DNA of 64,000 bases, from NCBI RefSeq assembly GCF_019551435.1, contig NZ_CP080544.1, positions 1,955,001 to 2,019,000 on the forward strand, read 5' to 3'. Under the pieces are notes generated by a model. It saw only the letters and a program-made list of their open reading frames with translations, did no database searches and had not been told where the DNA came from. This document shows, piece after piece, positions 1-64,000 of the stretch. Both the position numbers and the translations under genes were made by a program. The DNA is from Lysobacter soyae (GTDB taxonomy: Bacteria > Pseudomonadota > Gammaproteobacteria > Xanthomonadales > Xanthomonadaceae). The first letter of the stretch is position 1; every line of letters starts with the position of its first letter.

Positions 1-1125
1 ATCGACTATGTCGGCTCTTGGGGACCGATGATCGTCGGACACAATCATCCTGCGGTTTTGCAGGCGGTGATCGACACCGCGCGAAACGGCTTGTCGTTCG
101 GCACGCCCAATCCGTTGGAAGTGGTTATGGCCGAGCGTATTCGCGCCTTGATTCCGAATTGCGAGATGGTGCGGATGGTGAATTCCGGCACCGAAGCCAC
201 CCTGTCCGCCATTCGGGTGGCGCGCGGGGTGACCGGCCGTTCCCGCATCGTCAAATTCGAAGGCTGTTATCACGGGCACGGCGACAGCTTTCTGGTTAAA
301 GCCGGCAGCGGCGCGCTGACCTTTGGTGTGCCGACTTCTCCGGGCGTGCCCAAATCGCTCGCCGATTTGACCTTGACCTTGGCCTATAACGATTTCGATG
401 CGGCCACGGCGCTGTTTGAATCCTGCGGCGATGACATTGCCGGCTTGATTATTGAGCCCGTGGTCGGCAACGCCAATTGCTTGCCGCCACGTCCCGGCTA
501 TTTGCAGCACCTGCGCGCTTTGTGTAGCAAGCACGGTGCGCTGCTCATCTTTGATGAGGTCATGACCGGGTTCCGCGTCGCATTGGGTGGGGCCCAAGCG
601 CGTTACGGTGTGGAAGCAGACCTGGTCACGTTCGGCAAGATCATCGGCGGCGGCATGCCGGTGGGTGCTTACGGCGGGCGGCGCGAATGGATGTCGCAAG
701 TGGCACCGTCCGGCCCGATCTATCAGGCCGGCACCCTGTCGGGCAATCCGGTGGCGATGGCGGCTGGTCTTGCCATGCTCGATCTGATTTCCGTGCCGGG
801 CTTCCACGAACAAATCGAGGCGAAAACCCATCTGTTGTGCGACGGCCTCGAGGCTGCCGCGCAAGATGCCGGTATCGCTTTTACCACCCAACGCGTCGGC
901 GGCATGTTCGGCATGTTCTTCAGCGAGCACGCCGTGGATACTTTCGAGCAAGCGGTGGCCTGCGACACGGCGCGCTTCAATCAGTTCTTCCATGCAATGC
1001 TCGAACGCGGCGTCTATTTGGCACCGTCGGCCTTCGAAGCCGGATTCATGTCGAGCGCGCACGGAGAAAAAGAGATTGCCGCAACCGTGGCAGCTGCGCG
1101 CGAAGCCTTCAAGTCCTTGCGCTGA
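1..1125 (+). CDS. hemL: Glutamate-1-semialdehyde 2,1-aminomutase, 5'-truncated
   Basis: This PLP enzyme converts glutamate-1-semialdehyde to 5-aminolevulinate, the C5-pathway precursor of haem and cobalamin, in the cytosol. The reading frame is open from base 1, so the start lies before the window. About 374 residues are present and roughly 50 are missing compared with the usual ~427. The segment [16 protein letters not shown] holds the PLP-binding lysine (codon 213 of the visible part), and the class III aminotransferase signature [15 protein letters not shown] lies upstream of it. The first visible ATG at 28 is internal to the family fold and is not the true start. A glyoxalase on the opposite strand begins right after the stop. 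Confidence 0.95.
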
Positions 1126-1557
1126 TCACCATTCACCGGTGTTGGGCATGGACGCCCATGGCTCGCGGGGCGGCAAGCGCCCTGCCTGCAACAGCTCGAC
1201 AGAAATCAAATCGGGCGAGCGCACGAAGGCCATATGGCCGTCTCTCGGCGGTCGGTTGATCACATAGCCCATGGCCTGCAGATGCGCGCAGGTGGCGTAA
1301 ATGTCTTCCACCTCAAACGCGAGATGACCGAAATTGCGCGCACTGCCGTAGTCTTCGACATCCCCCGCTTCGCCCGGCCAGTTGTAGGTCAGCTCCACTT
1401 CGGCGTCCGGCGTTTGCGGCGCCGACAAATAGATCAGGGTGAAGCGTCCTTGCGCATTTTCCATCCGACGCGTTTCGCGAAGTCCCAGCCCTTCGCAATA
1501 AAACTTCAGTGATGCGGCGAGATCGGAGACGCGCACCATGGTATGCAGGTATTTCAT
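1126..1557 (-). CDS. gloA: Glyoxalase I-type lactoylglutathione lyase (VOC family)
   Basis: A 143-residue vicinal-oxygen-chelate protein that resembles short bacterial glyoxalase I, which isomerises the methylglyoxal-glutathione adduct to lactoylglutathione. The four metal ligands expected for the family are visible: His5 (LHTMVRV), Glu55 (VELTYNW), His78 (FGHLAFEV) and Glu121 (ISVELLQ). Length and ligand order match E. coli GloA (about 135 residues). It converges on hemL with no gap. Other VOC enzymes use the same fold, so the substrate is inferred from the ligands and the LTYNW motif, not proven. Confidence 0.8.
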   Translation of the reverse strand: MKYLHTMVRVSDLAASLKFYCEGLGLRETRRMENAQGRFTLIYLSAPQTPDAEVELTYNWPGEAGDVEDYGSARNFGHLAFEVEDIYATCAHLQAMGYVINRPPRDGHMAFVRSPDLISVELLQAGRLPPREPWASMPNTGEW

Positions 1558-1624
1558 TCGAACGCTCCCATGAAAACGTTGATCGTATCCGAGCCGGTGT
1601 CATTCGCGTCTAGACGCGTCCCCC

Positions 1625-1630
1625 TATAAT
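1625..1630 (+). promoter_or_regulatory. Perfect -10 hexamer just upstream of the DedA-PAP2 gene
   Basis: TATAAT lies 7 nt before the ATG at 1638, so transcription should begin at or beside the start codon. No Shine-Dalgarno sequence fits between them. No good -35 element is visible at 16-18 nt spacing. Confidence 0.55.
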
Positions 1631-1637
1631 CGGGCGC

Positions 1638-3629
1638 ATGCAGCCCGCTTGGTTAAACCACATCGCCGAATGGATTTCGTCGCATCCATTGGCGGCGGGC
1701 CTGGCAATTTTCCTGATCGGTTTTTGCGATGCATTGGCCGTCGTCGGCATTCTTGTACCGGCATTGCCGTTGCTGTTCGCGGTCGGCGCGATGATCGGCA
1801 TCGGTCAAATCAATGGTGCTTACGCGCTGGCGGCTGCGGCATTGGGGGCCTATGCCGGAGACTCATTGAGTTATTGGATCGGACGCCGTTACGGCAACGG
1901 CATGCGCGGTCTGTGGCTGTTCAAGCGCTACCCCACTTTCATTGATCGCGCCGAGCGCATGTTCAAGAAACATGACTTGAAGGCCATTGTGATTGCACGA
2001 TTTGTCGGTGCAGTAAGACCCTTTGTGCCGGCGATTGCCGGGATGGCGCAGCTGCCCTATTGGCGTTTCGGCCTGCCGAGCTTGATGGCCTCGTTCGCTT
2101 GGGCGGCATTGTTTTTGGCGCCCGGGTGGATATTCGGTACGTCCTATGAAGCCGTGGCGGCGGTTGCCGACCGCTTGGCGCTGGTCCTGTTGATCGTCGC
2201 CGCGGTGGTTGCGGGCATTTGGGCCTTAGTGGTGTATGCATCGAAATTTTTCGCACTGCATGCCGACCGGGTGTTCGCCGCCGTGCTGCGATGGACACGC
2301 AGCCATCCGCGACTTGGCAAGTACATTGGCACGCTGGTCGACCCGAAGCGACCGGAATCGCCTTCGATCTTGTTGCTCGCGGTCGCCGCAACCGGTTCGA
2401 TCTGGGTATTGGCCGTCTGGTTGTTTGCACTTGTGGCGCGTGGCGGGCCGCTGGCGATGGATCTCAAGATCTATTCGTTGATGTTCTCCTTGCGCAATCC
2501 GCTGGCCGACCAATTGATGGCCGCCATCGCCTCCATTGCGGATATTCAAGTGTTGCTGCCGGCCTTCGTCGTGGGCCTGGCCTGGCTGTTTTGGCGGAAA
2601 CGCTATATGGCCGCCACCCATTGGATCTTTGCCGTTGCGGTCGGCTTGGGCTTCAGCGAGTTGATCAAACGCTTGGTGAGCATGCCGCGCCCGCCGACTG
2701 CGCCATCGGGATTCGGTTTTCCTTCGGTGTCGGTGTTGGTTTGCGCTGTCATGCTGGGATTCTTTGCCGTGCTCATCGCCCGCGAGCTGCCATCCCGTCG
2801 CCGCGTCTGGCCCTACATGCTGGCCGCATTGATTACGGTGATGGTGGCATTCGCGCGGGTGTATCTGGGCGCGCATTGGGCCAGCGATGTTGCGATGGCG
2901 ATGACGATCGGTGTGACTTGGTTGTTGATCATCGGGATCGCCTATCGCAACCATGTCAATCGCGCGTTTTGGATGCGTCCCGTCTCGGCGGCTTTTTACA
3001 CGGTGTTTGTCGCCGCCATGCTTTGGCACGTGCCCGGCAAAGCAAGCAAATTGCTCTCACGCTTCGAGCCACCGACGCCGGCCGTCGTTGTCAGTCAAGA
3101 CGCATGGTGGTCTTCGCAATGGCGCGCGGTGCGCCCGATGCGCAACCATTACAACGATCTGCAGCAATGGCCTCTGGACCTGCAAATGGCCGGCGAGCTG
3201 TCTCCGCTGATACACGCACTGACAGCGCGTGGATGGCAACAACAAGAACAGGCGGATTGGTTGGACGCGCTGCGCACCTTGGATGATCGTTTGCCTGCCA
3301 ACGCCCAAGCGATCCTGCCTTCCACCGTGGAAGCACGCGCCGAATTCCTGTTGATGTACAAAAATTTGCCCAATGGCGAGCGGGATGTGTTGCGCGTTTG
3401 GCACGCACCGGCCCGGCTGGAAGATGGCACACCGCTGTGGGTTGCCACCACACAACGCATGCAGTTCAGCCGACGCTTCCGCTGGATCGGTTTGTGGCGA
3501 CCGACCAACGCCGGACGCGCCTCACACGAAGCACTGGTGGAAGCGACACGAGCTTGGCCCCAACACACCGCCAGCCAAGACGGCTTGGACGTATTGCGCG
3601 TCGACCTGACGAAACCAGCAGCGCGTTAG
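1638..3629 (+). CDS. DedA-family / PAP2-like phosphatase / LssY-type fusion membrane protein
   Basis: A 663-residue multi-pass protein. The N-terminal ~200 residues are DedA/VTT-like (segment FVGAVRPFVPAIAGM), a family linked to lipid scrambling and envelope homeostasis. Residues ~270-450 form a PAP2 phosphatase-type membrane domain, with motif 1 KRLVSMPRP (Lys344, Arg351) and motif 3 RVYLGAHWASD (Arg407, His413, Asp417). The last ~190 residues are soluble and LssY C-terminal-like. Motif 2, normally PSGH, reads PSVS (362-365), so the general-acid histidine is missing. The start is the ATG at 1638, which has a TATAAT 7 nt upstream and no ribosome binding site. The 3' end overlaps mpl by 4 bp, tail to tail. 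Likely role: envelope lipid phosphate recycling or transport; activity is uncertain. Confidence 0.85.
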   Translation: MQPAWLNHIAEWISSHPLAAGLAIFLIGFCDALAVVGILVPALPLLFAVGAMIGIGQINGAYALAAAALGAYAGDSLSYWIGRRYGNGMRGLWLFKRYPTFIDRAERMFKKHDLKAIVIARFVGAVRPFVPAIAGMAQLPYWRFGLPSLMASFAWAALFLAPGWIFGTSYEAVAAVADRLALVLLIVAAVVAGIWALVVYASKFFALHADRVFAAVLRWTRSHPRLGKYIGTLVDPKRPESPSILLLAVAATGSIWVLAVWLFALVARGGPLAMDLKIYSLMFSLRNPLADQLMAAIASIADIQVLLPAFVVGLAWLFWRKRYMAATHWIFAVAVGLGFSELIKRLVSMPRPPTAPSGFGFPSVSVLVCAVMLGFFAVLIARELPSRRRVWPYMLAALITVMVAFARVYLGAHWASDVAMAMTIGVTWLLIIGIAYRNHVNRAFWMRPVSAAFYTVFVAAMLWHVPGKASKLLSRFEPPTPAVVVSQDAWWSSQWRAVRPMRNHYNDLQQWPLDLQMAGELSPLIHALTARGWQQQEQADWLDALRTLDDRLPANAQAILPSTVEARAEFLLMYKNLPNGERDVLRVWHAPARLEDGTPLWVATTQRMQFSRRFRWIGLWRPTNAGRASHEALVEATRAWPQHTASQDGLDVLRVDLTKPAAR

Positions 3630-4987
3630 TTGCCGCGCAGTTTTTCGACGAAACGCTTCGGCGCGGCGTCAAAGCCGCCGTTGGACATGAAGACCACGTG
3701 GTCGCCGTCGCGTGCGTGGGCGTAAAGCGCCGCCAACAATGCCTCGGTATCGGACACCGCAATGCCTTCATGACGTAAAGCGCGGATCACTTTCTCGCCG
3801 TGCCAAGGCAGTTCGGGACGCTGCAGAAACACCACAGCATCCGCATCGTCCAACGAGGGCGCCAATGCGTCTGCGTGGGCGCCCAACCGCATTGAGTTGC
3901 TGCGCGGCTCCATGGCAACGATGATGCGTGCGTCGCCGACGCGCGCGCGGAGTCCCGCCAAGGTGGTGGCAATGGCCGTCGGATGATGGGCAAAATCGTC
4001 GTAGACCTTGATACCCGCCACGTCGCCGACAACCTCCAAGCGGCGTTTGACGCTTCTGAAAGTCCGCAACGCTTCCAATGCGCTGCGCATGTCCGCGCCC
4101 GACGCCTGTCCGGCTGCAATGGCAGCAAGGGCGTTCATGACATTGTGTCGTCCGAGCAAGGACCATTCGACGCGACCGAACATTTCGCCCCGATGGAGGA
4201 CGTCGAAAACACTGCCGTCTTCTTCAATGAGGCGTGCCTGCCAATCAAAACCTTCACCGATGCCGAAGGTTTCCACCGGCGTCCAACACCCCATCGCCAG
4301 CACTTCCTGCAAACGCGCGTCTTCACCATTGACGATGATGCGACCGCTACCGGGAACTGTGCGCACCAAGTGGTGGAACTGACGTTGGATGGATTCGATG
4401 TCCGGGAAGATGTCGGCGTGGTCGTATTCCAAGTTGTTCAGAATCGCGACCTTCGGGCGGTAATGCACGAATTTGCTGCGCTTGTCGAAGAAGGCCGTGT
4501 CGTACTCGTCCGCCTCGACAACAAACGTCTTGCCTTGGCCGATGCGCGCGGAGACGCCGAAGTCTTCTGCCACGCCGCCGATGAGAAATCCGGGCGAGGC
4601 ACCCGCCGCTTCCAACAAGCGCGCGGTGATGGAGGTGGTGGTGGTCTTTCCGTGCGTGCCGGCGACAGCAATGGTGTGACGTCCCGGCAGCACGTGGTCG
4701 CGCAACCACTCTGCGCCGGAGGTGTAGTTTAGCGCTTGATCGAGCACGTGCTCGACCGCGGGGTTTCCGCGCGACAGCGCATTGCCGATAACAATCGCAT
4801 CGCAATCAGGCGATACGTTTTCCGCGGAATAGCCTTGCGACAGTTGTATGCCCAGTTGTTCGAGCTGCGTGGACATGGGCGGATAGACCGCTTGATCGCT
4901 GCCCTCCACTTCGTGTCCGAGTTCGCGGGCCAGTGCGGCGACGCCGCCCATGAAGGTGCCGGCTATGCCGAGGATGTGGAGCTTCAT
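3626..4987 (-). CDS. mpl: UDP-N-acetylmuramate:murein tripeptide ligase
   Basis: A 453-residue Mur ligase that attaches recycled L-Ala-gamma-D-Glu-meso-DAP to UDP-MurNAc in peptidoglycan recycling. The N-terminal Rossmann-like part begins MKLHILGIAGTFMGGVA, the typical Mpl start. The ATP-binding P-loop is GTHGKTTTTS. The central domain has the Mur family segment DEYDTAFFDKRSKF, and the C-terminal domain contains YDDFAHHPTAI. Length agrees with E. coli Mpl (457). It lies 30 bp downstream of adk on the same strand, so the two are probably co-transcribed. Confidence 0.95.
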   Translation of the reverse strand: MKLHILGIAGTFMGGVAALARELGHEVEGSDQAVYPPMSTQLEQLGIQLSQGYSAENVSPDCDAIVIGNALSRGNPAVEHVLDQALNYTSGAEWLRDHVLPGRHTIAVAGTHGKTTTTSITARLLEAAGASPGFLIGGVAEDFGVSARIGQGKTFVVEADEYDTAFFDKRSKFVHYRPKVAILNNLEYDHADIFPDIESIQRQFHHLVRTVPGSGRIIVNGEDARLQEVLAMGCWTPVETFGIGEGFDWQARLIEEDGSVFDVLHRGEMFGRVEWSLLGRHNVMNALAAIAAGQASGADMRSALEALRTFRSVKRRLEVVGDVAGIKVYDDFAHHPTAIATTLAGLRARVGDARIIVAMEPRSNSMRLGAHADALAPSLDDADAVVFLQRPELPWHGEKVIRALRHEGIAVSDTEALLAALYAHARDGDHVVFMSNGGFDAAPKRFVEKLRGN

Positions 4988-5017
4988 TTCCGGGTGCAGG
5001 TTCCGTTGTTCCCGACG

Positions 5018-5596
5018 TCAGCCGACGCGGGTGACGTTGTCGATGGCCTCGATGATGCGGGTGAACACCTCGTCCAATTCGCCGACACCGTCCACCACGC
5101 TGAGATTGCCCGTATTGCGATAGAAATCGACGACCGGCGCGGTTTGTTCGTCATACACCTTGAGGCGATGGCGCACGGATTCCGGGCTGTCATCGGCCCG
5201 GCCTTCCGCTTTGGCACGGCCGGCGATACGTTCAACCAGCAATTCATTGGGCACTTCCAATTGCACGGCGGCTTCAAGCGGTTGCTTGATTGAGGCCAAC
5301 AGCTCGGTGAGTGCATGGGCTTGGGCGACGTTGCGCGGGTAGCCGTCCAGGATGAAACCGTTTTGGCAGTCTTCGCGGGAGATGCGTGATTTCAGCATGC
5401 CGAGCAGAATGTCGTCGCTGACCAATTCACCCCGGGCCATCACGTCCTTCGCAGCGAGGCCGAGCTCAGACCCGGCAGCGACTTCGGCGCGCAACAGGTC
5501 GCCGGTGGAAATGTGCGGAACCTGCAAATGGTCTTTGAGGCGTGCGGCCTGCGTACCCTTGCCGGAACCCGGCGCACCGAGAAGTATCAATCGCAT
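5018..5596 (-). CDS. adk: Adenylate kinase, short-lid type
   Basis: Interconverts ATP + AMP and 2 ADP in the cytosol. The P-loop is GAPGSGKGT at the N-terminus, followed by DGYPRN and the lid region. The lid is short (AGRAKAEGRADDSPESV) and lacks the long insertion of the 214-residue E. coli enzyme, giving 192 residues. An upstream in-frame ATG at 5608 exists, but the start at 5596 is preferred because GGAG lies at the right distance before it and MRLILLGAPGSG is the standard family start. Divergent from pfp; followed by mpl in the same orientation. Confidence 0.95.
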   Translation of the reverse strand: MRLILLGAPGSGKGTQAARLKDHLQVPHISTGDLLRAEVAAGSELGLAAKDVMARGELVSDDILLGMLKSRISREDCQNGFILDGYPRNVAQAHALTELLASIKQPLEAAVQLEVPNELLVERIAGRAKAEGRADDSPESVRHRLKVYDEQTAPVVDFYRNTGNLSVVDGVGELDEVFTRIIEAIDNVTRVG

Positions 5597-5703
5597 CAAT
5601 TGCTCCAAGATTCGTCACATGCATGCCCTTAGAATCGATCGCATGCACTCCATGTGCCCACTTTAACGCATACACGGCCCATCCTGCCCTGTCCCCGAGC
5701 CCC

Positions 5704-6942
5704 ATGACAACGCGCAAGCCCTCCCCCGGAAAACTCCTTTACGCCCAATCGGGCGGCGTCACTGCGGTGATCAATGCCACCGCGTCGGCGGTGATTTCAG
5801 AAGCGCGGGCACATCGCATCGAGGTATTGGCCGCACGCAACGGCATTCTGGGCGTATTGAACGACGACCTGTTGGACACGGCGTCACTGTCCACCGCGGA
5901 TGTCCGTGCATTGATGCATACGCCCGGTGGCGCGTTCGGTAGCTGTCGTTTGAAGCTGAAGTCCCTCGCGGAGGATCGCGACAAGTATGTGCGCTTACTG
6001 GAGACCTTCAAGAAGCACGACATTCGCTACTTTCTTTATAACGGCGGTAACGACTCCGCCGACACCGCCTTGAAGGTGTCTGCGCTGGCAGAGGAGTTCG
6101 ACTATTCGCTGGTCTGTATCGGCGTGCCAAAAACCATCGACAACGACCTTGCCGTGACCGATTCCTGTCCCGGCTTCGGTTCTGCCGCCAAGTACACCGC
6201 GGTGTCGGTTCGCGAATGCGCGCTGGATGTCGCTGCCATGGCCGAAACCTCCACACGGGTGTTCGTCTATGAGGTGATGGGTCGGCATGCCGGCTGGCTC
6301 GCGGCGGCAGCCGGACTCGCGGCGCGGCGCGATGGCGATGCGCCACAAGTGATCCTGTTTCCGGAAGTGGCCTATGACGAGGACGCGTTCCTCGCCAAGG
6401 TCGACGCCGTGGTGAAGTCCAACGGCTATTGCGTGGTCGTCGCCAGTGAAGGCATTCGCACCGCAAGCGGCGACTTTGTTGCCGATGCCGGCGGCGGCAC
6501 CGATTCGTTCGGCCACACGCAGTTGGGCGGCGTGGCGCCGTATTTGGCCGGGCGGGTTCAAGCGGTGTTGAAACACAAAGTCCATTGGGCGATGCCGGAC
6601 TACATGCAACGATCGGCCCGACATTTGGCTTCCGAAACCGATCTCGCGCATGCACGGGCCGTTGGCCGCAAAGCGGTGCAATACGCGTTGAAAGGCTTGA
6701 ATGCGACGATGCCGGTGATTCATCGCGTACGTGACACGCCCTACCGCTGGACGGTGCGACCCGCGCCGCTGTCGGACATTGCCAACGCCGAGAAAACCAT
6801 GCCGGCGGAGTTCATCAGTGCCGATGGATACGGCATCACCGAGGCGGCGCGCCGCTATTTGCAGCCGCTGATTCGCGGTGAAGCCTACCCGCCCTATGGA
6901 CGCAACGGTTTACCGAAGTATCTGCAATTGCACTTCGACTAA
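5704..6942 (+). CDS. pfp: Pyrophosphate-dependent 6-phosphofructokinase
   Basis: A 412-residue PFK that phosphorylates fructose-6-phosphate reversibly, most likely with PPi. Two positions that separate PPi from ATP enzymes are readable: GGNDS has Asp where ATP-PFKs have Gly (GGDGS), and PKTIDND has Lys where ATP-PFKs have Gly (GTIDND). Both favour PPi. The start is ATG 5704 (MTTRKPSPGKLLYAQSGG), which fits family N-termini; the open frame extends upstream to 5542 without similarity. It lies divergent from adk and about 0.7 kb before the H+-pyrophosphatase gene, so PPi-using and PPi-hydrolysing enzymes are neighbours. Confidence 0.92.
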   Translation: MTTRKPSPGKLLYAQSGGVTAVINATASAVISEARAHRIEVLAARNGILGVLNDDLLDTASLSTADVRALMHTPGGAFGSCRLKLKSLAEDRDKYVRLLETFKKHDIRYFLYNGGNDSADTALKVSALAEEFDYSLVCIGVPKTIDNDLAVTDSCPGFGSAAKYTAVSVRECALDVAAMAETSTRVFVYEVMGRHAGWLAAAAGLAARRDGDAPQVILFPEVAYDEDAFLAKVDAVVKSNGYCVVVASEGIRTASGDFVADAGGGTDSFGHTQLGGVAPYLAGRVQAVLKHKVHWAMPDYMQRSARHLASETDLAHARAVGRKAVQYALKGLNATMPVIHRVRDTPYRWTVRPAPLSDIANAEKTMPAEFISADGYGITEAARRYLQPLIRGEAYPPYGRNGLPKYLQLHFD

Positions 6943-6955
6943 GTCCGACGCGGGC

Positions 6956-7459
6956 TTATTTGCAGGCTTTGCCTTCCAAGCTCATGGCCACGGCGAAGCG
7001 CGGCAACTTGACCGCGCCTGGTTGTTTGGCGGCTTGGGCATCTGCCGCGTAAACACGGCTGCGCCCTTGTGCATCCAACTTCGGCGGGGCGAGTTTGGCG
7101 CTGTCCCGCCAGACACGAACCGTCGCCATCTGTGAAGGACACGCGGCGCTCGGGACCTGTACCAAATCGTGGAAGACCCAGCCCGCACCCGTCGCGGCAC
7201 CGACTTTCTTCGCATCGACCAATTCGGCGCGCGGCGCGCAGCGCGGATCGGTCTTGGTGATGGCAAAGCTATAGGGATCGGCGGGCTTGCCGGTGAAAAC
7301 ACCGGTGATGCGCGCGCAGGCTTCGGGGAAGGTGCGAACCGTGTGTTTGAGTCCTACGGCTTGGGGCTTGGCCATCGGCCGAACAATCTCCGGCTTGCCT
7401 TCCGCGGCAAGCGCGGACGTGCCCAAAAACAGCGTCGCCAGAAGCGCAATCGATTTCAT
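6956..7459 (-). CDS. Exported protein of unknown function
   Basis: A 167-residue protein with a clear signal peptide (MKSIALLATLFLGTSALAA) and a predicted cut after ALAA. The mature part has about five cysteines (for example in PEACARI, DPRCAPR, PSAACPS and the C-terminal GKACK), which suggests disulfides in the periplasm. I recognise no domain. The ATG at 7459 is chosen over an in-frame GTG at 7468 because GGGTGGA lies just before it. It is convergent with pfp (13 bp apart) and divergent from hppA. It may be a lineage-specific periplasmic protein. Confidence 0.7.
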   Translation of the reverse strand: MKSIALLATLFLGTSALAAEGKPEIVRPMAKPQAVGLKHTVRTFPEACARITGVFTGKPADPYSFAITKTDPRCAPRAELVDAKKVGAATGAGWVFHDLVQVPSAACPSQMATVRVWRDSAKLAPPKLDAQGRSRVYAADAQAAKQPGAVKLPRFAVAMSLEGKACK

Positions 7460-7601
7460 GGTGTCCACCCGGCTGATTTCATTGGTGCCAGCCTCGCACG
7501 GGTCGACTGAATCGCATCCGTCTTATTGCAGCACAGCATGAACGTCAGCTGACCTGTGCCATAGTCAAAGCGTTGCACGTCCATCCACGCTAGGAGGTTT
7601 C

Positions 7602-10049
7602 ATGCTGCATTCTTCCGGTCCGATCATCGCGCTGGTCTGCGCATTGATCGCAATCATTTACGGCGTCGTGTCAGCACGCTGGATCACCGCACAACCTGCA
7701 GGCAATTCGCGAATGCAGGAAATTGCCGGCGCCATCCAAGAAGGTGCGCGCGCCTATTTGAATCGCCAATACATGACCATCGCCATTGCCGGCGTCTTGT
7801 TGTTCGTGGTCATGGGCTTTGCTTTGTCCTGGGCAAGCGCCGTCGGCTTCTTGCTGGGCGCCGTGCTATCGGGCGCGGCGGGCTACATCGGAATGAATGT
7901 GTCGGTACGTGCCAATGTGCGCACCGCCGAGGCAGCGCGCCAAGGCATGGGGCCGGCCATGAATGTCGCGTTCAAGGGCGGCGCCATCACCGGCATGCTC
8001 GTTGTGGGCCTCGGCTTGCTCGGTGTCGCAGGCTACTACTGGTTCATGACCTCTGTGATGAAAGTGGATGAGGCGCGTACCCTGCACGCCTTGGTGGGGT
8101 TGGCGTTCGGTTCCAGCCTGATTTCGATTTTTGCCCGTTTGGGGGGCGGCATCTTCACCAAGGGCGCCGACGTCGGCGCGGATTTGGTGGGCAAAGTTGA
8201 AGCCGGCATTCCGGAAGACGACCCGCGTAATCCGGCGGTGATTGCGGACAACGTGGGCGACAACGTCGGCGATTGCGCCGGCATGGCTGCGGATTTGTTC
8301 GAGACCTATGCGGTCACCTTGATTGCGACCATGTTGCTCGGCGGCCTGATGGCGAGCCAAGGCGCCGGCGCCAGCGCGGTGATTTATCCGTTGGTGCTGG
8401 GCGGCGTGTCGATCATCGCATCGATCATCGGCGCGATGTTCGTGAAAGTCTCCGGCGACAAGCCCAACATCATGGGTGCGTTGTATCGCGGCGTGATTGT
8501 GTCGGCGGTGTTGGCGGCAATCGCGTTTTACTTCATCACCGCGCAAATGATGAAAGACAACAGCCACGGCGCGACCAACATCTTCTTATGCACGTTGATC
8601 GGGCTGGCACTCACGGGCGTGATTGTTTGGATCACCGAGTACTACACCGGCACGCAATACAAGCCGGTACGCCATATCGCGCAAGCGTCCACGACAGGTC
8701 ACGGCACCAACATCATCGCCGGGCTCGGGGTTTCGATGAAATCCACCGCTTTGCCGGTGATCGCCGTGTGTTTGTCGATTCTGTTCGCCTACAAGTTGGG
8801 CGGCCTGTACGGCATCGCGATTGCGGCGACGTCCATGTTGTCCATGGCCGGCATGATCGTTGCGCTGGACGCTTACGGCCCGATTACGGACAACGCCGGC
8901 GGTATTGCCGAAATGAGCGAGCTGCCCAGTGAAGTGCGTGCCATCACCGATCCGTTGGATGCCGTTGGCAACACCACCAAAGCCGTGACCAAGGGATACG
9001 CCATCGGTTCAGCGGCCTTGGCTGCGCTGGTCTTGTTCGCGGACTACACGCACAACCTGCAAACCGCGCATCCCGGCGTGCGTTTCGCGTTCGACTTGTC
9101 CGACCATCGCGTGATCATCGGCCTGTTGATCGGCGGCCTGATTCCCTATCTGTTCGGTGCCATGGCGATGGAAGCGGTGGGACGCGCCGCGGGTGCGGTG
9201 GTGGAAGAAGTCCGCCGTCAGTTCCGCGACATCCCGGGCATCATGCAAGGCACGGGCAAACCGCAGTACGACAAAGCGGTCGACATGCTGACCAAGTCGG
9301 CGATCAAGGAAATGATCGTGCCGTCGCTGTTGCCGGTCGCCGTGCCGATCATTGTCGGCATGTTGCTTGGTGCAGAAGCTTTGGGCGGATTGTTGATCGG
9401 CACCATCGTGACCGGCATTTTCGTGGCCATCTCGATGACCACCGGTGGCGGTGCATGGGATAACGCCAAGAAATACATCGAAGATGGCAACTTCGGCGGA
9501 AAAGGCTCCGAAGCCCACAAGGCCGCGGTCACCGGTGACACGGTGGGTGATCCCTACAAGGACACCGCAGGTCCGGCCATCAATCCGTTGATCAAAATCA
9601 TCAACATCGTGGCGTTGTTGTTGGTGCCGCTGCTGCCCGTCGGAAAAACACAGGCCGATGCAGGGACGTCAGCGGGTGCCGCGCACAGCACTGCGGCGTC
9701 CATGCCGAGCGGGGATTTGAATCCGGGGAGCGATGCCCGCCATGCACGGCTGTACTTCGACACGGGTTCGGCGCAGATGCCCGCAAATGCCGAGGACAAC
9801 TTCCGCGCATTGCTGGCCACCATGCAAGCTGAGCCTGCGAGCCGCGCGGTGATTTCAGGCTTCCACGATGCCAGCGGCGACGCGGCCGTGAACAGCGAGC
9901 TATCGAAACAACGTGCGGAAGCGGTGCGCGATGCCTTGGTAGCGCACGGCATTGCCAGCGGTCGTTTGGATCTGGAGAAGCCGGCCGTTTCGACCGGCGG
10001 CGTTGCGGGCGACCCCGAGGGCCGCCGCGTCGAGGTGGCGATTCAATAG
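7602..10049 (+). CDS. hppA: K+-independent H+-translocating pyrophosphatase with C-terminal OmpA-like domain
   Basis: Residues 1 to ~680 are a complete membrane pyrophosphatase, which couples PPi hydrolysis to proton export. The catalytic segments [11 protein letters not shown] and [17 protein letters not shown] are present. GNTTKA has Lys at residue 460, the position that marks K+-independent H+ pumps (Ala in K+-dependent ones). The usual family end ([13 protein letters not shown]) is followed in the same frame by a ~30-residue Ala/Ser/Gly linker and an OmpA C-terminal-like domain (~713-815). That domain has GFHDASGD (Asp756) and LSKQRAEAV (Arg771), the pair that binds diaminopimelate in OmpA proteins, and ends RRVEVAIQ. 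Strong ribosome site TAGGAGGT at 7591-7598. A hairpin terminator follows. Confidence 0.93.
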
Positions 10050-10071
10050 CCGTCCCGTCAGGGAACAGGGT

Positions 10072-10101
10072 GAACGGCGGCTTCGGCCGCCGTTCTTTTT
10101 T
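10072..10101 (+). terminator. Rho-independent terminator after hppA
   Basis: A perfect 10-bp stem (GAACGGCGGC/GCCGCCGTTC) with a TTCG tetraloop is followed by six T. It separates hppA from ppa, so ppa probably has its own promoter within 10102-10159. Confidence 0.93.
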
Positions 10102-10159
10102 GCGATGCAGCAATGAGGGGCGTAAAATGGCCCCCTCATCACAGCAAGCAGAGCGATCC

Positions 10160-10714
10160 ATGGGTCTCGATCTCGTACCGACCGGCAAAAATCCCCCCGA
10201 CGAACTCAACGTCATTATCGAAATCCAGAAGGATGCCGAGCCGGTGAAGTACGAGGTGGATAAAGCCACCGGCGCGATTTTCGTCGACCGCATTTTGTCG
10301 ACCCCGATGCGCTACCCCTGCAACTACGGCTACGTGCCGCACACGCTGTGCGGTGACGGCGATCCGGCCGATGTCTTGGTGATTTTGCCTCTGCCGTTGG
10401 TGCCGGGCTCAGTGATTCGCGTCCGTCCGGTCGGCGTGCTGCGCATGAGTGACGAAGCCGGCAGTGACGAAAAAATTCTGGCCGTGCCGGTGGAAAAAAT
10501 CTTCGCCGGCTATGCGCACATCCAAGATATCGACCAAGTGAGCAAGCATTGGCTGGAGCGTATCGGTCACTTTTTCGAACACTACAAAGATCTGGAAAAG
10601 GGCAAATGGGTGAAGCTCGACGGCTGGGGCAATGCCGAAGAGGCGAAAAAGATCATCGTTGAATCGATAGCCCGCTATAACGACACCCCGGAAGACGACA
10701 AGCCGAAATTCTGA
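10160..10714 (+). CDS. ppa: Soluble inorganic pyrophosphatase, family I
   Basis: Hydrolyses PPi to 2 Pi in the cytosol with Mg2+. The 184-residue protein carries the family I metal-site signature DGDPADVLV and the active-site stretch YPCNYGYVPHT. The start at 10160 (MGLDLVPTGK) fits the family; the frame continues upstream to 10070 through the terminator region, which is unlikely to be translated. Having a soluble PPase beside a PPi-driven pump and a PPi-using PFK means three routes compete for one PPi pool. Confidence 0.95.
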   Translation: MGLDLVPTGKNPPDELNVIIEIQKDAEPVKYEVDKATGAIFVDRILSTPMRYPCNYGYVPHTLCGDGDPADVLVILPLPLVPGSVIRVRPVGVLRMSDEAGSDEKILAVPVEKIFAGYAHIQDIDQVSKHWLERIGHFFEHYKDLEKGKWVKLDGWGNAEEAKKIIVESIARYNDTPEDDKPKF

Positions 10715-10726
10715 TTCCGGCTTGCC

Positions 10727-11635
10727 TTAAAGCGCCTTGCCGAGGGCGACAAACTCGGCACTCAAATGATCGAGCAATGCCTGCACCGCGGGAAGCATCC
10801 CGCGGCGCGAGGGATACACGGCGTGCACGATTTCCGGTAGCGGCGCCCAATCGGGCAAGACCCGCACCAAGCTGCCCTCTTTCATCAGCGGCTCGGTCAA
10901 CAGCGTGGGCAATTGCACGATACCGAGCCCCTCCAATGCCGCATCGCGCAACGTGAGCATGGCGCGGGTGACGAGCCTCGGCGAATGGAAGATCGCAACC
11001 TGTTCGTCGCCGGGCCCGACCAAATGCCAGGCATGTTGGTTCTGCGGCATGCCCATTTCCAATGAAGGCAATCCCATCAACTCGCCGGGCTTTCGCGGCG
11101 TCCCTACCTTCGCCAACAATTTGGGGCTGGCGACCAAACACTGTGTCGCGTTCGCCAACACACGTAGGACCAACTCAGAGTCCTCCAACGGCGGCGGTCG
11201 GACGCGCAAGGCAAGATCGAAACCATCGGCGATCACATCCACGCGACGATGGGTGGGATCGACACTCAGTTCGACATCCGGGTGTCGCCGCATGAAGCGC
11301 ACCAACATGCCGCCGACTCTTTGATCGAGCAACGCCATCGGACACGCCAAGCGAACCACGCCTCTGGGTTTCGCATGATGGCGTTGCACCACGTCGAACG
11401 CGGCTTCGGCTTCCATCAACATGGCCTTCGCATGCATGTAAACGTTTTGACCGAGCTCGGTCACTGAGAATTGCCGCGTGGAGCGATGCAACAAACGCGC
11501 GCCCAGCGCCTCTTCCATGCCGGCCACGCGCCGGCTCAATTTGGATTTGGGTTCACCCAAGGCGCGGCCCGCAGGCGCGAAGCCCCCGTGCTCAACCACT
11601 TGGACGAAGTAGTACAGATCATTCAAGTCATGCAT
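10727..11635 (-). CDS. LysR-family transcriptional regulator
   Basis: A 302-residue regulator: N-terminal winged helix-turn-helix (residues ~1-60, LNDLYYFVQVVEHGGFAPAG) and a C-terminal periplasmic-binding-like effector domain. It is divergent from a pirin-yceI pair with a 128-bp gap, the classic layout for a LysR protein that controls its neighbour. LysR homologues next to pirin genes are common in Gammaproteobacteria. The effector is unknown. It converges on ppa with a 12-bp gap and no visible terminator. Confidence 0.9.
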   Translation of the reverse strand: MHDLNDLYYFVQVVEHGGFAPAGRALGEPKSKLSRRVAGMEEALGARLLHRSTRQFSVTELGQNVYMHAKAMLMEAEAAFDVVQRHHAKPRGVVRLACPMALLDQRVGGMLVRFMRRHPDVELSVDPTHRRVDVIADGFDLALRVRPPPLEDSELVLRVLANATQCLVASPKLLAKVGTPRKPGELMGLPSLEMGMPQNQHAWHLVGPGDEQVAIFHSPRLVTRAMLTLRDAALEGLGIVQLPTLLTEPLMKEGSLVRVLPDWAPLPEIVHAVYPSRRGMLPAVQALLDHLSAEFVALGKAL

Positions 11636-11763
11636 TGTGCGCCCAGCGTTCAGAATGTGGAACGATCAAGTCAATTTTTGCAGACTACCGCAGTCGGTGT
11701 CCCATATCCAGAATAGGTGTCATGCACTGGAAGCCCCGGTGCGACATGACTCAGGAGCACGCC

Positions 11764-12627
11764 ATGAAAAAGGTGATTCGCAAACATTCGGCCCCCAATC
11801 GCCATTGGGTCGGCGATGGCTTTCCGGTCCACGGCATGTTCGGCTACAACGGTGCCGACGTCGCCGAGCGCAGCCCGTTTTTGATGTTGGATTACGCCGC
11901 GCCGGCCTATTTCGAGCCCAGCCCGAACCATCGCCGTGGTGTTGGACAGCACCCGCATCGCGGATTCGAGACCGTGACCATCGTGTACGAGGGTGAAGTC
12001 GAACATCGCGACTCCACCGGCAACGGCGGCGTGATCGGCAAAGGCGATGTGCAATGGATGACAGCCGGCGGCGGCATCTTGCACGAGGAGTTCCATTCAA
12101 CCAATTACAGCCAACGCGGCGGTGATTTCGAGATGGTTCAACTGTGGGTGAATTTGCCCAAAAGCGCAAAAATGGTCGCCCCCGGTTACCAAGGCATTAC
12201 CGACGCGGACATTCCCGCCAAGACGGTCGAAGGTGGACACACAATTCGCGTCATCGCCGGTCGCTACGACGATGCCACCGGTCCGGCAACCACCTTTTCG
12301 CCGATGAATGTTTTCGACGTGCGGATGGTTCCCGGCCACATGCATCTTCCGCAACCCGAGGGCTGGACCACTTTGGTACTGGTGCTGGACGGCTCGGCAA
12401 AGGTCAATGGCGAAGTCGTCAAAGCCAAGGAAATGCTCACCCTGTCGACCGGGGGAACCGACGTCCGAATTGACACGGACGGTAACCCCAAACTGCTATT
12501 GATGGCAGGAGAACCCATTGACGAACCGGTGGTCGGCTATGGGCCGTTTGTCATGAACTCGCAAGCCGAAATTGCCGAAGCCATCCGCGACTTCAACGCG
12601 GGGAAATTCGGCCGCATGCCCCAATAA
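11764..12627 (+). CDS. Pirin-family bicupin protein
   Basis: A 287-residue bicupin. The N-terminal cupin keeps the metal-site residues of pirins: HPHRGFETVT (two His), a later His-Glu pair in GGGILHEEFHS, and the WMTAGGG segment. Some pirins have quercetin dioxygenase activity; others are redox-linked regulators, so the role is open. ATG 11764 is preceded by CAGGAG at good spacing; the frame upstream to 11635 has no similarity. It is followed 17 bp later by yceI, and both are probably under the divergent LysR gene. Confidence 0.88.
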   Translation: MKKVIRKHSAPNRHWVGDGFPVHGMFGYNGADVAERSPFLMLDYAAPAYFEPSPNHRRGVGQHPHRGFETVTIVYEGEVEHRDSTGNGGVIGKGDVQWMTAGGGILHEEFHSTNYSQRGGDFEMVQLWVNLPKSAKMVAPGYQGITDADIPAKTVEGGHTIRVIAGRYDDATGPATTFSPMNVFDVRMVPGHMHLPQPEGWTTLVLVLDGSAKVNGEVVKAKEMLTLSTGGTDVRIDTDGNPKLLLMAGEPIDEPVVGYGPFVMNSQAEIAEAIRDFNAGKFGRMPQ

Positions 12628-12644
12628 ACATCTAGGAGATTGTC

Positions 12645-13247
12645 ATGAAGCACACCCTGCTCAAAAGCACCTTGATTGCGCTGTCCTTGTTCGCCCTGAA
12701 CGCCGGCGCGGTTGAACGCACTTACACGCTCGACCCGGGCCACACTCAAGTGGACTTCCGCTGGCGCCACATGGGCTTTTCCACGCCCGCGGCCGCGATT
12801 CACGTGACTGACGGCGTCCTCAAGTTCGATCCGGACGCACCGACGCGCGCCTCGGTGTCGTTGACGATGCCGATCAACACGATTGATACGCGGGTGCCGG
12901 ATCTGGACAAGCACTTGATGAGTGCGGATTTCTTCGACGCGGCCAAGTATCCGACGGCATCGTTCAAGAGCACGAAAGTCGAGCGCGAAGGCAACGGCAA
13001 CCGGTACAAGATTTACGGCAACTTGACCATCAAAGGTGTGACCAAGCCGGTGGTGCTCGATGCGACGCTCAATCACGCCGGCGAACACCCGATGATGAAA
13101 GTGCCGGCCGTAGGCTTTGACGCGACGACCCAAATCAAACGCAGTGATTTCGGTATTGCCGCGTTTGTGCCGGCGGTGAGTGACAACATCGACATTCGCA
13201 TCACCACCGAGGCACTGGCGACCGCAGCGGCTGCCAAGGCGAAGTAA
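12645..13247 (+). CDS. YceI-family periplasmic lipid-binding-like protein
   Basis: A 200-residue protein with a Sec signal peptide (MKHTLLKSTLIALSLFALNAGA) and a YceI domain, an eight-stranded lipocalin-like barrel that can bind isoprenoid-type ligands. Family landmarks: the start TYTLDPGHTQVDFRWRHMG, SADFFDAAKYPTASFKST, and a C-terminal SDNIDIRITTEA. GGAG precedes the ATG. It shares a likely operon with the pirin gene, and a terminator follows 25 bp after the stop. The link to stress or redox responses is inferred from family context. Confidence 0.9.
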   Translation: MKHTLLKSTLIALSLFALNAGAVERTYTLDPGHTQVDFRWRHMGFSTPAAAIHVTDGVLKFDPDAPTRASVSLTMPINTIDTRVPDLDKHLMSADFFDAAKYPTASFKSTKVEREGNGNRYKIYGNLTIKGVTKPVVLDATLNHAGEHPMMKVPAVGFDATTQIKRSDFGIAAFVPAVSDNIDIRITTEALATAAAAKAK

Positions 13248-13271
13248 AGCGCGAAAATTCGTTGAACGCGA

Positions 13272-13299
13272 AACCGCCGGCATGCACCGGCGGTTTTTT
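13272..13299 (+). terminator. Rho-independent terminator after yceI
   Basis: A perfect 9-bp stem AACCGCCGG/CCGGCGGTT with loop CATGCA leads into a run of six T (13294-13299). It touches the stop codon of the convergent GST gene. Confidence 0.88.
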
Positions 13300-13910
13300 C
13301 ATGTCTGCGGCATCAATGCGTTGTCTTTGGCTTGTGCGGCATTACATGCAGGCCGCGACATATGGAACGCGACATAGTCCGAATACAAGGGCTTGTCCGG
13401 CAACAACTTGAAGCGTTGATAGAAGCCCAGATAGGCAGCCATGTAGAGATCGGCTGCAGTGAAGTGGTCACCGGCCAAGAACATTCCTTTGCCGAGTGCG
13501 CTGTCCAGTGTGTTGAACAAATCTGCTTCGTTGCCATAGCCGGCCGCGGTGGGCTTGGCCAGCGCGCCCGCGGTTTTGGCGGTCATGAATGCTTCGAACG
13601 GTCCTGAAAGGAACGCAATCCACCGATAGTAGTCACCGCGCAGCAGCGAACCCGGCGCCGGTGCGAGCTTCTTTTCCGGGACCAAATCGGCCAAATAGAG
13701 AATGATCGCCGAGTTCTCTGTCACCACATGGTCGTTGTGCACGATCGCCGGCACCTTCCCCATCGGATTGATGGCGAGATATTCGTCAGCCTTCATGGAG
13801 GTCTCGTAGTCGAGCACCACGGTGTCGTAATCCAGGCCCGTCTCCTCCAACATCCACCGGGTGATTCGACCGCGCGACATCGGATTGGTGTAGAAGACGG
13901 GCTTTTTCAT
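13299..13910 (-). CDS. Glutathione S-transferase family protein
   Basis: A 203-residue two-domain GST: N-terminal thioredoxin fold (MKKPVFYTNPMSRGRITRWML; NPMGKVPAIV with the cis-proline; TENSAIILYLADL as glutathione-binding segment) and an alpha-helical C-terminal domain. Such proteins conjugate or reduce electrophiles, but the substrate cannot be read from sequence. It follows a lipoprotein gene on the same strand by 3 bp, so they are probably co-transcribed. Its stop lies at the end of the yceI terminator. Confidence 0.88.
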   Translation of the reverse strand: MKKPVFYTNPMSRGRITRWMLEETGLDYDTVVLDYETSMKADEYLAINPMGKVPAIVHNDHVVTENSAIILYLADLVPEKKLAPAPGSLLRGDYYRWIAFLSGPFEAFMTAKTAGALAKPTAAGYGNEADLFNTLDSALGKGMFLAGDHFTAADLYMAAYLGFYQRFKLLPDKPLYSDYVAFHMSRPACNAAQAKDNALMPQT

Positions 13911-13913
13911 GGA

Positions 13914-14516
13914 TTACTTGTCCTTGGCGATGGGCTGGGCGTTACCTGCCGTGTACGGATAGTGCATGAAAATTGCCGTCAATGCCGTATCGATTTCAGG
14001 CGCGCGTTTTTGCGGCAGTTTTTGCATGGAACGTCCGACGGCATCCGCCGTCCACACCATGCGATTGGCCGCGGCATCGACGATATCCACGCTCAAGGTT
14101 CCCTCGACATACTGATGCACCGCATAGTCGTCGTAGTAGACCGGCACCGCGATGTAGGCTCGCGCGCGCGGATTGTAGAAATAGCGGACATCCGACTGTG
14201 TCACCGGATAAACGGCGGTCCGGACATCACTGCGCTCACGGAAATTCACCCACAGATCGGGCTTCTCACTGTAGGCGTAGCCGCGCGCCGTCATTTCACG
14301 ACGGATGTTGGTTTTGATTCGTTCGCTGACCCAATTGCTGTAGCCGGCTTTTTCCATGCTGAGCGGCGAATAGAAACCCCAGGTCTTGTAACGACCGAAG
14401 TTCGCTTCCGGGTCGGTATCGGTCCGCACCCGAGGTCCGCTCGAACACGCCGCGAGCACCGCTGCCGCAAACAGAGCGAAAAGGATCGCGCGCAAACGCA
14501 ACTGTTGGCATTTCAT
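13914..14516 (-). CDS. DUF4136-type lipoprotein
   Basis: A 200-residue protein with a lipoprotein signal (hydrophobic stretch, then lipobox LAAC), so it is probably anchored to a membrane on the periplasmic side. The mature part matches what I know of DUF4136 proteins: an early FGRYKTWGF segment, a repeated helix-strand pattern (ERIKTNIRREMTARGY) and LSVDIVDAAANRMVWTADA. Function is unknown. ATG 14516 is preferred to ATG 14522 because GGAGA sits at correct spacing from the former only. It precedes the GST gene by 3 bp. Confidence 0.8.
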   Translation of the reverse strand: MKCQQLRLRAILFALFAAAVLAACSSGPRVRTDTDPEANFGRYKTWGFYSPLSMEKAGYSNWVSERIKTNIRREMTARGYAYSEKPDLWVNFRERSDVRTAVYPVTQSDVRYFYNPRARAYIAVPVYYDDYAVHQYVEGTLSVDIVDAAANRMVWTADAVGRSMQKLPQKRAPEIDTALTAIFMHYPYTAGNAQPIAKDK

Positions 14517-14634
14517 AGTCATTCTCCGATTGATGATCCCAGTCTAGAAAGACCGGACGCAGTCGCGCATGAACGTTTCGACTCGGCGGCTGAACAGTTG
14601 CCGGAGGTTCACCTGCATGAATCAGCCGCGCACC

Positions 14635-15567
14635 TCAGCGTCCGAGCGCGGGTTTTGCTATCCAAGCCGTCATGCCGGTGAACCATTGCGTTTGGTTGGC
14701 GAGCAGAATGCCCTCCACATTTGCCGGTAACGCTTCGATAAAACGTTGCAGGGCGTTGCGGTAAGCGTCGATTCCTTCGCCCGAGTCGCCATAGCGCGAC
14801 CAAAGTCCATGCCAGTCGCGAATGAATTGGCGGCTTTGCATCAGGGCTTCGGCACGACCGGGTTGTTCCGGCGTGTCGTTGAACAGATCTTCGAAATGAC
14901 AACGGATCTCCCACGGGGTCATGACCTTGGGGAGATTGAAGTGTTCACAATCCAATTGCGCGCGCTTGTTCGGATCGAAGGCGATAGTGCGCGGTTGGAA
15001 ACCCGGCGCAGGCACGCCGTGTGGACGGCCTTGCGCAACCATGTGCCAAAAGCGACCGCCGCCCACGGAGTCGGCAACCAAATGGACGCGTCTGAGGCTT
15101 GAGTCGTTCAGCACTCGGTGGTTGCGCCAAGTGTCGAAGATCCAGCATTCGCCGGCAGCCATGTTGATGGCGGCATCGCCACACTCGAAGCGCACAGTGG
15201 GCTGCGTCACGATCGGTACGTGGATGCGCACGCGCTCCGCCCAGTAATAGCCCTGGTCGGTATGCGGCGTGACTTCCGCCTGGCCCTCCAAACGCATCAA
15301 CCGACTGCGCCCCAAGGTCGCCCCGAAACTTTCCATGACTTGCATGAGGTACGGACAGGCCTCGAGCTCAGGCGTCGGCGCCATGCGCCCGGCAAAGCTT
15401 TCATCGGCCGGATTGCCGTTCGCCGCGACCAGCGGCAGCATGCTGTTTCCCGGAAATTTTGCCGGATGATCACGCCAAGGGGTTTCGCCCAACGCGTGGA
15501 TTTCGTCGGCCAAACGCTGCGCGTCGAACAGCAGCGGTAGTTGAATGAAGGGCGCGGTCAGTTTCAT
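14635..15567 (-). CDS. Aspartyl/asparaginyl beta-hydroxylase-fold protein
   Basis: A 310-residue protein with an Asp_Arg_Hydrox-type double-stranded beta-helix, a 2-oxoglutarate/Fe(II) oxygenase fold. The iron facial triad is plausible: HTDQGYYW (His, Asp) and a distal His in NHRVLND, with a following arginine for 2-oxoglutarate (SLRRVHLV). About 120 residues after the core are unassigned. The substrate is unknown; relatives hydroxylate Asp/Asn residues or lipids. The neighbours (lipoprotein and ion channel) give little functional help. Confidence 0.8.
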   Translation of the reverse strand: MKLTAPFIQLPLLFDAQRLADEIHALGETPWRDHPAKFPGNSMLPLVAANGNPADESFAGRMAPTPELEACPYLMQVMESFGATLGRSRLMRLEGQAEVTPHTDQGYYWAERVRIHVPIVTQPTVRFECGDAAINMAAGECWIFDTWRNHRVLNDSSLRRVHLVADSVGGGRFWHMVAQGRPHGVPAPGFQPRTIAFDPNKRAQLDCEHFNLPKVMTPWEIRCHFEDLFNDTPEQPGRAEALMQSRQFIRDWHGLWSRYGDSGEGIDAYRNALQRFIEALPANVEGILLANQTQWFTGMTAWIAKPALGR

Positions 15568-15600
15568 CTCGAAGGCAAATCGTGGGTTTCGCGTTCGATT

Positions 15601-16317
15601 TTAGCCTTTGCCGCCGCCGAGGTCCTTGCGCCGGATCAAGCCGGCCAAACGTGCCAGCACCACGGCGAGGTACATCACCCCGTTCCACTGCTGGATGATG
15701 ACCACCATTCGGGCCATGGGCGACTGCGGAAGGATGTCGCCGATGCCGGTGGCTGAAAAATTCGTGCCCGACAGATAAAGGAGTGCGACCCAGCTGAGCT
15801 CCGCCCCTTTCACGCCGTGCATGTCCGGCGGACCGATGAAGGCATGACGGTCGAACAACTGCATGGACATGAACAGCCACGCATAGCCCTCCACAAACAG
15901 CATGAATGTCGCGGCGGCCGCCCAGATTTCATCCAGGGTGGCGTGCTCGTCCTCCATCAGGTAGCCGATCAACGCGCTCGCCGCATAAAAATACGCGGCG
16001 GCATAAAACAAGCCGGCAGCGATCCCGGCGGTCGCGTTGGCGGTGCTCGAGTGATAAATCCACAGAAGCACCCCGGCAAGTGAGAGCCCCGCCGCCAAGA
16101 TGGCACTGCGCGGTGATTGCCGCACCATCAGCAAGGCAATGCCCAGCACCCCGACACTGATGATGCTGGTGATGACGTGGCCGACCCGATTGCCGCCCGC
16201 CAGCGGATAAAGCAACACCGCCAGAAATTGCGCCGCCAATAACAAACGGCTCGGCTCATGGCGAATCCATCCGATGAAGTCGCGCAACCCCGTGGCTTGT
16301 CGTTTCAAGTGCTGCAT
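15601..16317 (-). CDS. Ion-channel-type membrane protein with atypical selectivity filter
   Basis: A 238-residue protein with about six hydrophobic segments; the last two flank a pore loop, as in bacterial K+ channels (ion-channel domain family). The pore reads YLSGTNFSATGIGDILP. Aligned with the K+-channel consensus TTVGYGD this gives SATGIGD (residues 188-194), so G-x-G-D is kept but the preceding Thr-Val pair is changed. It has no obvious regulator domain such as TrkA-N. It lies 19 bp downstream of thiC on the same strand and could be read through from the thiC transcript. Confidence 0.75.
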   Translation of the reverse strand: MQHLKRQATGLRDFIGWIRHEPSRLLLAAQFLAVLLYPLAGGNRVGHVITSIISVGVLGIALLMVRQSPRSAILAAGLSLAGVLLWIYHSSTANATAGIAAGLFYAAAYFYAASALIGYLMEDEHATLDEIWAAAATFMLFVEGYAWLFMSMQLFDRHAFIGPPDMHGVKGAELSWVALLYLSGTNFSATGIGDILPQSPMARMVVIIQQWNGVMYLAVVLARLAGLIRRKDLGGGKG

Positions 16318-16336
16318 CGCGTGATGTCCGGCGAAC

Positions 16337-18235
<1,899 letters not shown>

Positions 18236-18267
18236 TCAAGACGAAGCGGTGGCACGAGCCGACCTAT

Positions 18268-18345
18268 AAGCTTCCCTCCGCCGGCATCACCCGGATCAGG
18301 TTCAAAGGGTATGTCTCAACCGCGTACGCGGTACCCCCGCTTCAA
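18268..18345 (-). promoter_or_regulatory. TPP riboswitch (thi box) upstream of thiC
   Basis: On the minus strand the conserved thi-box core is readable: GAGACAUACCC, CUUUGAACCUGAUCCGGGUG, AUGCCGGCGGAGGGAAGC. AAGC at the 5' end pairs with GCUU at the 3' end to close P1. The aptamer ends 53 bp before the thiC start, so control of translation or early termination is possible. The rest of 18215-18520 holds no gene; a TAAAAT at 18488-18493 may be the -10 for pcm. Confidence 0.95.
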
Positions 18346-18520
18346 GCCGCCATTTTGCCATGATTCGACGGTGGACCCACCGTTTCGGGCAGGTAGGCGC
18401 AGCCATGACTCTGGTCTGGTGACTTCCGGCACTCGGGTAGGTGAATGCCATCTGCCACCCTTGTCATCGAAATTGGACCCAACGCGTTAAAATTGTGTCC
18501 CCTCGCATTTCGGACTCCAC

Positions 18521-19165
18521 ATGACGATCGATTTCCGCCAGCTTCGCGAAAACATGGTTGAGCAACAGGTTCGCCCCTGGGAAGTGGTCGACATGCGCGT
18601 GCTCGAAACTTTGAATGCTGTACCGCGCGAAGCCTTTGTGCCCGAAGCCCAGCGCGCGCATGCCTATGCCGACACGGCACTGCCCTTGGGCGGCGGCGAA
18701 TTCATGATGAAGCCGGTGATCGAAGGCCGCACCTTGCAAGCGCTGCTGCCGCAGGCGCATGAGCGCGTCCTTGAGATCGGCGCGGGTTCGGGCTACCTGG
18801 CAGCCTGCTTGGCGCGCCTGTCTGCCCATGTCACCAGCCTCGAAATCGACGGCGACCTTGCCTCGCGCGCGCGTGAGAACCTGACCGCGAACGGTTCAAA
18901 CAATGTCGACGTGATCGAAGCCGATGCCATGTCTTGGAAAACCGACAAGACCTTCGATGTCGTGTGCGTATCCGGTGCAGTCAACGATCTGCCGGCACAC
19001 TTCCAAGAATGGCTGGCACCGACTGGTCGTCTGTTTGTCATTCAAGGGCAGTCTCCGGTGATGGAAGCCGTCGTGCGCCACGCGGACGGCAAAACGGATT
19101 CGATGTTCGAAACAGATCTCCCCTACCTGAGGGGCGCCGCACCCGCGCCCACTTTCAAATTTTGA
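18521..19165 (+). CDS. pcm: Protein-L-isoaspartate O-methyltransferase-type protein
   Basis: A 214-residue SAM-dependent methyltransferase of the PCMT family, which begins repair of isoaspartyl residues in aged proteins. The SAM motif is VLEIGAGSGYLAACLARL; before it comes the family pattern REAFVPEAQRAHAYADTALPLGGGEFMMKP. The usual PCMT substrate loop is altered (MMKP in place of the common S-Q-P), so this may be one of the divergent PCMT-like proteins found beside tolC. It is 14 bp before tolC and likely co-transcribed. Confidence 0.82.
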   Translation: MTIDFRQLRENMVEQQVRPWEVVDMRVLETLNAVPREAFVPEAQRAHAYADTALPLGGGEFMMKPVIEGRTLQALLPQAHERVLEIGAGSGYLAACLARLSAHVTSLEIDGDLASRARENLTANGSNNVDVIEADAMSWKTDKTFDVVCVSGAVNDLPAHFQEWLAPTGRLFVIQGQSPVMEAVVRHADGKTDSMFETDLPYLRGAAPAPTFKF

Positions 19166-19179
19166 TTCGAGGACTTTGC

Positions 19180-20619
19180 ATGCGCCGCAGCAGCCTGACC
19201 CTAGCCATCGCAATCGCATTCGCACCGGGCTTCGCCCACGCGGATGACTTGCTTCAGGCCTACAACCTCGCCCGCAACTCGGATCCGACTTTCGCCGGTG
19301 CCGAAGCCAACAATCGCGCCGTCAAAGAAAATGCCGTGCAGGCGCGCGCCGCCATGTTGCCGCAAATCAGCGGCTCGGTGACCGGTAGCGCGTCGTCCTC
19401 GAAGTCGGATTCCGGCACGACCACGACCATTGATCCCAACACCGGCTTGCCGATCACCGTGAACGGCAACTCGACGACCAACTCGCGCTCTCTGAGCTCC
19501 GGCATCAGCTTGAGCCAAATGGTTTTCGACCCGGCGGCCAATGCACGCCTGCGCAGCGCACGCGCGAGCGGCAAAGCCAGCGACATGACGTTGAATGCCG
19601 CGGGCGACACGCTCATCACGCGGACGTCGCAGGCGTATTTCAATGTGCTGATCGCATTGGAAACCTTGAACGCGGCCGATTCGCGCGAAACCGCGCTGAA
19701 AAAACAATTCGACTTCGCCTCTAAACGCTTGGAAGTCGGCCTCGCCCCGATTACCGACGTGCACGAAGCTCGCGCGCAATATGACGACGCACGCGCCAAC
19801 ACCATTCTGGCGCGCAACGCCGTGGACGATGCCTACCAAGCGCTGCGTGAAATCACCGGCGCACCGGTCAGCAACCTGATGGCATTGCCGGACAACTTCA
19901 AGCCGTCGCTGCCGGCAGAAGGCCCGGTCGAAGCGTGGGTGCAACGCGCCTTTGAGAACAACCCGACCTTGGCGGCGCAAAAGTTCAATGTTGAAGCGGC
20001 GGAAGAAGGCATTGCCAGCGCACGCGCGGGCTACCTGCCGCGTTTGTACGCAAGTGCCGGTTACGACGTGCGCAAGAGCTGGACGACGAGCAAGTCGGCG
20101 GGCACATCGCGCAGCACCGATGGCATGAACGACGGCCCGTCGGTCGGTCTGCAATTGAGCGTGCCGATTTTCAACGGCGGCGCCACGGCGTCGCAGGTCC
20201 GCCAAGCGATCGCCCAGCGTGATGGTGCGCAAGATCAGATGGAAGCCACGCGTCGCGGTTTGGAACGCAATACGCGTGCCGCCTACCAAGGCCTGGTGGC
20301 CGGCATCAGCTCGGTCGAAGCACGCCGCTCGGCGTTGGAATCGGCGCAAGCGGCTTACGATGCCTCGTTGGTGGGTTTGGAAGTCGGTACTCGCACGGTC
20401 ATTGACGTGCTGATCAACCAACAGAATCTGTTCAACGCAAAACAAGCGTACTCGCAGGCCAAGTACAACTTCCTGCAGTCACGTTTGGTGCTTGAACAAT
20501 CCGCAGGCACTTTGAATGTGGATGATTTGGCCGACGTGAATCGCATGTTGACCGTCCCGGCCGAAAAAGTCGGCAAGATGGCACCGGCTGCTACGAACTC
20601 GAAGGCAAAAAAGAATTAA
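19180..20619 (+). CDS. tolC: TolC-family outer membrane efflux channel
   Basis: A 479-residue outer membrane factor that forms the trimeric exit duct for type I secretion and RND efflux systems. It has a signal peptide (MRRSSLTLAIAIAFAPGFAHA), the two OEP repeats with the family segment AYNLARNSDPTFAGAEAN, and the structural repeat LEVGLAPITDVHEARAQYD / LEVGTRTVIDVLINQQNL. The start is ATG 19180, preceded by GAGGA. The 3' end overlaps the convergent waaA gene by 29 bp. No inner-membrane partner is adjacent, so it probably serves several systems. Confidence 0.93.
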   Translation: MRRSSLTLAIAIAFAPGFAHADDLLQAYNLARNSDPTFAGAEANNRAVKENAVQARAAMLPQISGSVTGSASSSKSDSGTTTTIDPNTGLPITVNGNSTTNSRSLSSGISLSQMVFDPAANARLRSARASGKASDMTLNAAGDTLITRTSQAYFNVLIALETLNAADSRETALKKQFDFASKRLEVGLAPITDVHEARAQYDDARANTILARNAVDDAYQALREITGAPVSNLMALPDNFKPSLPAEGPVEAWVQRAFENNPTLAAQKFNVEAAEEGIASARAGYLPRLYASAGYDVRKSWTTSKSAGTSRSTDGMNDGPSVGLQLSVPIFNGGATASQVRQAIAQRDGAQDQMEATRRGLERNTRAAYQGLVAGISSVEARRSALESAQAAYDASLVGLEVGTRTVIDVLINQQNLFNAKQAYSQAKYNFLQSRLVLEQSAGTLNVDDLADVNRMLTVPAEKVGKMAPAATNSKAKKN

Positions 20620-21886
20620 TCGCTTCCAAGGTATTGGCCAAAGCGCCGCGTCCTTGCACCACCAGTGCATGCGCGGCGTTTTTCATACGCGTGCGTTCTT
20701 CCGGCGAGGCAAACAAACGCATCAACGCCGCTTCGAAACCGGCGACATCTTCTGCAACGATCATGGCATCCGCCTCGCGCATGCGCTGACTGATGTCGCT
20801 GAAATTGAACAGGTGCGGCCCGGTGATGATCGGCGTGCCGATGATGGCCGGCTCAAGCATGTTGTGCCCGCCGATGGGCTGCAAGCTACCGCCGACAAAG
20901 GCCACATCGGCAGCAGCATAGAACCGGCCCAGCTCACCCAAGGTGTCCAACACGAATACGGCGTCCTTTTGTTCCGGCCATTCGTTCGCGCTGCGCGTTG
21001 AAACGCGTAAGCCCTGTGCACGTGCTTGCTCCGCCACGCTTTTGAAACGTTCGGGATGGCGGGGCGCCCAAATCAGCAACGCATCAGGCCAACGCTGACG
21101 CAACTTGCGGTGCGCGGAGATGACGATTGTTTCTTCATCGGCATGGGTGCTCGCCGCAATCCACACCGGCCGCTGGCCGGCGTGATGGAGAAAGATCTGC
21201 CGCAGGGCGTCGGCGTTCTCCGGCGGATTGACGTCGAATTTCAAGTTTCCGGTGACGACCACGGCGTCGCGTCGCGCGCCGAGATGGAAGAAGCGCTCGC
21301 CGTCCGTGCGTGATTGCGCGCAGACACGACTCACCGTTGCCAGCGCGCGACGCACCAAGGCGTCCAAGACCTGATATCCGCGCAATGAACGTGCAGACAG
21401 GCGTGCGTTCAAGATGCAAACCGGCACGGCGGCATCGCGGCACGCGAACAACATGTTCGGCCAGAGCTCGGTTTCCACAATCAATCCCACGGACGGATTG
21501 AAATGCGCGAGGAAGCGACGCATGAAACGTTTGAGGTCGTAGGGCAAGTAGACGTGTTCGACACGATCGCCCCACAGGGCTTTGACCCGAGCCGAACCGG
21601 TCGGCGTGATCGTGGTGATGACGATGCGTTGTGCATCCGTGCGATCCAGCAGCTTTTGCACCAACGGCGCAATGGCATTGACTTCACCCACAGAAACCGC
21701 ATGAACCCATATCGGCGCAGGCGACACGGTTGTCGGGTAACGCGCATAGCGTTCACCCCAGCGTTGGAAGTAAGCCGGCTGACGAAAACCGCGCCACACC
21801 AAGTGATAGAGCGTGATCGGCAACAGCACCACCAAGACCACGGAATACGCGGCCCGAAGGACACGTTCGATGGGATCCCGGCTCAT
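20591..21886 (-). CDS. waaA: 3-deoxy-D-manno-octulosonic acid (Kdo) transferase
   Basis: A 431-residue GT-B glycosyltransferase that adds Kdo to the lipid A precursor at the inner membrane. It has one N-terminal membrane anchor (AAYSVVLVVLLPITLYHLVW), the family block GERYARY, WVHAVSVGEVNA, a central VETELWPNMLFACR and C-terminal FVGGSLQPIGGHNMLEPA. Length fits E. coli WaaA (425). On the minus strand TATCCT ends 6 nt before the ATG, so its transcript may be leaderless. It is divergent from the lipid A acyltransferase gene and overlaps tolC tail to tail. Confidence 0.95.
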   Translation of the reverse strand: MSRDPIERVLRAAYSVVLVVLLPITLYHLVWRGFRQPAYFQRWGERYARYPTTVSPAPIWVHAVSVGEVNAIAPLVQKLLDRTDAQRIVITTITPTGSARVKALWGDRVEHVYLPYDLKRFMRRFLAHFNPSVGLIVETELWPNMLFACRDAAVPVCILNARLSARSLRGYQVLDALVRRALATVSRVCAQSRTDGERFFHLGARRDAVVVTGNLKFDVNPPENADALRQIFLHHAGQRPVWIAASTHADEETIVISAHRKLRQRWPDALLIWAPRHPERFKSVAEQARAQGLRVSTRSANEWPEQKDAVFVLDTLGELGRFYAAADVAFVGGSLQPIGGHNMLEPAIIGTPIITGPHLFNFSDISQRMREADAMIVAEDVAGFEAALMRLFASPEERTRMKNAAHALVVQGRGALANTLEAINSFLPSSS

Positions 21887-21935
21887 CGCACAAGGATAAC
21901 AACCGGCTCGTCACCACGGCGTGCGAAATGCAAAT

Positions 21936-21941
21936 TAGACT
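21936..21941 (+). promoter_or_regulatory. Candidate -10 element for the lipid A acyltransferase gene
   Basis: TAGACT lies 7 nt before ATG 21949 with no ribosome site between, the same spacing as several other genes here. No convincing -35. Confidence 0.35.
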
Positions 21942-21948
21942 TTCAAGC

Positions 21949-22854
21949 ATGACCGATCTGCCGGACACCCAACTGCCATTGCATTTGTTACCCGCTTGGT
22001 TCGGCCTTGCGATGCTCAGAGGCTGCGGCCGGATGTCTTGGCCGCTCCAAAAGGCGCTCGGCGCCTTAGTGGGCACCTTGGCCTTTCACCTGATGCCCGC
22101 CCGCCGCCGTGCGGCCGAGATCAACATTGCGTTGTGTTTCCCGAATCTTGCAGCGAGTGAGCGCGACGCACTGGTGCGTGAAAGTTTTCGCGATCTCGGT
22201 ATCGGTCTGTTCGAATTTGCCCGCGCCTGGTGGGGCGATGCGGAACGCTTCAAACGCACCGTGACGATTGAAGGCTTGGAGCACCTCAAGGCTTTGCAAG
22301 CGCAAGGCAAAGGCGTGTTGCTGATTTCTGGCCATTTCATGACCTTGGAAATGTGCGGACGACTGTTGTGTGATCACGTTGCTTTGGCCGGCATGTATCG
22401 CCCCTATCGCAATCCGTTGATGGAGCGCGCCGTGATGGAAGGACGGCTTCGCTATGCCTCGCATATGTTCGGCAACCATGAAACGCGCGCGGCACTACGC
22501 CATCTGAAAAAGGGCGGATTCCTTTGGTATGCCCCCGACCAGGACATGCGCGGCAAAGAGACGGTGTTTGTGCCGTTTTTCGGTGTGCCTGCCGCCACCA
22601 TTACCGCCACGCACCAGTTCGCGAAAATCAGCGGGTGTGCGGTAGTGCCGTTTTTTCATCGCCGTGAAGGCGACCGCTATGTATTGCGGATTGCACCGCC
22701 GCTGGCGAACTTCCCGAGCGAGGATGTTGTCGAAGACACCGCCCGGGTCAATGCCGCGATCGAAGCCATGGTGCGCGAGGCGCCAACACAATATTTATGG
22801 ATCCATCGCCGATTCAAACGGCAACCGGATGGTGTGTCGCGTTACAGCGCCTGA
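21949..22854 (+). CDS. lpxL: Lipid A biosynthesis acyltransferase (LpxL/HtrB family)
   Basis: A 301-residue inner-membrane acyltransferase that adds a secondary acyl chain to Kdo-lipid A. The HX4(D/E) catalytic motif reads HFMTLE; other family marks are GVLLISGHF, MYRPYRNPL, FLWYAPDQDM and FVPFFGVPAAT. An ATG at 21928 also opens this frame, but 21949 is preferred because a -10-like TAGACT lies 7 nt upstream. It is paired head to head with waaA, the step that makes its substrate. The 3' end overlaps the convergent glycosyltransferase by 13 bp. LpxL versus LpxM specificity cannot be settled here. Confidence 0.92.
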   Translation: MTDLPDTQLPLHLLPAWFGLAMLRGCGRMSWPLQKALGALVGTLAFHLMPARRRAAEINIALCFPNLAASERDALVRESFRDLGIGLFEFARAWWGDAERFKRTVTIEGLEHLKALQAQGKGVLLISGHFMTLEMCGRLLCDHVALAGMYRPYRNPLMERAVMEGRLRYASHMFGNHETRAALRHLKKGGFLWYAPDQDMRGKETVFVPFFGVPAATITATHQFAKISGCAVVPFFHRREGDRYVLRIAPPLANFPSEDVVEDTARVNAAIEAMVREAPTQYLWIHRRFKRQPDGVSRYSA

Positions 22855-23615
22855 TCGCGCGCGGATTTTTGCCGGGCTTCATGGACCTTGGCGTACTTCA
22901 AGAACGCATAGAAAGCGTGGGTGCGTGCGGCAAAAAATCCCGCCCAACCGTTTAAGAAGTAGCGCTTTCCGATATACATTTTCAGGAACGCGATCCACGG
23001 ATAGAAGATCAGACGCGCGGCCATGAAACGTTTTTGTTTGCGTGCCGAATGCGCGACCAATCCGGATGAATAGCGATTGATTTTTTCCACGCGCACTGCC
23101 AACTCCGGCTCGCCGAAATGCATGAATCGCGCGTCCAGATCACGAACTTGCCCGTTGACCTCGGGTGCAGCATGCACCGGAACGGCATTCATCGCACCGG
23201 CCGATTTGTTGAACAACCTGAGTTGCCGGTTGCCACGTGTCCCCGGTGCGGGCCACCGCCAAAACAGCCATTCGTCGCGAGACAGACGATAGCCCTCGGC
23301 ATCCGGTGCCGCCAGACGATCCCGAATGACCTCGGCAGCGCCCGGCGCCAAAAACTCATCCGCATCCAATAGCAAAATCCACTCACCGACGCATTTGTCG
23401 ATAGCGGATTGCTTCTGCGGCCCGTAGCCTTTGAAAACTTCAATAAACAGCTTTGCATGGTGCGCCTCGGCAATGGCTTGACTGCCATCGGTCGAACCCG
23501 AATCCAGCACCACCAATTCATCGCAAAACGCCATGCTCGCCAAGCAGCGATCCAGCGTTTCCGCGTTGTTGAAGGTCGTGACGACGCCACTCAACATCGG
23601 CTGCGAAGCGCTCAT
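22842..23615 (-). CDS. Glycosyltransferase family 2 (WaaE/LgtF-like)
   Basis: A 257-residue GT-A enzyme. The nucleotide-sugar fold begins SGVVTTFNNAETLDRCLAS, with VVLDSGSTDGS and the metal-binding LLLDADEFL. The C-terminal half (KMYIGKRYFLNGWAGFFAA) is the amphipathic membrane-association pattern of WaaE/KdtX-type lipopolysaccharide core glucosyltransferases. Its start overlaps the O-antigen ligase-type gene by 4 bp (ATGA), so they are translationally coupled. Probable role: adding a hexose to the core. Donor and acceptor are not proven. Confidence 0.88.
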   Translation of the reverse strand: MSASQPMLSGVVTTFNNAETLDRCLASMAFCDELVVLDSGSTDGSQAIAEAHHAKLFIEVFKGYGPQKQSAIDKCVGEWILLLDADEFLAPGAAEVIRDRLAAPDAEGYRLSRDEWLFWRWPAPGTRGNRQLRLFNKSAGAMNAVPVHAAPEVNGQVRDLDARFMHFGEPELAVRVEKINRYSSGLVAHSARKQKRFMAARLIFYPWIAFLKMYIGKRYFLNGWAGFFAARTHAFYAFLKYAKVHEARQKSARDQAL

Positions 23616-24925
23616 TCGGCGAGTTCATCCTTGGCCAGCAAACTGCCGGCGTAGAGGGCGACCAGCAACAAGGCGATGCCGCCCCAAAACGCCGAATAGA
23701 ACGCCAAGTGGGTATTCAACGGAAAGAACGTCACTACGACGGCCCACATCGCAGGGCACGCGTGCTCACGCGCATCGGCCTGCGCGAAGCGCCATGCCCG
23801 CCATGCCAGTGCGATGCCCGACAGCCATAGCAACAAACCGATCACGCCGGTTTCGCTCAACACTTCCAAGACCCATTGATGGGCGTGCAGTGCCGGCCCT
23901 TGACCCCATGCGGGTTTCACACCGGGCTCGGGATCGCATGCCGGAAATGCTTTGCGGAAGTCGCGCGGACCGACGCCGTTCACAGGATGCGATTCGATCA
24001 TGCATTCGGCCGCGCCCCAAATGCGAGCGCGTCCTGCCAATGCGTGGTCCACACCTTCTTCGCTCAGCGTGACCGCAGACCGCGTGCGCTCGATGCGTTG
24101 TGCCACTTGCGGCACGGTTTGGCTCAAGACGAACAGTGCCAACACGCCGAGCGCGAAGGTGGCGGTCAATCCCTTCCAGCCCAAAATGCGCCAGCCAGAC
24201 AACAACAGGACCAAACCGAATGTGATCCATGAGGCGCGAGAACCGGCCAACAAGATGGCGATGCCCAATAGCGCGGCCGTCAAGAACCATCCGGGCACGC
24301 GCGCGCGTTGGTGTGCAAGGTGCAAGGCAAAAGGCGACAGACTGGCCAAGACAATGCCGAGCTTCAGATTGCAGGGTCCGAGTACGCCACCGATGCGATC
24401 GGCGGCCGCGATTTCGGCATCGGTACACATCGGCTTGTGTTCGATCAACACCTTCAAGGCGTTCAACGCGCGATAACCCGGACTTTCACCCAGCAAGGCT
24501 TGAATCAACGCGTCCACACTCCACACGATGACGAGGATCCCGATCCCGGTGAATGTCGTTGTCCGCAATCGCTTGTCGGCCACTGCAATGGCAGCTAGCC
24601 ATAGGAATGGGAGGTAACGCAGGCCGGCAAAGGTGCGCTTGAGCGCATGAACATGATCACTGGCATCCACCGACGCGATCAATTGCGGCGTCCAATAGGC
24701 AAAGAACAATGTGGTGGTCAACGCCCAAGCGGGCGCACTGAGCAGCTGGGATCCGCCGCGGAATCGCACCAGTGACAGGCGGAAGATCGTGAACAATGCG
24801 CCCAGCGTGAGCACGGCTTCCGCCACACCCGGCGCAGGCAGCAACGCCACGTAGGCCAGGACCCACCATGGCGCCCAGCGCCATCCGGTTGATTGCAGAT
24901 CAGTTTGTGTGTTGGAGGTCGTCAT
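23612..24925 (-). CDS. O-antigen ligase-family polymer transferase
   Basis: About 437 residues with around ten membrane segments and the large periplasmic loop of the WaaL/Wzy_C family (the region near HPVNGVGPRDFRKAFPAC, with the typical H-x-x-NxxL-like HAHQWVLEVLSETG). Such proteins transfer O-antigen or similar chains to lipid A-core on the periplasmic face. An upstream GTG at 24943 is an alternative start. It overlaps the upstream glycosyltransferase gene by 26 bp and the downstream one by 4 bp: a tight operon. Whether it is WaaL, a Wzy polymerase or another ligase is open. Confidence 0.85.
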   Translation of the reverse strand: MTTSNTQTDLQSTGWRWAPWWVLAYVALLPAPGVAEAVLTLGALFTIFRLSLVRFRGGSQLLSAPAWALTTTLFFAYWTPQLIASVDASDHVHALKRTFAGLRYLPFLWLAAIAVADKRLRTTTFTGIGILVIVWSVDALIQALLGESPGYRALNALKVLIEHKPMCTDAEIAAADRIGGVLGPCNLKLGIVLASLSPFALHLAHQRARVPGWFLTAALLGIAILLAGSRASWITFGLVLLLSGWRILGWKGLTATFALGVLALFVLSQTVPQVAQRIERTRSAVTLSEEGVDHALAGRARIWGAAECMIESHPVNGVGPRDFRKAFPACDPEPGVKPAWGQGPALHAHQWVLEVLSETGVIGLLLWLSGIALAWRAWRFAQADAREHACPAMWAVVVTFFPLNTHLAFYSAFWGGIALLLVALYAGSLLAKDELAE

Positions 24926-26018
24926 ACACTTCGAGCGTAGCACTCTGCATGGATCCGAGATTGTAAGGAATCGATGCAGGGGGTTGCGGCGGCGCCTTCA
25001 AGAATGACAAGGCCTTGTGCGTGAGCACGTCTGTCGCGAAGCAAGGCACGGCACCTTCGGGGAAGATCGACTGAAAGATTTCGCCGACACCACCATGATC
25101 CCAGCCGAGCACCGGCACACCCACGCTCAACGCTTCGACCACGGTTCGGCCGAAACTCTCGGGCTTGCGAGACAGTTGCAAGACCAGATCACTGGCGGCA
25201 TAGGCATCCGCGACATCAGCTACCGGTGGCGTGATGATCACTTGCTCTGCCACGCCGAGTGTTGCAGCCAGTGTTTCCAGCTCTGCGATGTAGCCTGCCC
25301 TTTTCGGATCTTCTGCGCCAGGCATCCACAACACGGCGTGTAAGTTGTCGGCTTTCAGGTGTTGAACCAATCGGATCGCATCTTCGTGGCCCTTCAATCG
25401 GGTGCCGCGACCCGGCATCAAGATGAGCGGTCCGGCCTGTGCCAAGCGTGGCCAGCATCCGGAGAATCGCGCGCGCGCATTGCGGTCTGTCGCGGCTCGG
25501 CGCGGGAAGGCCGCCACACTGATGCCTCTTGGAATCACGACCAACTTGCGCGCGTCTGTCTGCGGATAGTGCTGCAACACGTAAGCCTTCACCGCATTCG
25601 ATACACAAATGACCCGCTCGCCGGCGGTCATGATCCGGCTGTATCGGGAGGGCGAGTTGAGTCCGTGGACGGTGGTGACGAAATGGGGCGGCGTCTTCAT
25701 ACCGCGCAGCGCCAGCCATGCCAACCAGGCCGGAATGCGTGAGCGCGCGTGAACGATGTCGTAGTCGGCAAACAATTGACGCAAAGTGCGCACATGCCGC
25801 AGTACGGCAAGCGACTTCCTGCCAATGTCCAAGGTGATGTGACGGGCGCCAAGCGCCTCTAGCCCTGTGACCATCCGCCCACCGGCGGAAACGACCGTGG
25901 CTTCATGCCCAGCGGCGATCAGCGCGGCGGCAATTTCCAGCGTTGATTTTTCCACGCCCCCGGCATCAAGCGCGGGCAGCAACTGCAAAACACGGAGTGG
26001 CTGCTGGCGTGCGTTCAA
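24900..26018 (-). CDS. Glycosyltransferase family 4 (GT-B)
   Basis: A 372-residue GT-B enzyme with the N-terminal pattern RVLQLLPALDAGGVEKSTLEIA and the C-terminal donor-site region QLSRKPESFGRTVVEALSVGVPVLGWDHGGVGE, where the E-x7-E motif binds the sugar nucleotide. Family members build lipopolysaccharide core or exopolysaccharide from the cytosolic face. It is the first polysaccharide gene of a minus-strand group, followed by the ligase-type and WaaE-like genes. Sugar specificity is unknown. Confidence 0.9.
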   Translation of the reverse strand: MNARQQPLRVLQLLPALDAGGVEKSTLEIAAALIAAGHEATVVSAGGRMVTGLEALGARHITLDIGRKSLAVLRHVRTLRQLFADYDIVHARSRIPAWLAWLALRGMKTPPHFVTTVHGLNSPSRYSRIMTAGERVICVSNAVKAYVLQHYPQTDARKLVVIPRGISVAAFPRRAATDRNARARFSGCWPRLAQAGPLILMPGRGTRLKGHEDAIRLVQHLKADNLHAVLWMPGAEDPKRAGYIAELETLAATLGVAEQVIITPPVADVADAYAASDLVLQLSRKPESFGRTVVEALSVGVPVLGWDHGGVGEIFQSIFPEGAVPCFATDVLTHKALSFLKAPPQPPASIPYNLGSMQSATLEVYDDLQHTN

Positions 26019-26027
26019 GCGCGCGTG

Positions 26028-26225
26028 TCAGTCAATCAACTTGTATTGCGCGCCGCAGTAGGGACAGCTGACTTCGCCGCCATCGGCCTCGATCGGCAGG
26101 TAGACGCGCGGGTGTGCGTTCCACAAAGCCATTTCCGGCATCGGGCAGCTGAGCGGCAAATCGGCGCGTCTGACTTCATGCACTCGCGGCGCTTGCGGAT
26201 TCGATGTGGCGTTCGATTCGGACAT
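26028..26225 (-). CDS. Small zf-CHCC zinc-finger protein
   Basis: A 65-residue protein with the CHCC zinc-finger layout: one Cys in LSCPMPEM, His in NAHPRVYL, and CPYCGAQYKLID at the C-terminus. Homologues include the mitochondrial complex I subunit NDUFS6 and free-standing bacterial proteins of unknown role. It sits 10 bp upstream of the glycosyltransferase gene on the same strand, so it probably leads that operon. Confidence 0.85.
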   Translation of the reverse strand: MSESNATSNPQAPRVHEVRRADLPLSCPMPEMALWNAHPRVYLPIEADGGEVSCPYCGAQYKLID

Positions 26226-26258
26226 GGGGATCAGACTGTGCTCGAAAACGCTATTTTA

Positions 26259-26966
26259 TCAGGACGGCATGTCGAACAGGATCAGTTCGGCATGCGTATC
26301 CGAGATGAACGCAAGAATGTCGTCCGCACCGTCGATACCAAGGCCGTCGCCTGCCTGCAAGGGCGTACCGTCCACGGTGAGACTGCCACGAGTGACTTGT
26401 ACCCAAAGTTTGCGATTGGCAGCGGCCGTGTAGGCCAGCGACGCACCGGCGTCTACGGCGGCGCGTAGAACATTGGCGTCTTGGCGGATCGGCAGACTGC
26501 CGTCACGGCCCTCGGGCGACGCCACCAGCAACCATTGACCCGTGACCTCGGGCACAAAGCGCGCCTGGGCGTGTCTCGGCGTGGCATTCACACGATCGGG
26601 CTGGATCCACACCTGCAAAAAATGCACCGATTCGGTGTCCGACCCGTTGAATTCACTGTGCTCGATGCCGGCGCCGGCACTCATGCATTGCACATCACCC
26701 GCTGACAAATCGATTCGGGTGCCGAGGGTGTCGGCATGGGCCAATTGACCTTCGAGCACGAAGCTCAGGATTTCCATGTTGGCGTGGCCATGGGTTTGAA
26801 AACCCTTGCCGGGCTGGACCCGATCTTCATTGATCACGCGCAAGGGACCGAACCCCATCCATGCCGGGTCGTAGTAATGCCCGAATGAAAAAGTGTGCCG
26901 GCTATCCAGCCAACCGGCGGACACCCGTCCACGCTCTCCGCCGGGTCGCAGCACGCGCGTACTCAT
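26259..26966 (-). CDS. Pirin-family protein, YhaK-like
   Basis: A 235-residue bicupin, shorter than the pirin at 11.8 kb and closer to YhaK. Cupin metal ligands are visible in [12 protein letters not shown] and [10 protein letters not shown], and the N-terminal [19 protein letters not shown] block is typical. An in-frame GTG lies at 26978, but the ATG at 26966 is chosen because it makes a 4-bp ATGA overlap with the nitroreductase gene. YhaK responds to oxidants in E. coli; pairing with a nitroreductase supports a redox role, by inference. Confidence 0.85.
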
Positions 26967-27553
26967 GCGATTTTGCACGCCTCGTCAAAACGCAACCGCG
27001 GTGAACGGGCGAAGATCGCTGACGGATCGCCCTTACCCAAATTGATCAGGAAGTTCGAGCGGATGTGCGTGCCTTTGAAGAAGGCTTCGTCCACCATCGC
27101 ATTGTTGAAGCCTGACATCGGGCCGCAATCCAAGCCCATCGCGCGCGCCGCCATTATGAAGTAGCCGGCCTGCAGCGTGCCGTTGCGAAATGCCGGGATG
27201 AACCGGTTGTCGCGCTCGCCTTCAAACCACGCCTTGGCATTGGTATGGGGGAACAACTGCGGCAGCTTTTCATGAAAGTCCATGTCATATGCGGCAATGA
27301 CCGTCACCGGCGATGCCATGGTCTTTTCACGATTGCCTTCGTCCAATGCCGGTTCGAGCAGCTTTTTCGCCTCCGCCGATTTCACGAAAACGAATCGGGC
27401 CGGAGAGCCGTTCGCCGCTGTCGGTCCGAATTTTGTGAGTTCGTAGATCTCTTGCAGCTGCGCGTCAGTGATCTCGCCGTCGAGCTTGTTGTGGGTACGC
27501 GCTTCGGTGAAAAGCTGCGCCAAAGCGGTTGCGTCCAATGCGTTGAATGTCAT
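26963..27553 (-). CDS. Nitroreductase-family, malonic semialdehyde reductase (RutE)-like
   Basis: A 196-residue flavin reductase. It matches the RutE/HadB subfamily in length and in landmarks: [10 protein letters not shown] near the N-terminus, [16 protein letters not shown] for FMN binding, [25 protein letters not shown]. These enzymes reduce 3-oxopropanoate or nitro/quinone substrates with NAD(P)H. The other rut genes are absent, so a general reductase role is more likely than pyrimidine breakdown. ATG 27553 has GGAAGGAAAC directly upstream; the frame reaches 27586 without similarity. It is coupled to the pirin gene. Confidence 0.87.
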
Positions 27554-27639
27554 GTTTCCTTCCGGAATGATTGATACCTTGAACAAGTGTAGCTTCGACG
27601 ACGGGAAAACAAGGGGAAATCACAGTATTGTGGTCGCGC

Positions 27640-28608
27640 ATGTCTCAGTTCCTTCCCTGTTTCGCCTTGCATGACGGCCGCGCTGGCAATGTGCGCCAAG
27701 CGGAGGCGCTTGCGCATTGGTTGAGCCCGGTTTCAACCTCGCTGCAATTGGATAGCCATGCGCCCTGGCGCTGGCTTGCGCCGCGACGATTGCCGGGCGC
27801 ACGCCGCGCCTTCGGATCCGCACTGGCGGCGCTGCCGACCGATCAACGTTGCCTCGCCATTGGCTGTGGGCGGCAAGCGGCGTTGGCAACGCGATTGTTG
27901 CGTAGCGAACGTGTTTGCAGCATCCAGATTCTGGATCCGCGCATTGACCCGCGTCACTGGGACCTTGTTGTGGTACCTGCGCACGACAACTGCCGCGGCG
28001 ACAACGTGATTGTCATGCTTGGCAGCTTGAACGCCATTGACGACGCCTGGCTGCAAGCCCACCGGGATTCGGCACCGGCGTCGATATGTAGTGGTGGGTC
28101 GCTGTGCGCGCTGTTGGTCGGCGGCCCCACCACGGATACGCCGTTCGAACTGTCGGACGTGATGCAGGCGATCAAGCAAATCCGCATCTCGATGGATGGC
28201 GAACTCTACATTTGCACGTCGCCACGCACGCCGATGGAGTGGTTAGAACCAATTCAAACGATCGCCAAGCGGGAGGCGGCGCAAGCATGGACCTCGCCGA
28301 AGGACGGGGCCAATCCCTACGCGTCTCTTCTCGCCTGTGCGGACCACATTGTGTGCACCGCCGATTCAGTCAACATGCTGTCGGAAAGCTGTGCCACATC
28401 GGCGCCGGTAGAGTTCATTCCGAGTAACGGACGTCATGGACGCGTAGCCGACTTCGTCACCTCGTTGGTGGACATGCAGCGCGTGCGTCCGCTGGGGAGT
28501 GCACTTTCGCTGAACATCACACCGCTACGCGAATCGGCACGGGTCGCGGCCGAAATCAGCCGTTTTCTGGGTTTACCTCTTCAAACACCCGCGCCCACGT
28601 CTGTCTGA
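27640..28608 (+). CDS. ELM1/GtrOC1-family putative glycosyltransferase
   Basis: A 322-residue protein of the mitochondrial fission ELM1-like family, a GT-B-type fold of uncertain activity found in many Proteobacteria. Landmarks: LHDGRAGNVRQAEALA at the start, CSIQILDPRIDPRHWDLVVVPAHDN, ALLVGGPTTDTPF and IVCTADSVNMLSESCAT near the end. The start is uncertain: ATG 27640 is used, while TTG 27628 has AAGGGG upstream. It is near lipopolysaccharide genes, which supports an envelope role. The 3' end overlaps glnE by 53 bp, tail to tail. Confidence 0.85.
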   Translation: MSQFLPCFALHDGRAGNVRQAEALAHWLSPVSTSLQLDSHAPWRWLAPRRLPGARRAFGSALAALPTDQRCLAIGCGRQAALATRLLRSERVCSIQILDPRIDPRHWDLVVVPAHDNCRGDNVIVMLGSLNAIDDAWLQAHRDSAPASICSGGSLCALLVGGPTTDTPFELSDVMQAIKQIRISMDGELYICTSPRTPMEWLEPIQTIAKREAAQAWTSPKDGANPYASLLACADHIVCTADSVNMLSESCATSAPVEFIPSNGRHGRVADFVTSLVDMQRVRPLGSALSLNITPLRESARVAAEISRFLGLPLQTPAPTSV

Positions 28609-31360
28609 CGATGTCACGTGCGCGTTGCAGCGCGTCGTCTTCGCTCACGATCCGTTTGCGACGGTCGAGCATGCATTGCAGTGCACGCGTCGAAAGAATG
28701 TCATGCGCTTCTTTCAGATGCGTGCCGCAAGCATCCAACGCGCCGATGTCCGACAAGGCCGAAATCAACGCGGTGCTGCGCGTCCAACCAGTGAGCGCCG
28801 GCTTATGCCCGGCGTGAACCAGCACCAGCGCCTGCAGGATGAATTCAATGTCGACCAGTCCGCCTTCGCCTTGCTTCAAATCAAACAGGGCGCCGCGCGA
28901 ACGATCCAATTCGGCGCGCATGCGCGAACGCATCTGCGCGACGTCCTGCATCACCTTTGATGCGTCGCGCGATTGCCGGAGGATGTCGGCACGCACCTGG
29001 TCGAAGCGTGCGCGCAAGCCGGGCGTGCCGGTCAACGCGCGAGCGCGCACCAAGGCTTGATGCTCCCAAGTCCAAGCACGCTGGGCTTGATACTCCGTGT
29101 AACTCGACATAGTGGAAACCAACAAGCCTTTGGCACCATCGGGACGCAGACGGACATCCACGTCATAGAGACGTCCCGCTGCAGTCGGTGTTTGCAACAA
29201 GCTGACGATTTTTTGGGCGAGCCGTGCATACCATCGCGCAGCATCCAGCGGACGCGTGCCGTTCGATTGCGCGTCGGCCGCCGCGTCATACAAGAACACC
29301 AAATCCAGGTCGGAACCGAATGCCAACTCTTCGCCGCCGACACTGCCATAGCCGATCACCACGAACTCACCGCTGGCCACCGTGCCATGCATGCGCGCCA
29401 TGTCTTGCTGTGCCAGGACGACGACGACTTCCAGCACCGCATCGGCAATCCACGCCAAGGCTTGACTGGCATGGCTCGCCGTCAGTCGTCCATCGAGCGT
29501 GGCCAGCGCAATGCGAAAGCTCAACATCTGACGAAGCTCGTTGAGGTCTGCCAGTGCGCGCTCCGTGTCATCCGGATGCGCCGCGACCTGCGCGAGGCAC
29601 TGTGCCACCAGCTCGTCGCGCGTAGGAAACTCGTCCGCCGCGCGCGCGTCCAACAATTCGTCGAGCAGAATCGGAAAATTCGCCAAGCGTTCGCCGAGCA
29701 ACGCGCTCCGCCCCAGGATGTCTACCAGTCTTTGCAGTGCCGCCGGTTGCTCGTCCAACAAGGCGAGATAACTGCTGCGACGCAAGATGTTGCCTAGCAA
29801 GGTGATCATTCGCGTCAGCGCAACATCAGGGGCCGTTGCCGCGGCGCTGGCTTCAATGAGGGCGGGCATGACGCGATCCAACCGGCTACGGCTTTGGGCC
29901 GTGGCGGTCTTGACGCCGAGGGATTGCGCGAACCTGCGCAGGGCGTCATCGGCGGCGTCTGCATCCGCAAAGCCCGCGGCAGCCAGAACGGCGGCGTCAC
30001 CGTCATCCGGCAGCTCCCGCCAATAGGTCGAGATATCACCGGCATCCTCGGCTTTTTTGCGGGTCCCGAGCAATCCTGAGAAATGTTTGCTAATGACCGC
30101 GCGTGCGTCCGCTAGTGCCATCTCGAACTGTTCGGTGTCGTTGAAATTCAAGCCGGTTGCGAGACGGTAACGACCCGCGGCGTCTTCCGGCAAGGCATGC
30201 ACTTGCGCGTCGTTCCGCATTTGGATGCGGTTCTCGACCTTACGTAAAAACAAATAGGCGGCAAGCATCTCCGCAGCATCATCTGTGGCAACCAAGCCGG
30301 CGTTCTTCAAAGCCGCCAAGGCGGTCATGAATCCTCGCTGTTGCAACGCGGGCGTTCGTCCGCCGCGAATGATCTGCAGTACTTGCGCAAAGAACTCGAC
30401 TTCACGGATGCCGCCGGGCCCGCGTTTCACATCATCAGCCATTTCCTTGCGCGCGACTTCGGCGTTGATCATCGCCTTCATTTCGCGCAGACCATCGATA
30501 GCGCCGTAGTCGAGATAACGTCGATAGACGAAGGGCCGCAGCAAACGCGAGAAACGCGCACCGGCTTCGAGATCGCCCACCACGGCGCGCGCCTTCAGCC
30601 AGGCGTAGCGCTCCCAATCGCGCCCTTCGCGCTGGAAATATTGCTCTAGCGCACCGAACGACCAAGCGACGCGACCGGCGTTGCCGTAAGGACGCAGCCG
30701 CAAGTCCACGCGATGGCTGAAACCCTCCGGCGTAATCTCGTCGAGCAACTTCGAAAACTGCTGGCCAAGTCGCGCGAAATACTGCTCGGCCGACAAAGGT
30801 CTTGGGCCGTCACTCTCCCCTTCCGCTTCATAGCCGAAGACGATATCGATGTCGGAAGAGAAATTGAGTTCGCCGCCGCCGAGCTTGCCAAGGCCGAACA
30901 CCACTAGGCGTACCACGTCGCCTGCAGGTGTCCGCACCAGACCGTGTCGCGACGCCATGACCGATTCCAGATGCGCCAAGGCGATGGCCATGCAGCGCTC
31001 GGCCAACCGGGTACTTTCGCGCAGTGTGACAACCGTGTCGTCCAAGGCAAACACGTCGCGCCAGATCAGACGCACGGATTCGTTTTGTCGCAGCCGACGC
31101 AAACCGATTTGTACGGCGCCGGTGTCAGCCGCTTCTTCTGCAGCGAACTCAAAGGCCGCGGCACCATCGTCGGCCAACAAATGTTGCAACACCTCCGGGC
31201 GGCGTTCAAAAACGTCCATGGCGAAATCACTGACCCGGGCGATTTGCGCAAGCTTGGCGATGGCGGTCGGGTCCAATGGGATCGACGCCCGTTCACATGC
31301 CGCCACAACGCGTTTGCACGTGGTCTCTATGGCAGCGTTGAGTTCGGTCGACACGTGCAT
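28556..31360 (-). CDS. glnE: Bifunctional glutamine synthetase adenylyltransferase/deadenylylase
   Basis: A 934-residue protein that adds AMP to glutamine synthetase and removes it, under PII control. The two nucleotidyltransferase domains are both present, each with its metal-binding Asp pair: GKLGGGELNFSSDIDIVF in the N-terminal deadenylylase half and GSVGGEELAFGSDLDLVF in the C-terminal adenylyltransferase half. The size fits E. coli GlnE (946). The open frame continues to 31675, but the upstream part shows no family similarity, so ATG 31360 is used; GTG 31384 is an alternative. It is divergent from the CrtI-like gene. Confidence 0.93.
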   Translation of the reverse strand: MHVSTELNAAIETTCKRVVAACERASIPLDPTAIAKLAQIARVSDFAMDVFERRPEVLQHLLADDGAAAFEFAAEEAADTGAVQIGLRRLRQNESVRLIWRDVFALDDTVVTLRESTRLAERCMAIALAHLESVMASRHGLVRTPAGDVVRLVVFGLGKLGGGELNFSSDIDIVFGYEAEGESDGPRPLSAEQYFARLGQQFSKLLDEITPEGFSHRVDLRLRPYGNAGRVAWSFGALEQYFQREGRDWERYAWLKARAVVGDLEAGARFSRLLRPFVYRRYLDYGAIDGLREMKAMINAEVARKEMADDVKRGPGGIREVEFFAQVLQIIRGGRTPALQQRGFMTALAALKNAGLVATDDAAEMLAAYLFLRKVENRIQMRNDAQVHALPEDAAGRYRLATGLNFNDTEQFEMALADARAVISKHFSGLLGTRKKAEDAGDISTYWRELPDDGDAAVLAAAGFADADAADDALRRFAQSLGVKTATAQSRSRLDRVMPALIEASAAATAPDVALTRMITLLGNILRRSSYLALLDEQPAALQRLVDILGRSALLGERLANFPILLDELLDARAADEFPTRDELVAQCLAQVAAHPDDTERALADLNELRQMLSFRIALATLDGRLTASHASQALAWIADAVLEVVVVLAQQDMARMHGTVASGEFVVIGYGSVGGEELAFGSDLDLVFLYDAAADAQSNGTRPLDAARWYARLAQKIVSLLQTPTAAGRLYDVDVRLRPDGAKGLLVSTMSSYTEYQAQRAWTWEHQALVRARALTGTPGLRARFDQVRADILRQSRDASKVMQDVAQMRSRMRAELDRSRGALFDLKQGEGGLVDIEFILQALVLVHAGHKPALTGWTRSTALISALSDIGALDACGTHLKEAHDILSTRALQCMLDRRKRIVSEDDALQRARDIVRQTWARVFEEVNPENG

Positions 31361-31438
31361 GGCATGGCGGATTTCTGGCGTCACCCATGATAACCAGCCG
31401 ACGGCACTGCATAATCCGGAAACAGGCGGCGGAACTTC

Positions 31439-33055
31439 ATGGCGACGAGCACACATAGCGACATTTTGATTTTGGGCGGCGGGCACAACGGCTTGGTGTG
31501 TGCCGCGTACCTGGCCGCGGCAGGGCTCTCGGTGCGCATTCTTGAACGACGTGACATCGTCGGTGGCGCCGCCGTCACCGAAGAATTTCATCCCGGCTTC
31601 CGGAATTCCGTCGCGAGCTATACGGTGAGCCTGCTGAATCCGAAGGTGATACGCGACCTTCGCTTGGCAAGCCACGGCTTGCGCATCGTCGAACGTCCGT
31701 ACGCGAACTTTTTACCCCTGCCTTCAGGCGGCCACTTCAAAGGCGGTCAACACACCGAAGCGGAGTTGCAGCGTCACTGTCCGGGCGATATTCCGCGCTG
31801 GCACGCCTATAACGCACGCATGGATCGCATCGTCGCGGTACTGCGCGAAATCGTTCACATGACACCGCCGAACATCGGCGACCGCATCGCCTTCGCCGAC
31901 TGGCTCCGCAGCGCGTCGTTGGCGCGCAAACTCAAGCACCTGGATCTCGGCGCGCGCCGCGATTTGTTGGACATGTTCACCAAATCGGCCGGCGAGTTGT
32001 TGGATGACTACTTCCAATGCGAGCCCTTGAAGGCGATTTTGGGTTGGGACTCTGTGGTGGGTTCATTCAATAGCCCCTATACCCCCGGATGCGCGTATGT
32101 CTTGTTGCATCACCTCTTCGGCGAGGTCAATGGCAAAGCCGGGCAATGGGGCCACGCCATCGGCGGCATGGGTGCCATCACCGAAGCGATGCGCAAAGAA
32201 TGCGTCGCTCGGGCTGTGCAGGTGGAGACCGGTGCGGCGGTCGCGCGCGTGCTCGTGCGCAACGGCCAAGCATTCGGCGCAGAGACGGTGGACGGACGCC
32301 GATTTGAAGCGAGCTGTGTGGTCTCCAACATCGGTCCGAAGCCTTTGTATCAATCCTTGATCGAGCCGCAGCATTTGTCCGATGAACAACACGAACGCAT
32401 GCGCCGCTATCGCGTCGGTTCGGGCACCTTCCGCATGAATGTCGCACTGAGCGAGTTACCGGATTTCAGCGCAATGCCGGGAACAACGCTTCAGCCGCAC
32501 CATCAAACCGGCATCTTGATCGGGCCGTCGTTGGCGTATTTCGAACAGGCTTTCGTCGATGCGAAGACACGCGAACACAATCCGGGCTGGTCGCGCGCGC
32601 CGATCGTCGAGCTGTGCATTTCGTCTGCCTTGGACGACAGCCTGGCACCGCCCGGGCAACACGTCGCGAGCCTCTTCTGCCAGCACGTGGCGCGGGAAGT
32701 GACGGATGGTTGGGATGCGCACGCGCAGACGGTGGCCGAGTTGATGATCGACACCGTGGATGCCTATGCACCGAATTTCAAACGCAGTGTGTTGGGCATG
32801 GATGTGTTGTCACCGTTGGAACTTGAACGGCGAATCGGCTTGGCCGGCGGCGATATTTTCCACGGCACCTTGGGCTTGGATCAGATGTTTTCGGCACGTC
32901 CGTTGCTCGGCCAAGGCAACTACCGCGGCGCTTTGAAAGGCTTGTATCTCTGCGGTGCGGGTACGCATCCGGGCGGCGGCGTCACCGGCCTGCCCGGTCG
33001 CAACGCCGCGCGCGAAATATTGAAAGATCTGAAACGGCGTCCTCGCCCCGATTGA
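31439..33055 (+). CDS. CrtI/PYROXD2-like FAD-dependent oxidoreductase
   Basis: A 538-residue flavoprotein with the N-terminal dinucleotide-binding motif ILGGGHNGLVCAAYLA followed by the GG doublet of this family (DIVGGAAVTEEF). The C-terminal FAD-contact segment is LYLCGAGTHPGGGVTGLPGRNAA. It resembles phytoene-desaturase-type proteins and human PYROXD2 rather than true carotenoid desaturases. No other carotenoid genes lie nearby, so the substrate is unknown. It starts at ATG 31439, 78 bp from the divergent glnE. Confidence 0.88.
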   Translation: MATSTHSDILILGGGHNGLVCAAYLAAAGLSVRILERRDIVGGAAVTEEFHPGFRNSVASYTVSLLNPKVIRDLRLASHGLRIVERPYANFLPLPSGGHFKGGQHTEAELQRHCPGDIPRWHAYNARMDRIVAVLREIVHMTPPNIGDRIAFADWLRSASLARKLKHLDLGARRDLLDMFTKSAGELLDDYFQCEPLKAILGWDSVVGSFNSPYTPGCAYVLLHHLFGEVNGKAGQWGHAIGGMGAITEAMRKECVARAVQVETGAAVARVLVRNGQAFGAETVDGRRFEASCVVSNIGPKPLYQSLIEPQHLSDEQHERMRRYRVGSGTFRMNVALSELPDFSAMPGTTLQPHHQTGILIGPSLAYFEQAFVDAKTREHNPGWSRAPIVELCISSALDDSLAPPGQHVASLFCQHVAREVTDGWDAHAQTVAELMIDTVDAYAPNFKRSVLGMDVLSPLELERRIGLAGGDIFHGTLGLDQMFSARPLLGQGNYRGALKGLYLCGAGTHPGGGVTGLPGRNAAREILKDLKRRPRPD

Positions 33056-33219
33056 GCAACACCTCTGCCGCGTCTGGCCACGCGCGCCGATGTTTGCCCA
33101 ACGGCTCATCCCTGACAATGGCAGCTTCATGCCGGCGGCCGGGCGTTTCGTCATTCCCCCGATGACAGGACGCCGCCATCGCGCCAAGCTCGGCCCTGAA
33201 CCACATTGCGAGTCCCATC

Positions 33220-34482
33220 ATGTTCAAGAGTCTTCTGTTTGTGTTGCGCATCGCCTTGGCGTGGGGAACAGCGATATTCCTGGCGGTTGTCACCTATTCG
33301 TCTTTGCCGTTCTTTGGTAGCTTCGAACTGCCTGCGGTGCTCTTCACCCTCATCACGTCGGCATTGGTGTTGGCCGGGGCTTTCTCGCACATCCGTCGCG
33401 TCAAGCTGATCGCCGGAACGGTCAATCGTGACACGCTGTCAAACCGTCAGAAACGTCAGATTGAAATTCCATTCGAAGCCGGCGAAGCCTTCGATTTGCT
33501 GGATGCGGCTGTGCGTGAATTGCCCGGCGTTGAGCGCATCCAAAGCGCGCGTGACAGCCTGCAGATCAAGGCGAAGGTGGCGCGCCCCGACACCTACGGC
33601 GAAGACGAATTACCGCGCTGGAATCCGCTCCGTTGGTTCGGCCAGCCGCGCAATCAATTGCAGGCGACCGTCACACCGGCCGGCGACAGCGGCAGCGTCA
33701 CCTTGATTTGCGAGCCCGACCATCCCGCCTGGCGTGACTGGTTCCTTGTGGATGACGGTACCAACTTCGAAAACGCAGAAGCGATCGTGCGCGCACTCAC
33801 CCGCCGCATCGGCGAACGACGTCGCGGTGAACGTACCCACGCCGAACAAACCGCAACGGAAAAAGAGCTCACAGAAGCCAAGCTGCACCTCCTTCACGCA
33901 CAAGTCGAACCGCACTTTCTCTACAACACCTTGGCCAGTGCGCAATTGCTCACGCGCAGTGATCCGGCGCGCGCCGAAACCATGTTGGGCCACTTGATCC
34001 AGTACTTGCGTCGCTCTCTGCCTGATGCGGGCGACGGCATGTCCACCTTGGGTGCCGAACTCGAACGCGCCTTGGCCTATTTGGAGATTCTGAAAATCCG
34101 TATGGGCGAGCGGTTGAACGTCCAAGTGGATGTGCCGGATGCGCTGCGTGGCACGGCGATTCCCGCGATGATGCTGCAGACTTTGGTTGAAAACGCCATC
34201 AAGCACGGCTTGGAGCCGCGCACCGGCGGCGGCACCGTGTGGATTCGTGCGCGCCGCAGCGAGGAAGGCGTGGCCGTGACGGTGGCCGATGACGGTGAAG
34301 GATTCAACACGAAAACGGCGGGCACCGGCATCGGTCTGAAAAATATCCGCGAGCGTCTGCGCTTGCGCTTCGCCGGCGCCGCCAGTTTGTCAGTCATTGC
34401 CAACTTTCCTTCGGGTGTTGCCGCGACCTTGATGGTTCCCGCGTCGGCCGACCCGCAAAACGGAGACAGCGGTCATGCATGA
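33220..34482 (+). CDS. LytS/YehU-type sensor histidine kinase
   Basis: A 420-residue kinase with two N-terminal membrane segments (residues ~5-60), then a ~140-residue region I cannot assign, then a His_kinase domain with phosphoacceptor His232 in AQVEPHFLYNTLAS, and an ATPase domain (LVENAIKHGL, ADDGEGFN, GTGIGLKNIRERL). There is no 5TM LytS or GAF sensor part; the middle region (residues ~75-210, QIEIPFEAGEAFDLL onward) may be the sensor. The 3' end overlaps the response regulator gene by 8 bp. The 164 bp before it (33056-33219) shows no gene. Confidence 0.9.
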   Translation: MFKSLLFVLRIALAWGTAIFLAVVTYSSLPFFGSFELPAVLFTLITSALVLAGAFSHIRRVKLIAGTVNRDTLSNRQKRQIEIPFEAGEAFDLLDAAVRELPGVERIQSARDSLQIKAKVARPDTYGEDELPRWNPLRWFGQPRNQLQATVTPAGDSGSVTLICEPDHPAWRDWFLVDDGTNFENAEAIVRALTRRIGERRRGERTHAEQTATEKELTEAKLHLLHAQVEPHFLYNTLASAQLLTRSDPARAETMLGHLIQYLRRSLPDAGDGMSTLGAELERALAYLEILKIRMGERLNVQVDVPDALRGTAIPAMMLQTLVENAIKHGLEPRTGGGTVWIRARRSEEGVAVTVADDGEGFNTKTAGTGIGLKNIRERLRLRFAGAASLSVIANFPSGVAATLMVPASADPQNGDSGHA

Positions 34483-35263
34483 TCCCAACGTCGCCAGCAC
34501 ACCAACTTGTGTGGTGGCCGAAGATGAAACCTTGTTGCGACATGCATTGGTGTCCGAGCTCGCGCGGGCTTGGCCTGGCCTCTCAGTCGTCGCCGAATGC
34601 GAAGACGGCGCCAGTGCCTTGGAAGCGATTGCGGAACATCGTCCCGACGTCGCCTTTCTTGATATACGCATGCCCGGCCTGACCGGCATGGAGGTCGCCG
34701 CCGCTGCGGCTGAAGCCAGCCCCGAAACGCATATCGTGTTTGTCACCGCGTACAACCAATACGCGATCGAGGCGTTTGACCAAGGGGCGGTCGACTATTT
34801 GTTGAAGCCGGTTCAACCGGAGCGACTCGACGCCACTGTGGCGCGGCTGCAAGCGCGGAGCACACAGCCGGATCTTGCCTCACTCAAAGCATTACTCAAG
34901 CGCCTGGATGCGGCGCCCGGTGCAGCGGGTACACCGGAGCCGCTGACCTGGCTCACGGCCAGTGCCGGCCGCGAAACGCGTTTGGTTCTGGTCGAAGACG
35001 TCGTCTATTTTCGTGCCGACCAGAAGTACACCACGGTGGTGACCGCGGAGGGCGAATCCCTCTTGAGGACGCCGCTGCGGGAATTGTTGCCGCGACTGGA
35101 TCCGAAAGTCTTCAAACAGATCCATCGCTCGACCATCGTCAATATGCGCGCCATCGCCGGCGTGATTCGCGATGAATCGGGCAGAGGCACCGTGCGTCTT
35201 CGCGGTCGCGACGAAACACTGCACATCAGCCAACCCTTCATGACCTTGTTCAAGACCATGTAA
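34475..35263 (+). CDS. LytTR-family response regulator
   Basis: A 262-residue regulator: receiver domain with phosphoacceptor Asp63 in AFLDIRMPG and conserved Lys in DYLLKPVQ, a linker, and a C-terminal LytTR DNA-binding domain (VEDVVYFRADQKYTTV, FKQIHRSTIVNMRAI). It forms a pair with the kinase encoded just before it, overlapping by 8 bp. LytTR regulators often control surface polysaccharide, fimbriae or exoenzymes; the target here is unknown. A small lipoprotein gene follows 27 bp later and could be part of the same operon. Confidence 0.93.
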   Translation: MHDPNVASTPTCVVAEDETLLRHALVSELARAWPGLSVVAECEDGASALEAIAEHRPDVAFLDIRMPGLTGMEVAAAAAEASPETHIVFVTAYNQYAIEAFDQGAVDYLLKPVQPERLDATVARLQARSTQPDLASLKALLKRLDAAPGAAGTPEPLTWLTASAGRETRLVLVEDVVYFRADQKYTTVVTAEGESLLRTPLRELLPRLDPKVFKQIHRSTIVNMRAIAGVIRDESGRGTVRLRGRDETLHISQPFMTLFKTM

Positions 35264-35290
35264 GACGCCGCGCGTCTTCGGAGAAATGAC

Positions 35291-35656
35291 ATGAACGCGA
35301 TCGCACAACTCTTTGCCTTGGCACAATTTCTGTTGACGCTGGCCGGTTGTTCGCCCGGCGCCACGGAATTCAGCAACAAAATTTTGAGCACCCAGGGCGC
35401 GACCCTCTACAGCACGGCTGCCGACAACGAAGGCGAGGCGAAATTTGTCTGCCGCGAAAGCAGCAGCGGGCAATGCCATTACACCTTGTATGCGTCAGCC
35501 TGCACCGATGCCGAGGCGTGCAAGGAGAAGCCGTTGCAGACCTTCGTCCTGCAGCGGGGTGAATCAAAAGCATTGCGCGGGATCGCCAAGTTCCATCCTT
35601 GCGTGGCCTTGGATGCGAAGCCGGTGGGGCCGGATTGCCGGGAATTGATGCCATGA
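35291..35656 (+). CDS. Small lipoprotein of unknown function
   Basis: A 121-residue protein with a hydrophobic start and lipobox LAGC (around residue 20), so likely a membrane-anchored lipoprotein. The mature part has further cysteines (FVCRES, GQCHYT, SACTDAEACKE, HPCVAL, PDCREL), enough for several disulfides. I recognise no family. It follows the LytTR regulator by 27 bp on the same strand and may be the output or accessory sensor of that two-component pair; this is inferred from position only. Confidence 0.7.
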   Translation: MNAIAQLFALAQFLLTLAGCSPGATEFSNKILSTQGATLYSTAADNEGEAKFVCRESSSGQCHYTLYASACTDAEACKEKPLQTFVLQRGESKALRGIAKFHPCVALDAKPVGPDCRELMP

Positions 35657-35695
35657 CAAGCGCAGGCAAACTGCATTATTGATCTCGTCTGCGAA

Positions 35696-35749
35696 GCGCC
35701 CTCATCCGGCCCCTTTGGGGCCACCTTCTCCACTTTGTGGAGAAGGGAG
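35696..35749. repeat. REP-like element with two perfect hairpins
   Basis: Two adjacent inverted repeats: GGCCCC-TTT-GGGGCC (35708-35722) and CCTTCTCCAC-TTT-GTGGAGAAGG (35724-35746), preceded by GCGCCCTCATCC. The CTCATCC...CACCTTCTCC core resembles extragenic palindromic repeats common in Xanthomonadaceae and other Proteobacteria. This is the only copy I see in the window. It lies between the lipoprotein gene and the groEL terminator. Confidence 0.75.
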
Positions 35750-35756
35750 GAAAAAG

Positions 35757-35790
35757 AAAACCCCCGCGATGGATTGCGGGGGTTTTTGTT
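35757..35790 (-). terminator. Rho-independent terminator of groESL
   Basis: On the minus strand, the stem CCCCCGC/GCGGGGG with an 8-nt loop is followed by TTTTCTTTTT. A T run also follows on the plus strand, so it may act in both directions. It lies 32 bp after the groEL stop. Confidence 0.9.
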
Positions 35791-35821
35791 TTGCGGTGTT
35801 GCTTGAAGCGTTGGGGCTGGA

Positions 35822-37474
<1,653 letters not shown>

Positions 37475-37498
37475 TTATCTAAATGCTTGAGTGAACAA

Positions 37499-37786
37499 TC
37501 AGCCGACGATCGCGAGGATGTCGTCTTCCTTCACAACCTTGTATTCGGTGCCTTCGTGCTTGTAGGCGCTACCGGCGTATTGGCCATAAATCACCTTGTC
37601 GCCGACCTTGACGGTCATGGGACGGGTGTTGCCGTTGTCAAGCGCCTTGCCCGGGCCGACGGCGACCACTTCACCTTTGGTGGGCTTTTCTTTGGCGTTG
37701 TCGGGGATCAGGATGCCACCGGCAGAGAGTTCTTCGGCTTCGACAGGCTTGACGACGACGCGGTCGTAGAGCGGCTTCAGGTTCAT
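37499..37786 (-). CDS. groES: 10-kDa co-chaperonin GroES
   Basis: A 95-residue GroEL lid protein, heptameric in the cytosol. The N-terminus [19 protein letters not shown] and the mobile-loop region [17 protein letters not shown] are typical. ATG 37786 is preceded by GGAG at proper spacing; the frame extends upstream through the regulatory region, which is not coding. First gene of the groES-groEL operon. Confidence 0.98.
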
Positions 37787-37833
37787 GGATATACTCCGCA
37801 AGTTATTGATTGGTATGAAAAAACATGCCGATT

Positions 37834-37860
37834 TTAGCAGTCTCATGTTGAGAGTGCCAA
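37834..37860 (-). promoter_or_regulatory. CIRCE operator (HrcA site) upstream of groES
   Basis: TTAGCAGTC, 9-nt spacer, GAGTGCCAA: 7 of 9 arm positions pair, matching the CIRCE form TTAGCACTC-N9-GAGTGCTAA with two changes. It lies between the sigma-32 promoter and the groES ribosome site, where HrcA binding would block transcription. Confidence 0.88.
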
Positions 37861-37897
37861 TCTCGGCGGAACGGCCCCCCTCACAGGGATGCCTATG

Positions 37898-37925
37898 TAA
37901 TGGGGCCTTCGTTTGCCCTTTCAAG
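37898..37925 (-). promoter_or_regulatory. Sigma-32 heat-shock promoter of groESL
   Basis: On the minus strand CTTGAAA (37925-37919), a 13-nt spacer and CCCCATTA (37905-37898) match the RpoH consensus CTTGAAA-N11-16-CCCCATNT almost fully. The start of transcription would be near 37890, upstream of the CIRCE element. Confidence 0.9.
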
Positions 37926-37974
37926 ACCCTCAGGAAAAGAATGTTTTCCCGACCGCGCACCGGCCGGATTTCCT

Positions 37975-38004
37975 TTGGGCAGGGCGCCGATCGGGTGCTA
38001 GGCT
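37975..38004 (+). promoter_or_regulatory. Candidate recQ promoter
   Basis: TTGGGC (37975-37980), 18-nt spacer, TAGGCT (37999-38004). The -10 ends 7 nt before ATG 38012, so the transcript may be leaderless. Confidence 0.45.
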
Positions 38005-38011
38005 CCTCGCC

Positions 38012-39835
38012 ATGAAATCCGTTCAAGACGCCGCCAACGACTCCGCGCTAGATGTGTTGCGCAGTGTTTGGGGCTATCAGACCTTCCGGGGGCGCCAGCA
38101 CGCCATCGTCAACCATGTCGCCGCCGGCCTCGATGCCTTGGTGCTGATGCCGACGGGTGGCGGAAAGTCACTGTGCTATCAAGTCCCAGCCCTCCTGCGT
38201 CCGGGCTGCGCCATCGTGGTCTCTCCGCTGATTGCCTTGATGCAGGATCAGGTCGAAGCGCTGCACCAGCTTGGCATTGAAGCGGCGTATTTGAATTCAA
38301 GTTTGCCGGCCGGCGAGGCGTATGCCGTTGAGCAGCGTTTTGTGTCGGGCGATTTGAAACTGTTGTACGTGGCACCCGAACGCTTGTTGACGCCGCGTTT
38401 CTTGGACCTTGTCGCGCGCGCGCCGGTGTCTTTGTTCGCGATTGACGAAGCCCATTGCGTGTCGCAATGGGGGCACGATTTCAGGCCCGAGTATCGACAG
38501 CTGACGATGCTGCACAAACGTTGGCCGTCAATTCCACGCATCGCGCTGACCGCCACCGCCGATCCCGCCACACAAGAGGAAATCATCGAACGCTTGCAAT
38601 TGGATGATGCCGAGCAGTTCTCCAGCAGCTTCGACCGACCCAACATCCGCTACACCATTGTCGAGAAAAACGATGCACGCCGGCAGTTGCTCGACTTTCT
38701 CGACGGGCATGCCGGTGAGTCCGGCATCGTCTATGCGATGTCCCGGAAAAAAGTCGAAGACACGGCCGCGTTTTTGCGAAGCAAAGGCTATAACGCCTTG
38801 GCGTATCACGCCGGCATGGATACGGAAACGCGCGCGTTACATCAGCGCCGGTTTTTGCGCGAAGACGGCATCATCATGGCGGCGACCATCGCCTTCGGAA
38901 TGGGCATCGACAAGCCGGATGTCCGATTTGTCGCCCACGTGGATCTGCCGAAATCGGTCGAGGGCTATTACCAAGAAACCGGTCGTGCCGGCCGCGACGG
39001 CGAACCAGCCGAAGCGTGGATGGCCTATGGCTTGGGTGATGTCGTCAATTTGCGCAAGATGATCGAAAGCTCCGAAGCGGATGATTCGCGCAAATGGATG
39101 GAGCGTCGCAAGCTCGACAGTCTATTGGGCTACTGCGAAACGCTGGGCTGCCGTCGCCAACGCTTGCTGGCAAGCTTCGGCGAAGTGATGGCCAATCCTT
39201 GCGGGAATTGCGACAACTGCCTCAATCCGCCGGAAGCTTGGGATGCCACCGAACCCGCACGGATGGCACTGAGTTGTGTCTACCGTTGCGGTCAACGCTT
39301 CGGTGCCTCCCACCTGATTGATGTGCTGCGGGGCGAACGTACTGAACGCATCCTCCAGTTGGGTCATGACACCGTCAGCACCTTCGCCATCGGTCGGGAT
39401 ATCGATTCGAATACTTGGCGCAGTATTTTTCGCCAATTGGTATCGCACGGATATCTGGAGACCGACACACATGGCGGTCTGCGGTTGGCAGAGGCTTCAC
39501 GTACGCTCTTGAAGGGCGAACAAACGCTGCAATTGCGCCGCGAGCAAGCGCGAGTCCGCCGTCAGCGACGTGCCGCACTGTCGAACCCGAACTCGCCGGA
39601 TGCCTGGATGTCCGCCGATGCCCGCCTCTTATTTGATGCGCTGCGCGCATTGAGAACCGAGTTGGCGCGCGCCCAGAGTGTGCCGCCCTACGTGATCTTC
39701 CACGACAAGACCCTGCGGGAAATTGCCACCTCCCGGCCCGAAAGCCTGTCTGCCCTAGGGACCATCGAGGGCATCGGTCCGAGAAAATTGGCGGAATATG
39801 GCAATCAGGTGCTCGACCTGATTTCGGCGAATTGA
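38012..39835 (+). CDS. recQ: ATP-dependent DNA helicase RecQ
   Basis: A 607-residue 3'-5' helicase of the RecF repair pathway. Walker [20 protein letters not shown] box [19 protein letters not shown], the RecQ zinc motif with four Cys (YCETLGC... NPCGNCDNC), a winged-helix region, and a C-terminal HRDC domain ending [12 protein letters not shown]. Full family length. ATG 38012 is used instead of the open frame start at 37913, since the latter would cover the groESL promoter and shows no similarity. Divergent from groES. Confidence 0.95.
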
Positions 39836-39901
39836 ACGCGAAGGTGAATGAACCATCAGGACGCTGGCAGGTCGAAGCCTGCGACGCGTGAAGCGCCTCC
39901 T

Positions 39902-39907
39902 TACAAT
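39902..39907 (+). promoter_or_regulatory. Candidate -10 for dsbD
   Basis: TACAAT ends 6 nt before ATG 39914; no ribosome site lies between. A weak TGCGAC at 39880-39885 could be the -35. Confidence 0.45.
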
Positions 39908-39913
39908 GGTCGA

Positions 39914-42280
39914 ATGAACCGAATTGCACGTTTGAGTTGGAATCCGCGCCGCGACAACGGGCGCGCCACCGGTGTCTTGCACTGGGTTTGTGCCTTGCTT
40001 TTGGCATTTTCGGCCGCCGGCGTGTCGGCGCAGACGACGCCGCAGGATTTGCCGCCGGTCGACAGTGTTTTCAAACTTCAGACGGAAGCCGGCACTGATG
40101 GCAGCGTTCATCTTCGCTGGACGATTGCGCCTGGCTTTTATCTTTACAAGCACCAATTCAAGTTCAGCACCACCGCACCCGGCGTGACCTTAGGCAATGC
40201 CAACATTCCGGCCGGCAAGAAACATCATGATGAGTTCTTCGGCGACGTCGAGACGTATCGCCAACAAGTGGCCATCACGATTCCGGTGACAGCCCCCGCG
40301 GGCACCGCCGCCATCCCGATTCGGGTGAAGTATCAAGGCTGCGCCGATGTCGGTGTCTGTTATCCGCCGCAAACGCGCAACCTCACCGCGAGCCTCGGCC
40401 CCACCAAGGAACCCCAGGCGGATTCGGGTTTCCAAGCGCTAGCCGGAAAATTCGGCGCCACCGCGAATCCGCTATCGGCGGCATCCGGAAAAGCGGCACC
40501 TCTCCCGCCAGCGCAAGCCTTCAAGGCGGATGCCATTGCTGATGGCGGTGATCGCTTGCTGATCCGTTTCATTCCGGCGCCGGGCTATTACCTGTACAAA
40601 AATCAAACGCGTTTCAATTTGAAAGCCGAGGGCATCAGCATCAGCGCGGTGCAATGGCCGAAAGCCACGCTGCACCGTGACGAACATTTCGGCAATGTGC
40701 CGGTGTACTTCAACGAAATCGATGTGCCGGTGTTGCTCAAGCGCAACCACCCGCGCGCGACGCAGGTTGCGCTGCAGATCGAATTGCAAGGCTGCCAAGA
40801 CAACGGCATTTGCTACGAGCCGATGCAGCGAAGCTTCACGATTGCCCTGCCTGCTGCCGGCGAAACCACGCAAACGAAGGCCGATGAAACAACGGTGGAG
40901 ACGGCCGCACCCGCAGTCGATGCCGCGACCGCCACGGCCGCATTGCCGGTGAAGGTCGAAACCGCACCGACGGCAGCCGACACCAAGCCAACGACCGATG
41001 CGGCGCCGCAGCCTGCCACGTCACCGTCGGCCTTGGAGAGTCTCTCGATTTGGAAGGCCGTGTTGCTCGCCCTGCTCGGCGGGCTCATTCTCAACCTCAT
41101 GCCCTGCGTGTTGCCGGTGTTGTCCATGAAGGCGGTGTCGATTGCGCAAGCAGGCAACGATCGTGCGGCGTTGCGCCAGCACGTCTTCGCCTATGCCAGC
41201 GGTGTCATTTTGAGCATGTTGGCTTTGGGTGGACTGGTGTTGGCGCTGCGCGGATTGGCATCTCAGGGCGGCCTGGCTTGGGGCTTCCAGATGCAACAGC
41301 CGGCGGTGGTCTTGGTCTTGGCACTGTTCGTCCTCGCATTCGGTTTGTCGCTTTCGGGCGTTTGGCAGGCCAACTTTGTGTTGCCGAATGCCGCGCAGCG
41401 CGCGGTCACCGCGCAGGGACTGAAAGGCGATTTCGCCACCGGCGTGTTGGCGGTGGTTTTGGCCACGCCGTGTACCGCGCCGTTTATGGGCGCAGCGTTG
41501 GGCTATGCGTTTTTCGCGCCGCCCCTGCAAGCGGCGATGGTGTTCGTTGCGCTTGGCGTCGGCTTGGCATTGCCTTTCCTGCTCATCGCCTGGATTCCCG
41601 CGCTTGGCCGTTTGATTCCGAAGCCCGGCGCCTGGACCGACACCTTTAAGAAGGTCATGGCGATTCCGATGTATGCCACCGTCGCGTGGTTGGTTTGGCT
41701 GTTGTTCCAACAACGTGGGGGTCTCGCGGTTGCGGTGTTTGCGCTCGCCGCCATCGGCGTCGTCTGGGTGTTGCGCGATGCAGGCAGGCCGCATGCTTCA
41801 ACGCTTCGCCGCTGGTTGCCGCGCTTGCTCGCACTCGTCGTGGTTGCAGGATTGGCATTCACTTTGCAAAGCATGCGCTCGCAAAAATCGTTGGCATCGG
41901 ACTCAGCCGTACACGTTCTTCCGAATGGCTTGAAGGCCGAACCGTATTCGGCGCAACGTCTGCTGGCGCTGCGCACCGAGGGGCGCGTTGTATTTGTCGA
42001 TGTCACCGCCGATTGGTGCATCACCTGCAAGGTGAATGAACGCGCGGTGTTGTTTACGCCCGCGTTCAAAACGATGTTCGAACAGCACAACGCGGTGTAC
42101 ATGATTGCCGACAACACCGATCCCGATGAAGCCATCGGCGCGTTCCTGCGCACGCACAAAGCGGTGGGTCTGCCGCTGTACGTGGTCTATCCGGCGAATG
42201 GCGGCGAAGGTCGCGTACTCCCCACCGTTCTGACTCAAGGCATGGTGGCGGATGCGCTGACCGCGGCGGGCGCACGATGA
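39914..42280 (+). CDS. dsbD: Thiol:disulfide interchange protein DsbD with two N-terminal sensor domains
   Basis: A 788-residue inner-membrane protein that carries electrons from cytosolic thioredoxin to periplasmic DsbC/DsbG-type partners. It has a signal peptide ending VSA, then two nDsbD-like domains in tandem, each with its own redox pair: GCADVGVC (Cys143/149) and GCQDNGIC (Cys294/300). A Thr/Ala/Pro-rich linker (~315-375) leads to the eight-helix membrane domain with Cys398 (MPCVLP) and Cys520 (ATPCTAP), and a C-terminal thioredoxin domain with DWCITC (Cys702/705). E. coli DsbD has one N-terminal domain and 565 residues. The 3' end overlaps the TlpA-like gene by 4 bp. Start chosen at the ATG behind TACAAT. 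Confidence 0.93.
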   Translation: MNRIARLSWNPRRDNGRATGVLHWVCALLLAFSAAGVSAQTTPQDLPPVDSVFKLQTEAGTDGSVHLRWTIAPGFYLYKHQFKFSTTAPGVTLGNANIPAGKKHHDEFFGDVETYRQQVAITIPVTAPAGTAAIPIRVKYQGCADVGVCYPPQTRNLTASLGPTKEPQADSGFQALAGKFGATANPLSAASGKAAPLPPAQAFKADAIADGGDRLLIRFIPAPGYYLYKNQTRFNLKAEGISISAVQWPKATLHRDEHFGNVPVYFNEIDVPVLLKRNHPRATQVALQIELQGCQDNGICYEPMQRSFTIALPAAGETTQTKADETTVETAAPAVDAATATAALPVKVETAPTAADTKPTTDAAPQPATSPSALESLSIWKAVLLALLGGLILNLMPCVLPVLSMKAVSIAQAGNDRAALRQHVFAYASGVILSMLALGGLVLALRGLASQGGLAWGFQMQQPAVVLVLALFVLAFGLSLSGVWQANFVLPNAAQRAVTAQGLKGDFATGVLAVVLATPCTAPFMGAALGYAFFAPPLQAAMVFVALGVGLALPFLLIAWIPALGRLIPKPGAWTDTFKKVMAIPMYATVAWLVWLLFQQRGGLAVAVFALAAIGVVWVLRDAGRPHASTLRRWLPRLLALVVVAGLAFTLQSMRSQKSLASDSAVHVLPNGLKAEPYSAQRLLALRTEGRVVFVDVTADWCITCKVNERAVLFTPAFKTMFEQHNAVYMIADNTDPDEAIGAFLRTHKAVGLPLYVVYPANGGEGRVLPTVLTQGMVADALTAAGAR

Positions 42281-42888
42281 AAGACAGCGGCTACGGCCAC
42301 CTAAAGGTGGTGATGGCGGCCGTTGCCGGTGCCGTCATTGCCCTGCTCGCCGCCGTCTTGGTCGATCCCAAACCGTGGCTGCTCGAATCGAGTGCCGGTC
42401 AACGCATGTTGCAAGCGTTTCTGGATTGGCGTGCGCCAGTGGTGCCCGGTGCGCACCGTGTGCGCGAAGGCGACACCGTGCGTGACCTCTCCTTGTTCAC
42501 GCTGGATGGCAAACCGGCCGGGCTTGACGCTCATTTGGGCAAAGGCTTTACGGTCGTCAACCTTTGGGCCACCTGGTGCGGCCCTTGCTTGAAGGAGCTG
42601 CCTGCGCTGGAAGCCTTCGCCAACCGACGCCCGAACGCAAAGCTCATCGCCATTGGTATGGACGAACATGCGGCGGTCAAAGATTTCCTGTCGCGACGCC
42701 CGAGCAAGATTCCGCAATTGTTGGCGGCCGAACCGCCCGCGTTTACGCCCGGGCAATTGGGTAATCCGGCCGGTGTCCTGCCCTATTCGGTGTTGCTCGA
42801 TGCCAAAGGTCGGGTGATTGCACGCAGAACCGGAGTTTTCCACTCGGCAGAAGACATCACGCGGTGGGTGGAATCGGCCACGCGTTGA
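42277..42888 (+). CDS. TlpA-family thioredoxin-like protein
   Basis: A 203-residue protein with an N-terminal membrane anchor ([19 protein letters not shown]) and a periplasmic thioredoxin fold with active site WATWCGPC and cis-Pro region [10 protein letters not shown]. It is coupled to dsbD by an ATGA overlap, so it is a likely DsbD client that receives electrons in the periplasm, perhaps for cytochrome c maturation or a peroxide pathway. No ccm genes lie nearby. Confidence 0.9.
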
Positions 42889-42938
42889 AGCCACGCCTAG
42901 GGCCGCATTCTCCGAACGTGTGCGTATCTTCGGCGAAC

Positions 42939-42967
42939 TGGACAGGAACCCCTGCATACCGCAAACT
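42939..42967 (+). promoter_or_regulatory. Candidate aroQ promoter
   Basis: TGGACA (42939-42944), 17-nt spacer, CAAACT (42962-42967). It ends 7 nt before ATG 42975, the leaderless-type spacing. Confidence 0.45.
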
Positions 42968-42974
42968 TCGCCAC

Positions 42975-43418
42975 ATGCCACAGATGCTCGTCCTGCACGG
43001 CCCCAATTTGAACCTGCTCGGCGAGCGGGAGCCGGGGATCTATGGGCACACCACGCTGTCAGAAATCAACGCGTCGCTTGAAGACGCCGCCGATCGTGCC
43101 GGCATCACCGTCGAATGCCTGCAATCGAACCAAGAATCCGCATTGGTTGATCGCATCCAAACAGCGCGCTCGGACGGCACCCGTTTCATCCTGATCAATC
43201 CGGCCGCTTATACACACACGTCTGTCGCCATTCGCGACGCATTGGCGGCCGTTGCCATCCCTTTCATAGAAGTTCACTTGTCCAACCCGCACGCGCGCGA
43301 AGCGTTTCGTCGCCAAAGCTACTTCAGCGATCTCGCCCATGGCGTGATCTGCGGGTTCGGCGCCCAAAGCTACACGTTGGCCTTCGAGGCCGCGTTGGCT
43401 CACCTGCATACATCTTAA
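42975..43418 (+). CDS. aroQ: 3-dehydroquinate dehydratase, type II
   Basis: A 147-residue dodecameric enzyme that dehydrates 3-dehydroquinate in the shikimate pathway. Landmarks: [19 protein letters not shown] at the N-terminus, [17 protein letters not shown], and [21 protein letters not shown] 42975 fits family N-termini; the open frame upstream to 42864 overlaps the previous gene and shows no similarity. It sits 21 bp before accB, as in many Proteobacteria where aroQ-accB-accC form one operon. Confidence 0.97.
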
Positions 43419-43439
43419 AAAAACCCGGGAGCGTTCCAG

Positions 43440-43913
43440 ATGGATCTTCGCAAGATCAAGAAGCTGATCGACCTGTTGGAGGAATCCAACCTCAACGAGA
43501 TTGAAATCAAAGAAGGCGAAGAGTCGGTTCGTCTGTCGCGCGGTGGCGTGCATGGTGCGCCGATGCACTTCGCGCCCGCGCCCGTGCAAGCTGCCGCCCC
43601 CGTCGCGCCGATGCCGATGGTCTCGCCGGTCGAAGCCGCAACCGGCGGTGCCGCACGTCCGGGACCGGATCTTCCGCCAGGCACGGTGGTGCGTGCGCCG
43701 ATGGTCGGCACCTACTACGCCTCTCCGGCGCCGGACAAACCGCCCTTCGTCACCGTGGGCCAAGCCGTGAAGCCGGGCGATACGCTCGGCATCATCGAGG
43801 CAATGAAAATGTTCAACCCGATCGAAGCCGAAGTCGCAGGCACGGTGCTTGCCATCCAGTGCGAAAACGGTCAGCCGGTCGAGTTCGACCAACCCATGTT
43901 CGTGATTGGCTGA
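43440..43913 (+). CDS. accB: Biotin carboxyl carrier protein of acetyl-CoA carboxylase
   Basis: A 157-residue carrier protein. An N-terminal dimerisation part ([21 protein letters not shown]), an Ala/Pro-rich linker (~40-75) and the C-terminal biotinyl domain with the biotinylated lysine Lys123 in EAMKMFN, plus the E. coli-type thumb ([17 protein letters not shown]). Ribosome site GGGAGC upstream. Co-transcribed with accC, 13 bp downstream, to supply malonyl-CoA for fatty acid synthesis. Confidence 0.98.
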
Positions 43914-43926
43914 GCGGGAGAGCATC

Positions 43927-45300
<1,374 letters not shown>

Positions 45301-45324
45301 TTGTTTCAACAGTCCGAAACGAAT

Positions 45325-45354
45325 AACGGCGACCGAAGGGTCGCCGTTTTTTTA
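45325..45354 (+). terminator. Rho-independent terminator after accC
   Basis: A 10-bp perfect stem AACGGCGACC/GGTCGCCGTT with loop GAAG, then seven T in all. It lies just before the end of the convergent membrane protein gene. Confidence 0.93.
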
Positions 45355-45358
45355 TGTG

Positions 45359-46516
45359 CTACGACACAAAGCGAAACCACACATAGAGGATGATCAGCAC
45401 CCCGACCACGCCAACGCTGATGAACGTGTTCCGTTGTGTTTTTCTTGCCTTGATCGCCAGTTGTTGCTTCAAGCCCGCGACGTCGGCCGAGTCCGCCAGA
45501 TTTCCGGGCATCACCGAAGCGAAGAGTTGTTGCAGTTCGGGTTCACCGGCTTGCCGCGCCACCGCCGCCTCCAATTGCTGGTCGAGTCGGGCGAACGCCG
45601 CTTCGCGTTGGGCGTGTTCGGCACGTTGCAACTTCAACTTCAGACCGCTGGCTTCGAAATCATCGTATTGCGACCAGCCGCCATTGATTGCCATATGCAG
45701 TGCATTGACGCGTTCCTGCCATGCCGGCGCAGCATCTTGTTGACCGAATTTCACATGCGTTTGAACCCAAGGCAGCCATTGGGATTCTGCGCGGAAGCCG
45801 GAGAGCACAGGGCCATCGTGCGCGGCCGCAATGCGTCGCGACAAGGCCTCGAAAATGACGAGTAAATCGGTATCGATGAATTTCAGGCTGTAATGCAGGA
45901 TTCCCTGTTTTTTTAGACGCCAGCGTCCGAGTCCGGACACGCGATCCACATGCTGTTCGGGTCGCGCCAGACGCAGATGCAGGTAATGATGCGTTTGTCC
46001 TTTCACCGTCACGCCGAACAAGCGGACACCTTCGATCTCCCGCCAAGGCAGCAGGCGTTGACCCGGCCCGGTGAATCCCATCGCATCGATCCGCAGATAA
46101 GGTGAGTGCCGCAGCATCGACCAAGGAATCAGCACGGCAACAGCGACGCCGGCAAGCACCGCTAACGGCCAACCCTTGCGACCCAAACCCAGTATCTCGT
46201 CCACCACCGGCAATGCCATCACCGCGGCCACCAAACCGAAGAAGATCGCCAGCGCAATGATTTTTCCGGGCTGACGACGCACTTCAACCGGTGCTTCGGC
46301 GGGTGGCAACGGGATCACGCCTTCCGGCACGATGATCTTCGGCTTGCGGTCGACGCGCCATGCCACAACCCAACAGGTCGCACCCGCCAAGAGCGCCATC
46401 ATGGCACCCAAGGGGCGCGCGGCGAACGCCATCAAACCGGCACCGATCAACACGGTGCCGATGATGATCAGCATCAGCGCCAATAACTTTTTCAAAGTTT
46501 CTCCCCAAACCCACAT
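45359..46516 (-). CDS. Membrane protein of unknown function with soluble core and C-terminal anchor
   Basis: About 385 residues. Two N-terminal membrane helices (LALMLIIIGTVLIGAGLMAF; MMALLAGATCWVVAW), then a second pair (~95-150), a soluble region with a PH-like start (LRIDAMGFTGPGQRLLPWREIEGVRLFG), an Ala/Gln/Glu-rich coiled-coil-like stretch (KLKLQRAEHAQREAAFARLDQQLE) and a C-terminal helix (FISVGVVGVLIILYVWF). The open frame extends upstream to 46666, but ATG 46516 is the most plausible start. I recognise no family; a bacterial PH-like membrane protein is one possibility. Confidence 0.7.
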   Translation of the reverse strand: MWVWGETLKKLLALMLIIIGTVLIGAGLMAFAARPLGAMMALLAGATCWVVAWRVDRKPKIIVPEGVIPLPPAEAPVEVRRQPGKIIALAIFFGLVAAVMALPVVDEILGLGRKGWPLAVLAGVAVAVLIPWSMLRHSPYLRIDAMGFTGPGQRLLPWREIEGVRLFGVTVKGQTHHYLHLRLARPEQHVDRVSGLGRWRLKKQGILHYSLKFIDTDLLVIFEALSRRIAAAHDGPVLSGFRAESQWLPWVQTHVKFGQQDAAPAWQERVNALHMAINGGWSQYDDFEASGLKLKLQRAEHAQREAAFARLDQQLEAAVARQAGEPELQQLFASVMPGNLADSADVAGLKQQLAIKARKTQRNTFISVGVVGVLIILYVWFRFVS

Positions 46517-46648
46517 GTTTTCCGGAGGCCAATTTGTAGCAGATAACTGTGCAAGGGTGACAAACATCATGTGTTTGTCATGACGTCGTCCACTCAAAGT
46601 GAATGACGGGCCATTCCAGAATGACCTCACTTCAACGGGGAAGACCGG

Positions 46649-47557
46649 ATGGACATGGCAAGGCAATCGCTTGGCGGCTTGGAAAACGTCGTCAAGACCT
46701 ATGGAAAAATTCGCGCACTCGATGGGCTGACGCTGGAATTGCGTGCGGGTGAAGTGCTGGCCGTCTTGGGCGCCAACGGTGCCGGCAAGAGCACCGCCAT
46801 CGCCCAGTTGCTCGGCTTGAGTTTGCCCGATAGCGGACGCGCGGAATTGTTCGGTGAATCACCGCAAGCGTTGGTCGCACGCCGACAAGTCGGCGTGATG
46901 TTACAGAGCGCGGGCATCCCGCCGACGAATACGGTGCGCGAGCTGATTCACCTCACTTGCAGCTACTACGCCGATCCACTCGAGGTTGACGAAGCAGCAC
47001 GCATGGCCGGTGTCGATGCTCTATTGAATCGTCGTTATGCCGCGTTGTCCGGTGGGCAACAACGTCGCGTGCAGTTCGCGCTGGCCATTTGCGGCCGTCC
47101 CAAACTGGTGTTTCTGGATGAGCCCACCACAGGCCTCGACATTGATGCGAGACAGTCGCTATGGCGTGCCATCCGTCAGCTGGTCGACAACGGCACCTCG
47201 GTCTTGCTGACGACGCATTATTTGGAAGAAGCCGAAGCCCTGGCCAATCGCATCGTCGTGGTGGATCACGGCAAAGTCCTGGCCGAAGGCACACCGCGCG
47301 AAATCGCCTCACGTGTGGCGCGCTCGCGCATCCGTTGCCTGTCGGCACTCGATGTGGAAACGGTCGCAGCATGGGCGGGGGTTGAATCGGCCGTGCGTGA
47401 AGGTGCGCGTCTGCAAATCGTTTGTGAAACACCTGAGGCGATTCTTCGCCGCTTACTCGACGCGGATGACGCGTTGTCCGGACTTGAGGTGAGTGCCACC
47501 GGCCTGGCCGAAGCATTTTTGGCGCTGACCCAAAACGACACTGAGGAGACCACTTGA
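46649..47557 (+). CDS. ABC transporter ATP-binding protein
   Basis: A 302-residue ATPase: Walker A GANGAGKST, Q-loop MLQSAG, signature LSGGQQRRV, Walker B LVFLDEPTTGLD and switch His in LTTHYLEE. The C-terminal ~80 residues form the extra domain of the DrrA/CcmA-like (ABC-2) exporters. It overlaps the permease gene by 4 bp. With the downstream kinase and regulator it makes a four-gene export-plus-signalling unit like the YvfR-YvfS/YvfT-YvfU layout of Bacillus. Cargo unknown; lipid, peptide or drug export is possible. Confidence 0.93.
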   Translation: MDMARQSLGGLENVVKTYGKIRALDGLTLELRAGEVLAVLGANGAGKSTAIAQLLGLSLPDSGRAELFGESPQALVARRQVGVMLQSAGIPPTNTVRELIHLTCSYYADPLEVDEAARMAGVDALLNRRYAALSGGQQRRVQFALAICGRPKLVFLDEPTTGLDIDARQSLWRAIRQLVDNGTSVLLTTHYLEEAEALANRIVVVDHGKVLAEGTPREIASRVARSRIRCLSALDVETVAAWAGVESAVREGARLQIVCETPEAILRRLLDADDALSGLEVSATGLAEAFLALTQNDTEETT

Positions 47558-48327
47558 TGAACACCTTGCCGATGCACCATCGCACCCCTTCGCTTTCGCG
47601 CGCCTATTGGCTGGAGGCGAAATATGAGTTCCTGCGCATGGTGCGAACACCTGCCTATTCGATTCCGGTGCTCGCGTTTCCCTTGGTGTTCTATGTGATG
47701 TTCGGTGTGCTGATGCAGCATGGCGACAACGCAGCGGCATCACGCTACTTGCTGGCTTCATACGGTGTATTCGGCGCCATGGGCGCATCGCTATTCGGCT
47801 TCGGTGTGAGTGTGGCGATGGATCGCGAGCACGGTTGGCTGACACTGAAGCGGGCGCAACCGATGCCGCCCGGCGCCTATCTGGCCTCGAAGTTGGTGAT
47901 GGCGGTGATTTTCACCGCGGTGATTTCGTTGTTGCTCACGGTGCTGGCGCTGCTCGTGGCACACGTGACGCTGATGCCGCGGCAAGCGCTCGGTCTGATC
48001 GCTGTGGACGCGTTGGGCGCCCTGCCCTACGGCGCGATCGGACTGTATATCGGCACCCGCATGAACGCACGCGGCGCGCCTGCCTTTGTCAATTTGGTCT
48101 ATTTGCCGATGGCCTTCTTGTCCGGGCTGTGGATGCCTTTGCAGTTTCTGCCCGCAGCCATTCGCAGCTTGGCGCCGGTTTGGCCCGCATGGCACCACGC
48201 GCAACTCGCATTGGCGATTGCCGGCAGCCAGACTGAAGGTCTGGCATGGGTGCACGTTGCCTACATGCTGGTCGTCGCCGCAGTGTTTTCGCTCTTGGCG
48301 GCACGCAGGCTCCGTCGCGTCGGTTGA
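47554..48327 (+). CDS. ABC-2 type transporter permease
   Basis: A 257-residue permease with six predicted membrane segments, beginning with the short cytosolic lead EAKYEFLRMVRTPAYSIPVLAFPLVFYVMFG. The ABC-2 family segment LVYLPMAFLSGLWMPLQFLPAAIRSLAPVWPAWH is present. It partners with the preceding ATPase (4-bp overlap) as a half-transporter pair. A two-component system begins 24 bp after it. Substrate is not readable from sequence. Confidence 0.92.
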   Translation: MMNTLPMHHRTPSLSRAYWLEAKYEFLRMVRTPAYSIPVLAFPLVFYVMFGVLMQHGDNAAASRYLLASYGVFGAMGASLFGFGVSVAMDREHGWLTLKRAQPMPPGAYLASKLVMAVIFTAVISLLLTVLALLVAHVTLMPRQALGLIAVDALGALPYGAIGLYIGTRMNARGAPAFVNLVYLPMAFLSGLWMPLQFLPAAIRSLAPVWPAWHHAQLALAIAGSQTEGLAWVHVAYMLVVAAVFSLLAARRLRRVG

Positions 48328-48351
48328 ATCCGCATCCGTTAAAGTCGCCTC

Positions 48352-49488
48352 ATGACCGAACGCTCACCCACTCGCGATACCGCCGCATCATGGCAGCGGT
48401 ATCGGGACCCGGAACAAGGCTGGACCTACCTCTGGAACCTCGCCTATCTGGGGTTCCTGTTCGTGCCGGCCGTCCCTGCATTCACCGGTGATCCGCGGCT
48501 GCCGTTCGCTTGGGGGCCGACGCTGCTGTCGCTGCTGATATTCCTTCCCTTCTTCGTGCTCGGATTCTCGCGACGCGCATCGGGCGTGGCCGCGATCGTT
48601 TCGGTGGCCGGTATGATCGCCTTGGGTTGTGGATTGTTGCCTTGGAATGCGTTTTCCAACACCTACATCATTTATGCCGCAACGCTGATTGCGCATCAGC
48701 GCCTGTCACTCCTGTGGCGCTGGTTGTTGCTCGCCGCGGTGTTGGTGCTGTACACCGGATTGCTGCTCGCATTCCACGTGCCGGCATTTGTGGCGGCCAT
48801 CACCGCGATGATTTCCATCGCCGCCTTCATCGGCAATCACTATCAAGCCGAGCGCGAGCGCAAGCGCGCCGAATTGCGGCTGTCGCATGATGAAGTCCGG
48901 CGGATTGCCGCGTTTGCCGAGCGCGAACGGATCGGTCGCGACTTGCATGATCTGCTCGGGCACACCTTGTCTGTGATTGCATTGAAAGCCGAGTTGGCCG
49001 GCCGACTGTTGTCGCAGGATCAAGCGGCAGCCAAAACGGAGATCGATGCGGTGGCACGGATCAGCCGCGACACCTTGGATGAAGTCCGGCGCGCCGTCAG
49101 CGGCATCCGCAACGCGGCGCTAGCGGCAGAACTGGCATCGGCGCGCGTGCTCATGGAGGCGGAAGGCACAAAGATGGACATCGACATGCAACCGCTTGCC
49201 TTGGCCGCGGAGACCGAGTCCGCCTTGGCGTTGGCGCTTCGCGAAGCGATGACCAATGTTCATCGGCATGCCGGCGCCACCCATGTGCGGATTTCGTTGT
49301 CGGCGGAAGATCGCCATGCGGTTTTGCGCATCAGCGACAACGGCCGCGGCGAGGGCATACGCCTAGGCAACGGACTCTCCGGAATGCAGGAGCGTTTGCG
49401 GGCAGTGGGCGGCGATCTCTCGATCGATGCGCAGCGCGGACGCGGCACCTGTATTGAAGCGCGCGCGCCGATGGCGGTCGACGCATGA
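48352..49488 (+). CDS. DesK-type sensor histidine kinase
   Basis: A 378-residue HisKA_3 kinase with five or so N-terminal membrane segments (~residues 25-165), a cytosolic coiled-coil linker, phosphoacceptor His199 in RIGRDLHDLLGHTLS, and an ATPase domain with LREAMTNVHRHAGA and DNGRGEG. DesK of Bacillus has the same layout and senses membrane fluidity. It overlaps the regulator gene by 4 bp. The adjacent ABC exporter suggests it senses membrane state or a compound in the membrane; this is inference. Confidence 0.92.
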   Translation: MTERSPTRDTAASWQRYRDPEQGWTYLWNLAYLGFLFVPAVPAFTGDPRLPFAWGPTLLSLLIFLPFFVLGFSRRASGVAAIVSVAGMIALGCGLLPWNAFSNTYIIYAATLIAHQRLSLLWRWLLLAAVLVLYTGLLLAFHVPAFVAAITAMISIAAFIGNHYQAERERKRAELRLSHDEVRRIAAFAERERIGRDLHDLLGHTLSVIALKAELAGRLLSQDQAAAKTEIDAVARISRDTLDEVRRAVSGIRNAALAAELASARVLMEAEGTKMDIDMQPLALAAETESALALALREAMTNVHRHAGATHVRISLSAEDRHAVLRISDNGRGEGIRLGNGLSGMQERLRAVGGDLSIDAQRGRGTCIEARAPMAVDA

Positions 49489-50087
49489 TTCGGGTCATGC
49501 TGGTTGAAGACCAAGCGATGGTGCGCGGCGCCTTGTCGGCACTGCTCAATTTGGAAGCCGACATTGAGGTGGTGGCGCAGGCGGAAGATGGTGAGTCTGC
49601 TTGGAAGATGCTGGCGGAGGTCAAGCCCGATGTCGTGGTCACCGATGTTGAGATGCCGCATTTGTCCGGTATCGAGTTGGCGCAGCGGATTCAACGCCAT
49701 GAACTGCCGATCAGCGTGGTGATCGTGACCACCTTCGCACGCGCGGGTTTTCTTCGACGTGCATTGGATGCGGGCGTACGCGGTTATTTGCTGAAAGATG
49801 CGCCGTCGGCACAACTGGCCGACGCGCTGCGCAACGTGCACGCGGGTGGCCGCAGCATCGACGCGCAACTGGCGATGGAAGCTTGGGGCGAGGCCGATCC
49901 TTTGAATGATCGCGAACGCCAGGTGTTGCGCATGGCTGGAGAAGGCCAATCGGCAAGCGAGATCGCAACAGCGCTCAACTTGTCACAGGGCACCGTGCGC
50001 AACTATTTGTCCGAAGCGATCGGAAAGCTGGGTGTCGGCAACCGCATTGAAGCGCACCGTTTGGCGCGGCAAAAAGGCTGGCTTTGA
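49485..50087 (+). CDS. NarL/DesR-type response regulator
   Basis: A 200-residue regulator: receiver domain with phosphoacceptor Asp54 in VVVTDVEMPH and conserved Lys in YLLKDAP, and a C-terminal LuxR-type helix-turn-helix (LNDRERQVLRMAGEGQSASEIA, LSQGTVRNYLSEAIGKLGVGN). It works with the DesK-type kinase just upstream and probably regulates the ABC exporter operon. It converges on the aminopeptidase gene, which ends 7 bp away. Confidence 0.94.
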   Translation: MIRVMLVEDQAMVRGALSALLNLEADIEVVAQAEDGESAWKMLAEVKPDVVVTDVEMPHLSGIELAQRIQRHELPISVVIVTTFARAGFLRRALDAGVRGYLLKDAPSAQLADALRNVHAGGRSIDAQLAMEAWGEADPLNDRERQVLRMAGEGQSASEIATALNLSQGTVRNYLSEAIGKLGVGNRIEAHRLARQKGWL

Positions 50088-50094
50088 GTCTGCT

Positions 50095-51471
50095 TCAAGA
50101 CGCCGAATAGCGTGCCTGCAACATGGCGAACACCGCACGCAAACCCTGCGCTTCGCCACCTGCCGGACGGCCAGGCCGATCGGCATCGTTCCATGAGTAC
50201 ACATCGAAGTGCACCCAAGGAATGTCAGGTCTGACAAATTTCTGCAGATACAGCGCGGCCGTGACACTCCCTGCCATCGGCGTGGCACTGGCGTTGGCAA
50301 GGTCGGCCACTTTGCTATCGAGATAGCGGTAATACGACTGCCACAGCGGCATCCGCCACATCGGGTCGCGCACCGCCAGTGACGCACTTTGCAACTGTGC
50401 GGCCATGCCGTCGTCATTCGAATACAAAGCCGGCAAATCCGGACCCAAGGCCACCCGCGCCGCACCGGTCAAAGTGGCAAAATCGATGATCAAATCCGGC
50501 GTGTCATCGCAGGCGCGCGCCAATGCGTCGCAAAGCACCAGTCGGCCTTCGGCATCGGTGTTGTCGATTTCCACGCTGAGTCCCTTGCGCGTCACGACGA
50601 CCTCACCGGGTCGCAACGCATTCGGCCCCACGGCATTTTCGACTGCGGCGATGAACAGGTTGAGCTGCACTGGCAACTTGCGCGCCATCACCCATCCGGC
50701 CAAGGCGAGTGCATGGGCCGCACCGCCCATGTCTTTTTTCATGTTGCGCATGCCAGCGGATGCTTTCAGATTCAATCCGCCGGTGTCGAAACAGACGCCT
50801 TTACCGACGATGCTGAGTTTGGGCGCGTCCGCAGCCCCCCACTTCAAATGAATCAATCGGGGCGCTCGATGGGAGGCGCGACCGACCGCGTGAATGGTGG
50901 GGAAGTTGTGCGCCAGCAAGTCGTCGCCTTCGATCACTTTGCAATGCGCGGCGTACTTCGCGGCGAATTCCTCGGCGATGGCTTGCAGATGCGCCGGCCC
51001 CATGTCTTCGGTGGGGGTGTTGACCCAATCACGTACTTGGCAACAAGCACGCGCGATATCTGCCATCTCGGCATCGATGGCATCGACGCACAGCTGCGCC
51101 GGCAAGCGTTTGGGCGCTTTGTAACGGGTGAATTGGTAGGCGCCGATTCGCCAACCCAATTGCAGCGCAGCGGCGGCCGTTTCGCTGATGAGCCCTTCCA
51201 CCCGCCAAACGTTGGCAGGCAATTGCATTGGCAATGTGGCAAACGCCATCGGGTCTTCAAGATCCGCCGCAACCAAGACGGCGGCGAAGCTTCCGGTGTG
51301 CGTCGGGTAAACCCAAAGACCCACGGCATCGCTCTTCCATGCATGTACGTTGAGCCATTGCTGTTCGCTGTCGGTGCGCGCCTGTAACCAAGCCGGCAGG
51401 TCCGCCGGTTTGATGACATGCAACACACTGTCCACAGCTGCGTGGGTGATGACTGGTTCGAAAGCGTCCAT
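50095..51471 (-). CDS. M17-family leucyl aminopeptidase
   Basis: A 458-residue zinc aminopeptidase. The metal-binding C-terminal domain has VGKGVCFDTGGLNLKAS, MKKDMGGAAHALALAG and the signature NTDAEGRLVLCDAL. The N-terminal domain is shorter and less conserved than in PepA (503 residues), so this belongs to the wider 'leucyl aminopeptidase family'. The start ATG overlaps the stop of the HAD gene (TGATG), so translation is coupled. Role: release of amino acids from peptides in the cytosol. Confidence 0.92.
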   Translation of the reverse strand: MDAFEPVITHAAVDSVLHVIKPADLPAWLQARTDSEQQWLNVHAWKSDAVGLWVYPTHTGSFAAVLVAADLEDPMAFATLPMQLPANVWRVEGLISETAAAALQLGWRIGAYQFTRYKAPKRLPAQLCVDAIDAEMADIARACCQVRDWVNTPTEDMGPAHLQAIAEEFAAKYAAHCKVIEGDDLLAHNFPTIHAVGRASHRAPRLIHLKWGAADAPKLSIVGKGVCFDTGGLNLKASAGMRNMKKDMGGAAHALALAGWVMARKLPVQLNLFIAAVENAVGPNALRPGEVVVTRKGLSVEIDNTDAEGRLVLCDALARACDDTPDLIIDFATLTGAARVALGPDLPALYSNDDGMAAQLQSASLAVRDPMWRMPLWQSYYRYLDSKVADLANASATPMAGSVTAALYLQKFVRPDIPWVHFDVYSWNDADRPGRPAGGEAQGLRAVFAMLQARYSAS

Positions 51472-52163
51472 CAGGCGTCCTTGGATCGAGCGCGGACGAA
51501 GGCGTCCGCGAAGTCTGCGAGTGAATCGAATTGATAATCGGCGACACCCGCCTGGCGGGGCGCCGGGTGGATCCAACACACCGGCATGCCCGCGGCTTGT
51601 GCGCCGTGCACGTCAGCGGCCAGGTCGTCTCCGATATGCAAGACATTCTCCGGCGCCTCCCCGAGCAGGCTGCAGGCGTGATGAAAAATGCGTGGGTCGG
51701 GCTTCGCCGCGCCGAACTCGCGCGCCCCGACGCGCGACACAAACAAATGCCCGATGCCGATCGCATCCAGATCGGCGTTGCCGTTGCTCAACGAACACAA
51801 CGGCAGGTGCGCCGCCAATGTTTCGAGGGCTTCGCGCGCACCGGCATAAAACTCGATCTGATTGCGCACCATGAAAAACTGCGCATAAGCATCGGCTGCC
51901 AAAGCGACATCGGCGCCACTGTCTTTCAGCGCGCGCTCGATGGTCAGTTTGCGCAAGCGCGTCATGTCATGTGCCAGATCCGGATGCGCTTCCACCACTT
52001 GCTCGCGCAGGGTTTGCATTGCAGCAGGCGGAAACATGCGCGCTGTCTCAGCGCTATGCGTTTCAAACCAGGCATGCAAGGTCTGCTCGATACGCGCACC
52101 GATCGGTGCAAACGGCCAAAGCGTGTCGTCGAGGTCGAGGGTGATGGCGCGAATCGTTTGCAC
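51471..52163 (-). CDS. HAD-superfamily hydrolase
   Basis: A 230-residue haloacid dehalogenase-type phosphatase: motif I LDLDDTLWP (nucleophile Asp and acid Asp), motif II CSLSNGNA, motif IV HIGDDLAADVHGAQAAG. The C1 cap suggests a small-molecule phosphatase, possibly of the YigB/FMN phosphatase group. It is coupled to the aminopeptidase gene by a 1-nt overlap. Substrate is uncertain. Confidence 0.88.
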   Translation of the reverse strand: MQTIRAITLDLDDTLWPFAPIGARIEQTLHAWFETHSAETARMFPPAAMQTLREQVVEAHPDLAHDMTRLRKLTIERALKDSGADVALAADAYAQFFMVRNQIEFYAGAREALETLAAHLPLCSLSNGNADLDAIGIGHLFVSRVGAREFGAAKPDPRIFHHACSLLGEAPENVLHIGDDLAADVHGAQAAGMPVCWIHPAPRQAGVADYQFDSLADFADAFVRARSKDA

Positions 52164-52198
52164 GGTTCGATTTTAGCCTGCCGGGCGACAAATGCCGA

Positions 52199-53329
52199 TT
52201 ATTCGAGCAAGCGCGCCCAACCTTCCATGCCCTCGATTTTGGACAGCACGATTTTGACGCAGGCGAGCAAAGGCACCGCCAGCAACAATCCCACGATGCC
52301 CCAACCGGAGCCGAAGACAAGCAGAGCCACCATCAAAATCAGCGGCGAGATGGCCAAACGCTTTCCGAGAATGAGCGGCGTGACAATCTGCCCTTCGAGC
52401 GTATGCAATGCCAAATAGATGCCCGCGGGTAACAACGCCGGCCACAACTGGTCTTCCTGCACGAAGCCCACGACCAACATCACCAAGACGCCGATGGCGG
52501 GGCCAAGATAAGGCGCGAAATTCAGCAGCGCGGCCATGGTTCCCCACAGCAGCGTTTCTTGCAGATTCATCCCGGCGATGAAATAAAGACCCAAAGCAAT
52601 CGCGAAACCCATCGCCAGATTGATGGCGCTGATGGTCAGCACATAGCGCGACATCTCGCGTTCTATCGCCTGCAAGATTTCGACGGTCAACTTTTTCCTG
52701 CGCCAACCGGGCAGCAGGTCGATGGCGTGTCTTTGCAGATTTTCTCCGAAGATCATGAAGAACAGGGTCAGCAAAATCACCGAGAACACCTGGGTCAAAT
52801 GCTTGGGCGTAGTTGCCAGCGAAATGACTTTGTCTTCTTCGGAAGTCGCTTTGACCACCATCGGCTTTTGCGCCGTGGTCGCGGTGCTACCGGCCGCTTG
52901 TGCAATGTTCTCGGCGACGCGGTTGGCATCTTGCACCGGTTTGATCAAGGTCTTGATCTTCGGGGTCAGCTTCGACACTTGCTTGGGTACGTCATGCGCC
53001 CATTCTTTGGCGGGCTCGATTAATTGCGCGACCAGCACACCGGTGAGCGTCAAGCCGCCAGCCACCACCAAGATCGCCGCCAACGCACGCGGCAGATAGA
53101 GCTTGCGTAAAGCGCGGATGATCGGATTGCCGATCAGTGAAAGAAATATGGCAAGCAATACCGGCAGGATGACGCTTTGCGCCAGCCACGCGACTGCACC
53201 GACGGCAATCGTCGCGAGAACCAACACCGCCATCGAGGCGCGCGGCCTGGGTTGTTCTACCGCCTCCTCGGATTCGATGGTCACCTGCGCTTCGCGGATC
53301 AGGCCCTCTTCCGGAACGATCGGATCCAT
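52199..53329 (-). CDS. AI-2E family transporter (PerM/YhhT-like)
   Basis: A 376-residue membrane protein with seven or eight helices in the family pattern. The C-terminal segment PYLGPAIGVLVMLVVGFVQ, LEGQIVTPLILGKRLAISPL and LLAVPLLACVKIVL is diagnostic for the AI-2E/PerM family. Some members export quorum-sensing AI-2, others Na+/H+ or unknown substrates. Its start overlaps the stop of the upstream small gene (TAATG), so it is the last gene of a YqjD/YqjE-like operon. Confidence 0.88.
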   Translation of the reverse strand: MDPIVPEEGLIREAQVTIESEEAVEQPRPRASMAVLVLATIAVGAVAWLAQSVILPVLLAIFLSLIGNPIIRALRKLYLPRALAAILVVAGGLTLTGVLVAQLIEPAKEWAHDVPKQVSKLTPKIKTLIKPVQDANRVAENIAQAAGSTATTAQKPMVVKATSEEDKVISLATTPKHLTQVFSVILLTLFFMIFGENLQRHAIDLLPGWRRKKLTVEILQAIEREMSRYVLTISAINLAMGFAIALGLYFIAGMNLQETLLWGTMAALLNFAPYLGPAIGVLVMLVVGFVQEDQLWPALLPAGIYLALHTLEGQIVTPLILGKRLAISPLILMVALLVFGSGWGIVGLLLAVPLLACVKIVLSKIEGMEGWARLLE

Positions 53330-53739
53330 TAAATGAGCCCTGCTTTGCGCAGCTTTTCGTGCGTTTCCGCTTTCAATGCGTCATCCGCCACCGGAGCGAC
53401 TTGCGCCGGAAACTCGCCCGCGCCGGCCGGTACGTTTTGTTCAACACGGTTTGCCGCGTTCTTGGCGTCTATCGCCGCACCCTTTGCCGTACCACTGGCA
53501 AACAAGCCACCCACGGCGGTCAGCATGTTGACGATGCTGCTGGCCTTGCTTTTGCTCACCGGCTCGATGCGGCCGAACACATAGCCCGAGGCCAGACCGG
53601 CAACGATGATGCGTCCGGGCGTCCACGCATCACGCCACGATTGTTTGAACACACGCCAATCGGAGGCAACGACGCGCTCGTTCGCCTCCAAGGCCTTTTC
53701 GGCTTGGTCAACCTTCTCTTTCAGATGCGAAAAACCCAT
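53329..53739 (-). CDS. Small membrane-associated protein in the yqjD/yqjE-like operon
   Basis: A 136-residue protein. The N-terminus is charged and helical (HLKEKVDQAEKALEANERVVASDW), followed by one hydrophobic segment (GRIIVAGLASGYVFGRI) and another weaker one (IVNMLTAVGGLFASG), then an Ala-rich soluble tail. Position between a YqjE-like and an AI-2E gene recalls YqjK, but I cannot claim homology. An in-frame TTG lies at 53745; ATG 53739 is used. Role unknown; probably an inner-membrane helper of the neighbours. Confidence 0.7.
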   Translation of the reverse strand: MGFSHLKEKVDQAEKALEANERVVASDWRVFKQSWRDAWTPGRIIVAGLASGYVFGRIEPVSKSKASSIVNMLTAVGGLFASGTAKGAAIDAKNAANRVEQNVPAGAGEFPAQVAPVADDALKAETHEKLRKAGLI

Positions 53740-53750
53740 GCCCAAGCCCC

Positions 53751-54290
53751 CTATGGTTGCGTGATGTCGATACCTTGTGCGTCTTTCACCGGTGCGCCGT
53801 CGGCCGCGGCGGGCTTCAGATTTTCAACCGCGTCTTTGCTCGACACTGCCGAGCCCGGATCCGGGGTCCGATCCGCCAGTTCGCCGATACCCAAACGGGC
53901 AAGCTGACGACGGGTCGCCTTCATCCGCGTGTGTTCGAAATAGCGACTACCTAGCAAGCCCGCCAGGAGTGCCAAAACCAGTGCCACCAGACCGAGCATC
54001 AACATCGCCACCGCGAGTGAGAGTCCGTGTGATTGCACCAACCAAGCGACCAACGCGCCCATCAACATCAACACCGCTGCGGCGCCGACCGACACCGCAA
54101 CGCCGAGCAACGCCAGCGTCCGACCCAGGGCACTGCGTGCCAATGAAACATCGGCGGCAAGCAATGTCCGCATGGCCTTGCTCGCATCATTGAATGCGGC
54201 AAAGCCCGACGCGCCTGCGCTCTTGATCTCCTTGAACGCGGTAAGGAGATCAGGCGCAGGCCCGTCGCTGTTACGCGCCCCTTCGTCCAC
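53751..54290 (-). CDS. YqjE-like phage-holin-family membrane protein (DUF1469)
   Basis: A 179-residue protein with two adjacent membrane helices (LALLGVAVSVGAAAVLMLMGALVAWLV and AVAMLMLGLVALVLALLAGLLG) and charged ends, matching the YqjE-type putative Actinobacterial Holin-X family. It is not a phage gene here: it follows a YqjD-like gene by 6 bp and belongs to a chromosomal stress-type operon. In E. coli YqjD is a membrane protein that binds ribosomes in stationary phase; YqjE's role is unknown. Confidence 0.8.
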   Translation of the reverse strand: MDEGARNSDGPAPDLLTAFKEIKSAGASGFAAFNDASKAMRTLLAADVSLARSALGRTLALLGVAVSVGAAAVLMLMGALVAWLVQSHGLSLAVAMLMLGLVALVLALLAGLLGSRYFEHTRMKATRRQLARLGIGELADRTPDPGSAVSSKDAVENLKPAAADGAPVKDAQGIDITQP

Positions 54291-54296
54291 GCCGGA

Positions 54297-54653
54297 TTAC
54301 TTGTCTTTGCCCATGCCGGCAACCTTGGAGATTGCCCAACCTGCTGCAAACGCGATACCGAAAGCGGTCAACGGACGCTCACGAATCAGTTCCGCGGCGC
54401 TGTCTACCACGTCGCGACCCTTTTCCATCAACACGTCCATTTGTTCTTTGGCGGCCGCACCCATGTTTTCCGCTGCGGCGATACCGGACAAGGCACCATC
54501 GGCCAACTCCGCTTTGGTATTGGCTTTACCGAGCTTGAGCTCATCCACCGCCACGCCGGCGGCACTCTTGATGCTTTCACCGGCGGCAACAGCCGCATTC
54601 TTCAAGTGGCTACCGGTTTCGCCGAGATTGTCTTTCAGTCCTTGCGTGCTCAT
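54297..54653 (-). CDS. YqjD/ElaB/DUF883-like membrane-anchored protein
   Basis: A 118-residue protein. Most of it is a long amphipathic helix (LKDNLGETGSHLKNAAVAAG; ENMGAAAKEQMDVLMEKGRDVVDSAAELI) with a C-terminal hydrophobic anchor RPLTAFGIAFAAGWAISKV. This layout matches the YqjD/ElaB family, whose E. coli members bind ribosomes at the membrane in stationary phase. ATG 54653 has GGAG upstream; an earlier in-frame start at 54692 lacks one. First gene of a four-gene operon ending in the AI-2E transporter. Confidence 0.75.
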   Translation of the reverse strand: MSTQGLKDNLGETGSHLKNAAVAAGESIKSAAGVAVDELKLGKANTKAELADGALSGIAAAENMGAAAKEQMDVLMEKGRDVVDSAAELIRERPLTAFGIAFAAGWAISKVAGMGKDK

Positions 54654-54688
54654 GCTGCTCTCCGAAGTTAACGAATGTGTTAGAGGGT

Positions 54689-56104
54689 TCAACGAATCAA
54701 CAATTCACCTTGCGTGCCGTTGCGCCAGACACGGAAGACAAGATTCGACGGGGGATTGCTAAAACCGGCGCGGAAACTGGCCAAATCATTGAAGGGCCCG
54801 TTGCTGCCGGCCAGCACCACATCGCCGGCACGAAGCCCGGCCAGTGCCGCACGCGAGCGCGGCGCAACGGCGGTCACGATGATGCCGCTGGCACCTTCGC
54901 GGCGCAGACTCTCGGGCAACTCACCGAAGGTGACACCGTCCAGGCGCGGATCCAAACTTGCGCCATCGCGCGGTTGTTCTTTCAAGCCGGCACTGAGCTT
55001 CATGGCGTTGCCATTGCGAATCACATCCAAGCTCAAGGTGGCGTTGGCCATTTGCAGACCTTGGATGTTGCGCAGATCGTCGCTATTGGTGATTGCCTGA
55101 CCATTGGCAGCGGTAATCACATCACCGACGCGCAATCCGCTCGATTCCGCCGAGGAACCGGCATACACGCGCGTGACGCGCGCACCGTTGGGCGAGCTCA
55201 ATCCCAAGCGACGGGCATCGGCCTCACTCAAATCCGCGGTATCAATGCCCAAGGTGCCACGCTTCACCACACCTTTATTGGTGATGAGCTGTTGCATCAC
55301 GTTGCGCGCGAGACTGGTGGGAATGGCGAAGCCCAAACCGATGTTGCCCGCCATCGAGCCGCGCGGATTGAAACTCGCGGTATTGATGCCGACCAATTGA
55401 CCTTGCAAATTCACCAACGCGCCACCGGAATTACCGGGGTTGATAGAGGCGTCGGTTTGAATAAAGTTCTGATAGCCCATGCCCGGGATATTGCTGCGAC
55501 CGACGGCCGACACAATGCCCGAGGTCACGGTTTGCCCGACACCGAACGGGTTGCCCACAGCCACCACAAAGTCACCCACGCGCAGTTGGCTGCTGTCTGC
55601 CATCGGCAAGGCAGTGAGCTTTTCGGCGGGAATGCGCATGACCGCCACATCGGTGTCCGGATCGGAACCCACCGGCGATGCTTTTAGCGTCCGTCCGTCG
55701 CTGAGCGTGACCGAGACGTCGTCGGCGTTTTCGATCACGTGATGATTGGTGAGGATGTAACCCTTCTCGGCATCGATGATGACGCCCGAACCCAAGGACT
55801 CGTTGATGCGCTCCTGGGTCAGCTCGGGGAACATCCGTCGCAACATCGGATCATTCCCGAACGGGCTGACGCTGACCCGCTGCTTGGTATGCACGCTGAC
55901 CACGCTCGGCAACACACGCTCCAACATCGGTGCAAGTGAGGGCAAAGCTTGCCCGTTGACCATTGCCGGCAGCGTGGTCGCCGCGCCGACCGGCATGGCC
56001 TCGGCATGCGCCTGTTGCTCGACGCCTTCCCGGATCGCGGTCGCGGCAAAGCCTCCGAACGCAGCTGCCGCGGCCAAAACCAGCAAAGTGGGTGTTTTAC
56101 GCAT
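54689..56104 (-). CDS. DegP/DegQ/MucD-type periplasmic serine protease
   Basis: A 471-residue HtrA protease that degrades or refolds misfolded envelope proteins. It has an N-terminal membrane signal (LLVLAAAAAFGGFAATAI), the catalytic triad His in TNHHVIENA, Asp in DTDVAVMRI and Ser in INPGNSGGALV, and two PDZ domains (starts near RGTLGIDTADLS and GEASG-like EGASGIIVTAVAPRS). ATG 56104 is used; a TTG codon lies just upstream at 56107. The next 322 bp upstream hold the nrdJ promoter region and no gene. Confidence 0.92.
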   Translation of the reverse strand: MRKTPTLLVLAAAAAFGGFAATAIREGVEQQAHAEAMPVGAATTLPAMVNGQALPSLAPMLERVLPSVVSVHTKQRVSVSPFGNDPMLRRMFPELTQERINESLGSGVIIDAEKGYILTNHHVIENADDVSVTLSDGRTLKASPVGSDPDTDVAVMRIPAEKLTALPMADSSQLRVGDFVVAVGNPFGVGQTVTSGIVSAVGRSNIPGMGYQNFIQTDASINPGNSGGALVNLQGQLVGINTASFNPRGSMAGNIGLGFAIPTSLARNVMQQLITNKGVVKRGTLGIDTADLSEADARRLGLSSPNGARVTRVYAGSSAESSGLRVGDVITAANGQAITNSDDLRNIQGLQMANATLSLDVIRNGNAMKLSAGLKEQPRDGASLDPRLDGVTFGELPESLRREGASGIIVTAVAPRSRAALAGLRAGDVVLAGSNGPFNDLASFRAGFSNPPSNLVFRVWRNGTQGELLIR

Positions 56105-56273
56105 CAATTTGCAATCTCCTCTCTATGGCCATTCTTGTCTGGATGCCGGTGGCTGCAACGTGAACACGGCTGTTGTTCAGCGCATTTGTTCAGCCAACTG
56201 CTGCGCCGCACCACGGATCGAGAAAACTGAATAGGGAAAATCTACGGCGATTTGATGAACAAAAAAGAAACGT

Positions 56274-56302
56274 TGACAGGCTGGGAACGGTGGACTAATT
56301 TT
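56274..56302 (+). promoter_or_regulatory. Candidate sigma-70 promoter of nrdJa
   Basis: TTGACA at 56274-56279 is a perfect -35. TAATTT (56297-56302, 17-nt spacer) or ACTAAT (56295-56300, 15-nt spacer) could be the -10. Transcription would start near 56308, before the palindromes. Confidence 0.6.
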
Positions 56303-56316
56303 TGCTGCCAAGAGAA

Positions 56317-56362
56317 CACAACATGTTGTGGTTCGTTCTGGGGAGAATCCCAATTGTTGGGG
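56317..56362 (+). promoter_or_regulatory. Candidate tandem NrdR boxes upstream of nrdJa
   Basis: Box 1, CACAACATGTTGTG (56317-56330), is a perfect 14-bp palindrome similar to the NrdR consensus. Box 2 (CCCAATTGTTGGG, 56349-56361) is weaker. Their centres are about 31 bp apart, the three-turn spacing known for NrdR box pairs. No cobalamin riboswitch core is visible in 56105-56426. Confidence 0.5.
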
Positions 56363-56426
56363 TTGAGCGCCAAATCTGTGACAGCGGTCCTTGATGCCGC
56401 TTCCGTTCTTAGCAGGAGTTTTATAG

Positions 56427-58580
56427 ATGAGTAATGCCCGCCTCGAAGCCGTGCGAAACGACCACTCAAGTGACCGCGTGGACATGCAACCGGCTTCGGT
56501 CGACATCTGGGACAAAAAATATCGTCTGAAGTCGAAGCAAGGCGAAAACATCGACGCCGACATGGACGCGACCTATGCGCGTGTTGCCAAGGCGCTGGCG
56601 GAAGCCGAACCGGATCAAGCCAAGCGTGACTACTGGGCGGAACGTTTCACCTGGGCATTGCGCCGTGGCGCCATTCCGGCAGGCCGCATCACCTCGAATG
56701 CCGGTGCGCTTGAACACAAGCCGGCCACCAGCACGATCAACTGCACCGTCTCGGGCACCATTCCCGATTCGATGGACGGCATCCTCGAGCGCGTCCACGA
56801 AGCCGGCCTCACCCTGAAAGCGGGCTGCGGTATCGGCTACGAGTTCAGCACCTTGCGTCCCAAGGGGGCGTTCGTGGCCGGCGCCGGCGCCTACACCAGC
56901 GGGCCGCTGTCGTTCATGGATATCTACGACAAGATGTGTTTCACGGTGTCGTCGGCCGGTGGCCGTCGCGGCGCGCAGATGGGCACCTTCGATGTCTCTC
57001 ACCCTGACGTGCGCGATTTCATTCGCGCCAAACGCGAAGACGGCCGGTTGCGTCAGTTCAATCTGTCGCTGCTGATCACCGACGGTTTCATGCAAGCGGT
57101 CGAAGCCGACGCCGAATGGCCGTTGGTGTTCCCGCTGTCGAAAAAAGAAATCGGCGAGGTCAACATCGACGACGCCAAGCAAATCGTCTGGCGTGATTGG
57201 CCGACCACGGAAGGCTACGTGACACGCGACGACGGCATGGTTGCCTGCCGCATTTACGGCCACATCAAGGCACGTCATTTGTGGGACATGATCATGGTCT
57301 CCACCTATGACTTCGCCGAACCGGGCTTCATCCTGATCGACAAGGTCAACGAGATGAACAACAACTGGTGGTGCGAAAACATCCGCGCGACCAATCCCTG
57401 CGGTGAGCAACCTTTGCCGGCTTACGGCGCCTGTTTGCTCGGCTCGGTCAACCTCACCAAATTCGTCCGCGACGCGTTCAGCGATCAGGCCAGCTTCGAC
57501 TGGTCGGAATACCGCGAAGTCGTGCGTGTCTTCACCCGCATGCTCGACAACGTTGTGGAAGTGAACGGCTTGCCGCTGCAAAAGCAACGCGATGAAATCA
57601 TGCGCAAGCGTCGTCACGGCATGGGCTTCCTCGGCCTCGGAAGCACCATGACGATGCTGCAAATGAAATACGGCTCGAAGGAATCCTGCGAGTTCACCGA
57701 ACGCATCGCCCGAGAAATGGCGATTGCGGGCTGGGAAGTGGCATTGGAACTGGCTGAAGAAAAAGGCCCGGCCCCGATCATGGAAGAACGCTTCGAAGTG
57801 ACGGCGGAAATGCTGCGCAAGCGTCCGGAAATGGCAAAGGACGGCTGGAGCATCGGTCAGGAAATCCCGGGCAAGGTGTTGCACGCCAAGTATTCGCGCT
57901 ACATGCAGCGCGTTGCCGAAGTTGCCCCGGAGTTGGTGGACGCCTTGGCCGAACACGGCGCACGCTTCACCCATCACAGCTCGATCGCACCGACCGGCAC
58001 CATCTCGCTGTCCTTGGCAAACAACGCCTCCAACGGGATCGAACCCTCCTTTGCTCATCACTACAGCCGCAACGTGATTCGTGAAGGCAAGAAGTCGAAG
58101 GAAAAGGTCGACGTCTTCTCGTTCGAACTGTTGGCTTACCGCGCACTGGTCAACGCCGAGGCGATGCCCTACGCCGAGAACGCGTCGGCGCAGCTGCCGG
58201 ACTACTTCATTTCGGCCGACGACATCACCCCCAAAGAACACGTGGACGTGCAGGCGGCTGCGCAAAAGTGGGTGGACTCGTCGATTTCGAAGACGGCCAA
58301 CGTGCCGACCGATTACCCGTTCGAAGATTTCAAGGACATCTATCGCTACGCCTACGCCCAGGGGCTGAAGGGGTGCACCACTTTCCGCTTCAACCCGGCT
58401 GCGTTCCAAGGTGTGCTGGTGAAGGAAAAAGACCTTGAAAACACCACGTATCGTTTCGAATTGGAGGACGGCTCGACCATCGAAGTGAAGGGCAACGAGG
58501 AGATCGAATACGACGGCGAAATGCATTCCGCCGCCAACCTTTTCGACGCGCTCAAGGAAGGCTATTACGGCAAGTTCTGA
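56427..58580 (+). CDS. nrdJ: Adenosylcobalamin-dependent ribonucleotide reductase, large part (NrdJa)
   Basis: A 717-residue class II reductase that makes dNDPs with a cobalamin-generated thiyl radical and works with or without oxygen. The radical cysteine is Cys325 in NPCGEQ. The reducing pair is likely the Cys in TSTINCTVSGT and that in YGACLLGSVNL. Phosphate-binding SIAPTGTISL is present. The protein stops at EEIEYDGEMHSAANLF and lacks the C-terminal Cys tail, which is encoded by a separate gene at 59248. Ribosome site AGGAG before ATG 56427. The same split (NrdJa/NrdJb) is known in Pseudomonas. Confidence 0.95.
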   Translation: MSNARLEAVRNDHSSDRVDMQPASVDIWDKKYRLKSKQGENIDADMDATYARVAKALAEAEPDQAKRDYWAERFTWALRRGAIPAGRITSNAGALEHKPATSTINCTVSGTIPDSMDGILERVHEAGLTLKAGCGIGYEFSTLRPKGAFVAGAGAYTSGPLSFMDIYDKMCFTVSSAGGRRGAQMGTFDVSHPDVRDFIRAKREDGRLRQFNLSLLITDGFMQAVEADAEWPLVFPLSKKEIGEVNIDDAKQIVWRDWPTTEGYVTRDDGMVACRIYGHIKARHLWDMIMVSTYDFAEPGFILIDKVNEMNNNWWCENIRATNPCGEQPLPAYGACLLGSVNLTKFVRDAFSDQASFDWSEYREVVRVFTRMLDNVVEVNGLPLQKQRDEIMRKRRHGMGFLGLGSTMTMLQMKYGSKESCEFTERIAREMAIAGWEVALELAEEKGPAPIMEERFEVTAEMLRKRPEMAKDGWSIGQEIPGKVLHAKYSRYMQRVAEVAPELVDALAEHGARFTHHSSIAPTGTISLSLANNASNGIEPSFAHHYSRNVIREGKKSKEKVDVFSFELLAYRALVNAEAMPYAENASAQLPDYFISADDITPKEHVDVQAAAQKWVDSSISKTANVPTDYPFEDFKDIYRYAYAQGLKGCTTFRFNPAAFQGVLVKEKDLENTTYRFELEDGSTIEVKGNEEIEYDGEMHSAANLFDALKEGYYGKF

Positions 58581-58594
58581 ATGATGTCGAACGG

Positions 58595-58627
58595 CGCGAC
58601 TCGTTCATCACAATGAATTGAGTCGCG
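58595..58627. repeat. Inverted repeat between nrdJa and the histone-like gene
   Basis: CGCGACTC (58595-58602) pairs with GAGTCGCG (58620-58627) across a 17-nt loop, and GAGTCGCGACTC (58620-58631) is itself a perfect 12-bp palindrome. No T run follows, so a simple terminator is unlikely. TATAGG at 58634-58639 could be a -10 for the histone-like gene. Confidence 0.55.
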
Positions 58628-58699
58628 ACTCGGTATAGGATTTCTGCATGCGCAGTGGTTTCGGTTGCGCATACCTCTACCCGACATCAGGAGCAATGT

Positions 58700-59188
58700 A
58701 TGGCAACGAAGAAAGCAACCAAAAAGAAAACCACCACGCTGGCCAAGCGCGCGAGCAAAGTCGCCGACAAGGTCGCCAACGAAGCCAGCAAGATGGGCAA
58801 GATGATTGCGGCCGAATCCGAATCCACGTTGGCCAAAGCCAAGCGCGTGGTGAAGAAGGCCACCAAGGCCGTCGGCAAGAAAACGGCCGCTGTGAAGAAA
58901 GCCGCCACCAAGCAAGTCAGCAAGACCAAGAGTGCCTTGGCTTCGGCCAGCGCCAATGCCAAGGCGGAAGCCGCAGCACTGAAGCGCAAGGGCGCGGGCA
59001 AAAAAGCCGCGACCAAGAAGGCAGTGAAGAAAGTCGCGAAGAAAGCGACCGCGAAAAAAGCCGTTGTGAAAAAAGCCGCGGCGAAGAAGGCACCGGCACG
59101 CAAGACCGCCACCAAGAAAGTGGTGGCCAAGAAAGCCACTGCCAAGCGCGTCGTGAAAAAAGCGGCAAAGAAAGTCACAAAGAAATAA
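58700..59188 (+). CDS. Histone H1-like Lys/Ala-rich DNA-binding protein
   Basis: A 162-residue, extremely basic protein made of repeated KKA/KKAA/TKKA units (for example KKAVKKVAKKATAKKAVVKK), like HctB/AlgP-type bacterial H1 homologues that bind and compact DNA. The N-terminal ~90 residues are more mixed (VADKVANEASKMGKMIAAESESTLAKAK) and helical; the tail is almost pure Lys/Ala/Thr/Val. CAGGAG precedes ATG 58700. It lies inside the nrdJa-nrdJb pair in the same orientation. Whether it is nucleoid packaging or something linked to dNTP supply is open. Confidence 0.85.
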   Translation: MATKKATKKKTTTLAKRASKVADKVANEASKMGKMIAAESESTLAKAKRVVKKATKAVGKKTAAVKKAATKQVSKTKSALASASANAKAEAAALKRKGAGKKAATKKAVKKVAKKATAKKAVVKKAAAKKAPARKTATKKVVAKKATAKRVVKKAAKKVTKK

Positions 59189-59196
59189 GCAGTACC

Positions 59197-59219
59197 GGGC
59201 GCCCGTGATCCGGGCGCCC
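59197..59219. repeat. GC-rich hairpin between the histone-like gene and nrdJb
   Basis: Two copies of the self-complementary GGGCGCCC (59197-59204 and 59212-59219), 7 nt apart, can form an 8-bp hairpin. Only two T follow, so strong termination is doubtful; a partial attenuator before nrdJb is possible. Confidence 0.45.
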
Positions 59220-59247
59220 TTCCACCCAAACAAGGACTCGAAGCATC

Positions 59248-60039
59248 ATGGCCGTCAAGATTGAAAAGAAGATCAAGGGATATTCCGTAGTCACGCCCGA
59301 AGACAAGGCGCGCGAGGCGGCACCTTCGGTCATGGCGGACAGTGTGTCCTTGGAGGATCTCGTCGCCGTGACGCCGAAGGCCGACGTCATCCAGATGCAC
59401 GAGCGCATCGAGCGTCCGGAAGTGTTGATCGGCAGCACCTACAAAGTGAAATCGCCGCTGGTCGAGCACGCCATGTATGTAACGATCAACGACATCGTGT
59501 TGAACGCCGGGACCGAACACGAAATGCGTCGTCCGTTTGAGGTGTTCATCAACTCGAAGTCGATGGAACACTTCCAGTGGATCGTCGCCCTCACCCGCAT
59601 CATGTCGGCTGTGTTCCGCAAGGGCGGCGACGTCACCTTCATCGTCGACGAAATGAAGGCGGTGTTCGACCCGAAGGGCGGTTACTACAAATCCGGCGGC
59701 GTCTATATGCCTTCATTGGTGGCCGAGCTCGGCTCCATCGTGGAAGACCATCTCAAGACCATCGGCATGCTGCACGATCCGGAAATGAGCGAGCACCAGT
59801 TGGCCCTCATTGCCGAAAAGCGCCGCGCCTATGAAGAGCAAACGGTAAAAAAAAACCCTGAGCTGATCGCGTCGCAGGCAAACGCCAGCGAAACGCGTCC
59901 GGAAGATATCGCTGTGACCGGCGACGGCACGTCGTTTCCGCCGAGCGCCACGATGTGTCACAAATGCCACACCAAAGCGATCGTGATCATGGACGGCTGT
60001 GCCACCTGTTTGAATTGCGGCTACAGCAAGTGCGGTTGA
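59248..60039 (+). CDS. nrdJ: Class II ribonucleotide reductase C-terminal subunit (NrdJb)
   Basis: A 263-residue protein that supplies the part missing from NrdJa. The body (VKSPLVEHAMYVTINDIVL, EHFQWIVALTRIMSAVFRKGGDV) matches the C-terminal third of long class II reductases. The tail is Cys-rich: Cys237 and Cys240 (MCHKCH), then DGCATCLNCGYSKCG (Cys251, 254, 257, 262), the region that passes electrons to the active site. A run of nine A at 59847-59855 (codons ~200-203) precedes the tail, and both alternative frames stop within four codons. In Pseudomonas both parts are needed for activity. Confidence 0.92.
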   Translation: MAVKIEKKIKGYSVVTPEDKAREAAPSVMADSVSLEDLVAVTPKADVIQMHERIERPEVLIGSTYKVKSPLVEHAMYVTINDIVLNAGTEHEMRRPFEVFINSKSMEHFQWIVALTRIMSAVFRKGGDVTFIVDEMKAVFDPKGGYYKSGGVYMPSLVAELGSIVEDHLKTIGMLHDPEMSEHQLALIAEKRRAYEEQTVKKNPELIASQANASETRPEDIAVTGDGTSFPPSATMCHKCHTKAIVIMDGCATCLNCGYSKCG

Positions 60040-60073
60040 AATCTGCAGCGCTACACGAGCGATTCTGATTGCC

Positions 60074-60433
60074 TCAGAATCGCTTGCGTAATTGAACGAC
60101 GAGCACGAACAACGCGCAGGCACCGACCAACAACTTCAAGTGCTGGGTGTTTGACGGGAAGATCAGCACGAATCCGCGGCCTTTGATCAGTGCGGAGAAG
60201 CTGGAAACGCAAAACGGCATCGCGAACAAGCGAGCCGTTTGCCACGACCAAAATCGCTTCATGCCACCGACACTCAGCAACAGCGCGAATCCGATGATTG
60301 CGCTGATACCCAATGAGTTCAGCCAGATGGACCGGGTCGCGTCGAAGTACAGGTAAACGACGCCCAGATACCAAATCAGGTAGCAACACAGGACCGTGGT
60401 GGCAAAGTCCATGCGGGAAAGTTTCGAGCCCAT
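60074..60433 (-). CDS. Small four-helix membrane protein, unknown
   Basis: A 119-residue protein with four predicted membrane helices (TTVLCCYLIWYLGVVYLYF; SLGISAIIGFALLLSV; a weaker third around ARLFAMPFCVSSF; LLVGACALFVLVVQL). No family recognised. GGAAG before ATG 60433 supports the start. It is divergent from the arsenic operon, so a role in metalloid tolerance cannot be excluded, but nothing in the protein shows it. Confidence 0.7.
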   Translation of the reverse strand: MGSKLSRMDFATTVLCCYLIWYLGVVYLYFDATRSIWLNSLGISAIIGFALLLSVGGMKRFWSWQTARLFAMPFCVSSFSALIKGRGFVLIFPSNTQHLKLLVGACALFVLVVQLRKRF

Positions 60434-60448
60434 GTTCTTCCGGTTCAG

Positions 60449-60482
60449 TTGACGCGATTATTTGTTTCCATAATACTGGAAA
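60449..60482 (+). promoter_or_regulatory. arsR promoter and overlapping operator
   Basis: TTGACG (60449-60454), 16-nt spacer, TAATAC (60471-60476). The inverted repeat TTTCCA-N6-TGGAAA (60465-60470 and 60477-60482) frames the -10, so a bound repressor would cover it. The ATG is 7 nt after the -10, so the transcript is probably leaderless. Confidence 0.75.
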
Positions 60483-60483
60483 T

Positions 60484-60855
60484 ATGAAACTATCGGACGC
60501 ACTTGCCGGATTGGCGGCGCTGGGACACGAAACCCGTCTCCGCGCCTTTCGGGATCTCGTAGCCGCAGGTACCGAAGGTAGAACGGTTGGCAATCTACGG
60601 GAAAGGCTAAACGTACCCGCCGCCACGCTGACTGCACACCTCAACGTGCTTCGCCATGCAGGCTTGGTATCGGATAGCCGCGAAGGACGCTCCATCCACG
60701 TCACTGCGAATTACAAAGCGATGAACCAGTTGATCGATTACTTGACGGAAAATTGCTGCGAAGGCAGCGGCGGGTGCGGACCCGCGCCGGTGTGCCCGTC
60801 GCCGAAGGCGAAGAAAACGAAAGTGCATGCGCAATTCAGAGGAGCTGTGAAGTGA
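60484..60855 (+). CDS. arsR: ArsR-family arsenic-responsive repressor
   Basis: A 123-residue winged-helix repressor. The DNA-reading helix region is LNVPAATLTAHLNVLRHAGLV. There is no metal site in the usual alpha-3 CxCxxC position. Instead Cys91, Cys92 and Cys98 (ENCCEGSGGC) near the C-terminus match the spacing of the As(III) site in the Acidithiobacillus ferrooxidans ArsR; Cys104 is extra. It overlaps arsC by 4 bp (GTGA). The promoter at 60449 overlaps its likely operator. Confidence 0.9.
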   Translation: MKLSDALAGLAALGHETRLRAFRDLVAAGTEGRTVGNLRERLNVPAATLTAHLNVLRHAGLVSDSREGRSIHVTANYKAMNQLIDYLTENCCEGSGGCGPAPVCPSPKAKKTKVHAQFRGAVK

Positions 60856-61235
60856 AGCGCGTACTCTTTGTCTGTGTCGAAAACGCCAATCGCAGCCAAA
60901 TGGCAGAAGCGTTCGGTCATCTCTTCGGCGGTGACGATGTGCAAGTACTCAGCGCGGGTTCCAAACCTTCCGGGGTGATCAACCCGAAAGCGATCCAGTA
61001 CATGGCCGAGCTGGGTGTCGACCTGTCGAATCAGGCGTCGAAATCCCTGGACGACATTGACGGGACATTCGATGCCGTCGTCACCATGGGTTGTGGCGAC
61101 AAGTGTCCGTGGATTCCCGCCAAACGCAGGGAGGACTGGGCATTGCCCGACCCGAAACATCTGGATGACGATGACTATCGCGCTATCCGCGATGAAATCG
61201 GCGCGCGGGTCAAGTCACTCTTGTCCAGCCTCTGA
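60852..61235 (+). CDS. arsC: Arsenate reductase, low-molecular-weight phosphatase fold
   Basis: A 127-residue reductase starting with GTG, coupled to arsR by a 4-bp overlap, with GGAG seven nt upstream. The P-loop is CVENANRS (nucleophile Cys8, Arg14), and further cysteines are Cys81 and Cys85 in MGCGDKCPWIP, a CX3C arrangement unlike the CX6C of S. aureus ArsC. It reduces arsenate to arsenite; the MGCGDxCP pattern recalls mycothiol- or thioredoxin-linked relatives, so the electron donor is uncertain. Confidence 0.9.
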   Translation: MKRVLFVCVENANRSQMAEAFGHLFGGDDVQVLSAGSKPSGVINPKAIQYMAELGVDLSNQASKSLDDIDGTFDAVVTMGCGDKCPWIPAKRREDWALPDPKHLDDDDYRAIRDEIGARVKSLLSSL

Positions 61236-61909
61236 TGTCGCTGCTACGCAAACTCGCGGCCGAACTCCTCGGCACGATGCTGCTGCTGTCCTGCGTGGTC
61301 GGCTCCGGGATCATGGGCACGCAGTTGTCGCAAGGGAACGACGCCATCGCCTTATTGGCGAACGCGGGTGCCACAGCCGGTATTTTGTACTTGCTGATTA
61401 CCGTGTTGGGTCCGGTCTCGGGCGCACACTTCAATCCCGCTGTCACCTTGGTGATGCGTTTGCGCGGCGACTTGGGGACGAAGGAATCCGCAAGCTATGT
61501 CGCCGCGCAACTGATTGGCGCAATGGCCGGGGTGATGCTCGCGCATGCGATGTTTGATCAACACTTGGTACAGATCGGCACCCGCGTCAGAACCGGTCCG
61601 GCGCAATGGCTAAGTGAGGGCATCGCCACTTTCGGTTTGGTGCTGACGATCGTGCTCGGACTGCGTTTTCGCCAAAGTGCCATTCCCGCTTTGGTGGCAA
61701 GCTACATCTTTGCGGCCTATTGGTTCACGGCAAGCACCTCGTTCGCCAATCCCGCTGTGACGGTTGCCAGAGCGCTAACCAAGAGTTTTGCCGGCATTAG
61801 ACCGGATGATGTATTGGCCTTCGTTGCGGCCCAATGCGCGGGTGCGCTGCTGGCATGGGTCGCATCTAGCCTACTTTTGGACAGCGAAACGCGTCGCGAG
61901 ACGGTCTAG
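61235..61909 (+). CDS. Aquaporin/glycerol-channel family protein (AqpS-like)
   Basis: A 224-residue MIP channel with six helices and two NPA motifs: Asn67-Pro-Ala (HFNPAVTL) and Asn172-Pro-Ala (FANPAVTVAR) with the filter Arg179. It is coupled to arsC by a 1-nt TGATG overlap. In Sinorhizobium an ars operon with an aquaglyceroporin (AqpS) lets arsenite leave the cell; the same role is inferred here. No ArsB or Acr3 pump gene lies in the operon. Confidence 0.9.
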   Translation: MSLLRKLAAELLGTMLLLSCVVGSGIMGTQLSQGNDAIALLANAGATAGILYLLITVLGPVSGAHFNPAVTLVMRLRGDLGTKESASYVAAQLIGAMAGVMLAHAMFDQHLVQIGTRVRTGPAQWLSEGIATFGLVLTIVLGLRFRQSAIPALVASYIFAAYWFTASTSFANPAVTVARALTKSFAGIRPDDVLAFVAAQCAGALLAWVASSLLLDSETRRETV

Positions 61910-62430
61910 TTTTCGTCTGCCACTGCCGTCTGCGATCGCGTGCCCGCCATCGCCTGCCACACACCGTCACGCAACATGGGCATGCGATCAGTTTCTACGT
62001 GCGTCCCCCCGCCGCAGGAAAACGATTCCTTCCGACACGCCAGCGAAAAGACCAAGGCTTGTTGGCGCAATACTGGTCGGGACAGGGCGATAACTACGCG
62101 TTTGTCAGCCGCGATTCTGCGTTTGATGCCGGCCTGGTTTCGCAGGCACGTCGACGCGCGATTTGAATCCGGCCATGGAACGGTCAGAATTTCTGGCTGC
62201 GTTCAATATCGATTCATGAAAAAAGAAGGGGCGCGCGAACTTTTCGCGCAATGGCTGAATGCGAAAAACTGTCGGGATTGGCCGAGGTTTTTGCCAATTG
62301 AATCGCTTGGATTCCGTGCCGCGCTGCCACAACTTGTGATCGCGGGTGTTAGCGTTTTGTTCCGCGAAAAGGGAATCGATTCAGGATCTTACGTGCAGGG
62401 TGGAGCGTACTTTCCAACGGAGGCATCTCC
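61910..62430. other. 520-bp region without a convincing gene
   Basis: Nothing here has a clear family match or ribosome site. One frame (62216-62434, 72 residues, starting MKKEGARELFAQW) ends in an ATGA overlap with the next gene, but its amino acid pattern is not recognised and no ribosome site precedes it. Another frame (~61981-62163) reads through without a start. It may hold a promoter for the gene at 62431, or the remains of a decayed gene. Confidence 0.5.
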
Positions 62431-62847
62431 ATGACGCAACTCAAAACACCTCTCGCCGTTTCCATCGCTTTGGCCGCCATGATCATCGCCCCCGCTTCCA
62501 TGGCACAAACCAAAGGCAAGGCAAGCGCAGCCGTGAAAGCCACGCCGGCTGTACCGGCCATTCCTGCAACGCCGGCCGTCCCCGCTACGCCGGCCGCCAA
62601 CGCGGGCATGGACAGCAATGTTTCGACCCCGGTTGGCGATGCCAGCGTCGGTGTGAATGGCGCCACCCCGGCAATCCCGGCAACGCCGGCTGTACCGGCA
62701 ACCCCCGCCATGGGTGCCGAAGGCGCACCGCCGGCTGAGTCCGCACCGATGACCGGCGCGCCGGATGCCAGCATGAGTGGCAGCGCTGAGGCCGATGTCA
62801 AAGCCGACACCGGCAGCAAGAAGAAAAAATCCAAGAAGTCGCATTGA
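62431..62847 (+). CDS. Exported Pro/Ala-rich repeat protein
   Basis: A 138-residue protein with a signal peptide (cut after PASMA, residue ~25). The mature part has two blocks of a Pro-Ala-Thr-Val repeat, TPAVPAIPATPAVPATPA (38-55) and TPAIPATPAVPATPA (79-93), separated by a Gly/Ser/Val segment, and ends in a lysine-rich tail (KKKKSKKSH). The GGAGG ribosome site upstream is strong. No domain known; the repeats look like an extended spacer in the periplasm or cell wall, and the basic end could bind a negatively charged polymer. A terminator follows. Confidence 0.75.
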   Translation: MTQLKTPLAVSIALAAMIIAPASMAQTKGKASAAVKATPAVPAIPATPAVPATPAANAGMDSNVSTPVGDASVGVNGATPAIPATPAVPATPAMGAEGAPPAESAPMTGAPDASMSGSAEADVKADTGSKKKKSKKSH

Positions 62848-62863
62848 GCGAACGGCTTGACCG

Positions 62864-62900
62864 CAAAAGCCCCGGGCATTGCTGCCCGGGGCTTTTGTTT
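62864..62900 (+). terminator. Bidirectional-type Rho-independent terminator
   Basis: A perfect 15-bp stem CAAAAGCCCCGGGCA/TGCCCGGGGCTTTTG with loop TTGC, flanked by A and T runs. It can serve both the Pro/Ala-rich gene and the convergent MacB-like gene. Confidence 0.93.
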
Positions 62901-62921
62901 GCCGGCTGGCAACACCGTGAC

Positions 62922-64000
62922 TTACTGTGATCGAAGCGCTTCGATCGGATCGAGCAAGGATGCTTTGCGTGCCGGGTAATAGCCGAAGAACAAGCCGGTG
63001 GCCATGGAGAACGCGGCGGCCAACAGAATCACATTGAGATTGAGTGCCACTGGCAATTCACTGAACTTGGACACCAACAGCGAACCGCCGGCGCCCAAAG
63101 CGATACCGATCACCCCACCGATCAACGAGATCAACATGGCTTCGGCCAAAAACTGCCGGCGAATGTCACTCGGACCTGCGCCCACCGACATCCGCAAACC
63201 GATCTCGCGAATCCGCTCGGTGACCGAGACCAGCATGATGTTCATGATCCCGATGCCGCCGATGATGAGGCAGATACCGGCAACGGCACCCAAGAGTTTC
63301 GACATCAGGTTGGTGGTCTGTGTGCGTGTCGCAACAATCTGACTGATATTGCGCACGGCAAAGTCGTCATCGGCACCGGGTTCGATCTTGTGCCGCTGTC
63401 GCAGCAAACCTTCGATTTGTGATTGCGCGGCATCCAGATTCTTCGGACTGTCCACGCCCACACTGATTTGCTGCACGGCACCTGGCGGCATGTTGTTGGA
63501 CGTGCTGAGTCGACGCCGCGCGGTTTCCAGCGGCACCACCACCAAATCGTCCTGATCTTGCCCGAAGCCGCCTTGGCCTTTGGGATCCAAGGTGCCCACC
63601 ACGGTGAACGGCACGCGTCCCAATCGAATGGATTGACCGATACCGTCGTCGTCACCGAACAGGGCCTGGCGCACGGTCTCGCCAAGAATCACTTGTTTGC
63701 CGGCGCTGGTGTAGTCACGCGTGTCGAATCCCTCACCGTTTTTGATTGTCCAGCCGTTGATCGAAAACCAATCGGCTTCCACGCCCTGCCATGAGGTCGC
63801 CGCATTGCTTTCGCCGTTGACGACTTGGGTGCTGCCACGCAATGAACCGCTGACATATTGCGCTTCCGGTATTTCCTGACGAATGGCGTCGGCATCACCG
63901 TCATTCAACGTCCAGCGGCTCCCCTGGGCAACACGTGCGCCACCGCCCATGCCGCCGGCGCTGCCGATGTCCAGACGTTGCGAGCCAAGGCCGGACACAA
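62922..64000 (-). CDS. MacB-like ABC transporter permease, 5' end outside the window
   Basis: About 359 C-terminal residues of a MacB_PCD/FtsX-family permease; the frame is open to the window edge, so the N-terminus with the first helix is missing. Visible are the periplasmic domain and three helices: LLGAVAGICLIIGGIGIMNIML, AEAMLISLIGGVIGIALGAGG and VILLAAAFSMATGLFFGYYPA, ending in PARKASLLDPIEALRSQ, the standard family end. Such permeases act with an ATPase, a periplasmic adaptor and TolC to export peptides, lipids or toxins. Partner genes should lie upstream beyond the edge. Confidence 0.9.
   Translation of the reverse strand, partial: VSGLGSQRLDIGSAGGMGGGARVAQGSRWTLNDGDADAIRQEIPEAQYVSGSLRGSTQVVNGESNAATSWQGVEADWFSINGWTIKNGEGFDTRDYTSAGKQVILGETVRQALFGDDDGIGQSIRLGRVPFTVVGTLDPKGQGGFGQDQDDLVVVPLETARRRLSTSNNMPPGAVQQISVGVDSPKNLDAAQSQIEGLLRQRHKIEPGADDDFAVRNISQIVATRTQTTNLMSKLLGAVAGICLIIGGIGIMNIMLVSVTERIREIGLRMSVGAGPSDIRRQFLAEAMLISLIGGVIGIALGAGGSLLVSKFSELPVALNLNVILLAAAFSMATGLFFGYYPARKASLLDPIEALRSQ

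What the first reader, a model, noticed from the sequence alone, without database searches (positions are those of the whole stretch)
39914..42280. DsbD with a doubled N-terminal redox domain
Two nDsbD-like domains in a row each keep the Cys-X5-Cys pair (143/149 and 294/300). E. coli DsbD has only one. The second domain may serve a different client, such as the TlpA-like protein encoded by the coupled downstream gene, or speed transfer.
Basis: partly seen in the sequence, partly recalled or inferred. Interest (0 to 1): 0.5.

Follow-up and report, generated by a model that had tools for sequence, protein, structure and literature searches.

The report
Reductase DsbD with two donor domains
This bacterial membrane enzyme, which passes reducing power to proteins outside the inner membrane, has two intact-looking delivery domains where E. 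coli has one; many related bacteria share this layout and keep both domains' active cysteines, so the doubling is probably useful, although its purpose is untested.

Summary
The gene encodes DsbD with two DsbD_N (nDsbD) domains, each with Cys-X5-Cys, then the usual membrane and thioredoxin parts. The second domain folds as a true nDsbD (AlphaFold2 pLDDT 93.4; nDsbD chains at Z 13.8-17.2). The layout is common: 57 of 61 genomes of the order, 31 of 87 of the class. All 143 tandem proteins read keep all four cysteines although their two domains share a median 36% identity (90 proteins), so the second pair looks selected.

First and second domains form recognisable types. In the order the first keeps the cap Phe that shields the cysteines (60 of 79), the second rarely (2 of 79; mostly His or Glu); outside the order the contrast is weaker. 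Best reading, inferred: two parallel, differently gated outlets of one reductase. A widespread variant of DsbD that my literature searches did not find described.

The parts
39914..42280 (+). dsbD gene, 788 aa from this ATG (810 aa from the upstream ATG at 39848)
   Evidence: NCBIfam PRK00293.1 protein-disulfide reductase DsbD 342 bits, cut-off 330
40046..40384 (+). D1, first nDsbD domain (residues 45-157)
   Evidence: Pfam DsbD_N E 5.2e-34; solved nDsbD E 7.3e-21
40235..40237 (+). D1 cap residue Phe108, equivalent of E. coli nDsbD F70 (motif DEFFG)
   Evidence: alignments; coordinate computed from the residue number
40340..40360 (+). D1 redox pair Cys143-X5-Cys149
   Evidence: conserved in 143 of 143 tandem proteins
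40385..40492 (+). linker between D1 and D2
   Evidence: pLDDT under 50 at model residues 133-145 and 147-152
40493..40843 (+). D2, second, membrane-proximal nDsbD domain
   Evidence: Pfam DsbD_N E 1.2e-27; AlphaFold2 pLDDT 93.4; Z 13.8-17.2 with solved nDsbD entries
40685..40687 (+). D2 cap residue His258 at the place of F70 (motif DEHFG)
   Evidence: alignments; coordinate computed from the residue number
40793..40813 (+). D2 redox pair Cys294-X5-Cys300
   Evidence: conserved in 143 of 143 tandem proteins
41051..41695 (+). DsbD_TM membrane domain with Cys398 and Cys520
   Evidence: Pfam PF02683 E 1.7e-15; the only match to this family over the cut-off in the genome
41948..42196 (+). C-terminal thioredoxin-like domain (cDsbD) with Cys702-X2-Cys705
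   Evidence: Pfam Thioredoxin_7 E 2.6e-12; E. coli and other cDsbD chains at weak E
42277..42888 (+). TlpA/ResA-like thioredoxin-fold gene with WCGPC, overlapping the dsbD stop; neighbour, not shown to depend on the second domain

Best explanation
This is the cell's ordinary DsbD, carrying two redox-active nDsbD domains in series on the chain. Electrons go from cytoplasmic thioredoxin through the membrane cysteines (C398/C520) to the thioredoxin-like domain (C702/C705), as in E. coli DsbD (established for E. coli; inferred here). I think that domain then reduces either nDsbD domain, so that D1 and D2 are two parallel outlets to periplasmic clients (DsbC, CcmG, TlpA-like proteins), tuned differently around the active site: D1 keeps the Phe cap that shuts off the reduced cysteines, D2 of this order carries His or Glu there and so may be more open or differently gated. 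Shown: two nDsbD folds, strict conservation of both cysteine pairs, two recognisable domain types, different cap residues. Inferred: redox activity of each, parallel wiring, the division of clients.
For: Two DsbD_N domains; D2 predicted as nDsbD; the tandem model has two confident domains and a loose linker, pTM 0.50. All four cysteines in 143 of 143 tandem proteins, with a median 36% identity between the two domains of a protein (90 proteins): a spare domain would be expected to lose its pair somewhere. Profiles of D1 and D2 tell held-out domains apart (89 of 90 and 86 of 90; 52 of 53 and 51 of 53 on loci not used for training). The positions that differ most include 70, 76, 78, 100, 106 and 113, close in sequence to the cap and the cysteines. 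Cap Phe: order D1 60 of 79, D2 2 of 79; outside it 47 and 26 of 64. For parallel rather than obligatory serial wiring: single-domain DsbDs exist of either type, 23 of 61 D2-like and 10 of 61 D1-like by more than 7 bits, so either type seems able to do the whole job. The genome has a single DsbD_TM gene, one DsbC and one CcmG over the cut-off, so this one DsbD probably feeds several clients.
Against: No experiment shows that either domain is redox active here. In the evenly drawn class sample the cap contrast is weak: Phe in D1 20 of 31, in D2 12 of 31, sign test p 0.057, and the sign tests ignore relatedness. An aromatic at position 71 is kept in both domains (F in 78 of 89 D1, 84 of 90 D2) and might do the capping. 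A published alignment has F or Y at position 70 in only 53% of 134 sequences (PMC7347389, passage seen), so loss of Phe there is not unusual. A single clean D1/D2 duplication is not supported (8 label changes, p-AU 0.042). The serial relay is not excluded.
Confidence: 0.45

Rival explanations
1. Serial relay: cDsbD reduces D2 only, and D2 passes the electrons to D1, the protected outermost domain that meets the clients. The second domain extends reach into the periplasm.
For: D2 sits where the single nDsbD sits: the NCBIfam DsbD model aligns from residue 188 on, over D2, and the distance from the last nDsbD domain to the first membrane motif is alike in tandem and single proteins (median 49 residues in 85 and in 55). 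D1 keeps the tighter Phe cap in the order, as a final protected donor would.
Against: Single-domain DsbDs of both the D1 and the D2 type exist, so neither task seems exclusive. No precedent for nDsbD to nDsbD transfer appeared in my paper searches.
Confidence: 0.25
2. Dosage: the two domains are equivalent and merely raise the local amount of donor, with drift in the sequence around the cysteines.
For: Both domains keep the same core residues (Y40, Y42, D68, G72, Q101, G102, C103, C109, Y110 in at least 85% of each). Tandem and single states swap often: 21 changes on the tree, at least 9 forced by well supported branches, as expected if the extra domain is dispensable.
Against: The two positions have recognisably different profiles even across families, and the cap contrast in the order is 58 proteins one way and none the other.
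Confidence: 0.2
3. One reading: the second domain is dedicated to the TlpA-like protein encoded next door.
For: The gene overlaps dsbD here and a TlpA-like gene follows 59 of 78 tandem DsbDs with enough sequence, against 23 of 56 single ones. The few tree-independent pairs in which it differs go mostly the expected way.
Against: Many single-domain DsbDs have the same neighbour and 19 of 78 tandem ones do not; the tree-aware test is not significant (p 0.25-1), though it has little power.
Confidence: 0.07

Closest known systems
Escherichia coli DsbD (nDsbD structures 3PFU, 1L6P, 1JPE; complexes 1VRS, 1JZD, 1Z5Y)
   Same: Domain order, cysteine positions in all three parts, nDsbD fold
   Different: Here two nDsbD domains, the second with His at the cap position 70
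Neisseria meningitidis nDsbD (6DPS, 6DNV, 2K0R)
   Same: Best structural matches to the D2 model (Z 17.2 and 17.1 for 6DPS and 6DNV)
   Different: The solved constructs are single domains; whether that DsbD has one domain was not scanned here
ScsB (Proteus mirabilis N-terminal periplasmic domain, 6C29)
   Same: Also a DsbD-like reductase; its periplasmic part is called a tandem immunoglobulin-fold domain in the title of Furlong et al. 2018 (title seen in a reference list only). 6C29 residues 11-137 align with the D2 model at Z 11.2
   Different: Not a close sequence match: absent from the profile search of solved chains with the tandem alignment. As I recall, only one of its two folds carries the redox pair; I did not test that

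Membership tests
DsbD (protein-disulfide reductase) | nDsbD domain with Cys-X5-Cys | tested here: met
   met twice
DsbD (protein-disulfide reductase) | membrane domain of the DsbD_TM family with two cysteines | tested here: met
   PF02683 E 1.7e-15; C398 and C520
DsbD (protein-disulfide reductase) | C-terminal thioredoxin-like domain with CXXC | tested here: met
   Thioredoxin_7 E 2.6e-12; C702/C705
DsbD (protein-disulfide reductase) | curated family model over its cut-off | tested here: met
   PRK00293.1 342 bits, cut-off 330
DsbD (protein-disulfide reductase) | a single nDsbD domain, as in E. coli (typical, not required by the curated model) | tested here: not met
   two stretches of DsbD_N. 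I treat this as a variant feature, since the family model is passed
DsbD (protein-disulfide reductase) | electron transfer to periplasmic clients | not testable with these tools
   needs biochemistry
ScsB | two-fold N-terminal periplasmic part of the ScsB type beside an scsC gene | tested here: inconclusive
   the structural match to 6C29 covers one of its folds; the window's genes next to dsbD are tlpA-like and aroQ-like, and no search for scsC was run
TlpA (downstream neighbour) | curated TlpA model over its cut-off | tested here: not met
   NF047696.1 54.6 bits, cut-off 230; hence 'TlpA-like' only

The most novel reading that the evidence does not exclude
DsbD of this class often runs two separately gated outputs: a shielded Phe-capped D1 and a more open, polar-capped D2, each serving its own clients, kept together by selection on both cysteine pairs; single-domain DsbDs such as that of E. 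coli would then be cut-down forms that kept one or the other type.
Probability: 0.2. Interest if true: 0.6.

Novelty: new variant of a known kind. Interest (0 to 1): 0.38.

Why it matters
Textbook models of reducing power in the bacterial envelope rest on E. coli DsbD, in which one nDsbD domain serves every client. In the window's order nearly every genome sampled has two such domains (57 of 61). If both are active, single-cysteine-pair mutants in these bacteria give a direct way to ask how DsbD chooses between clients, and the natural F70-to-His change gives a ready test of the cap-loop model of nDsbD.

Tried and rejected
Rejected: that the second domain is a degenerate relic (all four cysteines in 143 of 143). 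An early impression that D1 had lost its pair in some relatives was wrong: those D1 have Cys-X6-Cys or Cys-X7-Cys, which my X5 pattern missed. One apparent loss in D2 (L298) was also an artefact of my pattern, which wanted Tyr or Phe after the second Cys. Four genomes of the order lack a tandem in the search: two are cut at a contig end (G378, G411), one has a short frame near a contig end (G401), one is a genuine single (G383).

A simple single duplication at the base was not upheld: domains cluster by position (8 label changes against 21 in shuffles) but one clean split is marginally rejected, p-AU 0.042; L174's two domains are sisters and L056's cluster with singles of its relatives, which suggests some separate duplications or exchange. 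Direction of change between tandem and single was not determined (counts do not depend on the root; that tree is a quick one with long-branch warnings).

Not counted: tandems in the first class search, because only part of its matches were listed. Literature: searches (PMC open-licence papers only) turned up no description of a doubled nDsbD; I saw listings and abstract beginnings, plus passages and the Bioinformatics section of PMC7347389, passages of PMC8900818 and one reference of PMC9675693. Subscription papers are not covered. The Pfam site itself was not consulted and may well list the two-domain architecture.

Full report
What is there. The gene at 39914-42280 encodes a 788-residue protein (810 from an upstream ATG) whose cysteines lie at 26, 143, 149, 294, 300, 398, 520, 702 and 705. 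Pfam finds DsbD_N twice, DsbD_TM and a thioredoxin-like domain; NCBIfam names it protein-disulfide reductase DsbD at 342 bits against a cut-off of 330, aligning best from residue 188, that is over the second N-terminal domain. The two N-terminal domains, D1 and D2, are 33% identical by BLASTP. Each alone matches solved nDsbD.

Is D2 a real nDsbD? AlphaFold2 on D2 with 54 sequences gives mean pLDDT 93.4 and pTM 0.85. The 18 Foldseek matches with E of at most 0.001 are all nDsbD chains; in the VIA-align second look the nDsbD entries score Z 13.8 to 17.2, ScsB's N-terminal part 11.2, and the next rows under 8. The tandem model (75 sequences) has two confident domains, a low-confidence linker and pTM 0.50, so their mutual placement is not fixed.

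How common is it? With the window's own genome counted in, 57 of 61 genomes of the order have two DsbD_N matches in one frame. Of the other four, two are cut by contig ends, one has a short frame near a contig end and one is a true single. In an evenly drawn class sample 31 of 87 genomes do, 81 having any match. In a phylum sample of 150 genomes only 5 do, all of the window's own order. Named relatives with the tandem include Lysobacter, Thermomonas, Luteimonas, Arenimonas, Dokdonella and Glaciecola.

Are both pairs kept? I read 143 tandem proteins: 90 from the first set including the window and 53 more; these include all 57 tandem genomes of the order sample and all 31 of the class sample. 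In all 143 the four cysteines align. Named and unnamed loci may overlap in species, and one genome (G376) contributes two proteins. Spacing is usually X5; in the first set X7 occurs in 7 of 41 order D1, X6 in 6 of 49 D1 and 8 of 49 D2 outside the order. The median identity between the two domains of one protein is 36% in the first 90. Strict conservation at that distance argues that both centres work.

Are the domains different? Profiles built from D1 and from D2 assign held-out domains correctly in 89 of 90 and 86 of 90 cases, and in 52 of 53 and 51 of 53 on loci not used in training. The positions that differ most include 78, 113, 50, 76, 106, 70 and 100 in E. coli numbering, several of them near the cap loop and the cysteines. 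Position 70 is the Phe whose ring packs on Cys109 in E. coli (PMC7347389, passages). In my order set Phe is there in 60 of 79 D1 and 2 of 79 D2 (His 48, Glu 18, Tyr 9, Ser 2); outside it in 47 and 26 of 64. In the even class sample it is 20 and 12 of 31, sign test p 0.057, so the contrast is a property of the order more than of tandems in general. The order set holds named relatives that I assigned by similarity. Position 71 is Phe in most of both domains.

History. On a tree of the membrane and thioredoxin parts, tandem and single states change 21 times, at least 9 of them forced by well supported branches (quick tree, long branches present). Domains cluster by position, but a single clean D1/D2 split is marginally rejected. 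Of 61 single domains, 42 score nearer D2, 18 nearer D1 and one is a tie; 23 and 10 by more than 7 bits; the E. coli domain is near neutral at +2.9 towards D1. So singles do not all derive from one type. I cannot say which state came first.

Neighbourhood. Tandem and single genes often lie in the same block: groEL/groES-like genes on the other strand on one side, and TlpA-like, AroQ-like, AccB- and AccC-like genes on the other. A TlpA-like gene lies within 800 bases downstream of 59 of 78 tandem and 23 of 56 single genes with enough sequence, an AroQ-like gene within 2000 bases of 52 of 78 and 23 of 56. The names groEL, groES, aroQ, accB and accC are my recognition of the window's proteins; only RecQ, DsbD and the TlpA-like protein were run against family models. 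The tree-aware test of tandem state against the TlpA-like neighbour is not significant, but has few informative pairs.

Clients. The genome has one DsbD_TM match, one DsbC_N match and one DsbE/CcmG match over the cut-off, with four weaker thioredoxin-like matches, the TlpA-like neighbour among them, and three DSBA matches. One DsbD therefore probably supplies all reduced periplasmic partners.

Mechanism. I favour two parallel outlets served by one cDsbD, tuned differently at the active-site rim (0.45), over a D2-to-D1 relay (0.25), plain dosage (0.2) and a TlpA-dedicated domain (0.07). The main argument for parallel wiring is that single-domain proteins of either type exist. None of these is shown by experiment.

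Verdict. It is a widespread variant of a well-known enzyme for which I found no functional description in the searches listed under Tried and rejected.

Noticed in passing
L044, L045, L046, L047, L048, L052, L209 and others: D1 of some relatives has Cys-X7-Cys (CHE..PK.C) in place of Cys-X5-Cys while D2 keeps X5; elsewhere in the class X6 forms (CNEP.GVC) occur in either domain.
   Followed up: partly
L208 and L288 (genome G376): One genome carries two separate tandem DsbD genes.
   Followed up: no
37913-39835: A recQ gene stands between the groES-like gene and dsbD; L033, L034 and L041 also have RecQ upstream of dsbD, most other order loci do not show it in the stretch fetched.
   Followed up: no
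genome G000 C1:2106406-2107538 (outside the window): Two weaker DSBA-family matches lie side by side in the window's genome, apart from the main DsbA.
   Followed up: no
order genomes, e.g. G414 C29, G408 C42, G385 C12: Many order genomes hold a second, weaker DsbD_N match in a separate frame of about 700-800 residues, possibly ScsB-like; the window's genome has none.
   Followed up: no
39848 and 39914: Two in-frame ATG codons are possible starts; the hydrophobic stretch after the second looks like a signal peptide (not tested with a predictor).
   Followed up: no
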